Shown: positions 1 to 45,043 of the stretch, in pieces
Layout of the letters: each line of letters begins with the position of its first letter
Position numbering within the stretch: position 1 is the stretch's first letter
DNA from: Phascolarctobacterium sp.
GTDB taxonomy: Bacteria; Bacillota; Negativicutes; Acidaminococcales; Acidaminococcaceae
Reading direction: 5' to 3'
Assembly (NCBI GenBank): GCA_024405615.1
Contig: JAKSOK010000002.1
Location: 1 to 45,043 of the forward strand
Length of the DNA: 45,043 nt
Program-made: the position numbers and the translations under genes
The notes under the pieces: model-generated
Database searches by the model: none
The model's input: only the letters and a program-made list of their open reading frames with translations
Told to the model about the DNA's origin: nothing

Positions 1-68
1 TGGCGGTTGACTTGGCTTATGCTTTCTGTGATCCTCGTATTAAAGCACAATATAGTAAAAAGGGGTGA
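1..68 (+). CDS. C-terminal tail of peptide ABC transporter permease (DppB/OppB type), partial
   Basis: The frame that begins at base 3 reads AVDLAYAFCDPRIKAQYSKKG and stops at the TGA at 66-68. The V-D-L-x-Y-A-x-x-D-P-R-I pattern is the usual end of the first permease (DppB/OppB) of peptide ABC transporters. The next gene is the second permease of the same type, so the order is permease, permease, ATPase, ATPase. Only about 21 residues lie in the window. The stop overlaps a possible GTG start of the next gene (GTGA at 65-68). Confidence 0.8.
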   Translation, partial: AVDLAYAFCDPRIKAQYSKKG

Positions 69-73
69 GAAGG

Positions 74-940
74 ATGGCAAAGAAAAGAGTTAGACGAACA
101 ATGTCTCAAGAAATTTGGCATCGTCTCATCAAGAATAAAGGTGCTGTAATTGGCATGACCTTCTTGGCTTTGCTTGTAATCGCAGCAGTTGTTAGTCCTT
201 TTATCTTCGATTATGAAAAAGATGTTATAAACCAAAATTTGGCTATTAAATTACAAGCTCCTAGTGCTCAACATTGGTTTGGAACTGATGAATATGGCCG
301 TGATTTATTTGCCAGAGTAATGTATGGTTCTCGTTATAGTATTGCTATTTCCGTTGGTTCTGTAGGCTTCGGTTTAATCGTAGGTACTATTTTAGGTTCT
401 ATTGCTGGTTTCTACGGTGGTTATTGGGACTCCATTATTATGCGTGGTGTAGATATTTTCTATTCTATTCCAAACATTTTGAAAGCTGTAGTAATTGTAT
501 CTATGTTAGGTACTAGTACTTTTAACCTGATTATTGCATTGGCTGTTTCTTGTGCTACTAACTATGCGCGTATTGTACGTGCTTCCGTTATGACTATACG
601 TGATTTGGAGTATGTTGAGTCCTCCTATGCAATGGGGCTGCCAACTTGGAAGATTATCTTAAAGCATATTCTTCCCAACTGCTTATCTCCAATCATTGTA
701 CAAACAACTTTGTTGATTGGTACAACCATTATTGCAGCATCCTCTTTAAGCTTCTTAGGTATTGGTGTTCCTGCTCCAGCTCCTGAATGGGGTGCATTGT
801 TGTCCGGTGGACGTAGTTATATTCGTATTGCTAGCCATATTTGCATCATTCCTGGTTTAGCAATCATGTTTACTGTATTAGCCCTCAATCTGTTGGGTGA
901 TGGTCTGCGCGATGCGTTAGATCCGAAGCTGAAGAAATAG
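74..940 (+). CDS. dppC: Dipeptide/oligopeptide ABC transporter permease (DppC/OppC family)
   Basis: Inner-membrane permease of a peptide importer that pairs with the upstream DppB-type permease. The 288-residue protein has a basic N-terminus and a first membrane helix at about residues 26-48. The periplasmic motif A-P-S-x-x-H-W-F-G-T-D-E-x-G-R-D is a hallmark of DppC/OppC. The EAA loop that contacts the ATPases is visible at about 175-205 (E-S-S-Y-A-M-G-L-P, then L-P-N). The C-terminus ends L-N-L-L-G-D-G-L-R-D-A-L-D-P, typical of the family. ATG 74 is chosen because AGGGG at 61-65 lies eight bases upstream; a GTG at 65 would add three residues. Peptide, nickel or another small ligand cannot be told apart without the binding protein. 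Confidence 0.93.
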   Translation: MAKKRVRRTMSQEIWHRLIKNKGAVIGMTFLALLVIAAVVSPFIFDYEKDVINQNLAIKLQAPSAQHWFGTDEYGRDLFARVMYGSRYSIAISVGSVGFGLIVGTILGSIAGFYGGYWDSIIMRGVDIFYSIPNILKAVVIVSMLGTSTFNLIIALAVSCATNYARIVRASVMTIRDLEYVESSYAMGLPTWKIILKHILPNCLSPIIVQTTLLIGTTIIAASSLSFLGIGVPAPAPEWGALLSGGRSYIRIASHICIIPGLAIMFTVLALNLLGDGLRDALDPKLKK

Positions 941-952
941 GAGGAGCGGCAA

Positions 953-1957
953 ATGGAATTAGTTTTAGATATTAAGGACCTAGTTGTCCATTATGAAACA
1001 GAAGATGCCGATGTAGCCGCTGTAAATGGCATAAGTTTAGCTATTGGCAAAAAGCGTACCCTTGGTTTGGTTGGTGAAACCGGTGCTGGTAAAACTACTA
1101 CAGCACTGTCTATCATGAACTTAGTTCCGGATCCTCCAGGAGTAATAAAAAATGGTAGCATAACATTAGCTGGCAATGATGTTCTAGCTATGAATGATGA
1201 ACAATTAGAGGCTATGCGTGGTAACGATGTAGCTATGATTTTCCAGGATCCTATGACTGCGTTGAATCCGGTTATGACTGTAGGCGAGCAAATTGCTGAG
1301 TCTCTGGAATTACACCAAAATATGACTCCGGAAGAAGCTTTAGAAAAAGCCAAAGAAATGTTGAAGCTTGTTGGTATTGCAGAAACTCGTGCGTATGATT
1401 ACCCGCATCAATTCTCTGGTGGTATGAAGCAACGTGTAGTAATTGCTATTGCTTTAGCTTGTAGTCCCAAGCTGTTAATTGCTGATGAACCTACAACTGC
1501 TTTGGACGTTACCATTCAGGCTCAGGTTTTAGAGCTGATGAAGGACTTAATTAACAATCGTGATATGGCAATGCTGTTAATTACTCATAGCTTGGGCGTT
1601 GTTGCTGAAGTTTGTGATGATATGGCAGTTATGTATGCTGGTCGTATTGTTGAGAAGGGGACTGTTGACGATGTATTTAACAATATGCGTCATCCCTATA
1701 CAGAAGGTCTGTTTAACAGCTTACCTAATTTAAAGGAACAGGGAGAAATGCTGGAGCCTATTAAAGGACTAATGCCTGACCCGGCTGATTTGCCTCCTGG
1801 ATGTGCTTTTGCTCCTCGTTGTCCTTATGCTACAGAGGCTTGTACTGCAGCTGTTCCTGAGCTAGAATCTGTAGATGGAAGTGCTACTCATTTTGTTGCT
1901 TGTCAAGCTTATTCTAGACCTGGCTTTGCTTTAAGGAGGAATAAAGATGGCAAATAA
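953..1957 (+). CDS. dppD: Peptide ABC transporter ATP-binding protein (DppD/OppD family)
   Basis: First of two ATPases driving the peptide importer on the cytoplasmic face. In the 334-residue protein the Walker A is G-E-T-G-A-G-K-T at 41-48 and the Q-loop is [10 protein letters not shown]. The signature is canonical, F-S-G-G-M-K-Q-R, at about 154. Walker B is L-L-I-A-D-E-P near 174 and the H-loop is I-T-H-S. The C-terminal extension carries the family cysteine cluster [13 protein letters not shown] strong GGAGGAG site (940-946) precedes the ATG. The 3' end overlaps the next ATPase gene by 11 bases, so translation is probably coupled. Confidence 0.94.
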
Positions 1958-2906
1958 TCCTCTGTTAGTTATTGAAAATTTAACTAAGTATTTTAATACT
2001 GCTGCCGGCCAATTACATGCTGTTGATGGTGTTAGCTTTACCTTAGAGGAAGGCAAGACTTTAGGCATTGTAGGTGAATCTGGTTGTGGTAAATCCACTA
2101 CTGGACGTTGCATTCTTAAGCTGATAGAACCCACTAGCGGAAAAATTATTTTCCAAGGAAATGACATTACCAAGCTTAGTCGTAGAGAGATGCGCCCCTT
2201 GCGTCAAAAAATGCAAATGGTTTTCCAAGATCCTTTCTCTTCTCTTGATCCGCGTCAAACAGTTATGCAGCTTATTAGTGAACCCATTATCGAGCATAAC
2301 TTGATTAAAGGTAAAGAAGCTATTGAAGCTAGAACCTTAGAGCTGATGCGTACTGTAGGCTTGGCTGAGCGCTATGTAAATGTATATCCTCATGAACTAG
2401 ATGGCGGTCGTCGTCAACGTATTGGTATTGCTCGTGCTTTAGCTATGAATCCGAAGATTATCGTTTGTGATGAACCGGTATCTGCTTTGGACGTATCTAT
2501 TCAAGCTCAAATCCTTAATCTGCTTAAACAGCTGCAAAAGGACTTAGGCTTAACCTATATCTTTATTACCCACGACTTGTCTGTTGTTAAGTATTTCTCC
2601 GATGATATTGCTGTAATGTACATGGGTACAATGGTTGAGAAAGCACCTGCAAGTGTTTTATTTAAAAATCCCCTGCATCCCTATACAAAAGCTTTGTTAT
2701 CAGCTATACCTCTGCCTATTGTAGGCAAAGATAAACCTAAACGTCAGGTAATTAAGGGCGAAATTACTGCTCCTATTAACCTGCCAGATGCATGTCGTTT
2801 TATGAAGCGCTGCGATTGCCCTGTTGCTGGTGTTTGCGATAAAGGTAATCCTGTTCTTAGAGAATTAGAACCAAATCACTTTGTCGCATGCAGTTGTTTA
2901 AAATAA
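1947..2906 (+). CDS. dppF: Peptide ABC transporter ATP-binding protein (DppF/OppF family) with LDGGR signature
   Basis: Second ATPase of the importer, 319 residues. Walker A is G-E-S-G-C-G-K-S-T at about 43-51, the Q-loop [11 protein letters not shown], Walker B I-I-V-C-D-E-P and the H-loop I-T-H-D. The C-terminus carries a C-x-F-M-x-R-C-x-C-P cluster. The ABC signature, usually L/F-S-G-G-Q, reads L-D-G-G-R (about 150-154) followed by [10 protein letters not shown]. The rest of the nucleotide-binding domain is intact, so this looks like a subfamily trait or an asymmetric ATP site, not decay. RBS GGAGG at 1934-1938 lies in the end of the upstream gene. A strong terminator follows. Confidence 0.93.
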
Positions 2907-2913
2907 TATGTTC

Positions 2914-2946
2914 AAGCCATACCTTTTATAAGGTATGGCTTTTTTA
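2914..2946 (+). terminator. Rho-independent terminator after the peptide transporter operon
   Basis: AAGCCATACCT (2914-2924) pairs perfectly with AGGTATGGCTT (2931-2941) around a six-base loop, and a T-run follows to 2946. It closes the ABC transporter operon. Confidence 0.92.
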
Positions 2947-2984
2947 TGTATACTTTTCTGTTTTCAGTTATTATTAGAAATTTG

Positions 2985-2993
2985 TGGTATAAT
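2985..2993 (+). promoter_or_regulatory. Extended -10 promoter for the M18 aminopeptidase gene
   Basis: TGGTATAAT matches the extended -10 pattern TGnTATAAT. No convincing -35 is seen 17 bases upstream. It lies about 60 bases before the start codon and just after the upstream terminator. Confidence 0.6.
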
Positions 2994-3053
2994 ACTATAT
3001 GTTAGTTTGGTATTTTACACATAATTGTATAAATCTTGAAAGGAATGAAAGTT

Positions 3054-4457
3054 ATGACAAAAGCAAAGGATATGCAAAAAGACTTAACTTGGGAATTTCC
3101 TCATATAGGAAAGGTTGAAACTCAAGCAAAAGAAGCTGCCTATGAATATTGTGAAGGGTACAAAGAATTTTTAAATACTGCAAAAACTGAAAGAGAATTT
3201 ACAGCTAAAGCTGTAGCTGCTTTGCAGGCTGCAGGTTATGTTCCTATGGAAGATGGCAAATGCTATAAACCGGGTGATAAGATTTATTATGTTAATCGTG
3301 GTAAATCATTGGCGATGTCTACTATAGGCACTGCAACTTTGGATGAAGGTGTACGTTTAAATGCTGCTCATATTGATTCTCCACGTCTTGATTTAAAACC
3401 AAATCCGGTATATGAAAATCACGAAGTAGCATACTTTAAAACTCATTACTATGGTGGTATTCGCAAATACCAATGGGTAACTACTCCTCTAGCTATGCAT
3501 GGTGTTATAGTAAAGAAAAACGGCGAGATAGTAAATGTTTGTATTGGTGAAGCTGAAGGAGACCCGGTTTTCTGTGTAACAGATTTATTGCCGCATTTGG
3601 GAGCAAAGCAAAATGAAAGAAAACTTGGTGAAGGTATCAAAGGTGAGGAGCTGAATATCGTTATTGGTAGCTTGCCCTTTGTAGATGAGGAAGAAGAAAG
3701 CATTAAAGATGCTGTTAAATTAAATGCGTTATCTTTATTGAATCAAATGTATGGCATTACCGAGCAAGATTTTATGCGTGCAGAAATTGAATTTGTTCCT
3801 GCAACAAAAGCTGCAGATATTGGCTTGGATAGAAGTCTTATTGGTGCTTATGGTCAAGATGACAAAGTTTGTGCCTATACTGCATTAACTGCTGAAATTG
3901 ATACCAAAGCTCCTTATTATACGACGGTTACTATTCTTGCTGATAAAGAAGAAATTGGTTCTTATGGTAATACTGGTTTGAATTCCGATTTTGTTCTTCA
4001 TTATTTGGAAGATTTGGTTGCAGCCCAAGGTGGTAATATCCGTAAATTGTTAAGAAATACTACCGCACTTTCTTCTGATGTAAATGGTGCTTATGATCCT
4101 ACTTTTGCTTCTGTATATGAAGAACGTAACAGCTGCTTTATCAATAAAGGACCTGTTTTAACTAAATATACAGGTGCTCGCGGTAAATCTGGATCAAATG
4201 ATGCAAGTGCGGAAACCATGGCTAAAATCATCAACATCATGGATGAGGCGAAAGTTTATTGGCAAATTGGCGAATTGGGTGCTGTTGATGAAGGTGGCGG
4301 TGGTACTGTAGCTTTATATGTTGCAGCCATGGATATGGATGTCGTAGATTTAGGAGTGCCAATTTTATGCATGCATTCTCCTTTTGAATTAGCATCTAAG
4401 CTTGATGTATATTATACATATAAAGCTTTTGCCGCTTTTTTAAGTAGTGCAAAATAA
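3054..4457 (+). CDS. M18 family aminopeptidase
   Basis: Cytosolic dinuclear-zinc exopeptidase that removes N-terminal residues from peptides. The 467-residue protein has the M18 metal and catalytic motifs in order: A-A-H-I-D-S-P-R-L-D, then D-D-K-V-C-A-Y, then D-K-E-E-I-G-S-Y-G-N-T-G with the paired glutamates, then S-S-D-V-N-G-A-Y-D-P, and near the end M-H-S-P-F-E-L-A-S. ATG 3054 is chosen for the AAAGGA site at 3039-3044; TTG 3036 and ATG 3045 are in frame but too close to it. The gene follows a peptide importer, which fits use of peptides as nutrients, but has its own promoter. Confidence 0.93.
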   Translation: MTKAKDMQKDLTWEFPHIGKVETQAKEAAYEYCEGYKEFLNTAKTEREFTAKAVAALQAAGYVPMEDGKCYKPGDKIYYVNRGKSLAMSTIGTATLDEGVRLNAAHIDSPRLDLKPNPVYENHEVAYFKTHYYGGIRKYQWVTTPLAMHGVIVKKNGEIVNVCIGEAEGDPVFCVTDLLPHLGAKQNERKLGEGIKGEELNIVIGSLPFVDEEEESIKDAVKLNALSLLNQMYGITEQDFMRAEIEFVPATKAADIGLDRSLIGAYGQDDKVCAYTALTAEIDTKAPYYTTVTILADKEEIGSYGNTGLNSDFVLHYLEDLVAAQGGNIRKLLRNTTALSSDVNGAYDPTFASVYEERNSCFINKGPVLTKYTGARGKSGSNDASAETMAKIINIMDEAKVYWQIGELGAVDEGGGGTVALYVAAMDMDVVDLGVPILCMHSPFELASKLDVYYTYKAFAAFLSSAK

Positions 4458-4481
4458 TAATAATTGTGTGGAGGGCAGGAA

Positions 4482-5177
4482 ATGTTAAAAGAAGCAATTG
4501 CAGAGATTGTTGCTGCAAACGAACAAGTACAGATACTTGCTCTATGCACCAAAGCAGAATTGGACAAATTAACAGACGTTCGACCGATGGTCAACACAGA
4601 GGACTGCTATTTGTCCATGCAGCATATGCATTCAGCAGCTCTTGTGGCTAATAGAATTCACGGTGATGGGAAATTACCTTTTATTTTAACCATTACGGAA
4701 AATGAACCAATAACGACAGAAGGTGAGCGTGCCTTAATATATGCTATGCTAGTACGTTGTCGCAAAGTAATTAGCTGTCGTGATAAGCTTGAAGATATGC
4801 TTAAATATGATGATCGCGAAGGTTGGTATACTTATAAAGCTGAATACGAAGAAAAAGTGTTAGATTTATATAAAGCTACTTGGCGAGATAAATTGATATA
4901 TCCATATAACATTGTTGATAATATCAAGCAGTATAATAAAGATGAAAGTTATATCCTCAAAGAACTATATATTCATTTGAGTGAACGTATTCCAGGTAAG
5001 ATAAATCCTGGTGATGTGGAAATGATAAATAAGCTACGCAAAATGTTTAGTGATATTAGTATTGCCACATTAGAACCCCAAGCCATTATTATAGGTAATA
5101 TAGAAGGCGTTCCTGAATTAAAAGCCATAGCAGATCATTATAGTAAAAATCCCAATATAAAAGTCATTAAGCTTTGA
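4482..5177 (+). CDS. Hypothetical protein, alpha/beta, unrecognised
   Basis: I do not recognise this 231-residue protein. It lacks a signal peptide or membrane segment and is charged and probably cytosolic. The N-terminal part (about 1-110) alternates helices and strands, with a T-I-T-E-N-E-P-I-T-T-E-G-E-R-A segment. The middle (110-170) is rich in Lys, Tyr and Asp, and the C-terminus has I-I-I-G-N-I-E-G-V-P-E-L. GGAGG at 4470-4474 supports ATG 4482, and an earlier in-frame GTG at 4464 lacks a site. It lies 24 bases after the aminopeptidase gene, so the two are probably co-transcribed, and a terminator follows. No function is proposed. Confidence 0.75.
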   Translation: MLKEAIAEIVAANEQVQILALCTKAELDKLTDVRPMVNTEDCYLSMQHMHSAALVANRIHGDGKLPFILTITENEPITTEGERALIYAMLVRCRKVISCRDKLEDMLKYDDREGWYTYKAEYEEKVLDLYKATWRDKLIYPYNIVDNIKQYNKDESYILKELYIHLSERIPGKINPGDVEMINKLRKMFSDISIATLEPQAIIIGNIEGVPELKAIADHYSKNPNIKVIKL

Positions 5178-5182
5178 TAAAG

Positions 5183-5215
5183 AAGTTGCACTGAATTTTC
5201 GGTGCAACTTTTTTG
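5183..5215 (+). terminator. Rho-independent terminator
   Basis: AAGTTGCAC (5183-5191) pairs with GTGCAACTT (5202-5210) and runs into T residues to 5215. It closes the aminopeptidase-hypothetical unit. Confidence 0.9.
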
Positions 5216-5256
5216 TTCTCTAATCGTTTAATTAGGTAGAAAAAGAGCATAATTGA

Positions 5257-5265
5257 TGATATAAT
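5257..5265 (+). promoter_or_regulatory. Extended -10 promoter for the patatin-like gene
   Basis: TGATATAAT fits TGnTATAAT and lies 34 bases before ATG 5299, downstream of a terminator. No clear -35. Confidence 0.5.
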
Positions 5266-5298
5266 TTTATTATTAATTTTATAGAAGCTGGTAATGTT

Positions 5299-6147
5299 AT
5301 GAAAAAAGGATTGATTATGGAGGGTGGCGCTATGCGCGGTATGTTTACCGCCGGTGTCAATGATGTTTTTCTTGAAAATAATATTGTCTTTGATGGCGCA
5401 GTAGGTGTTTCTGCTGGTGCTGCTTTTGGTTGCAATTTTAAATCAAAGCAAATTGGACGTGCTCATAACTATGTTACTAAATACTGTGATGATGTTCGCT
5501 TTGGAAGCTGGAAATCTTGGTGGGAAACTGGTGATTTTTATAATGCTAAATTTACCTATGAAACTATTCCAAATGAGTTATGCATCTTTGATAGAGAGAC
5601 ATTTCGTAATAACCCAATGGAGTTTTATGTTGTAGCTACTGATGTTAATACAGGCAAACCTGTGTATCAGCGTCTTGATACAGCTAGTGATGAAGATATT
5701 CATTGGATGCTTGCTTCTGCATCAATGCCTCTACTATCCAATGTTCAAAGGATTGATGGTTATGAGCTTTTAGATGGAGGAATGTCTGATTCAATTCCTA
5801 TTCATTTCTTTGAAACTAAAGGTTATGATAGAAATGTTGTTATCTTAACTCAACCTTTAGGTTTTGTGAAAAAAAGAACATCTTTGATGTTTTTGATAAA
5901 ATTTATATTACGTGAATATCCGAAGCTTATTCATGCTATGGATATTAGACATGAAATGTATAATGCTACGACTAAATATATTCGTGAGCAGGAACTAGCA
6001 GGAAATTTGTTTGTAATTCGTCCTCCTCAGGCTTTGAATATAGGTGGTATTGAGCACGATCCTAAAGAGATTGAACGTGTTTACCAAATTGGTAGACATG
6101 AGGCGGAAAAACAACTTGAAGCCTTAAAAGAATATTTAAACGCGTAA
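5299..6147 (+). CDS. Patatin-like phospholipase family protein
   Basis: Predicted lipid acyl hydrolase with a Ser-Asp dyad. The 282-residue protein has the glycine-rich oxyanion loop near its start (E-G-G-A-M-R-G), the nucleophile elbow G-V-S-A-G at about 37-41, and the aspartate motif D-G-G-M-S-D-S-I-P at about 157. There is no signal peptide, so it should act in the cytoplasm or at the inner face of the membrane. B. subtilis ylbK, also patatin-like, sits in the same rsmD/coaD/ylbM neighbourhood. The SD site is weak (GAAGCTGG, 5284-5291). Substrate unknown. Confidence 0.9.
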   Translation: MKKGLIMEGGAMRGMFTAGVNDVFLENNIVFDGAVGVSAGAAFGCNFKSKQIGRAHNYVTKYCDDVRFGSWKSWWETGDFYNAKFTYETIPNELCIFDRETFRNNPMEFYVVATDVNTGKPVYQRLDTASDEDIHWMLASASMPLLSNVQRIDGYELLDGGMSDSIPIHFFETKGYDRNVVILTQPLGFVKKRTSLMFLIKFILREYPKLIHAMDIRHEMYNATTKYIREQELAGNLFVIRPPQALNIGGIEHDPKEIERVYQIGRHEAEKQLEALKEYLNA

Positions 6148-6149
6148 AA

Positions 6150-6178
6150 AAGCGAGTGTGCATTGAGCATACTCGCTT
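6150..6178. terminator. Bidirectional terminator between convergent genes
   Basis: AAGCGAGTGTGC (6150-6161) pairs with GCATACTCGCTT (6167-6178) over 12 pairs with one G-U, around a five-base loop. Upstream A residues give a T-run on the minus strand and ATTTTTA follows on the plus strand. It overlaps the stop of the minus-strand gene. Confidence 0.88.
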
Positions 6179-7811
6179 AATTTTTACCTATGGTGAGCTT
6201 TGTTGAGAGTTCTACTTCGAATATTCTAGGCCAAGGAAGTTTAGCTTTTATATCGATATCTTTGATATAATAATTATTATTTTGCTCTGTGTAATAAGGT
6301 GTTTTGCCTAAGTTACTATGAAGCAGCAGCAATGCTTGATTTTTCAAAAAGAATTGTGCCAATGCTTGAGCATACTGGTGGTCATGCTGATTTAATTCCG
6401 TAGGTTCAATACCTCGCATCAGCAATTCTTTTTTTAGATTTGCATGAAGTTTCTTTTGATATACGTAATCATCTAAAATCCTATTGACAGTAAATTCAAG
6501 ATTTTCTGTTCTGAGCTGTAGTTTTTGCTTTGCTGTAGATAATTCTTTTTCGCGTCCAACAAAAATGACAGCCTGCGCTAAAACCGTACCTGCAGAATTA
6601 CTAAACGTATTCCAACCAGCATAAGCACATAATTTGTTTAAGGGAACATCAAATTTTAGTGCTTGGGGTAACAGTAGTTCTTTTTCTTCAAAATTGGCGG
6701 ATAAATCTAATAAAGCAACATATTGATTCTTTGAAATAAGTTCCCTTAATTCTAGTGCCTGTTTTCTAGAGGGACTATAGTTATCGCTACCACAATTCAC
6801 ATATAAAATAATATCAGCATTGCTTTTGTCATGTGTTCGTATGGTATTTAGAAAAGCTAATTTTTCAGATATAATGCCTTCTACGCTAATTGGCATATAA
6901 GGCATTATAAGGTTTGGAATACTATTATCTGCATATTGAATAAAAACTTTAGGCGTAAAACTAGACTCTTTTAAATAAGTGCGGGCAATAAGTACAGAAG
7001 CTATTTCATCTGCACCATAGGTTAGAGTTGCTTGTTCTAACGGCTTGGCTAATTTTAGAAGCTTAAGATCGACAAGATTTGCACTGCGGTGAGGAAGACC
7101 GAAAGGAGAGGCATCGTCTTGGCCGATGGTAATAGAGAGTTGCGAATCAGCCAGTTGAATAAGCTTAGCATTTAAAATATCTTGATTATTATAGCGTAAA
7201 CAATATTTATTTAGTACGTCAGCAGGTATAGATTTAATTGTTTCTTCGAGCTGTTCTGTCATATGAAAATCGTTAAAAGTTTCTACCATATCATATAACT
7301 GGGCATAACGTAATAGTCTGTATTTATACCAACGATCTGGAATTAATTCATCGCTTACTAGCAATCTGGGAATAATCTGAAAAGTTGCAAGTGAATTTCT
7401 AGAACGTTTTAATTCAGTAAGTAATTTCAGCAGCTTTTCCTGGTCAGAAATAGTTGCTGCTTGTTTTCTAGCTTGGATTAAGCTTCCCGAGAGGAGCATA
7501 TCATTTGATATATACGTTGTTTTATCAGTGATAGGCCTCTGAAAGAGCCATTCTATGATTTTTTCTTTTTTTGCTGGCGTTCGGTAGTTGTCAAGAAACT
7601 CATTTGGAGGTAAAATTAAATCAACGCCTGCTAAGCTTGCTAATTGTTGAGGTAACTTAGTACAAACAGGTCTACTGTCTAGGGGGATTAGTGTAGCTGT
7701 AGTGTTATTTTCAGTTTTTGTGACAACTATTGTTTCGCTATTTGGTAATTGCCAATAAAAATAGAAGGCTATTATGCAAAAAGAAAATAAAGCTAACAGT
7801 ATTTTACGCAT
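6177..7811 (-). CDS. DUF4127 family protein, membrane-anchored or exported
   Basis: The 544-residue protein begins with a short basic stretch and a hydrophobic segment (about 4-20) followed by N-S-E-T, which could be a signal anchor or signal peptide. After it comes the DUF4127 opening L-I-P-L-D-S-R-P-V-C, then L-P-P-N-E-F-L-D-N-Y-R, and the second family motif Y-I-S-N-D-M-L-L-S-G-S-L-I-Q-A-R. Later the N-C-G-S-D-N-Y segment and the Y-A-G-W-N-T-F-S-N-S-A-G-T motif also fit the family. The biochemical role of DUF4127 is not known to me. RBS AGGAGGT lies just upstream and a minus-strand extended -10 at 7841-7849. It is the only minus-strand gene between the plus-strand patatin and rsmD genes. 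Confidence 0.82.
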   Translation of the reverse strand: MRKILLALFSFCIIAFYFYWQLPNSETIVVTKTENNTTATLIPLDSRPVCTKLPQQLASLAGVDLILPPNEFLDNYRTPAKKEKIIEWLFQRPITDKTTYISNDMLLSGSLIQARKQAATISDQEKLLKLLTELKRSRNSLATFQIIPRLLVSDELIPDRWYKYRLLRYAQLYDMVETFNDFHMTEQLEETIKSIPADVLNKYCLRYNNQDILNAKLIQLADSQLSITIGQDDASPFGLPHRSANLVDLKLLKLAKPLEQATLTYGADEIASVLIARTYLKESSFTPKVFIQYADNSIPNLIMPYMPISVEGIISEKLAFLNTIRTHDKSNADIILYVNCGSDNYSPSRKQALELRELISKNQYVALLDLSANFEEKELLLPQALKFDVPLNKLCAYAGWNTFSNSAGTVLAQAVIFVGREKELSTAKQKLQLRTENLEFTVNRILDDYVYQKKLHANLKKELLMRGIEPTELNQHDHQYAQALAQFFLKNQALLLLHSNLGKTPYYTEQNNNYYIKDIDIKAKLPWPRIFEVELSTKLTIGKN

Positions 7812-7840
7812 AATTTACCTCCTATTAGAATATATGTATT

Positions 7841-7849
7841 ATTATACCA
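7841..7849 (-). promoter_or_regulatory. Extended -10 promoter for the DUF4127 gene
   Basis: The minus strand reads TGGTATAAT, matching TGnTATAAT, about 30 bases before the start codon at 7811. The 57-base divergent gap to rsmD leaves little room for other control sites. Confidence 0.55.
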
Positions 7850-7868
7850 CGAAAGGTAAAGATTCCCA

Positions 7869-8426
7869 ATGAGAATAATTACAGGTAAGGTGCGAGGTTT
7901 ACAGCTTACTGTACCAAAAAATATGGACGTGCGTCCTACTGCAGATAGAGTTAAAGAGTCTCTATTTAATATAATCGGAAGTAAAATCATTGATGCAAAG
8001 ATTTTGGATCTTTTTGCAGGTACAGGTAACCTTGGCTTAGAAAGCTGGAGTAGAGGTGCGGCTTCAATTACTTTTATTGATGAAAGCAAAGAATCCTTAA
8101 GATTAGTTAACAGTAATATAAATAAATGTAGAGCACAGGCAGAATGTACTGTGTACAAAGGTAATGCAGTAAATGTTGCTGCTCGTTTGGCAGATAACGG
8201 GGAACGTTTTGACATTGCTTTTTGTGACCCTCCTTATAATAAAGGTTGGGTAGAGCAAATAATTGCCATGTTACCACAGCATCCTTTCTTAAAGGATGGA
8301 GGATATCTTATAGTTGAACGTTCTGCTCATAATGAATTACCTCAATTGCCGGATTGTTTAGAAAATGTTAGAGAGCAAAAATATGGAGAAACTTTTATAG
8401 ATTTTCTCTATTATTCTACTAAATAA
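7869..8426 (+). CDS. rsmD: 16S rRNA (guanine(966)-N(2))-methyltransferase
   Basis: Methylates G966 of 16S rRNA using S-adenosylmethionine. The 185-residue protein matches the family length. Visible are the N-terminal M-R-I-I-T-G-K-x-R-G, the R-P-T-A-D-R-V-K-E-S-L-F-N motif, SAM-binding motif I D-L-F-A-G-T-G-N-L-G-L-E at about 45-56, and the catalytic D-P-P-Y at about 121-124. It precedes coaD, the order seen across Firmicutes (ylbH-ylbI in Bacillus). The start has an AAAGG site at 7852-7856. Confidence 0.95.
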   Translation: MRIITGKVRGLQLTVPKNMDVRPTADRVKESLFNIIGSKIIDAKILDLFAGTGNLGLESWSRGAASITFIDESKESLRLVNSNINKCRAQAECTVYKGNAVNVAARLADNGERFDIAFCDPPYNKGWVEQIIAMLPQHPFLKDGGYLIVERSAHNELPQLPDCLENVREQKYGETFIDFLYYSTK

Positions 8427-8531
8427 AAAAGGATATTTTAGATTTTTGTCGAATAAAAAACCAGGTTATAATAAGAATTTTGGCGGAGTGTTTTTTGATG
8501 CTGTTTGCCAATAATTTTAGGAGGTCGGGCG

Positions 8532-9044
8532 ATGCGTAGAGCCGTATGTCCAGGTAGTTTCGATCCTGTTACGAAGGGTCATATTGATATATTTGAAAGA
8601 GCAAGTGCAATGTTTGATGAGATTATCATCAGCGTATTCCACAATCCTGGTAAAGATAATGCAACCTTTTCTATGGACGAGCGTGTTGAAATGCTACGTG
8701 AGGCAACAGCACATATTCCTAATGTTCGTGTAACAGCCTTTTCTGGTTTGTTGAACGATTTTTGCCGTAAAGAGGAAGCCTTCTTCATTGTCAGAGGCTT
8801 AAGAGCATTTACTGATTTTGAATATGAATTCCAAAGAGCTTTGTTGTTAAAGAAAATTGATGAACAGTTGGAAACTGTGTTTATCATGACAAATGCTAAG
8901 TATTCTTTTGTAAGTTCTTCTGGTGTTCGTGAATTAGCAACCTTTGGTGGCAAATTAAGTGATTTAGTCCCTGAATGTGTAGAAAAACGTGTAAAAGAGC
9001 ATACTTATAGAAAATTTGAAGAGAGAACGGAGACGGAAAAATGA
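8532..9044 (+). CDS. coaD: Phosphopantetheine adenylyltransferase
   Basis: Catalyses the penultimate step of coenzyme A synthesis, ATP + 4'-phosphopantetheine to dephospho-CoA. The 170-residue protein has the nucleotidyltransferase motif G-S-F-D-P-V-T-K-G-H at about 8-17, the R-G-L-R-A-F-T-D-F-E-Y-E segment at about 87-98, and the second ATP motif V-S-S-S-G-V-R-E-L-A at about 127. ATG 8532 follows AGGAGG at 8519-8524; the open frame extends upstream to 8505 without a site. The next gene overlaps by four bases (ATGA), so the two are translationally coupled. Confidence 0.96.
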   Translation: MRRAVCPGSFDPVTKGHIDIFERASAMFDEIIISVFHNPGKDNATFSMDERVEMLREATAHIPNVRVTAFSGLLNDFCRKEEAFFIVRGLRAFTDFEYEFQRALLLKKIDEQLETVFIMTNAKYSFVSSSGVRELATFGGKLSDLVPECVEKRVKEHTYRKFEERTETEK

Positions 9045-9628
9045 GTGACGCTAACAAATATGGTATGGAATTAGAAAGAATCTTCGAAGAAGCTTACAAC
9101 CTGATGGCAGAAGCGAAAAGAGTACCTTTTACTGATCGTTTAATGATTGATGAAAGTGATATGAGTAGCATCTTAGATGACTTGCGTGAAGCTATTCCTA
9201 AAGAAGTTAAGATTGCTAACGAAATTCTTGAAGAACAAAAGAAGATTGTTAATAAGGCATATGCTGATGCAGAAAATATTATTTCTAATGCTAAGAATCA
9301 AGCTGAGAATATTGTTGGTTCTGCTCGTGCTGAAGCTGAACGCATGGTTCAAGAACAAGAAATTGTTAAAGAAGCTAATAACGTAGCAGAAGAAGTTAAG
9401 GCTGCGGCTTTGAATTATCAAAAACAAATTCAAGGAGAAGCTGATGAATATGCTTTACATGTAAAGAAAGATGCATTGGAATATTCTGAAGAAATGTTAG
9501 CATATATCAGCAATACTTTAAGCAGTGCGTTAGAAGGTTGCAATAACAATCGTTCTAGCATTGCTTCTGAAATGCGTAACATAGCTAGTCCAGCGTCTTT
9601 CTCCAAGGGACTTGACGAAGAAGAATAA
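9041..9628 (+). CDS. Coiled-coil protein (DivIVA/ATPase-like, function unknown)
   Basis: The 195-residue protein is almost entirely helical. A central stretch (about 60-150) is rich in Ala, Glu, Lys and Gln with heptad spacing and resembles the stalks of ATP synthase subunit b/H and the DivIVA/GpsB group. There is no membrane segment or catalytic motif. The C-terminus is Ser/Asn-rich and then acidic. Its start overlaps the coaD stop. Genes of this type next to coaD in Firmicutes are often just labelled 'ATPase'; that label is not supported by a nucleotide-binding motif here. A cell-division scaffold is possible but is inference. Confidence 0.8.
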   Translation: MSDANKYGMELERIFEEAYNLMAEAKRVPFTDRLMIDESDMSSILDDLREAIPKEVKIANEILEEQKKIVNKAYADAENIISNAKNQAENIVGSARAEAERMVQEQEIVKEANNVAEEVKAAALNYQKQIQGEADEYALHVKKDALEYSEEMLAYISNTLSSALEGCNNNRSSIASEMRNIASPASFSKGLDEEE

Positions 9629-9640
9629 TTATAAATGTTA

Positions 9641-9675
9641 AAAGCCTGTGTAACTTTAAAACACAGGCTTTTTTA
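9641..9675. terminator. Terminator between convergent coiled-coil gene and tmcAL
   Basis: AAAGCCTGTGT (9641-9651) pairs with ACACAGGCTTT (9661-9671) around a nine-base loop. T residues follow on the plus strand and A residues precede, so it could serve both directions. Confidence 0.88.
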
Positions 9676-9718
9676 TGTCTAGAATTACTTTTGCACGAAT
9701 TGCATTGTTAGTATGAGT

Positions 9719-10885
9719 TTATTTTTTATAGAAAGGTGAAGTAAGAAAATCATTAGCAAATCTTTCAGGAGTAGGTCGAAATAGGGCGCTAATATTTGTT
9801 GCTGCGATATCAAGCTCTAGTTGCTGGCAAAAAACATCACTTTGTCCTTGATAAGGATTACGGCCTAACTTGGTTATAATAGGCAGAGTAGCTTTCTTTT
9901 TCATTTCATTTAACAAATTTCTGCCAGTTTCATTAAAAGCTAATACTCTCAAATAAGCAGGCGCTTCCTGGGAATAATAATGTTTAGGTTTATTTAGTAA
10001 AAGCTGCATTAACAACCTTCTTATACGACTTGAAGAATATCTTTTAGTTGTACATAATTCCACGGCCTCTGTAAAGCTTGTTGCATTTACCGTTGCCGCC
10101 AATAAGGACTCTAATCCTTCTGTGCATTGTGTTGTAGCTTCAATTTCTTCAAGTGTAGATATGCGTAATTTGTAATTTAAAATTTGCCATAGTTTTTGGT
10201 AATCACAGCTACATGAAAGAGCGTTTTCCTGAATAATTTTAGTCACTTCTTCAGTGGTTGCTTGTTGCCAAGGTTTATTTTCATAATAAGCTTTCCTGAT
10301 GGCTGTAGCACTTGCTAAATTACTTAGGCTAGTATCATTGTAATTATTTCCCTGTCTTTCAACTAATAGCTGTTGAATATCTGTGCTAAGTAAAGCCTTA
10401 GCATATTCTAAAGCTAGAATATTGTTGGGATTGGATGCTAAAACACTACTATTTCCTAAAGCAAGTTCGCAGGCCTTAGCATAAGGTCGTCCCAGCTTTA
10501 TATTATTGCGAATCTTCTCTTGCATTTCAGTGGTTAGAAGCAGTTTAGCTAAAGAGTGATAGTCAACCTGAGAGTTTTCGACTCCGCAAGAAAGATATTC
10601 TACTATGCCTGTAGCATTAAGAAGCTGGACCCCTCCTTGAGCAAAAAACTCTGCACTTCTTAAAGTGAAGCAAGTTGGGAGTTCTATAACTAAATCAATA
10701 CCACAAGCAATAGCCATTTTTGCGCGAAGCCATTTGTTGGCGAAGGCTGGTTCACCTCGTTGCATAAAACTACCGCTCATAATGGCTATAGTAGGTAAAG
10801 ACAAGCGTTTTTTAGTTTTCGTTAAATGCAGAAGATGACCATTATGGAAAGGATTATATTCTGCAATAATACCGATTGCTTTCAT
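9719..10885 (-). CDS. tmcAL: tRNA(Met) cytidine acetate ligase (YlbM family)
   Basis: Forms N4-acetylcytidine at the wobble position of elongator tRNA(Met) from acetate and ATP. The 388-residue protein opens with G-I-I-A-E-Y-N-P-F-H-N-G-H-L-L-H, the nucleotidyltransferase motif with H-x-G-H. This is followed by M-S-G-S-F-M-Q-R-G-E-P-A, A-C-G-I-D-L-V-I-E-L-P and S-A-E-F-F-A-Q-G-G-V, all YlbM hallmarks. The C-terminal helical half has a G-R-N-P-Y-Q motif. In Bacillus ylbM lies between coaD and ylbN-rpmF in the same direction; here it occupies that slot but is inverted. RBS CGGAG, and an extended -10 on the minus strand at 10927-10935. Confidence 0.93.
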   Translation of the reverse strand: MKAIGIIAEYNPFHNGHLLHLTKTKKRLSLPTIAIMSGSFMQRGEPAFANKWLRAKMAIACGIDLVIELPTCFTLRSAEFFAQGGVQLLNATGIVEYLSCGVENSQVDYHSLAKLLLTTEMQEKIRNNIKLGRPYAKACELALGNSSVLASNPNNILALEYAKALLSTDIQQLLVERQGNNYNDTSLSNLASATAIRKAYYENKPWQQATTEEVTKIIQENALSCSCDYQKLWQILNYKLRISTLEEIEATTQCTEGLESLLAATVNATSFTEAVELCTTKRYSSSRIRRLLMQLLLNKPKHYYSQEAPAYLRVLAFNETGRNLLNEMKKKATLPIITKLGRNPYQGQSDVFCQQLELDIAATNISALFRPTPERFANDFLTSPFYKK

Positions 10886-10926
10886 AAAATACTCCGTTAT
10901 AAAAATATAATTAAATATTTGTTGTA

Positions 10927-10935
10927 ATTATATCA
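10927..10935 (-). promoter_or_regulatory. Extended -10 promoter for tmcAL
   Basis: The minus strand reads TGATATAAT, fitting TGnTATAAT, 42 bases before the start codon. No clear -35. Confidence 0.5.
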
Positions 10936-11156
10936 TATTTTCGTGTTCTTTTCTAAAAAAATATTGTATAATATAAAAACAGTGTTTAATTATTTGCTAT
11001 TTTAGAGTATAATATTTAATACGCATGAGGGCTCTGGTTTTTAAAGTAATTGTATTTGGTGTTGCTTCAAATGAAGGATTGAATATTTTATTTAGAGACT
11101 ATGGAGTTTTGCTATAGCCTGCTGAGAGGCAGGTAAATGGAATGAATTAGATGATT

Positions 11157-11183
11157 GTGTAAATTTCGTAAAAAAATTTACAC
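11157..11183. promoter_or_regulatory. Perfect 10-bp inverted repeat upstream of the yceD promoter
   Basis: GTGTAAATTT (11157-11166) and AAATTTACAC (11174-11183) are exact reverse complements with a seven-base spacer. The repeat ends 16 bases before the -35 and has no T-run, so it looks like a protein-binding site and not a terminator. The binding factor is unknown; it does not match the FapR or FabT operators as I know them. Confidence 0.5.
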
Positions 11184-11199
11184 TATTAACTGTTTTAAC

Positions 11200-11228
11200 T
11201 TGACAAACATAGTATAAGTGTCTATAAT
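11200..11228 (+). promoter_or_regulatory. Sigma-70 type promoter for yceD-rpmF
   Basis: Perfect TTGACA (11200-11205), 17-base spacer, perfect TATAAT (11223-11228). The predicted start of transcription is only about 12 bases before ATG 11248, leaving room for little beyond the ribosome-binding site. Confidence 0.85.
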
Positions 11229-11247
11229 TATAACGTATGGGTGAAAG

Positions 11248-11751
11248 ATGATAAAAATAAATGTCGCAGAAATCCAAAAAAAATTGGTCGGTGAAAAAAG
11301 CCTAAGGTTTGATTTAGATGCCAAAGAGCTTGAAATAAGTTCTGATGAACTAGTTATTTTAAGTCCTGTAGCATTGGAAGGAACCATGAGCAATGCTGGA
11401 GATGTGTTGTTACTTAAGGCTGTTATGACAGCTAAAGTACAACGTATGTGTGGTCGTTGTTTAAAGGAATTTTCGGCTGAAACAAAAGCTGAAGTACTTG
11501 ATAAGTTCTATCCTCAGGGAGCGGAAAATATCGAGGATGATGCTTTTGTGTACGATTCGGATGTTATTGATATAACTGAACCGCTTCGAGAAAGCCTGCT
11601 GCTTGCAGAGCCGATTCAGGCTCTGTGTAAACAAGACTGCAGGGGACTATGTCCCGTTTGCGGCGCTGATCTTAACGATGGTGACTGTGGGTGTGACAGG
11701 TTTACTGTAGATCCGAGGCTGGCGGCATTAAAGCAGTTCATCAAACATTAA
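11248..11751 (+). CDS. yceD: YceD family protein (DUF177)
   Basis: The 167-residue protein has the DUF177 pattern: an N-terminal beta-rich half, then C-G-R-C-L-K-E-F at about 69-76, an acidic middle, and the C-terminal C-K-Q-D-C-R-G-L-C-P-x-C-G-x-D-L-N block with paired cysteines that could bind zinc. YceD is known as a conserved neighbour of rpmF in bacteria and plastids and is linked to 23S rRNA or ribosome maturation. The same pairing is present here, with rpmF starting 35 bases downstream. SD-like GGGTGAAAG at 11239-11247 abuts the start. Confidence 0.92.
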   Translation: MIKINVAEIQKKLVGEKSLRFDLDAKELEISSDELVILSPVALEGTMSNAGDVLLLKAVMTAKVQRMCGRCLKEFSAETKAEVLDKFYPQGAENIEDDAFVYDSDVIDITEPLRESLLLAEPIQALCKQDCRGLCPVCGADLNDGDCGCDRFTVDPRLAALKQFIKH

Positions 11752-11786
11752 ATACTTACTTAAGCACTGAGGAGGTGTATTTAGAA

Positions 11787-11966
11787 ATGGCAGTACCTAA
11801 GAGAAAAATGTCCAAATGCCGTCGTGATAGACGTCGTGCTAACTGGAAATTGGAAGTTCCTGGCATGGTTGAATGTCCTAAATGTCACGAACTGAAAATG
11901 CCTCATCGCGTTTGCCCTGAATGTGGCTACTATGCAGGCAAGCAAGTTATCGCTATTGCTGAATAA
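11787..11966 (+). CDS. rpmF: 50S ribosomal protein L32
   Basis: Small 59-residue protein of the large ribosomal subunit. It starts A-V-P-K-R-K-M-S-K-C-R-R-D-R-R-R, the L32 signature, followed by a zinc ribbon C-P-K-C ... C-P-E-C-G. ATG 11787 is chosen because GAGGAGGTG at 11770-11778 lies upstream and the protein then begins as in other L32s. A strong terminator follows, separating it from plsX. Confidence 0.97.
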   Translation: MAVPKRKMSKCRRDRRRANWKLEVPGMVECPKCHELKMPHRVCPECGYYAGKQVIAIAE

Positions 11967-11977
11967 TCGATAATCAT

Positions 11978-12008
11978 AGACCCTGAGTTTGTTGCTCAGG
12001 GTCTTTTT
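11978..12008 (+). terminator. Rho-independent terminator after rpmF
   Basis: AGACCCTGAG (11978-11987) pairs with CTCAGGGTCT (11995-12004), seven-base loop, followed by a short T-run. It separates yceD-rpmF transcription from the fab operon. Confidence 0.9.
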
Positions 12009-12095
12009 CTGTCTATTTAGATACTTTAATTAATCGATAATGTAACAAAAGTAGTGGAAAAATATATTAATTTGTGGTAAATTTGCTAAAAACAC

Positions 12096-12124
12096 TTGCC
12101 AAATATAGGTGTAACTTTTATAAT
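12096..12124 (+). promoter_or_regulatory. Sigma-70 type promoter of the plsX-fab operon
   Basis: TTGCCA (12096-12101), 17-base spacer, TATAAT (12119-12124). It gives a leader of about 107 bases before plsX. No FapR-type palindrome (TTAGTACC...GGTACTAA) was found in the leader. Confidence 0.75.
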
Positions 12125-12237
12125 ATTATCGGAGCATATTGTACTTATTTTTATAGGTATGTATGATTTACCGGAGTAGGTTTTTGAGCAAATTAACGGA
12201 ATTTGTTTAAAAACGTTCTTGAGAATAGAGGAACAAC

Positions 12238-13263
12238 ATGAAGATTGCTGTAGATGTAATGGGTACCGATTATGGCCCTAAAGAAATAGTAAAAGGTGCA
12301 GTTGATGCAGTAAAAGCATACGGCTGTGAAGTAGTTCTTGTTGGTGATGAGAATATCATTAAAGAACAGTTGATATTGAATAAAGCTGATAAGGATAGTA
12401 AAATTTCTATCTGCAATGCATCTCAAGTTATCGCTATGGATGAACATCCTGCGATTGCGGTTAGACGTAAAAAGGATGCTTCTATTGTTGTTGCTTCCAA
12501 TCTGTTAAGACAAAAAAAGTGTGATGCTCTTGTTTCTTCTGGTAGTACAGGTGCTGCTGTCACTTCTGCTTTGTTTTGTGTTGGTCGTTTACCTGGTGTT
12601 GATAAACCTTGTATTGCAACTACAATTCCCAGCATGAAGGGGGCAACTATTCTACTTGATAGTGGCGCAGTTGTCGATGCTAAGCCTGAGCATATGACTA
12701 TAAATGCTATAATGGGAAACTGTTATGCGGAAAAACTTTTCAACAAATCTCAACCTCGTGTAGGTCTTTTGAATATAGGCGAGGAAGAGACTAAGGGAAA
12801 CGCTCAAGTATTAGCTGCATACCCGCTTTTAAAAGAACTTAAACAGATTAATTTTATCGGTAATGTTGAAGGTAATGATATTCCTAAAGGTGATGTAGAT
12901 GTTGTTGTCTGCGATGCTTTTACGGGAAATGTTGCTTTGAAATTTGGTGAAGGTTTAGCTAATGCAATCTTTACGCTTATGAAAGAATCCATTATGCAAG
13001 GAGGAATTCTAGCGAAGATTGGAGCTTTGTTAATGAAGCCTGCTTTAGAAAAAATGAAAAAACATATGGATGTGCAGGAGTATGGCGGTGCTCTTTTATT
13101 AGGGATTAAGGCTCCGTTCATGATTTGCCATGGTAATTCCAAGGCTAAATCAATTACAAGTGCAATTCGTATGACTATAACTTTAGTTGAACAGAATGTA
13201 GTAGGCGCGATTAGTGATAAGATTGCTGAAGTTCAGCAAGGAAACGAGGAAATAGAAGGATGA
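12238..13263 (+). CDS. plsX: Phosphate acyltransferase PlsX
   Basis: Converts acyl-ACP and phosphate to acyl phosphate for phospholipid synthesis; a peripheral membrane enzyme. The 341-residue protein opens I-A-V-D-V-M-G-T-D-Y-G-P, a variant of the usual D-A-M-G-G-D-x-A-P. It also has S-S-G-S-T-G-A-A-V-T at about 100 and G-N-V-E-G-N-D-I-P-K-G near 205. It leads the fatty-acid operon, the normal position of plsX in both Firmicutes and E. coli. The SD is modest (AGAGGAACA, 12227-12235). Its end overlaps fabH by four bases. Confidence 0.95.
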   Translation: MKIAVDVMGTDYGPKEIVKGAVDAVKAYGCEVVLVGDENIIKEQLILNKADKDSKISICNASQVIAMDEHPAIAVRRKKDASIVVASNLLRQKKCDALVSSGSTGAAVTSALFCVGRLPGVDKPCIATTIPSMKGATILLDSGAVVDAKPEHMTINAIMGNCYAEKLFNKSQPRVGLLNIGEEETKGNAQVLAAYPLLKELKQINFIGNVEGNDIPKGDVDVVVCDAFTGNVALKFGEGLANAIFTLMKESIMQGGILAKIGALLMKPALEKMKKHMDVQEYGGALLLGIKAPFMICHGNSKAKSITSAIRMTITLVEQNVVGAISDKIAEVQQGNEEIEG

Positions 13264-14249
13264 CAAAATCTGTTGGTATTTTAGGTATAGGTGCATATGT
13301 TCCTGAGAAGGTTTTGACTAATCAGGATTTAGAAAAAATTGTTGATACCTCAGATGAATGGATTACAGAGCGTACAGGCATTAAAGAACGTCATATTGCT
13401 GCTCCTGAGCAAGCAACTTCTGATTTAGCTTATGAGGCTGCTAAAATGGCTTTGGCAGATGCTAATGTGGCTCCTGAAGAGATTGATTTGATTATATTAG
13501 GTACAGCAACTGCTGACCATATTTTCCCGTCCTGCGCTTGTGAAGTACAAGCTAAGTTGGGCTGTGTAAATGCAGGTGCTTTTGACTTGGCTGCTGGTTG
13601 CAGTGGTTTTGTTTACAATTTAATCGTTGCAAGCCAGATGATTAAAGCTGGTTCCTTTAAAAAGATTTTGATTATTGGTGCAGAAACTCTTTCCCGTATT
13701 ATTAATTGGGAAGACCGCAACACATGCGTACTGTTTGGCGACGGTGCAGGTGCAGCGGTTATTGGTGAGGTTGAAGATGGCTATGGTGTATTGGGCTTGG
13801 ATATGGGCGCTGATGGCCATGGTGGTCCTCATTTAATGCAACCTGCAGGTGGTAGCCGTAGACCGGCGACTCCTGAAACTGCAGCTGCCCATGAACATAC
13901 AATCCATATGAATGGTCCGGAAGTATTTAAGTTTGCTATTCAAATTATGGGTAAAACTGCTAAGCGTGCTTTAGAAAATGCAAATATGAAGCCGGAAGAG
14001 TTGGATATGCTTTTCCCACATCAAGCTAACATGCGTATTATTACCAGCGCGGCAAAGCGTTTGAAAATGCCTATGGAAAAGGTTTGGGTTAATGTAAATA
14101 AATATGCTAATACTTCTGCTGCTTCCATTCCTATTGCTTTGACAGAAGCTCAAAAAGCTGGAAAACTGGTTAAAGGCATGAATATTATTCTTGATGGTTT
14201 TGGCGCTGGTTTAACCTGGGGCGCTGTTGTTTTGAAATGGAGTAAATAA
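13260..14249 (+). CDS. fabH: Beta-ketoacyl-ACP synthase III
   Basis: Starts fatty-acid chains by condensing acetyl-CoA with malonyl-ACP. The 329-residue protein has the catalytic cysteine in D-L-A-A-G-C-S-G-F at about 113, the histidine in F-P-H-Q-A-N-M-R-I at about 254, and the asparagine in Y-A-N-T-S-A-A-S-I-P at about 284. It begins within the plsX stop (ATGA), with GAGGAAATAGAAGG just before it. Primer specificity (straight or branched) cannot be read from the sequence alone. Confidence 0.95.
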   Translation: MTKSVGILGIGAYVPEKVLTNQDLEKIVDTSDEWITERTGIKERHIAAPEQATSDLAYEAAKMALADANVAPEEIDLIILGTATADHIFPSCACEVQAKLGCVNAGAFDLAAGCSGFVYNLIVASQMIKAGSFKKILIIGAETLSRIINWEDRNTCVLFGDGAGAAVIGEVEDGYGVLGLDMGADGHGGPHLMQPAGGSRRPATPETAAAHEHTIHMNGPEVFKFAIQIMGKTAKRALENANMKPEELDMLFPHQANMRIITSAAKRLKMPMEKVWVNVNKYANTSAASIPIALTEAQKAGKLVKGMNIILDGFGAGLTWGAVVLKWSK

Positions 14250-15190
14250 TGAGTAAGATTGCATTTGTATTTCCGGGACAAGGTTCCCAAACTGTTGGTA
14301 TGTGCAAAGCTTTCTATGATGAATATGCTGTTGTACGTGATATTTTCGCTGAAGCCGATGAAGCTTTAGGTTTCTCTATTACTAAAATGTGTTTTGAAGG
14401 TCCTGAAAGCGACTTACGCTTGACTTTTAATACACAACCTGCTATTCTAACTGCTAGCGTTGCTTGTGCTGCTGTTTTAAAAGAAAAAGGCGCAAGCTGT
14501 GCTGTAGCTGCAGGTCATAGCTTAGGCGAATATTCTGCATTAGTTCATGCTGGTGCAATGAAATTTGCTGATGCTGTTCGTACTGTTCGTGCTCGTGGTA
14601 CCTTTATGCAAGAGGCTGTTCCTGTTGGTGAAGGTAGCATGGCAGCTGTTTTAGGTATGGATAGCGAAAAAATCGTGGAAATTTGCACAGCTGTTCAAAA
14701 TGAAGTTGGTGGTGCTGTTCAAGCGGTTAACTTTAATTGTCCTGGTCAAGTGGTTATTGCTGGTGCAGTTGATCCTGTTAATAAAGCAATTGAAGCATTG
14801 AAGGCTGCAGGTGCAAAACGTGCAGTTCTTCTGCCGGTAAGTGCTCCGTTCCATAGCACCTTGATGCAACCTGCTGCTGATCGTTTAGCAGAAGTTTTAG
14901 CTCCTATTGAGATTGTAGATGCTAATATTCCTGTAATTGCTAACGTTACTGCTGCTCCCGTTACCTGTGGTGCAACTATTAAAGAATTACTAGTTAAACA
15001 AGCTGCTAGCCCTGTACTTTGGGAAACCTCTGTACGCAATATGGTTGCTGATGGAGTAGATACTTTTGTTGAAGTTGGTCCTGGTAAAGTATTGACCGGC
15101 TTTACTAAAAAAATTGCTAAAGGAATTCCTGCACTGAATGTTGAGGATCCTGCTAGCCTGGAAAAAACTTTGGCTGCTTTAGGTCTGTAA
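14249..15190 (+). CDS. fabD: Malonyl-CoA:ACP S-malonyltransferase
   Basis: Loads malonyl groups from CoA onto ACP. The 313-residue protein has F-P-G-Q-G-S-Q near the start, the active-site G-H-S-L-G-E-Y-S-A-L at about 90-99, and the catalytic histidine in V-S-A-P-F-H-S-T-L at about 200. The ATG overlaps the fabH stop by one base (TAATG), implying coupling. Length and motifs are complete. Confidence 0.96.
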   Translation: MSKIAFVFPGQGSQTVGMCKAFYDEYAVVRDIFAEADEALGFSITKMCFEGPESDLRLTFNTQPAILTASVACAAVLKEKGASCAVAAGHSLGEYSALVHAGAMKFADAVRTVRARGTFMQEAVPVGEGSMAAVLGMDSEKIVEICTAVQNEVGGAVQAVNFNCPGQVVIAGAVDPVNKAIEALKAAGAKRAVLLPVSAPFHSTLMQPAADRLAEVLAPIEIVDANIPVIANVTAAPVTCGATIKELLVKQAASPVLWETSVRNMVADGVDTFVEVGPGKVLTGFTKKIAKGIPALNVEDPASLEKTLAALGL

Positions 15191-15229
15191 TTAGCTAGAG
15201 ATAGTTATATAAATTAGGAGAGAAGTACA

Positions 15230-15973
15230 ATGAGATTAGAAGGTAAAAAAGCTCTTGTAACCGGTGCTTCCCGTGGCATTGGTAAAGCTATCGCTTTGGC
15301 GTTAGCTGCTGAAGGTGCTGATGTAGTAGTAAACTATGCTGGTAGTAAAGCTGCTGCTGAAGCTGTAGCTGCTGAGATTGAGGCAATGGGTCGTAAGGCT
15401 CTTGTAGTGCAAGCTGATATTTCTTCCAACGAAGCTGCTACTGCTATGGTTGACCAAGCTGTTAAAGAATTTGGTCGCATTGATATTCTTGTAAACAATG
15501 CTGGTATTACTCGTGATGGCTTATTGATGCGCATGAAGGAAGAGGATTGGGATGCAGTTCTGACCACAAATCTGAAGGGCGTATTCAACTGCACTAAGGC
15601 TGCAGTAAAATATATGATGAAACAAAAAGCTGGTCATATTGTTAGCATTAGTTCTGTTGTTGGTTTGACTGGTAATGCTGGTCAAGCAAACTACGCTGCT
15701 GCTAAAGCGGGTGTTATTGGTTTTACCAAAGCTGTTGCCAAAGAAGTTGCTGCTCGTGGTATTACTGTTAATGCTGTTGCTCCTGGTTTCATTCAAACTG
15801 ATATGACTGCAGTATTAAACGAGAAACAAGTAGAGGCTATGTTGGCTACTATTCCTCTGAAAAAATTAGGTCAACCTGAAGATATTGCCAAGGCAGTTAT
15901 TTTCCTGGCAAGTGATGATGCTAATTATATCACCGGACAAACATTACATGTTGACGGTGGTATGGTAATGTAA
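15230..15973 (+). CDS. fabG: 3-oxoacyl-ACP reductase
   Basis: NADPH-dependent first reduction of each elongation round. The 247-residue short-chain dehydrogenase has the Rossmann motif [12 protein letters not shown] at about 11-22, N-N-A-G at about 87-90, the catalytic serine in S-I-S-S-V-V-G, and Y-A-A-A-K-A-G with the Tyr/Lys pair at about 152-156. It ends in the usual V-D-G-G-M-V-M. AGGAGAGAAG at 15215-15224 is a good ribosome-binding site. Confidence 0.97.
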
Positions 15974-16022
15974 TAAATAATCACATTAAACTAAAAATCC
16001 TTTGGAAGGAGGTGAATCTTAA

Positions 16023-16256
16023 ATGAACGAAACTTTCGCAAAAGTAAGAGACATCACTGTTGAACAACTGTCCGTTGATGCTGAAGAAGTAAAAATGGAA
16101 TCCGCATTCATCGATGACCTGGGCGCTGACTCTCTGGATATCGTTGAACTGATCATGGCTTTTGAAGAAGAATTCGGTGTTGAAATTCCCGATGAAAAAG
16201 CTGAAAAAATCCGCACTGTTGAAGACGCAGTAAAGATGCTGGACGAAGCAAAATAA
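16023..16256 (+). CDS. acpP: Acyl carrier protein
   Basis: Carries growing acyl chains on a phosphopantetheine arm. The 77-residue acidic protein has the modification site [10 protein letters not shown], with the serine at about residue 38. It has a very strong SD (GGAAGGAGGTG, 16004-16014). Its codons are richer in CTG, ATC and GAC than those of its neighbours, consistent with high expression. A 267-base gap with a large hairpin separates it from fabF. Confidence 0.97.
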
Positions 16257-16267
16257 TTTTTCATGAT

Positions 16268-16305
16268 ACTTGGGCATGGGAGTCTTAGGATTCCCATGCA
16301 TAAGT
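16268..16305 (+). other. Long stem-loop in the acpP-fabF spacer
   Basis: ACTTGGGCATGGGA (16268-16281) pairs with TCCCATGCATAAGT (16292-16305) at 13 of 14 positions (one G-U, one mismatch) around a ten-base loop. No T-run follows, so it is not a standard terminator. It may be a processing or mRNA-stability element separating the abundant acpP message from fabF. The rest of the gap (16306-16523) holds a small GTAGTT...AACTAC hairpin (about 16467-16483) and no gene. Confidence 0.55.
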
Positions 16306-16523
16306 GTTATGCATTGAGAATGCTTGTTGAATTTACCAGTGCTAGATAGGTAATCTGGTTGCTTGACATATATTTGTCTTACCAAAGCTACGGCTGCATG
16401 TGTTATCTGTTTGATAAATGGCGCCGGATTTTCAAGAGGCATGGCTCTCTAATTTGTAAATTCAGAGTAGTTTTGAGAACTACGATTTAGATAGATAAAG
16501 AGTTTATTTTTGAGGTGAATATT

Positions 16524-17774
16524 GTGACAAAACGTAGAGTTGTTATTACAGGCTTAGGTCCTGTAACTCCTGTTGGTATCGGTAAAGATGCATTTTGGAC
16601 TAATTTAGTAGCTGGTAAATCTGGCATTGGTCCTATTACTCAATTTGATGCTACTGACTTCACTGTAAGAATTGCTGGTGAAGTTAAAGATTTTGATTAT
16701 ACTGCTTTTATTGATAAAAAAGAAGGCAAACGTATGGACCGTGTTACTCAATTGGCTGTAGCTGCTGCTAAATTGGCTTTTGAGGATTCTGGCTTAGATA
16801 TGTCTAAGGAAGATGCTATGCGTTGTGGCGTTTGCGTTGGTTCTGGTATTGGTGGTATCAATACTTTCGTTGAACAAGCTGACAAGCTGATCAACAAAGG
16901 TCCTTCCAAGGTTAGTCCTTTCTTTATTCCTATGGATATTCCTAACATGTCTGCAGGTCAAATCGCTATTGCTTTAGGTTTAAAAGGTCCTAACACCTGT
17001 ATCGTAACTGCTTGTGCATCCGGTACTAACTGCATTGGCGATGCTCTGCGTACTATCCAATATGGTGATGCAGATGTTATGTTGGCTGGTGGTGCAGAAG
17101 CTGCTGTTAATCCTGCAGCTATCGCAGGCTTTGCTAATATGAAAGCTTTGAGCCATAACAATGACAATCCTGAACAAGCTTCCCGTCCGTTCGATAAAAC
17201 TCGTGATGGTTTCGTTTTAGGCGAAGGTTCTGGTGTATTGGTTTTGGAAGAATTAGAACATGCTAAAGCTCGTGGTGCACACATTTATGCTGAATTAGCA
17301 GGCTTTGCTATGAACTGTGATGCATATCATATTACTGCACCTGATCCGACTGGTGAAACTCCGGCAAAATGCTTAGCTGCATGCGTAAAAGATGCAGGCT
17401 TAGTTCCTGAAGATATTGATTATATCAATGCACATGGTACTTCTACTCACCGTAATGACCAAGGTGAAACTCTTGCAGTGAAAATGGTATTCGGCGAACA
17501 TGCTTATAAACTGGCTGTAAGCTCTAATAAATCCATGATTGGTCACTTATTAGGTGCTGCTGGCGGTGTAGAAGCTATTGCTACTGCCTTGACTATTGCT
17601 AACGGTGTAATTCCGCCCACCATTAACTATAATGAACCTGACCTTGAAGAAGGTTTGGACTTAGACTATGTTCCTAATGTAGCTCGCCAAGCTGAAGTTA
17701 AAGCTGCATTGAGTGATAACTTAGGTTTTGGTGGTCATAATGCTTGTATTTGCCTGACAAAATTTGCTGAATAA
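16524..17774 (+). CDS. fabF: Beta-ketoacyl-ACP synthase II
   Basis: Elongating condensing enzyme. The 416-residue protein has the catalytic cysteine in T-A-C-A-S-G-T-N at about 163. The two histidines lie in N-A-H-G-T-S-T-H at about 302 and in S-N-K-S-M-I-G-H-L-L-G-A-A-G-G at about 338. GTG 16524 is preferred: TGAGGTG at 16511-16517 sits seven bases upstream, whereas an in-frame GTG at 16515 lies inside that site. It ends just before rnc and is probably co-transcribed with it. Confidence 0.95.
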   Translation: MTKRRVVITGLGPVTPVGIGKDAFWTNLVAGKSGIGPITQFDATDFTVRIAGEVKDFDYTAFIDKKEGKRMDRVTQLAVAAAKLAFEDSGLDMSKEDAMRCGVCVGSGIGGINTFVEQADKLINKGPSKVSPFFIPMDIPNMSAGQIAIALGLKGPNTCIVTACASGTNCIGDALRTIQYGDADVMLAGGAEAAVNPAAIAGFANMKALSHNNDNPEQASRPFDKTRDGFVLGEGSGVLVLEELEHAKARGAHIYAELAGFAMNCDAYHITAPDPTGETPAKCLAACVKDAGLVPEDIDYINAHGTSTHRNDQGETLAVKMVFGEHAYKLAVSSNKSMIGHLLGAAGGVEAIATALTIANGVIPPTINYNEPDLEEGLDLDYVPNVARQAEVKAALSDNLGFGGHNACICLTKFAE

Positions 17775-17789
17775 AAAGCTGGTGGAGTA

Positions 17790-18500
17790 ATGCAAGAAGC
17801 GAGAAAAAAACAGCTTTTGAACTTTTGCTCCTTGGTTCATATTGAGTTGAATGATTTAAATCTGCTTAATATGGCTCTTACGCATAGCTCTTACGCGCAT
17901 GAGGCAAAAGAAAATCCGAAACCGGAGTGTAACGAACGTATTGAATTTCTTGGAGATTCAGTACTCAGCATAATTGTTAGTACCTATATGTACAATAATT
18001 ATCCTAGACTTCCGGAAGGTGATTTAACCAAAATTCGTGCAAATTTAGTGTGTACTCAAAGTTTATTTGAGTTAGCTCAGAAAATTCATCTAGGTGAATA
18101 TCTACTTTTAGGTAGGGGTGAAGCCTTAAATGGTGGACGCGAACGTGATAGTATTTTGGAAGCTGCTTTTGAAGCAGTGCTAGGTGCTATTTATCTTGAT
18201 AAAGGGATGGATTACGCTCGCAATTATCTGTTGAATATTATGCAGAGCAATATTGATTATGCCTGTGTTCATGGTGCTACTGGCGATTATAAAACTAAGC
18301 TGCAGGAATATCTGCAGAAGGATGGGGATGTTAATTTAACCTATCAACTAGTGAGTTGTAGCGGACCAGAACATAATAAAATCTTCAATATGGAGGTTTT
18401 ACTTGAGGGCAAAAGAATTGGTATTGGTACAGGTCATAAAAAGAAGGATGCTGAGCAAAAGGCTGCTAAGGATGCTTTAGAAAAATTGCATATTAATTAA
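17790..18500 (+). CDS. rnc: Ribonuclease III
   Basis: Double-strand-specific endoribonuclease for rRNA and mRNA processing. The 236-residue protein has the RNase III signature E-R-I-E-F-L-G-D-S-V-L at about 47-57 and the second acidic site D-S-I-L-E-A-A-F-E-A-V-L-G-A at about 120. A double-stranded RNA-binding domain begins at D-Y-K-T-K-L-Q-E-Y and ends K-K-D-A-E-Q-K-A-A-K-D-A-L. rnc after the acp/fab genes follows the Bacillus arrangement, but smc and ftsY, which come next there, are absent. Confidence 0.95.
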   Translation: MQEARKKQLLNFCSLVHIELNDLNLLNMALTHSSYAHEAKENPKPECNERIEFLGDSVLSIIVSTYMYNNYPRLPEGDLTKIRANLVCTQSLFELAQKIHLGEYLLLGRGEALNGGRERDSILEAAFEAVLGAIYLDKGMDYARNYLLNIMQSNIDYACVHGATGDYKTKLQEYLQKDGDVNLTYQLVSCSGPEHNKIFNMEVLLEGKRIGIGTGHKKKDAEQKAAKDALEKLHIN

Positions 18501-18515
18501 GGTAAATTAAGTTGA

Positions 18516-18545
18516 ACAGACGTAGGGATTTCTACGTCTGTTTTT
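18516..18545 (+). terminator. Rho-independent terminator after rnc
   Basis: ACAGACGTAG (18516-18525) pairs with CTACGTCTGT (18532-18541), six-base loop, then T residues. It ends the plsX-rnc operon. Confidence 0.92.
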
Positions 18546-18570
18546 ATCTATATAAATACGAGAACAAATA

Positions 18571-18602
18571 TAGTTAACTTAAAATTGAATTGTGGTTGAC
18601 AT
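18571..18602. promoter_or_regulatory. BirA-like operator at the bioY (copy 1) promoter
   Basis: Half-sites TAGTTAACT (18571-18579) and GGTTGACAT (18594-18602) are separated by exactly 14 bases. The biotin repressor box of Firmicutes is, as I know it, TTGTTAACC-N14 to N16-GGTTAACAA. The second half-site contains the -35, so a bound repressor would block RNA polymerase. The same geometry recurs at 27115-27146 and 29666-29697. Confidence 0.75.
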
Positions 18603-18624
18603 AAAAGAAGCGCAGGAGTATAAT
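18596..18624 (+). promoter_or_regulatory. Promoter of bioY copy 1
   Basis: TTGACA (18596-18601), 17-base spacer, TATAAT (18619-18624). The -35 lies inside a BirA-like half-site. Confidence 0.85.
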
Positions 18625-18674
18625 ATCAAACAAGGTGATGTTTCATCAAATTTTTATATAAGAGGTTTATTTAT

Positions 18675-19202
18675 ATGTCTACAAGAGAACTAACAAAATT
18701 AGGCTTAATGATAGCCTTACAGTGTGTATCCTGCTATATTATTATTCCCTTGCCATTTTCTATGTCTCCAATCGCATTAGTTACATTGATAGTAAATCTT
18801 AATGGTATGGTGCTGAATGTTAAACAATCATTGATGAGTATGACGGCGTACTTATTATTAGGCTTAGCAGGATTACCAATATTTACTGGTGGCGCTGCAG
18901 GACCTGGCAAATTGTTTGGACCGACTGGTGGTTATCTGTTTGGTTGGTTAGTTGCAGCAGCGATAATTGCTTATTTGCGTCCAGAAAAATATGACTTTAA
19001 ACGTTATGCTTTTCTAGGCTGTGTAATAAGTATTCCCGTGATTTATTTATTTGGCGTAGTTCAATTACAGATGATTACCCACATGGGATGGAGTAAGGCC
19101 ATTATGACTGGTGCAATTCCTTTCATACCATTGGATATTGTTAAAGCAGTAGCTGCGGCTTACATTGCTGGCCCAGTTTTGAAAATTTTTAACAACAGAT
19201 AA
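18675..19202 (+). CDS. bioY: Biotin transporter BioY (copy 1)
   Basis: Substrate-binding membrane subunit (S component) of an ECF-type biotin importer. The 175-residue protein has about six membrane helices, T-K-L-G-L-M-I-A-L near the start, and the BioY signature G-P-T-G-G-Y-L-F-G at about 85-93. It also carries V-V-Q-L-Q-M-I-T-H-M-G-W and P-F-I-P-L-D-I-V-K-A near the end. It is closely similar to the BioY at 29764. No ECF ATPase or EcfT gene is nearby, so it either uses shared EcfAAT modules elsewhere or works alone. SD AAGAGG at 18660-18665. The gene stands alone between terminators. Confidence 0.95.
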   Translation: MSTRELTKLGLMIALQCVSCYIIIPLPFSMSPIALVTLIVNLNGMVLNVKQSLMSMTAYLLLGLAGLPIFTGGAAGPGKLFGPTGGYLFGWLVAAAIIAYLRPEKYDFKRYAFLGCVISIPVIYLFGVVQLQMITHMGWSKAIMTGAIPFIPLDIVKAVAAAYIAGPVLKIFNNR

Positions 19203-19221
19203 TTGCTTAAAAATAAGAGAG

Positions 19222-19255
19222 ATAAAAGACTGTTACGGCAGTCTTTTATTTTTTG
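19222..19255 (+). terminator. Rho-independent terminator after bioY copy 1
   Basis: ATAAAAGACTG (19222-19232) pairs with CAGTCTTTTAT (19239-19249) around TTACGG, followed by a T-run. Confidence 0.92.
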
Positions 19256-19297
19256 GGAATTTCTATTTTTATGCTTTTAAATAAAGCCTTTTTGTAG

Positions 19298-19323
19298 TAT
19301 AATAAACTGTAATGTGTTACAGT
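19298..19323 (+). promoter_or_regulatory. -10 element with adjacent palindrome at the diguanylate cyclase gene
   Basis: TATAAT at 19298-19303 has only a weak -35. Directly after it, ACTGTAA (19306-19312) and TTACAGT (19317-19323) form a perfect seven-base inverted repeat with a four-base centre. That is where transcription would begin, a classic operator position. The regulator is unknown. Confidence 0.5.
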
Positions 19324-19343
19324 GTTAAGAAAGGAACTAACAA

Positions 19344-20810
19344 ATGCAAGATTTAAAACAAATTATAATTAAAAGCATAGTATATTGCGTTTGTGTAATG
19401 AGCTTCTTAGCAGGAATTTTCATATGTTCAGAGGTTAAGGCTGCAGAAAATACAAATCAACCTACTTTAAGAGTTGGTTATTTAGATGAATATGATCCAT
19501 ATTCTAACTTTAAGCATAAAAAGCATGTTATGAGCGGCTTTGTAAAATTCCTCGTTTTTAGAATGGAAAAGGATGCTGGAGTTACAACTAAATGTCGGCC
19601 TTATCTAAATAATCAGCAGATGTTGAATGACCTTAAAACTGGAAAGATAGATGTGGTTTTCCCTGTCTATGGCGATAAGGATTGGGCTAAGCGCAACGGT
19701 ATTGTTTTAACAAAACCAGTGGATAAGAGTGATCTGTTGTTACTGCATAAAGGTACATATAGACCAGAGCTGCTTAAAAAATTGGGCTATTTGGATAAGA
19801 GTATATTCGAAAAAGAATATTTAGATACTAATTCCTCTTACAGAGCAAATATTTCTTTTCCGGATATTGTTTTTGCGGCAGATGCAATTAATGAAGGTGT
19901 TGTTTCTGGTGTTATAGTTCAGGCTACTCAATATAATGTATTGGAAAAATATCTTCATGAAAGTTTAAAGCTTAACAAAAAGGTTTTTGCTAAGGATATT
20001 GAAGTTTGTTTAGCCTTGTCTGAGAAGTCACCTTATTTCCTTATGGTGAATAAAGTTATAAGTGGCATTTCCGAAGAAGAACTAAAAAGGGAAATTATTA
20101 GAGCTTCAAACGACAGTAGTCAATTTACCTGGAAGGACTTTATCATAGAACATTTTGTTGAATTTACTTGTTTAATTGTTGCTTTTATTTTCTTATTGAT
20201 TTCTGGCTTTGCTATTTTTTATCAGGCATCAAGAAAAACTGCAGCAGTTTTATTAGAATCAAAGATAAAGGCTGAAGAAGTTCTTGCTAAAGAAACTCAT
20301 TTACGTCAGGCTTTAGAAAAAGCTATGTTTAAGGCAGAGCATGACTCTATGACTGGTCTACTTAATAAAGGTAGCTTTGAATCTGCTTTAGAAGTTCATA
20401 AAACTAATCCTAACATGGCTTGCATTGTTGTTGATATTGACAGATTCAAGGACGTTAATGATAACTATGGTCATGATATCGGTGATCAGGTTATTAAAGC
20501 AGTTGCGCATGCTATTAAAAAATCCTTTAGAGATTCTGATGATGTAGCTCGTATTGGTGGTGACGAGTTCGCCGTAATTATGAAGGATATAACATCTGAG
20601 CAACGTGACATTATTATCAGTCGTATAAAAAATGTCCGTGATATTTTAGAGAGAATATCCAATGAATTGCCAAGAGTTACATTAAGTGTAGGTATTGCTT
20701 TTGCTGATGAGGAAACAAAAGATAATCCTAAAGAAATTTTTCTACATGCAGACAGTGTCCTTTATGAAGTTAAAGATAGCGGTAGAGATGGTTTTATTTT
20801 CTTCAATTAA
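19344..20810 (+). CDS. Diguanylate cyclase with periplasmic substrate-binding-protein sensor domain
   Basis: Makes cyclic di-GMP in response to an external signal. The 488-residue protein has a signal-anchor helix at about 12-33. A domain resembling family 3 solute-binding proteins follows (P-T-L-R-V-G-Y, then D-L-K-T-G-K-I-D-V-V-F-P, about 40-265), which would face the periplasm. Next come a membrane helix at about 270-292, a short coiled linker and a GGDEF domain. The GGDEF domain has D-I-D-R-F-K-D-V-N-D, active-site G-G-D-E-F at about 404, and the inhibitory I-site R-D-S-D five residues before it. It therefore looks catalytically active and feedback-inhibited. The ligand, perhaps an amino acid, is unknown. 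Confidence 0.9.
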   Translation: MQDLKQIIIKSIVYCVCVMSFLAGIFICSEVKAAENTNQPTLRVGYLDEYDPYSNFKHKKHVMSGFVKFLVFRMEKDAGVTTKCRPYLNNQQMLNDLKTGKIDVVFPVYGDKDWAKRNGIVLTKPVDKSDLLLLHKGTYRPELLKKLGYLDKSIFEKEYLDTNSSYRANISFPDIVFAADAINEGVVSGVIVQATQYNVLEKYLHESLKLNKKVFAKDIEVCLALSEKSPYFLMVNKVISGISEEELKREIIRASNDSSQFTWKDFIIEHFVEFTCLIVAFIFLLISGFAIFYQASRKTAAVLLESKIKAEEVLAKETHLRQALEKAMFKAEHDSMTGLLNKGSFESALEVHKTNPNMACIVVDIDRFKDVNDNYGHDIGDQVIKAVAHAIKKSFRDSDDVARIGGDEFAVIMKDITSEQRDIIISRIKNVRDILERISNELPRVTLSVGIAFADEETKDNPKEIFLHADSVLYEVKDSGRDGFIFFN

Positions 20811-20818
20811 TGTTTACT

Positions 20819-20845
20819 AAAGGAGCTAGAGATAGCTCCTTTTCC
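20819..20845 (+). terminator. Rho-independent terminator
   Basis: AAAGGAGCTA pairs with TAGCTCCTTT around GAGA (20829-20832), with T residues after. It ends the diguanylate cyclase gene. Confidence 0.85.
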
Positions 20846-20847
20846 TT

Positions 20848-20876
20848 TTGACAAATAATAAAATTTCCGATATAAT
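20848..20876 (+). promoter_or_regulatory. Promoter of the SpeD-like gene
   Basis: Perfect TTGACA (20848-20853), 17-base spacer, perfect TATAAT (20871-20876). Confidence 0.85.
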
Positions 20877-20931
20877 AAATATATTCTGTTCAATTTTTAT
20901 TAATTAGTTTATTAGAATAGGGGCAAAATTT

Positions 20932-21402
20932 GTGAAAGTCAAGAATTTTATGGGTAAACTTATAGTTATTGATATGTATAGCTGTAAGGAAAATGCTATT
21001 AATGATATAGAATTTGTAAAAAATTCTTTAAGCGAAGCTTGCGCAAAATTCGGTATGGATTTAGAGCAACTTGTGTGCAATGAGGATGCTGAAGGCAAGG
21101 AATATTCTGTTGTTGCTATTTGCAAGCGTGGTCATGTTACTTTGCATGTATATAAAGAATTAGGTTTTGTTACAGCAGATGTGTTTAGCTGTAATGAAGG
21201 CGCTCAACCAGCAGATTTGAGCAGACAACTGAGAATATTTTTGGGGACCGATAAAGCAAAAATTACTTTGTTAGACCGTGGTGATTTTGGTTCTGTTGTA
21301 GATATGAAGCCTCGTAGAAATTCTAAAATTAAATTAGGTCGTCATACAAAGAATTTGGGGAATAAATTAAAAAATATGATCTTGAAACCCCGTTCTATGT
21401 AG
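20932..21402 (+). CDS. S-adenosylmethionine decarboxylase-like protein lacking the pyruvoyl serine
   Basis: The fold family is the class 1B (SpeD/SpeH) AdoMet decarboxylases, which self-cleave at a serine to make a pyruvoyl cofactor. Opening M-G-K-L-I-V-I-D-M-Y-S-C and the block H-V-T-L-H-V-Y-K-E-L-G-F-x-x-A-D-V-F-S-C are typical. The usual E-S-H-L-T-I-H, however, reads R-G-H-V-T-L-H: glycine 67 stands where the serine should be. His72 and Cys87 keep the family spacing. A basic 25-30 residue C-terminal tail is extra (156 residues against about 120-130). No speE or other polyamine gene is adjacent. GTG start is set by AGGGG at 20919-20923. It may be a non-catalytic homologue. Confidence 0.75.
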   Translation: MKVKNFMGKLIVIDMYSCKENAINDIEFVKNSLSEACAKFGMDLEQLVCNEDAEGKEYSVVAICKRGHVTLHVYKELGFVTADVFSCNEGAQPADLSRQLRIFLGTDKAKITLLDRGDFGSVVDMKPRRNSKIKLGRHTKNLGNKLKNMILKPRSM

Positions 21403-21415
21403 ACATGGGTTACGG

Positions 21416-21450
21416 GCGATGCAGTTCCAAGGAATGGCATCGCTTTTATT
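21416..21450 (+). terminator. Rho-independent terminator
   Basis: GCGATGC (21416-21422) pairs with GCATCGC (21437-21443), with an inner TTCC-AA-GGAA hairpin, and CTTTTATTTT follows. Confidence 0.85.
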
Positions 21451-21470
21451 TTGAGGAGATATAGCATAGA

Positions 21471-22169
21471 ATGAGACAAAAACACTTAATGTGGGATATA
21501 GATGGTACTTTAATATTGACGGGTGGTGCTGGTGGCAACGCTATGATTCAGGTTATTAAAGATTATTATTTCTTAGATGCCTTTGCCTTTCCAAAGTCTT
21601 TGGCGGGACGTACAGATTCTGAAATCATAAAAAGTGCAGTAACCTTTATAAGAGGTCGTTGCCATTTATCAGAGGTAGCAAGCCTTTTAATTCGTTACCA
21701 GATGGAATTGCCTAAATGGTTGCCTAAGTATGAAGGTCGCATTATGAAAAATGTTGAGAAAACATTGGCATATTTTCAAAGACCTGAAAGTAAATATGAG
21801 AACTGTCTATTAACGGGTAACATTCGTGTGGGAGCAAAATTAAAACTTCAACATTATAAGTTGGATAAATATTTTAATTTTGACCATAGCGCTTTTGGCG
21901 AATTAGCAGAAGAACGTAATGAATTAGCACGAATAGCTCTCCAACGCTTTTATATTGCTGATCCACAGATTACAGCTAAAGATTTGATTTTTATTGGTGA
22001 TACCATTAATGATGTTTTGTGTGCGCAAGCAATTGGTGCTAGATGTATCATTATTTTAGATGGTTCAAGTAAAAAACGCGAGGATTTTGTTGAGTGCAAG
22101 CCTTGGAAAATAATAGATGCACTGCCAGATGATCCTGCTGACTTTGAAAAATTATTGGATGAAGAATAA
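21471..22169 (+). CDS. HAD-superfamily phosphatase (phosphoglycolate phosphatase-like)
   Basis: The 232-residue protein has HAD motif I D-I-D-G-T-L at about 9-14 (nucleophile and acid/base aspartates), motif II L-T-G-N at about 114-117, and motif IV G-D-T-I-N-D-V at about 177-183. The cap domain (about 20-95) is helical, as in the phosphoglycolate phosphatase/Gph group. The substrate cannot be inferred. GAGGAG at 21453-21458 is the ribosome-binding site. The next gene begins right at the stop, so the two are probably co-transcribed; why a phosphatase is linked to a pentapeptide protein is unclear. Confidence 0.87.
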   Translation: MRQKHLMWDIDGTLILTGGAGGNAMIQVIKDYYFLDAFAFPKSLAGRTDSEIIKSAVTFIRGRCHLSEVASLLIRYQMELPKWLPKYEGRIMKNVEKTLAYFQRPESKYENCLLTGNIRVGAKLKLQHYKLDKYFNFDHSAFGELAEERNELARIALQRFYIADPQITAKDLIFIGDTINDVLCAQAIGARCIIILDGSSKKREDFVECKPWKIIDALPDDPADFEKLLDEE

Positions 22170-22175
22170 GTGATA

Positions 22176-22943
22176 ATGATGTTTGGTAAAATGTATAAAA
22201 TAAGCGTTCTATTAGTAGCTATTGCTATTTCTTTTAGTTTTAATAAAATCACTGATGCTTACAGTAATAGTGATTTGGCAGCTGTTTTAAATGGGGCAAA
22301 CTGTATTAATGGAGATTTGTCCGGAGCTGATTTAAGTGGTTTAGATTTAAGTGATAGAGATTTTAGTGGTACTAATTTTACTGAAGCACGCCTTTATGGA
22401 ACTAAACTGAATAAAACTAATTTGCAGGGAAGTAAATTACACTCTGCGTTATTAGTCAAAGCTCAATTACGTAATGCAATGATGCAAAATGCTGAATTAA
22501 ACTTTGCTAGCATGCAGGAAGCTGACCTGACAAACGCTAATTTACAGGGAGCCAGTTTGCAAAGAGTTCAAATGACAAATGCTCGCTTATTGAATGCTCA
22601 ATTACAGAATATTAGGGCTGATGAAATTTCTTGTGTAAACATTAACGCTGATTATGCTGATTTTCGTCACGCAAATATGCCTAATTCTTGGCTTATAGGA
22701 GCTAGCTTAAAAAATACAATCTTTAGTAACGCTAACCTAACTGGAGCACGTTTAAGTAATGCTGACTTGACTGAAGCTAATATGCAAGGAACCCTGTTGC
22801 CTAGTGCTATTCTTAGAGATAGTAAATTGCAACAAACTAACTTTGACAAGGCAAATTTACGAAGAGCTGACCTTAGGGGTGCTAAAATGAATTTTACTGT
22901 TTTTGGTACTGCTAATCAGGAAGAAATTAAACAAGATAACTAA
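22176..22943 (+). CDS. Exported pentapeptide-repeat protein
   Basis: A basic start and hydrophobic segment (about 9-22) look like a signal peptide, probably cut after D-A-Y-S. From about residue 40 the chain is nearly continuous pentapeptide repeats of the A-[D/N]-L-x-x type (for example G-A-D-L-S, T-N-L-Q-G, A-N-L-T-G), which fold as a right-handed quadrilateral beta-helix. There is no lipobox cysteine, so it may be periplasmic. The start is uncertain: GTG 22170, ATG 22176, 22179 and 22191 are all in frame and none has a strong SD. The function of such exported repeat proteins is unknown. A terminator follows. Confidence 0.83.
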   Translation: MMFGKMYKISVLLVAIAISFSFNKITDAYSNSDLAAVLNGANCINGDLSGADLSGLDLSDRDFSGTNFTEARLYGTKLNKTNLQGSKLHSALLVKAQLRNAMMQNAELNFASMQEADLTNANLQGASLQRVQMTNARLLNAQLQNIRADEISCVNINADYADFRHANMPNSWLIGASLKNTIFSNANLTGARLSNADLTEANMQGTLLPSAILRDSKLQQTNFDKANLRRADLRGAKMNFTVFGTANQEEIKQDN

Positions 22944-22949
22944 ATATAA

Positions 22950-22984
22950 AACAGGAGTTTAATAGTAATAAACTCCTGTTTTTT
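22950..22984 (+). terminator. Rho-independent terminator
   Basis: ACAGGAGTTTA (22951-22961) pairs with TAAACTCCTGT (22969-22979), then a T-run to 22984. Confidence 0.92.
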
Positions 22985-23006
22985 ACTTTTTTTGCAATAG
23001 CTTTAG

Positions 23007-23015
23007 TGCTATAAT
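23007..23015 (+). promoter_or_regulatory. Extended -10 promoter for recD2
   Basis: TGCTATAAT fits TGnTATAAT, about 34 bases before the chosen start. The -35 is poor. Confidence 0.5.
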
Positions 23016-23048
23016 ATAATTAGAGAAAAATTTGATTTGGTGGGTATT

Positions 23049-25211
23049 ATGGAAGAAATTACAGGCGTTATTGAAAATGTTGTTTTTCAAAGCGAGGACA
23101 ATTCATATAGTGTTTTGCGAATAGAGAGTCGTAAAGCTGGACATTTTACCGCTGTCTATCATGGTCCTGCTCCTTATATCGGGGAAAATGTGGAACTTGA
23201 GGGAGAGTGGATTGAGCATGCTCGTTTTGGCCAACAGTTTGATGTTAAGGTCCTGCATGTAGTTGAACCCACCTCCGTAGCAGGAATAGAGAATTTTTTA
23301 GCTTCCGGTGCAATAAAAGGTATTGGTAAAACCTTTGCTAAACGTATTGTGGATAAATTTGGTGTTGAAGCTTTGACAGTTTTAAATGAGTGCCCTGAAC
23401 GTTTAGCCGAAATAAAAGGGATTAGTCCTAAAAAAGCGGCTGCCATCGGCGATTCCTATAGAGAACTTAGCGGTTTACGGGAACTAATGCTTTTTCTGGA
23501 ATCCCATGGTGTAAGTAGTAATTATGCCACAAAGCTCCAACAGGCTTATGGTGATACTGCTATTGCACGTATTAAAGCCAATCCTTATAATCTGGCAACG
23601 GAAATTGATGGCATAGGCTTTAAAACAGCAGATAGAATTGCTATGGCTATGGGGCTTCCTAGAGACTCAGAGGACCGTCTTATAGCCGGTTTAAGCTATG
23701 CTTTAACACAATCTGCTTCTGCAGGGCATACCTGTGTGCCAGAAGAGTTGTTGGTTAGTGAAACAGCAAAGGCTTTAATGGTTGAAATCGAGCAGGTAGA
23801 GGATATTTTTAATTCATTAATGAAGCGTAATCTTTTGCGTACTGTAGACTCTGGTGGACTGCGTCTTGTTTATGCGGAATATTTGTACCGAGCAGAGGTA
23901 AATACTGCTAAAAGACTGATAGCTCTTCGCGATCAGGCAAAACCTATTACTCGAGTTAATGCGGATGCCGTAATTAAGGCTTGGGAAAGAGAAGCTGGCA
24001 TAACTTTGGCAGACGCTCAAAGAGATGCTATTCATGCGTCGCTTCAGCATGGAATTTTTGTATTAACAGGTGGTCCAGGCACAGGTAAAACTACTGTAGT
24101 AAAAGGTATCATCAATGTTTTGGAAAAGGGTGGCTGTCGTATTTTACTGGCAGCTCCTACGGGGCGTGCTGCTAGACGTTTGGCTGAATCGTCTCAAAGA
24201 GAAGCGAAAACGGTGCATCGTCTTTTAGAATACACACCTACTGGTAATGGTTTTCTGTTTAATAAAAATGATAGTGAACCACTTGATGCGGAAGCAATTA
24301 TCATAGATGAAGCTTCTATGTTGGATATTAATCTTATGTATAACCTGTTAAAGGCTGTCCCTGGAGGCTGTAGGTTAATTTTAGTAGGCGATGTGGATCA
24401 ACTTCCGTCCGTTGGACCTGGCTCTGTACTTAAAGATATTATTCGTTCTAATAAAATGCCTGTCGTTCGTTTAGAGAATGTTTTCCGGCAAGCTGAGGTT
24501 AGTTCTATCGTTCGTAATGCACATAAAATCAATAGAGGACAAGTACCAGAATTTTCTGTCGATGGTGACTTTAGATTGCAAGAATTTACTATTGAACAGG
24601 AAGCTGCAGAATATGTTGCGCACACCTATGCTGATCTAGTTAGACATTCTGATTGGCGTGATATTCAGGTTTTGTCTCCCATGCATAAAAATCCTTGTGG
24701 TGTACAAAATCTTAATAAATTAATGCAACTTTACCTTAATCCTCCTTCTAGCTTTAAAGCAGAAGTAAATATACCTGGCGGAAATGTTATTCGTGTTGGT
24801 GATAAAGTTATGCAAATTCGCAATAACTATGAGAAGGATGTTTTCAATGGTGATATAGGTCAAGTGCTGCGTATCGATGGGAAATTAGTTCAAGTTAGCT
24901 TCCCTGATAGACCTGAAGGGGAAATTGTTCTTTATGAAGGTAATGAGGTTGAAGAGTTGCAGTTGGCTTATGCTATGAGTGTGCATAAATCTCAAGGTAG
25001 TGAATATCCTTACGTGCTTTTATGTATGGTTCCTAGCCATTATATAATGTTACAGCGTAATCTCCTCTATACCGCTGTAACACGTGCTAAAGAACAGGTG
25101 CTTATAGTTGGTAGTCGGAAGGCAATTTGGACGGCTGTAGAGAACGACAAGATGCGTAGAAGGTACTCTTTATTAGCTGAGAGACTGCAAGAGAATGGCG
25201 AGGTATTTTAA
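23049..25211 (+). CDS. recD2: ATP-dependent RecD2-type DNA helicase
   Basis: A 5'-to-3' superfamily 1B helicase of the stand-alone RecD2 type, involved in recombination and repair without RecBC. The 720-residue protein has an N-terminal OB-like domain (M-E-E-I-T-G-V-I-E-N-V-V-F-Q), helix-hairpin-helix segments (G-I-G-K-T-F-A; G-I-S-P-K-K-A), and Walker A G-G-P-G-T-G-K-T-T at about 341. Walker B is I-I-D-E-A-S-M-L-D, motif III G-D-V-D-Q-L-P-S-V-G-P-G, and the C-terminal motifs are H-K-S-Q-G-S-E and Y-T-A-V-T-R-A-K. ATG 23049 matches the usual family start; TTG 23037 and GTG 23040 are less likely. comF overlaps its stop. Confidence 0.95.
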   Translation: MEEITGVIENVVFQSEDNSYSVLRIESRKAGHFTAVYHGPAPYIGENVELEGEWIEHARFGQQFDVKVLHVVEPTSVAGIENFLASGAIKGIGKTFAKRIVDKFGVEALTVLNECPERLAEIKGISPKKAAAIGDSYRELSGLRELMLFLESHGVSSNYATKLQQAYGDTAIARIKANPYNLATEIDGIGFKTADRIAMAMGLPRDSEDRLIAGLSYALTQSASAGHTCVPEELLVSETAKALMVEIEQVEDIFNSLMKRNLLRTVDSGGLRLVYAEYLYRAEVNTAKRLIALRDQAKPITRVNADAVIKAWEREAGITLADAQRDAIHASLQHGIFVLTGGPGTGKTTVVKGIINVLEKGGCRILLAAPTGRAARRLAESSQREAKTVHRLLEYTPTGNGFLFNKNDSEPLDAEAIIIDEASMLDINLMYNLLKAVPGGCRLILVGDVDQLPSVGPGSVLKDIIRSNKMPVVRLENVFRQAEVSSIVRNAHKINRGQVPEFSVDGDFRLQEFTIEQEAAEYVAHTYADLVRHSDWRDIQVLSPMHKNPCGVQNLNKLMQLYLNPPSSFKAEVNIPGGNVIRVGDKVMQIRNNYEKDVFNGDIGQVLRIDGKLVQVSFPDRPEGEIVLYEGNEVEELQLAYAMSVHKSQGSEYPYVLLCMVPSHYIMLQRNLLYTAVTRAKEQVLIVGSRKAIWTAVENDKMRRRYSLLAERLQENGEVF

Positions 25212-25936
25212 TGGACCTAGCTTATAATTTAAGATTGTTAAAGGAAATATTTTTTCCACGTCATTGTGCAGTCTGTGCTTCAGAAATAGATACGGGTTTA
25301 GTATGCAATAAATGCAGAAAACATTTCTGTTTAGATAAAGTCATACAATACGGGGCGAATCAGGCGAGTTGGGAAGAAGTTGTGACTGTAAGTCAAAGGT
25401 TAACTGCTCCGGACGTGTTTGGTCGTATTGAATTGCTTTATAAGTATGACTCCGCATATAAAGATGCATTACATAGTTTAAAGTTCGAAGCTAATAAGGA
25501 ATTATTACCGTTGCTCAAAGAAGAAGCAGAAATTGCTTTAATATCTATTACTGATACGTTAGTCCAGCATTATGATTTAGTTACATCTATACCAACAAGT
25601 GACGAACGAAGAAAAAAGCGCGGTTTTGATGTGCCACAGGTGATTTTTTCCTCTTTGAAAAAGGGCTTCGGTGCTAAATACACAGACAAGCTTATGTATC
25701 GTGTTCGTAACACAGAACCGCTTTATACCATGGGAGCAGAAGACCGTAAAGCAGAGTTGAGTGGTTGTTTTGCTATGTTAAGTAATTTTGAAGTAAAAGA
25801 TAAGAGGATTCTGCTTGTTGATGATATATGGACGACTGGTAGTACTATGCAGGAGGCTGCGGAATTGTTATTGCAAGCTGGCGCGAAGGAAATAGGGGCC
25901 TTGGCTTTTTGTACTAGTAAAGATAATTGGGATTGA
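25211..25936 (+). CDS. comF: ComF family protein (phosphoribosyltransferase-like)
   Basis: The 241-residue protein starts with a zinc finger C-A-V-C-x(8)-C-N-K-C. Its C-terminal phosphoribosyltransferase domain carries the PRPP-binding loop L-L-V-D-D-I-W-T-T-G-S-T at about 202-213. The R-R-K-K-R-G-F-D-V-P motif typical of ComF/GntX lies at about 135. ComF proteins act in natural transformation in competent bacteria, at the step of single-strand DNA handling. The one-base overlap with recD2 (TAATG) couples the two, which is consistent with a shared DNA-processing role. Confidence 0.92.
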   Translation: MDLAYNLRLLKEIFFPRHCAVCASEIDTGLVCNKCRKHFCLDKVIQYGANQASWEEVVTVSQRLTAPDVFGRIELLYKYDSAYKDALHSLKFEANKELLPLLKEEAEIALISITDTLVQHYDLVTSIPTSDERRKKRGFDVPQVIFSSLKKGFGAKYTDKLMYRVRNTEPLYTMGAEDRKAELSGCFAMLSNFEVKDKRILLVDDIWTTGSTMQEAAELLLQAGAKEIGALAFCTSKDNWD

Positions 25937-25968
25937 CTGATATGCCCATGTACAAGGAATGAATTTAA

Positions 25969-27072
25969 TTGGATAAGTTTAAAGAATTAATAAAAAAGGA
26001 TATCGTTTTGGTTACTGCTGTTTTACTTGCAGCAGTTTCTTCTATTTTTCATAGACCTCAGCTTAGCTACATTGATTTTGGAGTCTTGAGTATTTTACTA
26101 TCTTTGATGCTGGTTGTAGCTGGCTTAAAATCTATTCGCTTTTTAGATTGGATTGCAGTTGAACTATTAAATAGATGTCAAGGTGAAAGGCAAATTGCCT
26201 TGGCATTAGTTGGAATAACTTACATTTCTTCGATGTTTGTTACTAATGATGTGGCGCTGTTAACCTTTGTGCCGTTAGCTTTAGTAATTGGTAAAACTTT
26301 AAAGCTAGATATGGCAAGAATTATTATCTTGCAAACGTTGGCGGCAAATTTAGGTAGTATGTTTACACCACCAGGAAATCCACAGAATTTGTTTTTATTT
26401 GCGCATTATGGTTATACTGCTATAGGCTTCTTTAAGGTTATGGCTATTCCCACGGTTTTATCGATTGTTCTACTTTTGATTTTGCTATATCGTGGGCGTA
26501 ATAGAAACTTGAATTTAGAATTGCCTGACTTGCCAAAACCGGAAAAAGTAGCGACATATTTATATTTAGGATTGCTATTGTTAAATATTGCAGCAGTTTT
26601 GCATGTTTTTGATAAATACATTGCATTAGTGGTTACGACTGTAGCCATTATAGGAATGAAGAAAGGCCTTTTTAAAGAGGTTGATTATAGTTTGCTGATT
26701 ACTTTTGTTGGTTTCTTTCTCTTTATAGGTAATATCAGCGAAACTGAATTTGTTACTTATCTGCAACAGTCCTTTTTGGGCAGTGCAAGTGGCACGTATT
26801 TAGCAGGTATTGTTGCTAGCCAGTTTATTAGCAATGTTCCTGCAGCTATGCTGTTAGCAGGATTAACCAAAGAGGCAGATGCCTTACTGTTAGGTGTAAA
26901 TATTGGTGGCTTAGGTACGCTGATAGCCTCGATGGCTAGTGTTATATCTTATAAGCTTTTTTGTAAGGAACAACCTTGGTTAGGCGGTCAATATTTACGT
27001 ATGTTTTTATATTATAATTTCGCAGGCTTGTTATTGATCGGGGGACTAACCTATTTTATCGTATTATTTTAG
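25969..27072 (+). CDS. SLC13/ArsB-type anion permease
   Basis: Inner-membrane transporter of the ion-transporter superfamily. The 367-residue protein has about ten hydrophobic segments and two family-like hairpin regions, I-S-S-M-F-V-T-N-D-V-A-L-L-T-F at about 84-98 and Q-F-I-S-N-V-P-A-A-M-L-L at about 284-295. T-P-P-G-N-P-Q-N at about 132 is a substrate-site motif of the ArsB/NhaD/SLC13 group. The ion carried (dicarboxylate, sulfate, arsenite) cannot be told. No arsR or arsC is adjacent. Translation probably starts at TTG 25969 with AAGGA at 25954-25958; no better in-frame start is near. Confidence 0.85.
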   Translation: MDKFKELIKKDIVLVTAVLLAAVSSIFHRPQLSYIDFGVLSILLSLMLVVAGLKSIRFLDWIAVELLNRCQGERQIALALVGITYISSMFVTNDVALLTFVPLALVIGKTLKLDMARIIILQTLAANLGSMFTPPGNPQNLFLFAHYGYTAIGFFKVMAIPTVLSIVLLLILLYRGRNRNLNLELPDLPKPEKVATYLYLGLLLLNIAAVLHVFDKYIALVVTTVAIIGMKKGLFKEVDYSLLITFVGFFLFIGNISETEFVTYLQQSFLGSASGTYLAGIVASQFISNVPAAMLLAGLTKEADALLLGVNIGGLGTLIASMASVISYKLFCKEQPWLGGQYLRMFLYYNFAGLLLIGGLTYFIVLF

Positions 27073-27078
27073 CAACTA

Positions 27079-27103
27079 AACCAAAGCTTTGGCTTTGGTT
27101 TTC
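27079..27103 (+). terminator. Rho-independent terminator
   Basis: AACCAAAGC pairs with GCTTTGGTT around TTTG (27088-27091), followed by TTTC. The T-run is short. Confidence 0.7.
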
Positions 27104-27114
27104 TAATATACATA

Positions 27115-27146
27115 TTGTTAACGATAAGCATAAAGTCGGTTGACGA
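27115..27146. promoter_or_regulatory. BirA-like operator at the thiolase-ligase promoter
   Basis: TTGTTAACG (27115-27123) and GGTTGACGA (27138-27146) are separated by 14 bases. The first half-site matches the biotin-repressor consensus at eight of nine positions. The second contains the -35, as in the other two sites. It places the thiolase and ligase genes in the same regulon as both bioY genes. Confidence 0.78.
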
Positions 27147-27168
27147 AGGCTGCAAAGGTGTTTATAAT
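27140..27168 (+). promoter_or_regulatory. Promoter of the thiolase-ligase operon
   Basis: TTGACG (27140-27145), 17-base spacer, TATAAT (27163-27168), 34 bases before the start codon. Confidence 0.82.
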
Positions 27169-27202
27169 ATGCTTATAAGAATTTAATTTGGAGACAATGA
27201 TT

Positions 27203-28336
27203 ATGGATGCATATATATTAGGTGGTTTACGTAGCTATGTTGGCTTAAGTAAAGGTATGTACTGTCATGTGCCTGCTGAAAAGCTAGGCGCTGCTGTTTT
27301 ACGTCAGGTAATGGATAAATATAACATTATAGAACCAGATTATATTATTGCTGGTAATGCAGTTGGTGCTGGTGGCAATATCGCTAGATTAATGGCTTTA
27401 GAGGCTGGTGTTAAACAAACGGTTCCTGCTTTTAGCGTAGATGTGCAATGTGGTAGTGGTTTAGAAAGTATTGCTATTGCTGCAGCCAAAATAACCTGTG
27501 GTGAGGCAGATGTAGTTATAGCTGGTGGTTTTGAAAGTAGTTCCTGTCAGCCTAGAAGAGGCTTAAGTAAAAACCATCCTGACTATGTTGATGATAGTTG
27601 GTATAGTGTAGCAAAATTTATACCTGGAGTGCACAGAGAGACAGTCATGCTTGAAGGTGCAGAGCAGGCTATTATTGAGGAAAAAGTAAGTAAAGAGGAA
27701 CTGGACTATTGGGTTCTACGTAGCCATAAGCTTGCTACGGAAGCTAGGGATAAAGGTCTCCTGCAGAATATCATCGCTCCTGTTTTTGATGCAAAGCAGG
27801 ATGAGGGAATTAGACCTCGCATGAGTCAAAGGTTAATAGACAGGTTGCCTAAACTGTTACCTGATGGAAAACTGTTGAATGCAGCTAATGCTTGTCTCAT
27901 TAATGATGGAGCTGCATTTATAGTTTTGTGTTCTAAAAAATACTTAGAAGAACATGGCCTTAAAGCACAGGCTAGAGTTTTGGGAAGTACAGCTTGTGGC
28001 GGAGACCCCATGGTTAGCCCTAGAACGGCGGTAACCGTTTTAGAAAAGCTGTTAAATAAACATCATCTTCAAGAAAAGGATATTGATGGATTTGAACTAA
28101 ATGAAGCTTTTGCAGTAATTGACGTTATTTTTGCACGTACATTCCCAAATAGTTTAGATAAGTATAATGTTTTTGGCGGTGCTTTAGCCTATGGTCATCC
28201 CTATGGTGCATCTGGAGCAATTATAACGTTACATTTACTGGAAAGCTTAAGGCAGCGTGGTGGCAGATTTGGTTGTACTAGTGTGGCTGCTGCAGGCGGC
28301 GTTGGAACAGCCTTATTATTAGAGTATTTGGAGTAG
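27203..28336 (+). CDS. yhfS: Thiolase family protein (YhfS-like) lacking the second catalytic cysteine
   Basis: Thiolases condense or cleave acyl-CoA and acetyl-CoA units. The 377-residue protein keeps the nucleophilic cysteine in V-Q-C-G-S-G (Cys83), the N-E-A-F-A motif and the histidine in G-H-P-Y-G-A-S-G at about 332. The C-terminal motif that normally carries the acid/base cysteine (C-x-G-G-G-x-G) reads V-A-A-A-G-G-V-G, with Ala362 in its place. Ordinary acetoacetyl-CoA thiolase chemistry is therefore doubtful. Together with the next gene and bioY it matches B. subtilis yhfS-yhfT-yhfU (order reversed there), a BirA-controlled operon of unclear function. GGAG at 27190-27193 favours ATG 27203 over 27197. 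The symbol is by analogy. Confidence 0.8.
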   Translation: MDAYILGGLRSYVGLSKGMYCHVPAEKLGAAVLRQVMDKYNIIEPDYIIAGNAVGAGGNIARLMALEAGVKQTVPAFSVDVQCGSGLESIAIAAAKITCGEADVVIAGGFESSSCQPRRGLSKNHPDYVDDSWYSVAKFIPGVHRETVMLEGAEQAIIEEKVSKEELDYWVLRSHKLATEARDKGLLQNIIAPVFDAKQDEGIRPRMSQRLIDRLPKLLPDGKLLNAANACLINDGAAFIVLCSKKYLEEHGLKAQARVLGSTACGGDPMVSPRTAVTVLEKLLNKHHLQEKDIDGFELNEAFAVIDVIFARTFPNSLDKYNVFGGALAYGHPYGASGAIITLHLLESLRQRGGRFGCTSVAAAGGVGTALLLEYLE

Positions 28337-28339
28337 ATT

Positions 28340-29644
28340 ATGGACTATTTACATATGATAAAATCCCATAAACCAGAAAAAATAGCTTTGGTGGATGATG
28401 GAGTAGAATATACCTATGGGGATTTAATTCATTTGGCAGAAGTAAAAAGAGCGCAGCTAACTTATGAAGAAAAAGTGTATTTTATTCATGAAGAAAAGAT
28501 TGCGGATCAGTTGATAAATTTCTTAGCTTATAGCGGTACTGCAACTGTGCCTGTAATTGCTACTGCAGCTAGTAAGGGCCAGAGCTTTATAGTAGAGCAT
28601 ATTCCTGAAGCTGCTTGCATGGGCGTAATGACAAGTGGTAGTACTGGCAAAAGTAAGCTTTTATGGCGTAGCTATCGTAGTTGGGTGGATTTTTTTCCTG
28701 AACAGAATCGCGTTTTTGGCGTTGATGAAAATACAGTAATATTTTGTCAAGGAAGCTTAGCCTTTACTGGCAATATGAATATTTACATGAGTATTCTTTT
28801 TGCTGGAGCTACATTAATTGTTACAGAAAAATTTAGACCTAAGCAATGGCTGAAGCTTATGGAACTATACAAGGTAAATACTCTTTATCTTATTCCTTCA
28901 AAACTATTGTTACTTCCAAGATTTATTACAGAACCCAATAATAATGTTCGCTACATTATAGCAGGTTCTCAGACTATGGGTAGAGCAGAAGCCGATAAAC
29001 TTTTGCAAGTATTCCCAAATGTTGAAATAACACTTTATTATGGCGCTAGTGAAATGAATTACATAACCTATATCAAGGATAAGGATATGACAGACGATAG
29101 AACAGATATAGGTTTACCCTTTAATGGAGTTCAAGTAACAGTTAAGGATGAAGAAATTTTCATTGACAATAATTTTCACGTTGAAGAAATAGAAATGCCT
29201 TTTACGTTGAAGGATAGAGGTTATTTAGATACAAATGGAAGGTTGCATTTCTTAGGTCGCACTGATGATATCATTGGCGTGAATGGACTTAAAATCTCTA
29301 GTCAGAAAATAGAGGCAGTCTTAAAAGAACTTCCTCATGTCATGGAAGCCTGCGTGTTAAGCATTCATTCTGGGGATGCTGATGTTTTAACAGCTTATTT
29401 AGGAACTGATGGGTTAGATGAAGATGAGGGTGTAGCACTCAATGCAGAAAAAGCAGAAGGTGTGTTGGCTCCTACTGACATAGGAAATGCTAAGCTTTTC
29501 TCTAAAAGTGAATTAGTGCAGCTTTTGAAAACAAGCCATTTAGAGGACCATGAGATACCTAAACAGTATTATTTTATGAATGTTTTACCCAAAAATGAAA
29601 GTGGAAAAATAGATAAACGTAAATTGCAAAATTATCAAGGCTAA
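28340..29644 (+). CDS. yhfT: AMP-forming acyl-CoA ligase (YhfT-like)
   Basis: Activates a carboxylic acid through an acyl-adenylate to a thioester. The 434-residue protein is short for the family (often 480-560). Motifs are in order: T-S-G-S-T-G-K-S-K (ATP loop) at about 95, Y-G-A-S-E-M-N at about 234, G-R-T-D-D-I-I-G-V-N-G-L-K-I at about 308, and the catalytic lysine in N-E-S-G-K-I-D-K-R near the end. It starts three bases after the thiolase stop with GGAG in the overlap zone, so it is in the same operon. A dicarboxylic acid or fatty acid for biotin-precursor synthesis is an attractive but unproven substrate. Confidence 0.85.
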   Translation: MDYLHMIKSHKPEKIALVDDGVEYTYGDLIHLAEVKRAQLTYEEKVYFIHEEKIADQLINFLAYSGTATVPVIATAASKGQSFIVEHIPEAACMGVMTSGSTGKSKLLWRSYRSWVDFFPEQNRVFGVDENTVIFCQGSLAFTGNMNIYMSILFAGATLIVTEKFRPKQWLKLMELYKVNTLYLIPSKLLLLPRFITEPNNNVRYIIAGSQTMGRAEADKLLQVFPNVEITLYYGASEMNYITYIKDKDMTDDRTDIGLPFNGVQVTVKDEEIFIDNNFHVEEIEMPFTLKDRGYLDTNGRLHFLGRTDDIIGVNGLKISSQKIEAVLKELPHVMEACVLSIHSGDADVLTAYLGTDGLDEDEGVALNAEKAEGVLAPTDIGNAKLFSKSELVQLLKTSHLEDHEIPKQYYFMNVLPKNESGKIDKRKLQNYQG

Positions 29645-29648
29645 AAAA

Positions 29649-29681
29649 CAGGTTAACCTAAATTCAGGTTAACCTGTTTTT
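29649..29681 (+). terminator. Terminator after the ligase gene whose right arm is part of a BirA-like box
   Basis: ACAGGTTAACCT (29649-29660) pairs with AGGTTAACCTGT (29666-29677), five-base spacer, then TTTT. Both arms contain GGTTAACC, and the right arm doubles as the left half-site of the bioY copy 2 operator. Confidence 0.88.
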
Positions 29682-29697
29682 AAATTATGGTTGACAG
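29666..29697. promoter_or_regulatory. BirA-like operator at the bioY (copy 2) promoter
   Basis: AGGTTAACC (29666-29674) and GGTTGACAG (29689-29697) are separated by 14 bases, and the second half-site holds the -35. Same geometry as the boxes at 18571 and 27115. Confidence 0.75.
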
Positions 29698-29719
29698 TGA
29701 AAGAAAGATAGGGTATAAT
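29691..29719 (+). promoter_or_regulatory. Promoter of bioY copy 2
   Basis: TTGACA (29691-29696), 17-base spacer, TATAAT (29714-29719). Confidence 0.87.
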
Positions 29720-29732
29720 TACCACATAAACA

Positions 29733-29764
29733 ATGTTAACCATAACAAGAAAGTAGGATAACGA
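29733..29764. promoter_or_regulatory. Second BirA-like box across the bioY copy 2 ribosome-binding site
   Basis: ATGTTAACC (29733-29741) and GGATAACGA (29756-29764) are again 14 bases apart. They match the half-site consensus at eight and seven of nine positions. The right half-site is the Shine-Dalgarno region and touches the start codon. Confidence 0.55.
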
Positions 29765-30300
29765 TGCAAAATAACAAGACTCGCGAAATGACAAAAATGG
29801 CTTTGATGGTAGCTCTAAACTGTATTTCAGCCTATATTATTATTCCACTGCCTTTTTCTTTATCTCCTATAGCTTTACAGACCTTAGTTGTTAATTTAAC
29901 TGGTTATGTACTGAATGTGAAGCAAGCCGCTATGACCATGGCTGCTTATCTGTTAGTAGGTTTGGCAGGTGTACCTGTGTTTACAGGCGGATCTTCTGGT
30001 CCTGGTAAATTGTTTGGACCTACAGGTGGATATTTATTTGGTTTCGCTTTATGGGCTATTTTATTAGCTTATTTACGTAGTAAAGAATATAATTTTGTTA
30101 GATATGCACTTTTAGGTTGTATTATAGGTGTTCCCTTTATCTATGTATTCGGTGTTGTTCAATTACAATTGGTAACACATATGGGATGGGGAAAAGCTGT
30201 TATGACTGGCGCTCTACCGTTTATACCTCTAGATATTGTTAAATGTTGTGCTGCTGCTTATGTTGCCGGTCCTATTAATAGAATATTTGGTGAAGCTTAA
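29764..30300 (+). CDS. bioY: Biotin transporter BioY (copy 2)
   Basis: Second biotin-binding ECF S component, 178 residues, plainly paralogous to the copy at 18675 along its whole length. Shared blocks include I-I-I-P-L-P-F-S, L-N-V-K-Q, G-P-G-K-L-F-G-P-T-G-G-Y-L-F-G, T-H-M-G-W and P-F-I-P-L-D-I-V-K. It has about six membrane helices. AGGATAACG before ATG serves as the SD. It has its own promoter downstream of the ligase terminator. Keeping two BioY genes under near-identical operators suggests dosage, or slightly different specificity (for example biotin against a precursor), which is inference. Confidence 0.95.
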   Translation: MQNNKTREMTKMALMVALNCISAYIIIPLPFSLSPIALQTLVVNLTGYVLNVKQAAMTMAAYLLVGLAGVPVFTGGSSGPGKLFGPTGGYLFGFALWAILLAYLRSKEYNFVRYALLGCIIGVPFIYVFGVVQLQLVTHMGWGKAVMTGALPFIPLDIVKCCAAAYVAGPINRIFGEA

Positions 30301-30340
30301 AACTTGTTTAGCCGTGGAACCCTTACAGCTCCATTATATA

Positions 30341-30374
30341 AAAAAGTCAGGTGTGTTCGAACACCTGACTTTTT
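30341..30374. terminator. Bidirectional terminator between bioY copy 2 and the acyltransferase gene
   Basis: AAAAAGTCAGGTGT (30341-30354) and ACACCTGACTTTTT (30361-30374) are perfect reverse complements around a six-base loop, giving T-runs on both strands between convergent genes. Confidence 0.95.
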
Positions 30375-30375
30375 A

Positions 30376-31506
30376 CTATTTACCACAGAATGGAATGCGC
30401 AAATATTTCAATCTTTTGAAAATCATGTCCAAAATATAACTTGCTAGCAAAGAAGTTACTACCAATAAGACATATGTAAAAATAGATTTTTTAGTAGTGA
30501 TAACAATGTTATTGTTAGTGTAATAGCGAGTTATTATGTCCAAGAATAGCGGGTGGATAAAATAAATCAGCATAGAGTACTTTGCTAGCAGACTGATAAT
30601 ATTAGTAAATATGTTAGCCTTATTTTCAAAGCTTTTAAGGATAGCACAGAAAAACCAAATACTACCTATAGTATACAGCAATCCTTGAGGACTTAGCTGA
30701 TGATAAGTATAGGCTAAAGATAGCAGATCATAGTTTTCATAATTATAGGAATAAAAAGCGCTTCCTTCAGCATAAAGAATGGTGACAAAATAAAAGGCTA
30801 GTATAGGATAAAAATGCTTTACGAGAATAAGTTCTACCTTTTCCCAGTAAAGAGCCATAAGTCCCCCCATGAGATAAATAAAAAGGTAGTATAAGGGAAC
30901 ATAATTAAGGCGAAAAACATAAAGATTTTTCAAGAATGGTACCCAACCCTCGGGGTTAATGTGATTATGACTGGAAAAATAAAATAAAATCAACTGAAGG
31001 ATAAAAATAATACTCATACCTATAGGAATGCTTGTTTTGAGTATAAAAGCCATGATTAGTCGCCAAAGAGGATGAGTTAGATAGAAGACAAGTAGTATAA
31101 CCATAAAATAGAGATGGTAACAGCTTAAACCAAAGCAAAGCATGAAAAATTGCTCTGCAGGAGCTAAAGCTATATAACCCACTGTACGCCAAAAGTAAAG
31201 CTGATAAAAAATACTCCAGCTTAAATATGGCAGACCGGCACTTTGTAGTCGTTTGGGTAGAAAGTGGGTATAGTTAAAGCTGTCTTGTTCAATTTGGCCC
31301 TTAGCGAGAGCTTGCAGGTAATTATCTTTACTGAAAAGTCCGAATCCTGAGATGAAGAAGAAGGTTGGAACACTATAGCGTGATAGTATCTCCAAAAGAG
31401 TAAACCACCAAAAGTTGTTGGTTTGCACAGATACAGAACCAACATGGATGCCAATTACCCCTAGCAGGCATAATCCTCTAATATTATCTATGATTTGATT
31501 GCGCAT
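30376..31506 (-). CDS. Acyltransferase family 3 membrane protein
   Basis: Integral membrane O-acyltransferase of the OafA/NodX superfamily, which adds acetyl or other acyl groups to cell-surface sugars. The 376-residue protein starts I-D-N-I-R-G-L-C-L-L-G-V-I-G-I-H-V-G, the family's first helix with its conserved Arg and His. It has about ten hydrophobic segments, including P-T-F-F-F-I-S-G-F-G-L-F at about 51-62, a typical second helix. No glycosyltransferase genes are adjacent, so the acceptor is unknown. Its minus-strand SD is GAGG just before the ATG. Confidence 0.87.
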   Translation of the reverse strand: MRNQIIDNIRGLCLLGVIGIHVGSVSVQTNNFWWFTLLEILSRYSVPTFFFISGFGLFSKDNYLQALAKGQIEQDSFNYTHFLPKRLQSAGLPYLSWSIFYQLYFWRTVGYIALAPAEQFFMLCFGLSCYHLYFMVILLVFYLTHPLWRLIMAFILKTSIPIGMSIIFILQLILFYFSSHNHINPEGWVPFLKNLYVFRLNYVPLYYLFIYLMGGLMALYWEKVELILVKHFYPILAFYFVTILYAEGSAFYSYNYENYDLLSLAYTYHQLSPQGLLYTIGSIWFFCAILKSFENKANIFTNIISLLAKYSMLIYFIHPLFLDIITRYYTNNNIVITTKKSIFTYVLLVVTSLLASYILDMIFKRLKYLRIPFCGK

Positions 31507-31599
31507 GATGAGACCTCGTCAAATTATTACGTGCCTATTATACACCACTGTTACTAAATATACTAGTAGATTTGCCATAATGTATACAAGACCATATGC

Positions 31600-31628
31600 T
31601 TGACTATTCTTTTTAATAGTTGTAAAAT
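31600..31628 (+). promoter_or_regulatory. Promoter of the pyr operon
   Basis: TTGACT (31600-31605), 17-base spacer, TAAAAT (31623-31628). Transcription from here would include the whole attenuator leader. Confidence 0.78.
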
Positions 31629-31646
31629 AAATACAGTAAGCTTTAT

Positions 31647-31738
31647 ACCTTTAAATTGGTCCCGTGAGACTCTAAGGTTTTCTTGCATTTTGTAACTAAC
31701 AGCCTTCTTGTACCCCACGGGTGCTAGAAGGCTTTTTA
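31647..31738 (+). promoter_or_regulatory. PyrR-type attenuator of the pyr operon
   Basis: Anti-antiterminator: ACCTT (31647-31651) pairs with AAGGT (31674-31678), topped by GTC-CCGTGA-GAC (31659-31670). That loop fits the PyrR-binding consensus UCCnGUGAG. Antiterminator: AAGGTT (31674-31679) can instead pair with AGCCTT (31701-31706). Terminator: AGCCTTCT (31701-31708) pairs with AGAAGGCT (31726-31733), with an inner ACCC-CAC-GGGT, then five T residues. With UMP, PyrR would hold the first hairpin and allow termination; without it the antiterminator forms. pyrR itself is not in this window. Confidence 0.87.
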
Positions 31739-31774
31739 TTTGTTATAATTAATAATTTTAGGGAGGTAATATAC

Positions 31775-32734
31775 ATGGCTAATGCAAAAGTATCTCTAGG
31801 TGGTAGAGATATTCTAGACATCGCAAGCCTTAGCGTTGATGAAATCGAACTGATAATGCAAACCGCTGGGGAAATGAAAAAGGTTTTAAAGAGAGACATA
31901 AAGAAGGTTCCCTCTCTGCGCGGCAAATCTATTATTACACTGTTCTATGAAAACAGTACTCGTACTCGTACCTCCTTTGAAATTGCTGGTAAATATCTTG
32001 GTGCTGATGTTGTCAATATTAGTGCTAGTGGTTCCAGCGTTGTTAAAGGTGAATGCCTGCGTGATACTATCCTGACTGTACAAAATATGGATTGTGATGC
32101 TATTATCATGCGTCATCCTATTGAAGGTGCTGCAAAATTCGCTGCTGAAGTTGCTAAACCTGTTATTATTAATGCAGGCGATGGCGCTCATGCACATCCG
32201 TCTCAAGCTTTGCTGGATTTGTTCACTATCCGTGAGGATGGCAAAAAGGATTTACATGGCAAAAAGATTGCTATTGTTGGTGATATTCTTTATAGCCGTG
32301 TTGCGCGTTCTAACATTGCTATGTGGAATAAAATGGGCGCAGATGTTCACGTTGCTGGTCCTATGACCCTGTTGCCTCAATGCGTTGAAGAATTGGGTGT
32401 AACCGTACATAAGCGCGTTGAAGAAGCTTTAGAGGGCGCAGATGTTGTTGATGTACTGCGCATTCAATTAGAGCGTCAAAAGAATGGTCTGTTCCCCACC
32501 ACTCGTGAATATGCACGTATCTTTGGTGTCAACGAAAAGCGTTTAGCTTTGGCTAAACCTGATGTTACCCTGTTGCATCCCGGTCCTATGAACCGCGGCT
32601 TAGAAATTTCCTGGGAAGTTGGTTTGTGTGACAATGCACGCATTCGTGAAGAAGTTAACAATGGTGTAGCAACACGTATGGCTCTCGAGTTCTTGACCAT
32701 TATGGGAGGTAAGCAAGTTGAAAACATTGATTAA
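31775..32734 (+). CDS. pyrB: Aspartate carbamoyltransferase catalytic subunit
   Basis: Condenses carbamoyl phosphate with aspartate. The 319-residue protein has the carbamoyl-phosphate loop S-T-R-T-R-T-S-F-E at about 60-68, H-P-I-E-G at about 114, H-P-S-Q-A-L-L-D at about 143-150 and the aspartate-binding H-P-G-P-M-N-R-G near 275. ATG 31775 is chosen for GGGAGG at 31761-31766; the longer open frame from 31721 runs through the terminator hairpin and is not coding. No pyrI regulatory subunit is present, as in Bacillus. Its 3' end overlaps pyrC by 17 bases. Confidence 0.96.
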   Translation: MANAKVSLGGRDILDIASLSVDEIELIMQTAGEMKKVLKRDIKKVPSLRGKSIITLFYENSTRTRTSFEIAGKYLGADVVNISASGSSVVKGECLRDTILTVQNMDCDAIIMRHPIEGAAKFAAEVAKPVIINAGDGAHAHPSQALLDLFTIREDGKKDLHGKKIAIVGDILYSRVARSNIAMWNKMGADVHVAGPMTLLPQCVEELGVTVHKRVEEALEGADVVDVLRIQLERQKNGLFPTTREYARIFGVNEKRLALAKPDVTLLHPGPMNRGLEISWEVGLCDNARIREEVNNGVATRMALEFLTIMGGKQVENID

Positions 32735-34004
32735 AAATGGTAGGGTTGTAGATCCTAGCCAAAATATAGATGAAGTTTTAGATATTTTAGTTGAAGACGG
32801 CAAAATTGCTTCTTTAGGTATTGATTTAGAAGCAGCTGATGCTGAGGTATACGATGCTTCTGGTCTTGTTGTAGCTCCTGGTCTTATTGATATGCATACT
32901 CATCTGCGTGAACCTGGCCTGGAAGCAAAAGAAGATATTGTTAGCGGTACTCAAGCTGCTGCAGCTGGTGGTATTACTACCGTTGCTTGCATGCCGAACA
33001 CCAAACCTGTTATTGATAATTCTATTATCGTAACTGGCATTAAAGATCGCGCAGCTCGCGAAGGCTTTGCTCGTGTAGAAGTTGTTGGCGCTATTTCCCA
33101 AGGCCAAAAAGGTGAAGCTCTGGCTGAAATGGGCGATATGACTTTTGCAGGTGCGGTAGGCTTCTCTGATGATGGTCACTATGTAGATAACCCGCGCACT
33201 ATGCTTTTAGCTGCTCGTTATATTTCCGCATTTGACAGACCTTTGATGTGCCATGCAATTGATACAGAAATCGATCATATGGGCTATATGCATGAAGGTG
33301 TTGTCTCTGCTAAAACTGGTATTCCCGGTTCTCCCTACATTGCTGAGGATATTGCTGTAGCTCGTGACTGCATCATTGCAGGCTATACTGGCGCACATGT
33401 ACATATTTGCCATGTCGCTTCTAAAGGTGCAATCGATATTATCCGTCAATACAAGGCAAAAGGTGTTAATGTAACTGCTGAAGTTACTGTACATCATTTG
33501 ACTTTAACTGATGAAGCATGTGCTAATTATAGTGCAGTAGCTCGTGTAAATCCGCCTCTGCGTAGCCAAGATCATGTAGATGCTATGCGTGCTGCCGTTC
33601 TGGATGGTACTGTAGATTGCATCGTAACCGACCACAGCCCACATGCACACGAAGAAAAGGATGTAGAGTTCCGTTATGCACCTAATGGCTTCACTGGTTT
33701 AGAAACAAGTTTAGGTGTTATGCTGACTGATTTGTATCACACTGGTATTTTTGACCTGAAGACTATCATTAGTAAGATGAGCTGTGAACCAGCTAAAATC
33801 TTCAAACTGGATCGTGGTACCTTAGCAGTTGGTGCACCTGCAGATATTACAATTATGGACCTGAATAAAGAATGGACTGTTGATTGCAAGAAATTCTATA
33901 CTCGTGGTAAATTTACTCCCTATAATGGCAAAGCTTGCAAGGGTAAAGCTGTTGCAACCATGATGGGCGGCAGATTTGTTATGAAAGATGGCATTGTTGG
34001 ATAG
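32718..34004 (+). CDS. pyrC: Dihydroorotase
   Basis: Cyclises carbamoyl-aspartate to dihydroorotate. The 428-residue protein is the long class I type. Zinc ligands are in D-M-H-T-H-L-R-E-P-G at about 57-66, further histidines at about 177 and 230 (H-V-H-I-C-H), and the catalytic aspartate lies in T-D-H-S-P-H-A at about 303. Translation begins at TTG 32718 inside pyrB, with GGGAGGT at 32704-32710; a rare start plus overlap implies coupling. A 264-base repeat-rich gap follows. Confidence 0.95.
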   Translation: MKTLIKNGRVVDPSQNIDEVLDILVEDGKIASLGIDLEAADAEVYDASGLVVAPGLIDMHTHLREPGLEAKEDIVSGTQAAAAGGITTVACMPNTKPVIDNSIIVTGIKDRAAREGFARVEVVGAISQGQKGEALAEMGDMTFAGAVGFSDDGHYVDNPRTMLLAARYISAFDRPLMCHAIDTEIDHMGYMHEGVVSAKTGIPGSPYIAEDIAVARDCIIAGYTGAHVHICHVASKGAIDIIRQYKAKGVNVTAEVTVHHLTLTDEACANYSAVARVNPPLRSQDHVDAMRAAVLDGTVDCIVTDHSPHAHEEKDVEFRYAPNGFTGLETSLGVMLTDLYHTGIFDLKTIISKMSCEPAKIFKLDRGTLAVGAPADITIMDLNKEWTVDCKKFYTRGKFTPYNGKACKGKAVATMMGGRFVMKDGIVG

Positions 34005-34051
34005 TTGGCAGTTAATAGTTGACAGTTAATAGTTAACAGTTAATAGTTAAT
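34003..34051 (+). repeat. Seven tandem 7-base repeats after pyrC
   Basis: In strict register the units are AGTTGGC, AGTTAAT, AGTTGAC, AGTTAAT, AGTTAAC, AGTTAAT, AGTTAAT. The array begins within the pyrC stop codon. Heptameric repeats of this kind are known in intergenic regions of several phyla; no function is assigned. Confidence 0.9.
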
Positions 34052-34090
34052 AGAAATGGTTTGTTAAAAGGCGTATGATTAGTGGGTAAC

Positions 34091-34216
34091 TGTTAGTCAG
34101 GTTGCTCGTTTAATGAGCTAATAGTTAGTAAGTATTAGTCAGGTTACTCGTTTAGTGAGCTAATAGTTAGTGAGTAACTGTTAATAAAGTTGGTCGTTTA
34201 ATAAACTAATAATTAT
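34091..34216 (+). repeat. Degenerate direct repeats of about 42 bases, three copies
   Basis: Copies at about 34091-34132, 34133-34174 and 34175-34216. The shared core TCGTTTA recurs at 34106, 34148 and 34194, so the periods are 42 and 46. Copies 1 and 2 share AGTCAGGTT, CTCGTTTA and GAGCTAATAGTTAGT and each contains a small CTC...GAG hairpin. Copy 3 is decayed. Confidence 0.82.
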
Positions 34217-34268
34217 TTAGAAATATATAAATCCATATCATGAGTGATATTGAGGGGAATGTTTTTAA

Positions 34269-35339
34269 GTGAAAAAAGGTAAATTGGTTTTAAAGGACGG
34301 AAGTGTTTATGAGGGGGCACTGTTCGGCGGTAACCGTAATGCCATTGGTGAGGTTGTTTTTACTACTGGTATGAGCGGTTATCAAGAAACCTTAACTGAC
34401 CCTTCTTTCTGTGATCAAATTGTTGTAATGACCTATCCATTGGTAGGTAACTACGGCTGTAATCCTGTGTTTAATCAAGGAAAAAGATGCTTTTTCCAGG
34501 GGTACGTAATTGGTGACTTGTGCGATTGCCCTAGTAATTGGCGCAATGAGCAAAGTTTAGAGCAGTTTCTGGAAGAGCAGAATGTTCCTACTTTAGTTGG
34601 TGTTGATACCCGTGCAATTACTCGTAAACTGCGTAAGTATGGTGTAATTCAAGGTGTTATCGTTCCAGCTGATATGCCTGAGGCAGAAGTGCAAGCTTTG
34701 CTGGCAATGCCTGAAGTGCATAATCAAGTAAAAACTGTTACTACTCCTGAAATTTATACCATGGGCGATGGCAGATTACATGTTGCCGTTATGGACTATG
34801 GTATTAAACAAAATATTTTAAATTATTTAGTAAGCTTTGGCTGTCATTTGACAGTGTTCCCTGCGTACACTTCTGCGGAAGAGGTGCTGCGCTATAATCC
34901 TGATGGAATTTTCCTTTCTAATGGCCCCGGAGATCCCAAGGACTTGCCTGAATGCATCGAACAGATAAAAAAGATGATGGGCAAGAAACCTATATTTGGC
35001 ATTTGCTTGGGAAATCAGCTTTTAGGTTTAGCTAATGGAGCTGATACCTATAAAATGAAGTTCGGTCATCGTGGTATTAACCAACCTGTAAAGGACTTAC
35101 AAACTGGTAAAATTTATATCAGCTCTCAAAATCATGGTTATGCCATAGATGAAAAATCTTTAGAAGGAAAGAATATCCGTGTAACGCATATTTCCTGCAA
35201 TGATGGTACAATCGAAGGTGTAGAATATTTAGATCATCCTTCCTTTACCGTTCAATACCATCCTGAGGCTTGCCCAGGACCTGGTGGTCACGAATATTTA
35301 TTCCAACGTTTTATTGATTTGATGGGGGGCGGCAAATAA
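34269..35339 (+). CDS. carA: Carbamoyl-phosphate synthase small (glutaminase) subunit
   Basis: Releases ammonia from glutamine for CarB. The 356-residue protein has an N-terminal domain ([22 protein letters not shown]) and a class I amidotransferase domain. The glutaminase domain has the nucleophile in [10 protein letters not shown] at about 240-249 (N replaces the usual H after LG) and the His/Glu in Q-Y-H-P-E-A at about 328. The start is GTG 34269 with GAGGGG at 34252-34257. Its stop overlaps carB by one base. Confidence 0.96.
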
Positions 35340-38300
35340 TGCCAAAGCTAGCGAATATAAAAAAGGTCCTAGTTATAGGCTCTGGCCCTATTATCATTGG
35401 TCAAGCTGCTGAATTCGACTATGCAGGTACACAAGCTTGTCGTGCGTTGAAGGAAGAAGGCCTGGAAGTTGTATTGGTAAACTCTAACCCTGCAACTATC
35501 ATGACTGATGTTAATATTGCGGATAGAGTTTATGTGGAACCGATTAATGCTGAGTTTATTGAAAATGTAATAAAAACTGAACGTCCTGATTCTCTCTTAG
35601 CTACCTTGGGCGGCCAGGTTGGTTTAAACATGGCCATGGAGTTAGAGGAGAAGGGCGTACTTTCAGAATATAAGGTTCGTCTTTTAGGTACAAAGATTGA
35701 CGCTATTCGACGTGGTGAAGACCGTGAGTATTTCAAGGATACCATGGAGAAAATTCATCAACCTGTACCAGAGTCAGTAATTGTAGAAACCATCATGGCT
35801 GCTTGCCAGTTCGGTCGTAAAATAGGTTATCCTTTGATTGTACGTCCTGCCTATACTTTAGGTGGTACTGGTGGCGGTATTGTTGAAAATGAAGACGAAT
35901 TAGTAGATATTGTACAAAAGGGTTTAAGCTATAGTCCTATTGGACAATGTTTAATTGAACGTTCTATTGCCGGCTGGAAAGAAATAGAATATGAAGTAAT
36001 TCGCGATGCAGCCGATAACTGCATTACGGTTTGCTCCATGGAAAACCTTGATCCTGTTGGCGTACATACAGGTGACTCCATTGTAGTTGCTCCTGCTCAA
36101 ACTTTGAGTGATAAAGAAGTGCAGATGCTACGTCAGGCTTCCATTGACATTGTTCGTGAGTTGGGAGTAGTTGGTGGCTGTAACGTTCAGCTAGCCCTTG
36201 ATCCTTATAGCGATAATTACTATGTAATTGAGGTTAATCCTCGTGTTAGCCGTTCCTCTGCTTTGGCATCCAAGGCTACTGGTTATCCTATAGCTAAGGT
36301 AACCGCTAAAATAGCAGTAGGTTACAATCTGGATGAAATCGAAAATGCTGTAACCAAGAAAACTAAAGCATGCTTTGAACCTTCCATTGACTATATTGTC
36401 CTAAAGTTCCCTCGTTGGCCTTTTGACAAATTCGTTACTGCTGACCGCACTTTAGGAACCCAAATGAAGGCAACTGGTGAAGTTATGGCTATCGAACGTA
36501 GCTTTGAAGCTGCTATGCTTAAAGCTGTTCGTTGCTTGGAAATTGGCCTACGTCATTTAGAGATGCCAGAGTTAAAGAGTCTTAGTGATGATGAAATTCG
36601 TGCTAAGATAAAAAATATAGATGATGAACGTTGCTTTGTAGTAGCAGAAGCTTTGCGTCGTGGTATTACCATGGAATACATCCATGACATTACCAAGATT
36701 GACTTGTGGTTCTTGTCTAAAATCAACAATATCGTTAAGATGGAACAAAAGCTAGCTACAGAGGAACTGACTCCTGAACTTTTACGTAAAGCTAAACAAT
36801 ATGGCTTTGCGGATAAAGTCATCGGTAATATTGTAAGCAAGGATGAATTTGAAATTCGCGCTCTGCGTAAAGCAAATGGCATTATTCCTACCTACAAAAT
36901 GGTTGATACCTGTGCTGCAGAGTTCGAGGCTGAAACTCCTTATTACTATTCCTGCTATGCCCAAGAGGACGAAGTAGAAGTTACTCCTCGTAAAAAGGTT
37001 GTTGTTTTGGGCTCTGGTCCTATCCGTATTGGCCAAGGTGTTGAATTTGACTATTGCTCCGTACATTGTGTATGGGCTTTAAAGGATATGGGCTATGAAA
37101 CCATTATCATTAACAATAACCCTGAAACTGTTTCCACTGACTTTGATATAGCTGACAAACTGTATTTTGAACCCTTAACTGTTGAAGATGTTCTGAATGT
37201 CATTGACAAAGAACAACCTGAGGGTGTTATCGTTCAATTTGGTGGCCAAACCGCTATTAATCTTGCAGGTCCTTTAGCTAAACAAGGCGTAAAGATTTTA
37301 GGATCTAGTGTTGATTCTATTGACCAAGCTGAGGATAGAGAACGTTTTGACGAATTGCTGACAAAGTGTGAGATTCCTCGTCCTAAAGGACATACCTGCT
37401 TTACTGTAGAGGGTGCTTTTGAAGCTGCTCATGATGTAGGCTATCCTGCAATGGTGCGTCCTTCCTACGTATTGGGTGGTCGTGCTATGGAAATCGTTTA
37501 TAACGATGAAGAGCTGGATCATTACATGAAATATGCAGTTAAGGTTAATAATGAACATCCTGTATTGGTTGACCATTATATTATGGGCACTGAGGTAGAG
37601 GTTGATGCTATCTGTGATGGTAAGAAGGTTCTGCTGCCCGGTATTATGCAACACGTTGAACGTACTGGCGTCCATTCTGGTGACTCCATTGCGGTATATC
37701 CGCCACGTTCTTTAAGTGAGCATATTATTGAATTGATTATTGATTATACTAATAGAATGGCCTTAGGTCTTGAAGTTAAAGGTATGATTAATGTTCAATA
37801 CATTGTTCGTGATGAACAGCTCTATGTTATTGAGGTAAATCCTCGTTCTTCCCGTACCGTACCTTTCTTAAGCAAGGTAACTGGTATTCCTATGGTTGAC
37901 GTAGCTACTAAGTGCGCTATGGGCGTTAGCTTGAAAGAGCAGGGCTATCGTGCAGGTTTGCAGTTATTCCCGGACTATTACGCAGTTAAAGCTCCCGTAT
38001 TTAGCTTCAACAAGATGTCAAACGTTGATATTGTGCTTGGACCTGAAATGAAGTCTACAGGCGAAGTAATGTGTGCTGACTATAAATATAGCCGTGCACT
38101 TTACAAAGCGTGTGTAGCTTCTGGCATTAACGTTCCTCACGAGGGTGCGATTTTAATGACTGTGGCTGATATGGACAAGCCTGAAGCAGTAGAAATCGCT
38201 CGTGGTTTTGAAGAACTTGGCTTTAAGGTAATGGCTACTAAAGGTACAGCTGCTTACTTGAAGGAGCATGGCGTTGAGGCCGAGATTGCTATTAAAGTTA

Positions 38301-38548
38301 GTGAAGGTCCGAATAACATTATTGATGATATTAAAGCTGGCATTATCGGTATGGTTATTAATACCTCTAACCATGGTCGTGATGCTGATAGAGATGGATT
38401 TAAAATTCGTCGTTCTACCGTTGAACATGCAATTCCTTGCTTAACCAGTATGGATACTGCTCGTGAATTACAAAGGGTTATGTCCGTAATGCGTCGCCGT
38501 CGCGTGGTAAGCGTTGTTGCACTGCAAGATTTAGAGGACGAGTTCTAA
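35339..38548 (+). CDS. carB: Carbamoyl-phosphate synthase large subunit
   Basis: Makes carbamoyl phosphate from bicarbonate, ammonia and two ATP. The 1069-residue protein is full length with two homologous ATP-grasp halves. The first opens [19 protein letters not shown], the second [19 protein letters not shown] at about 553. Both carry E-V-N-P-R metal-binding loops. An MGS-like allosteric domain forms the C-terminus (about 935-1069; M-A-T-K-G-T-A). A single car gene pair lies in a pyr operon, so arginine synthesis either shares it or uses another copy elsewhere. Confidence 0.97.
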
Positions 38549-38575
38549 GAAAGTATTAATAATATTTTACATTCA

Positions 38576-38606
38576 AGCGCTACTATATATTTTTTATAGT
38601 AGCGCT
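38576..38606 (+). other. Perfect 12-bp hairpin between carB and pyrK
   Basis: AGCGCTACTATA (38576-38587) pairs with TATAGTAGCGCT (38595-38606) around a seven-base T-rich loop. There is no T-run after the stem on the plus strand, so it may be a weak or factor-dependent pause, a stability element or an operator; an extended -10 follows directly. Confidence 0.6.
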
Positions 38607-38619
38607 AGTTGTATATAAG

Positions 38620-38628
38620 TGGTATAAT
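38620..38628 (+). promoter_or_regulatory. Possible internal promoter before pyrK
   Basis: TGGTATAAT fits the extended -10 pattern. The -35 position falls in the right arm of the preceding hairpin and does not match consensus. Confidence 0.45.
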
Positions 38629-38664
38629 GATATAAACCCCATCTTATTGTGAAGGAGTAGGTTT

Positions 38665-39432
38665 ATGGCAAAGACAATCGCTATTGGCAAGGTCGTTAGA
38701 CAACAACAGCTTAATGCCAATACTAAGTTAATTGAAATTTGTGCACCTGAAATTGCAAATGTTGCAGAACCAGGTCAATTTGTAAACGTAAAGGTTACTA
38801 AACACACAGCACCTTTACTGCGTCGTCCTTTTGGCGTAGCTGCTGTAAACAAGGAAGAAGGAACCTTTTGCTTAATTTATCGCATCATTGGCGAAGCTAC
38901 CCATATGCTTATGGATTTAGTGGCTGGTGATGAACTGAATATTGTTGGTCCTTTAGGTCATGGTTTTGATATGAGCGCTAAAAGACCTTTGTTAGTTGGT
39001 GGCGGTACTGGTTTAGCACCTCTGCATTATCTGGCTCAAGCTTTTGGCCGTAGAGGCACTGATGTGCTTATGGGCGGTAGAACAGCAACTGAACTGTTTT
39101 GGACTGATTTATACGCTGATTTAAGCTCTAATGTTTATACCACAACTGATGATGGTAGCTTAGGCGCTAAAGGTACAGTAATGGTTCTTTTGAAAGATTT
39201 ACTGGCAGAGGGCGAATATGATGTAGTATATGTATGTGGTCCCGTACCTATGATGAAGGCTGTTGCTGCTGCTTGTGCAGAAGCAGGCGTTAAATGCCAA
39301 GTATCTTTGGAAAAATATATGGCTTGCGGCTTAGGTGCCTGCTTGTCTTGTGCCTGCGAAGGCGTAGGTAAGCGCTTAAAGGTTTGCAAGGATGGTCCGG
39401 TTTTCTGGGCTGAGGAGGTAGGAGAATGGTAA
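38665..39432 (+). CDS. pyrK: Dihydroorotate dehydrogenase B electron-transfer subunit
   Basis: Passes electrons from the PyrD flavin to NAD+. The 255-residue protein has an FAD-binding motif R-R-P-F-G-V at about 53, an NAD-binding G-G-G-T-G-L-A-P-L segment at about 112, and four cysteines for a [2Fe-2S] cluster near the C-terminus ([11 protein letters not shown], then V-C). GAAGGAGTAGG at 38651-38661 is a strong SD. The end overlaps pyrD by seven bases, fitting the heterotetramer of equal subunits. Confidence 0.95.
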
Positions 39433-40382
39433 ACTTATATGATGGCCGTTTAGCAGTTAATATTGCTGGCATGAAAATGCAAACTCCTGTTACCACTGGC
39501 TCTGGTACCTTTGGCTTTGGCTTGGAATTTACGGATTTTCTTGATTTAGAAAAGGTTGGTGCTGTTTGTGTTAAAGGCACTTCTTTAGAGCCTGCTAAAG
39601 GAAATGTAGGTCAACGTGCTGTAGAAACTCCTTCTGGCATGCTGAACTGCATAGGCTTGGAGAATCCTGGTAGTAAAGTGTTCCTGGAACAAACCTTGCC
39701 GAAATTACGTAAATATGATGTTCCTGTTATTGTAAATATTTATGGCCATACTCCTGAAGAATATGGTGCAGTAGCAAAGGCTGTAGATGTAGATGGTGTG
39801 GATGCTGTAGAAATTAATATTTCCTGCCCTAATGTTAAGGTAGGTGGCATTGTTTTCGGTACTGTTCCTGAAGCAGCTGCAGAAGTTGTACGTGCTGTTA
39901 AAGCAAATACAAGCAAGCCTGTTATTACTAAATTAAGTCCTAATGTTACAGACATTGTAGTTATGGCAAAGGCTGTAGAAGAAGCTGGTACAGATGCTAT
40001 CAGTATGATCAATACCTTGTTAGGTACCAAGATTGATATTGAGCGTCAACGTCCTGTTTTAGGCAATGTAACTGGTGGTTTGTCTGGCCCGGCTATTCGT
40101 CCGGTTGCAGTTCGTTTAGTATATCAAGTTGCTCAAGCCGTTAAGGTTCCCATCATTGGCATGGGCGGTATTATGTGCGCTGAAGATGCTATCGAATTCA
40201 TGTTGGCAGGTGCAAGCGCAGTTGCTGTTGGTACCGCAAATCTTGTAAATCCTGATATTGCTGAAACCATCGCTCATGGCATGTTGGCATATTGCGATAG
40301 ACACGGCGTAAAGAACATTGAAGAAATTGTAGGCTTAGCACTTCCTAACGGAAAGGCTTCTATGCCACTTTATAATAAATAA
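39426..40382 (+). CDS. pyrD: Dihydroorotate dehydrogenase B catalytic subunit
   Basis: Oxidises dihydroorotate to orotate with FMN; class 1B, NAD-linked through PyrK. The 318-residue TIM barrel has T-G-S-G-T-F-G-F-G at about 19-27, the lysine in V-K-G-T-S-L at about 43, N-I-S-C-P-N-V with the catalytic cysteine at about 131-137, and G-M-G-G-I-M at about 242. AGGAGGTAGGAGA at 39413-39425 precedes ATG. It overlaps pyrK. The anaerobic-type enzyme fits a fermentative organism. Confidence 0.96.
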
Positions 40383-40455
40383 TTACAAAACTTATAATAC
40401 GCCACAGCCACCAAAAGTGCTTATGGTGAGCTGCTGAGAAGAGGAGAAAAAACTT

Positions 40456-41169
40456 ATGTCCGATGATAGATTAATTGTCGCTCTAGACTTCCCCACCATG
40501 GACCAAGCTATTGCTTGTGTAGAAGAATGTGGTGATGCTGTTAGCCATTACAAAGTAGGTATGGAATTGTTCTATGCTGCTGGTGCACCCATGATTACTT
40601 ATTTGAAGGAACAAGGCAAGCATATTTTCTTAGACTTGAAACTGCAAGATATTCCTAATACCGTTGCTCATGCCCTGATGGTTCTGAGCGATCTTGGTGC
40701 TGATATGATGAATGTTCATGCAGTTGGCGGCAAGAAGATGATGGAAGAAGCTGTAAAGGCTGTACGTGAAGCTGCTGCTAAAGCTGGCAGACCGGCTCCG
40801 AAGCTGATTGCAGTTACCATTCTGACTAGCATGGATGACGAGCAATTTGGTCGTCTTAATTATAATAATACTATTGCTGAACAAGTTATTGCTTTAGCTA
40901 AATTGGCTAAAGAAGCTGGCATGGATGGCGTTGTTGCATCTCCTCGTGAAGCAGCAGGTATTCGTGAAGCATGCGGTCCTGACTTTTTAATTGTTACTCC
41001 TGGTGTGCGTCCTGCTGGCGCTTCTCTGGATGACCAAAGTCGTGTTGCTACTCCTGCAGGTGCTTTCCAAAACGGTTCTACTCATATTGTAGTTGGTAGA
41101 CCTATTACTAAGGCTGAGGATCGCAAAGCAGCCGCTGAAGCTATAGTTAAGGAAATTGCAAACGCATAG
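40456..41169 (+). CDS. pyrF: Orotidine 5'-phosphate decarboxylase
   Basis: Last step to UMP. The 237-residue protein has the phosphate-binding barrel of the family. The catalytic D-L-K-L-Q-D-I-P-N-T-V lies at about 60-70, T-P-G-V-R-P-A-G at about 184, and V-V-G-R-P-I-T near 212. GAAGAGGAG at 40437-40445 is the ribosome-binding site. The 73-base gap before it contains a short imperfect hairpin (CAGCCACC with GGTGAGCTG). Confidence 0.96.
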   Translation: MSDDRLIVALDFPTMDQAIACVEECGDAVSHYKVGMELFYAAGAPMITYLKEQGKHIFLDLKLQDIPNTVAHALMVLSDLGADMMNVHAVGGKKMMEEAVKAVREAAAKAGRPAPKLIAVTILTSMDDEQFGRLNYNNTIAEQVIALAKLAKEAGMDGVVASPREAAGIREACGPDFLIVTPGVRPAGASLDDQSRVATPAGAFQNGSTHIVVGRPITKAEDRKAAAEAIVKEIANA

Positions 41170-41171
41170 TA

Positions 41172-41301
41172 ACGCAGGCTAAGCGCCATCTAGCTTTGTC
41201 ACAGTTGCGGGACTTGTTCGACGTACTATTAGTACGCCATCACGGCGTCTCCTCGCTGTTCCTCGCTATATAGCACTTATCCAGCGTTTGACGAAAGCTG
41301 T
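41172..41301. repeat. GC-rich structured element between pyrF and pyrE, possible dispersed repeat
   Basis: This stretch is visibly richer in G and C than its neighbours and codes for nothing. It contains a perfect CGTACT-ATT-AGTACG hairpin (41222-41236) and repeated CCTCGCT words (41251 and 41261). AGCTTTGTC near the left end and GACGAAAGCT near the right end are imperfect inverses. The look is that of a dispersed intergenic repeat or small non-autonomous element, but only one copy is in the window. Its right part supplies a TTGACG that could act as a -35 for pyrE. Confidence 0.45.
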
Positions 41302-41347
41302 ACAATTTACATAATATATTATAATTAACATAAAAGGAGCGGAAAAA

Positions 41348-41929
41348 ATGGAAATTTTAGAAGAAAAAGACGTCTTGAAAATGTTAGAGGAAACCCAAGC
41401 TGTTCTCCATGGTCACTTCTTGCTGACTAGCGGCCTGCACAGCCCTATGTATGTTGAAAAATTCAACGTACTGCAACATCCTAAATATACTGAAAGACTG
41501 TGCCAAGAAATTGCTCGTCGTTATGAAAATGACAATGTAGAATTGGTTGTTGGTCCTGTAACTGGCGGCATTCTGCTGGCTCATGAAGTTGGTAAGGCTT
41601 TAGGCACTCGTGCTATCTTCACTGAACGTGAAAATGGTAAAATGACTCTGCGCCGTGGCTTCCAAATTCCTGAAGGTACTCGTGTATTGGTTGTTGAAGA
41701 TATCGTAACCACTGGCGGTAGCGTTAAAGAGGTTATGGAAGTTGTTAAAGAACATGGCGGTGAATTAGTAGGCGTTGGTCTGTTGGTTGATCGTAGCGGT
41801 GGCAAAGTTGATTTCGGTATCCGTACTGAAGCTTTACTGCACTTGAGCGTAGAGACCTTCCAACCTGATTCCTGCCCTCTGTGCGCAGAAGGTAAAGAAT
41901 TTACCAAACGTGGTCGTACTGGTAAATAA
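41348..41929 (+). CDS. pyrE: Orotate phosphoribosyltransferase
   Basis: Joins orotate to PRPP to give OMP. The 193-residue protein has the PRPP loop V-V-E-D-I-V-T-T-G-G-S at about 116-126, G-P-V-T-G-G-I-L at about 68-75, and G-L-H-S-P-M-Y-V near the N-terminus. AAGGAGCGG at 41335-41343 is the SD. It is the last gene of the operon, and a strong terminator follows. The C-terminal P-D-S-C-P-L-C-A tail is seen in the Firmicutes enzyme type. Confidence 0.96.
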   Translation: MEILEEKDVLKMLEETQAVLHGHFLLTSGLHSPMYVEKFNVLQHPKYTERLCQEIARRYENDNVELVVGPVTGGILLAHEVGKALGTRAIFTERENGKMTLRRGFQIPEGTRVLVVEDIVTTGGSVKEVMEVVKEHGGELVGVGLLVDRSGGKVDFGIRTEALLHLSVETFQPDSCPLCAEGKEFTKRGRTGK

Positions 41930-41952
41930 TTTATATCCATATAAATATAAGG

Positions 41953-41985
41953 AACTCCCTTACAGAAATGTAGGGGAGTTTTTTT
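41953..41985 (+). terminator. Rho-independent terminator of the pyr operon
   Basis: AACTCCCTTACA (41953-41964) pairs with TGTAGGGGAGTT (41969-41980), one G-U, GAAA tetraloop, then seven T residues. Confidence 0.95.
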
Positions 41986-42022
41986 ATTGATATCATTATA
42001 ATTAAATATATATTAAGTGTAA

Positions 42023-42051
42023 TTGACATAATTGTAAGAAAGGTATACCAT
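42023..42051 (+). promoter_or_regulatory. Probable promoter of the tail-anchored hypothetical gene
   Basis: TTGACA (42023-42028), 17-base spacer, TACCAT (42046-42051), a weak -10. Downstream, AAAACTCA (42077-42084) and TGAGTTTT (42099-42106) form an eight-base stem just before the ribosome-binding site. Confidence 0.5.
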
Positions 42052-42118
42052 AGTTTCATAAGTTTAATGTAAAGCAAAAACTCAGCAAAAGGGCTTGATG
42101 AGTTTTATGAGGTGTAAA

Positions 42119-42691
42119 ATGTCTGATGAAGTAAAGTATGTCAATGTAGCTTTAAATGCCTACGGGCAAACTACGACATATATATGTGATATTGAAGATG
42201 TAAAAAAGGGCGATTTTGTTATTGTGCAAAGCATGTCTGGAGAACTGACGGGTAGAGTTATGAGCTATGCGCCAAAAAAGGTTTTCTCAATCTCGCTGGC
42301 TAAGACTAAAAAGGTAGTTCGGAAAGCAACCCCTCAGGAGATTAATGAAGTTGCAGACTTATTTGGGGTGAAAAAGAACCCTGAATTTGCTGCTGAAGAA
42401 GAGGATGACAGCTTTTTAACTAATAGCGGCTATGGTACTAAAGAACTGAATAAGATAATGAAAAAGTACCAGGAAAAGCAAACTAAGGCACAAGCTCAAA
42501 AGGAGTCATTAGATGCAGCAAAGGCGGAAATCCCTGAAGATAATAAAAATGCTGAAGATGCTGAATGCTTGAAAAAGCAAAGACTTCTTCAAGGACCTAT
42601 AAAGGAAGATTCTCAAATTCCAGATTATTGGCGTTATGTAGCTGTTGCTCTTTTAGCGTTGTACTTTTTGAAGGATTATATTTTTGAATAG
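42119..42691 (+). CDS. Hypothetical tail-anchored protein with N-terminal beta domain
   Basis: I do not recognise this 190-residue protein. The first 70 residues alternate short strands (Y-V-N-V-A-L-N; G-D-F-V-I-V-Q-S; G-E-L-T-G-R-V) and look like a small beta-barrel, of the kind seen at the N-terminus of PriA or in KOW/SH3-like domains; this is a resemblance only. The middle (about 95-165) is charged and helical with K/E/Q-rich stretches. The C-terminus is a single membrane helix (Y-V-A-V-A-L-L-A-L-Y-F-L) ending K-D-Y-I-F-E, so it is probably inserted from the cytoplasm by its tail. GAGGTG (42109-42114) supports ATG 42119; ATGs at about 42098 lack a site. Confidence 0.78.
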   Translation: MSDEVKYVNVALNAYGQTTTYICDIEDVKKGDFVIVQSMSGELTGRVMSYAPKKVFSISLAKTKKVVRKATPQEINEVADLFGVKKNPEFAAEEEDDSFLTNSGYGTKELNKIMKKYQEKQTKAQAQKESLDAAKAEIPEDNKNAEDAECLKKQRLLQGPIKEDSQIPDYWRYVAVALLALYFLKDYIFE

Positions 42692-42789
42692 AATACATTT
42701 TGATATACCCTGCTTTTAGAAGCGGGGTATTTTATTCTATTCACATTCTATTCAAAAGTGAATAGAATATTGACAAGAATGAATAGAAT
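42686..42789. promoter_or_regulatory. Five copies of a GAATAGAAT/ATTCTATTC operator-like motif
   Basis: Exact nine-base units lie at 42686-42694 (forward, over the upstream stop codon), 42734-42742 and 42745-42753 (reverse), and 42760-42768 and 42781-42789 (forward). The outer pair ATTCTATTCAC (42734-42744) and GTGAATAGAAT (42758-42768) forms an 11-base inverted repeat. The last copy lies between the -35 and -10. The layout suggests a repressor array acting on the downstream regulator gene. Confidence 0.78.
42705..42733 (+). terminator. Rho-independent terminator
   Basis: ATACCCTGCTT (42705-42715) pairs with AAGCGGGGTAT (42720-42730), one G-U, around TTAG, then TTTT. Confidence 0.85.
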
Positions 42790-42798
42790 GAATATAAT
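42770..42798 (+). promoter_or_regulatory. Promoter of the AlbA_2 regulator gene
   Basis: TTGACA (42770-42775), 17-base spacer, TATAAT (42793-42798). The spacer contains one GAATAGAAT copy. Confidence 0.87.
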
Positions 42799-42817
42799 TA
42801 CAGGAGAGGTGAAAACT

Positions 42818-44134
42818 ATGGAAAACAGATATAGGGAAAGTGAGTACGTAGAATTAAAAGAACAATATTCTGATACCATTATTAAAGAAGTAATCGCTTT
42901 TGCTAATAGTGGTGGTGGTTCTATTTATGTAGGTGTAAATGATGATGGAGAAATAATTGGCATAGATGATGCGGACAGGCTTATTCAAAAAATAGCTAAT
43001 ACAGTTCGTGATGCTATAGCACCTGATGTAACAATGTTTGTTAGTTATAAAAATTTAGAGCAGGATAATAAAACATTTTTGGAAATTCAAGTGCAAAGAG
43101 GTACTATGATACCCTATTACTTAAAAAGCAAAGGTTTGCGTCCTGTTGGGGTTTATGTTAGACAAGGAACTTCTGCTGTGCCTGCTAGCGATAGCGCTAT
43201 TCGCGAAATGATAAAAAGCAGTGATGGAGATAACTTCGAAGAAATGCGTTCAATTCAGCAGGACCTAACCTTCGAATATGCTAGTAATGTTTTTAAAAGA
43301 AATAACGTAGAATTTGGGTATATGCAAATGAAAAGCTTGGGCATGATTGTTGAGGATATGCTTTACACAAATTTGGCTTTATTGTTCTCGGATCAGTGCC
43401 CACATATTATAAAAGCAGCTACTTTCAAAGGCGTGGGGCAAGAGGAGTTTCAAGATAGATACGAGTTTCGTGGGTCCATTTTAAAACAGTTAGACGAAGC
43501 TTATGCCTATTTAGATTATCGTAATAATTTACATGGAAGTTACGAAGGACTTGTTCGCATAGACATAAAGGATTATCCGGCTATAGCCATAAGGGAGGCT
43601 TTGTTGAACGCTATTATACATAGGGACTATGGTTTTAGTGCTCCAACAATTGTAAGTGTATATGATGATCGCATGGAATTTATATCCTTTGGCGGATTAG
43701 TAAAAGGTGTCTGCTTGAATGATGTTTTAAATGGAGCTTCTATTTGTAGAAATCCTAAGCTGGCTAATATTTTTTATAGACTAAAATTAATTGAGGCCTA
43801 TGGGACAGGCTTGCTGAAAATATTAAATAGCTACAATGATAAAATGGAAAAACCTGATTTTAAAGTAACTTCTGCAACATTTAAAACGGTTTTACCAAAT
43901 GTAAATTATGGTAATAGAAGTATTAGAGCTGTACTTGTTGATACTGCCTGCGAAGAGGATTCTGAGTACCTTAGCTACATTAAGGAGAAAGGTGTTGTTA
44001 CCAGAGCTATGCTACAAGAAAAATTTGGTATGAGTCTTTCCTCTGCTAATAGAGCTTTAAAACAGCTAGTGGTTAAAGAACTTGTTGATAAAATAGGTTC
44101 TGGCAAGAATACGCGTTATGAGATAAAGAAGTAG
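42818..44134 (+). CDS. AlbA_2 (Schlafen-type) / ATPase-like / winged-helix transcriptional regulator
   Basis: The 438-residue protein has three parts. The N-terminal AlbA_2 domain (about 5-125) shows E-S-E-Y-V-E-L-K-E, A-F-A-N-S-G-G-G-S-I-Y-V-G-V-x-D-D-G and the later G-V-Y-V-R-Q-G-T-S. A C-terminal GHKL ATPase-like segment (about 260-340) shows A-L-L-N-A-I-I-H-R-D-Y, D-D-R-M-E-F-I-S-F-G-G and a G-T-G-L. A winged-helix domain (about 380-438) ends the chain. This is the COG2865 architecture, commonly a predicted DNA-binding regulator. ATG 42818 follows AGGAGAGGTG. Four of five operator-like motifs stand in its promoter region, so autoregulation is likely. No target genes are evident. Confidence 0.87.
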   Translation: MENRYRESEYVELKEQYSDTIIKEVIAFANSGGGSIYVGVNDDGEIIGIDDADRLIQKIANTVRDAIAPDVTMFVSYKNLEQDNKTFLEIQVQRGTMIPYYLKSKGLRPVGVYVRQGTSAVPASDSAIREMIKSSDGDNFEEMRSIQQDLTFEYASNVFKRNNVEFGYMQMKSLGMIVEDMLYTNLALLFSDQCPHIIKAATFKGVGQEEFQDRYEFRGSILKQLDEAYAYLDYRNNLHGSYEGLVRIDIKDYPAIAIREALLNAIIHRDYGFSAPTIVSVYDDRMEFISFGGLVKGVCLNDVLNGASICRNPKLANIFYRLKLIEAYGTGLLKILNSYNDKMEKPDFKVTSATFKTVLPNVNYGNRSIRAVLVDTACEEDSEYLSYIKEKGVVTRAMLQEKFGMSLSSANRALKQLVVKELVDKIGSGKNTRYEIKK

Positions 44135-44152
44135 ATTAAGATGTAATGTAAA

Positions 44153-44184
44153 ATGCCTCATTCTTAGGAATGGGGTATTTTTTT
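44153..44184 (+). terminator. Rho-independent terminator after the AlbA_2 regulator
   Basis: ATGCCTCATTC (44153-44163) pairs with GAATGGGGTAT (44168-44178), with two G-U pairs, TTAG loop, then seven T residues. Confidence 0.88.
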
Positions 44185-44249
44185 GTCCAAAACGCATATA
44201 TGCAATATATTGATTTACATAATATAGTACATTATTTACAAAATAATGC

Positions 44250-44278
44250 TTGCATATTGCTAATGAGTGTGGTAAAAT
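44250..44278 (+). promoter_or_regulatory. Promoter of the SLH porin gene
   Basis: TTGCAT (44250-44255), 17-base spacer, TAAAAT (44273-44278). Predicted leader about 155 bases. Confidence 0.72.
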
Positions 44279-44439
44279 AGCAATAGTCTAGAGGTAGAGT
44301 CTAAGTTAATAATGTTTGAAATGCTGAAATAGACAGAGGAAACGAGGAAACTCTTGAGCGAAAAGGTAGGGAAAGCAGAATTAACGGAGGTTTTAACTTT
44401 AGGCAAATAAAATATTATTTCCTGAAGGAGGAAACTAAA

Positions 44440-45043
44440 ATGAAAAAATCTTTAGTATTAGCTATGGCTATGGCATTAGGCGTAACTGCTTCCGCTTATG
44501 CTGCTAACCCGTTCTCTGATGTACCTGCTGGTCACTGGGCTTATGACTCCATCGACAAACTGGCTGCTGCTGGCGTAATCGAAGGCATGGGCGATGGCAC
44601 CTACCAAGGCGACAAGACCATGACCCGTTATGAAATGGCTCAAATCGTTGCAAAAGCAATGGCAAAAGGCGCTAACGTTGACAAACTGGCTGCTGAATTC
44701 GCTGACGAACTGGACAACCTGGGCGTTCGCGTAGCTGCTCTGGAAAAGAAAGCTGACAACGTAAAAATCACTGGCCAAATCCGTTATGAATATGCTAACA
44801 AAGGCGGCGTATCTCCTGCTAAATCTCTGAACCGTCTGCGTACTCGTCTGTTCGTAAAAGGCCAAATCAATGAAGACTGGACCTACAATGCTCGTCTGCA
44901 AAACGACGTTAAGATTCATGAAAAAAATGAAGATGATGGTTTCAACCTGAACCAAGCTTACGTAACTGGCCGTATCGGTGGTTTGAAAGTTGTAGCTGGT
45001 AAAGCTCCTCAATTCATTGCTAATGGTAACTTCTATGATGATA
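44440..45043 (+). CDS. SLH-domain outer-membrane porin (OmpM-like), partial
   Basis: About 201 residues before the window ends. A signal peptide (1 to about 22, ending A-S-A-Y-A) is followed by one SLH domain (about 24-75: F-S-D-V-P-A-G-H-W-A-Y-D-S-I-D-K-L, G-x-G-D-G-T-Y, M-T-R-Y-E-M-A). Next come a short coiled coil (L-A-A-E-F-A-D-E-L to L-E-K-K-A-D) and porin-like strands (V-K-I-T-G-Q-I-R-Y-E-Y; L-R-T-R-L-F-V-K-G-Q). In Negativicutes such proteins bind polyamine-modified peptidoglycan through SLH and tether the outer membrane. AAGGAGG (44425-44431) is a strong SD. Codons favour CTG, AAC, GAC and AAA, unlike the AT-rich neighbours, as in a very highly expressed gene. Confidence 0.92.
   Translation, partial: MKKSLVLAMAMALGVTASAYAANPFSDVPAGHWAYDSIDKLAAAGVIEGMGDGTYQGDKTMTRYEMAQIVAKAMAKGANVDKLAAEFADELDNLGVRVAALEKKADNVKITGQIRYEYANKGGVSPAKSLNRLRTRLFVKGQINEDWTYNARLQNDVKIHEKNEDDGFNLNQAYVTGRIGGLKVVAGKAPQFIANGNFYDD

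Follow-up and report, generated by a model that had tools for sequence, protein, structure and literature searches.

The window analysed here, the whole stretch of 45,043 nucleotides from Phascolarctobacterium sp. (contig JAKSOK010000002.1), encodes on its forward strand a YhfS-like thiolase-fold enzyme (27203-28336) and, after a gap of 3 bases, a YhfT-like AMP-forming acyl ligase (28340-29644) that carries the P-loop TSGSTGK and the motifs YGASE and PKNESGKIDK. The open reading frame after the ligase is bioY2 (29764-30300, forward strand), which encodes a biotin-specific S component of an ECF transporter; a paralogue, bioY1, occupies 18675-19202 on the same strand, directly 3' of a plsX-fabH-fabD-fabG-fabF-rnc fatty-acid synthesis run (12238-19202 with bioY1). 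The best specific NCBIfam models for the thiolase and the ligase are the YhfS-type PRK06690 and the YhfT-type PRK07638, both with scores below the curated cut-offs (235 bits against the 498 needed, and 142 against the 518 needed, respectively), and none of the solved structures returned by a PDB search is similar enough to the ligase to tell its substrate.

How is the operon controlled? An earlier note on this DNA had placed a BirA-type box over the -35 element of the thiolase-ligase operon, with bioY next, and this arrangement is confirmed. The operator reads TTGTTAACG-N14-GGTTGACGA at 27115-27146, exactly as first described, and its right half contains the -35 element of a predicted sigma-70-type promoter (TTGACG-17-TATAAT, 27140-27168, forward strand, 11/12 matches). 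It has 3 mismatches to the BirA consensus TTGTTAACC-N14-GGTTAACAA, the half-sites of which were tested by enrichment as described below. In addition, bioY2 has a boxed promoter of its own: TTGACA-17-TATAAT at 29691-29719 on the forward strand (12/12), with a weaker BirA-type box over the -35 element (29666-29697, 4 mismatches) and a BirA-type operator at 29733-29764 (3 mismatches). Between the two units lies a 16-bp hairpin, probably the terminator of the thiolase-ligase unit (29644-29681, forward strand, -21.6 kcal/mol, z -6.3). From this order of hairpin, 12/12 promoter and boxes, bioY2 is predicted to be a transcription unit apart from thiolase and ligase. The terminator and the bioY2 operator overlap, and the terminator stem contains AGGTTAACCT, at once a perfect palindrome and a BirA half-site. 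Paired BirA-type boxes some 61-67 bp apart also occur upstream of bioY at three other loci (L064, L065 and L049), as at 29666/29733 in the window. Likewise, bioY1 has a 12/12 promoter with a BirA-type box over its -35 element (18571-18602, 4 mismatches) and probably belongs to the same regulon.

At the scan threshold of three mismatches or fewer, the window contains two boxes, at 27115 and 29733, against 0.01 expected, and none of 100 shuffles contained two. These are also the sole N14-spaced sites in the 1.85 Mb draft genome, where reversing the pattern as a control produced about as many hits; thus, the evidence from the boxes is their placement before thiolase and bioY, and not their number. 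Conservation of that placement was examined in relatives. Some thiolase match was found in 72 of 100 relatives and an orthologue in about 45 (the thiolase of G059, at 40% identity, is excluded from the counts), and the relatives' loci that we examined usually have a box upstream of genes in the order bioY-thiolase-ligase. Scanning 84,980 species yielded 80 loci, from Pelosinus, Clostridium, Halanaerobium, Paenibacillus and relatives of Bacillus, among others, and plasmid records added Azospirillum and Sinorhizobium, in which thiolase, BioY and ECF genes lie together. Of 112 Bacillota-type loci, 51 have a box with three or fewer mismatches close to the first gene's start; the box density in the remainder of these loci predicts 0.23, and the excess is 229-fold. 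At four or fewer mismatches the count is 79 against 1.2 expected, and at two or fewer it is 30, and no such box occurs elsewhere (1.53 Mb). No match to a BioR-type palindrome was present before the alphaproteobacterial BioY modules (L114-L116).

The genome of the window also supplies a candidate regulator. It encodes two biotin protein ligases, one with an N-terminal HTH_11 domain and the other without it; the former, a BirA of 332 aa on contig G000:C206, combines HTH_11 (64 bits) with BPL and BPL_C domains. The features of a group II BirA regulon are therefore found together, namely an operator over the promoter, an HTH-bearing biotin protein ligase encoded by the genome, and a box before orthologues. 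The earlier note had named the absence of an HTH-bearing BirA, or of boxes before orthologous pairs, as evidence against its proposal; both are present, the regulon search that it suggested recovered the box in relatives, and its view that gene content and operator are conserved in other classes holds for the relatives' loci, where thiolase and ligase often lie next to bioY under BirA boxes as they do in the window. Its parallel with yhfS/yhfT of B. subtilis is likewise strengthened by work on the S. aureus homologues, in which SaBirA binds and represses the yhfS-yhfT promoter, as judged by reporter and gel-shift assays (PMC6391492). We predict with high confidence that BirA controls the window operon.

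The two genes are not the whole pathway, and relatives show further partner enzymes. In a set of 119 loci, which is rich in Paenibacillus and in which operons were called mechanically, so that counts should not be read as independent events, the thiolase is accompanied by the ligase in 117, BioY in 99, a FabG-like SDR in 31, a FabK-like protein in 14, a hot-dog dehydratase in about 75 and ECF energising genes in about 21; counted by type, MaoC-type proteins occur in 30, HadB-type in 30 and FabZ-like in 16. For example, the operon of Paenibacillus and many Bacillaceae runs bioY, ligase, thiolase, HadA-like, HadB/MaoC-like and FabG-like SDR genes, often followed in Paenibacillus by ecfA-ecfA'-ecfT and a FabK-like enoyl reductase. 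The enzymes are identified as HadA/HadB-like, MaoC and 3-oxoacyl-ACP-reductase-like SDR proteins, and FabK is the best NCBIfam match of the enoyl reductase, though below the curated cut-off. Three of the module loci encode thioesterases of the YbgC/FadM type. In rhizobial loci such a thioesterase and an MDR-family oxidoreductase lie nearby, and in one congener of the window organism the ligase gene is followed by genes for YbgC-type thioesterases.

In many relatives, the interval between the box and bioY contains a gene whose product measures about 180-220 aa and carries an invariant D-x-N-x-x-H motif; Pelosinus-type loci have in its place a FabZ-like protein 3' of the ligase. The AF2 model of this Negativicutes/Clostridia dehydratase is a double hot-dog (pLDDT 93.5, pTM 0.90) whose closest PDB matches are itaconyl-CoA hydratase, HtdX and the hydratase 2 domain of MFE-2. 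With its invariant Asp/His active-site pair, the module dehydratase is, as modelled, of the R-specific enoyl-CoA hydratase type. The window genome encodes its dehydratase away from the operon, on contig C97 (1277-1816, E 9e-56). Some 1.4 kb past that gene and near the contig end, the same contig (L221) carries two N13-spaced BirA-type boxes within 3262-3370, with 3 and 4 mismatches, ahead of a further putative gene. Because hot-dog enzymes of different types, and two candidate enoyl reductases unrelated to each other, take the same positions in the set, the partner enzymes support a chemistry of C2 elongation. We propose that thiolase and ligase form the centre of a larger C2-elongation set that would act on a thioester through R-hydroxy intermediates.

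The active site of the thiolase sets it apart from its paralogues. The fold is that of an ordinary thiolase (TM 0.93 to the Zoogloea thiolase), and among the linked thiolases Cys89 is kept in 118/118 rows, Asn316 in 118/118 and His348 in 117/118; in the window enzyme these are Cys83, Asn300 and His332. However, the cysteine of the CxG motif, Cys378, occurs in none of 117 readable linked thiolases, which carry Gly (85 sequences), Ala (31, the window enzyme among them) or Ser (1) at this position; it is present in 11/11 correctly read paralogues (three misframed sequences were dropped from 14 'canonical' controls). Conversely, Cys231, which the window enzyme shares, is invariant in the 118 rows, and 13 of the 14 control rows have Ser at that position. 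Asp80 and Gln82 are also invariant and His175 and Tyr334 nearly so, and a tree splits the linked thiolases from the paralogues with a support of 0.90, obtained with a small outgroup. Loss of Cys378 would be unexpected in a normal non-decarboxylative condensation, and two readings suggest themselves from the alignment: the base may have been relocated to Cys231, or the condensation may be decarboxylative. A thiolase family without the second catalytic cysteine poses a separate question for enzymology.

What does the module make? The earlier note had suggested that the pair prepares or salvages a pimelate-like precursor, or handles a biotin-related acid; the first part falls on the distribution of the genes and the second survives as the favoured one. 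In the pimelate proposal, the ligase would activate glutarate or another short diacid and the thiolase would extend it to pimeloyl-CoA, as a counterpart of BioZ. One cycle would suffice chemically, 3-oxoadipyl-CoA thiolases rank next after YhfS among the NCBIfam models for the Paenibacillus enzyme, two relatives have bioF without bioW, and 74 gut species that encode BioF, BioA, BioD and BioB lack any known source of the pimeloyl unit (PMC6593275). Against it speaks a tabulation of bioW, bioC, bioF, bioD and bioB in the 100 relatives and, for bioB and bioF, in about 49 named genomes. In the relatives with a completeness of at least 90%, the thiolase occurs independently of bioF and of bioW (Fisher P = 1 each), and 16 relatives over 90% complete, including the single-contig G029 and G048, have the thiolase and lack both bioF and bioW. 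Furthermore, 13 of the 49 genomes of named loci with the module lack bioB, mostly Paenibacillus or Cohnella; in 8 of these 13, all Bacillota and among them the Paenibacillus that have the most complete operons, bioF has no match either. Finally, none of the 119 loci has bioB, bioD, bioF or bioW beside the module, while birA adjoins it in five Paenibacillus loci. Pimelate supply is thus rejected as the general role, and we consider it very unlikely as an explanation of the module. Two further features of the biotin genes were noted in passing: an apparent BioW-BioF fusion in one frame of about 633-658 aa (G001, G002, G004, G016, G028 and others), and tandem adjacent bioB paralogues in several Sporomusaceae-type genomes (L100, L097, Pelosinus and relatives).

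Two other readings compete with the one that we favour, salvage of shortened biotin. The main rival is an acyl elongation that spares biotin: when biotin is short, acetyl-CoA carboxylase and malonyl-CoA would fail, and the module would take up free fatty acids and lengthen them from acetyl-CoA, so that the biotin-dependent step is bypassed. The full enzyme set would resemble a FAS-like cycle on thioesters, and both BirA control and presence in auxotrophs fit the logic of sparing biotin. However, Cys378, the base for acetyl-CoA condensation in known thiolases, is absent in all 117 sequences, and the reduced relatives without bioB, which should be the neediest, lack the thiolase too. Neither point is decisive, but a lipid role also leaves the clustering with BioY and the ECF module unexplained beyond shared regulation, and we regard this rival as unlikely. 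Alternatively, the pair could act on a different vitamer of biotin or a related acid, such as one that resembles dethiobiotin but has an altered chain, and salvage or remodel it, or it could work in some other direction. BioY may carry vitamers, and in the Negativicutes the thiolase is weakly associated with bioB (35/36 versus 28/37, P = 0.014, without phylogenetic correction), a link that is not called for if biotin is merely salvaged and that counts against the reading we favour. Yet the genomes that have the module and no bioB cannot depend on bioB, and this alternative too seems doubtful.

We propose, as the best explanation and with a probability of roughly 0.4, that the module rebuilds bisnorbiotin to biotin under the control of BirA and turns on when biotin runs short. 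A catabolic role is unlikely because the operon would be repressed by biotin, and elongation rather than breakdown is the probable direction. The link to uptake, together with presence in genomes unable to make biotin, favours salvage, and we tentatively take the substrate to be a biotin with a shortened side chain, bisnorbiotin or possibly tetranorbiotin. Bisnorbiotin is the most economical choice, since one elongation cycle restores biotin; it is also a main human biotin metabolite, at 13-23% of urinary biotin plus metabolites (PMC9106636). In this scheme, scarcity of biotin would derepress the operon as part of the BirA regulon, BioY would import biotin shortened by beta-oxidation, and the ligase would convert the imported acid to its CoA thioester. 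The thiolase-fold enzyme would then add two carbons, from acetyl-CoA or malonyl-CoA, and the new unit would be saturated by a FabG-like reductase, a MaoC/HadAB/FabZ-like dehydratase and an enoyl reductase, which may be FabK-like or, in the alphaproteobacteria, the MDR-family oxidoreductase. A thioesterase would free the finished acid, which is biotin after a single cycle on bisnorbiotin. In the window organism, the dehydratase would come from contig C97 and the reductases from other loci. The fuller combination, a vitamin salvage that couples import by BioY to a biotin-repressed C2 cycle with a thiolase using Cys231 or decarboxylation, is somewhat less probable. Against salvage, many modules, that of the window included, have no reductases and dehydratase in the operon, and the link to BioY could mean co-regulation only. 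In the part of the literature that we searched, we found no report of bacterial growth on bisnorbiotin and nothing relevant on a bioY-thiolase operon or on a link with reverse beta-oxidation.

If the module does repair biotin, many predicted auxotrophs could live on biotin breakdown products, and the exchange of vitamins predicted for gut and soil would change. The control of yhfS-yhfT by BirA was already known, and we found no assignment of their role in the papers that we read; the comparison presented here supplies the partner enzymes. The larger module, the change in the thiolase active site and the distribution among auxotrophs appear to be new, as the part of the literature that we searched contained no account of a module with the modified thiolase or of its presence in auxotrophs.

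How does the module compare with known systems? The window pair shares with yhfU-yhfT-yhfS of B. subtilis and yhfS-yhfT of S. aureus the types of ligase and thiolase, the BirA operator and the BioY partner; unlike those systems, it appears to be transcribed separately from the bioY that follows it. A dehydratase joins the pair in most relatives, and reductases and ECF genes do so in many Bacilli. The thiolase resembles the biosynthetic and degradative thiolases (PF00108/PF02803) in its fold, nucleophilic cysteine and NEAF and GHP motifs, but it has lost the CxG cysteine and displays Cys231, Asp80, Gln82, His175 and Tyr334 instead. In the BioZ pathway, a KAS III-like enzyme condenses glutaryl-CoA with malonyl-ACP to give 3-ketopimeloyl-ACP, and this condensing enzyme is not known to have a second Cys base. 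Like BioZ, the module would perform a biotin-linked acyl elongation with a condensing enzyme of the thiolase superfamily; unlike BioZ, it is not linked to bioF, and its thiolase is not a relative of FabH. Finally, in thiamin salvage by TenA, a degraded vitamin is taken up and repaired. The vitamin, the chemistry and the genes all differ, and the resemblance that we propose is one of logic only, in that an uptake system would be transcribed with the enzymes that repair what it imports.
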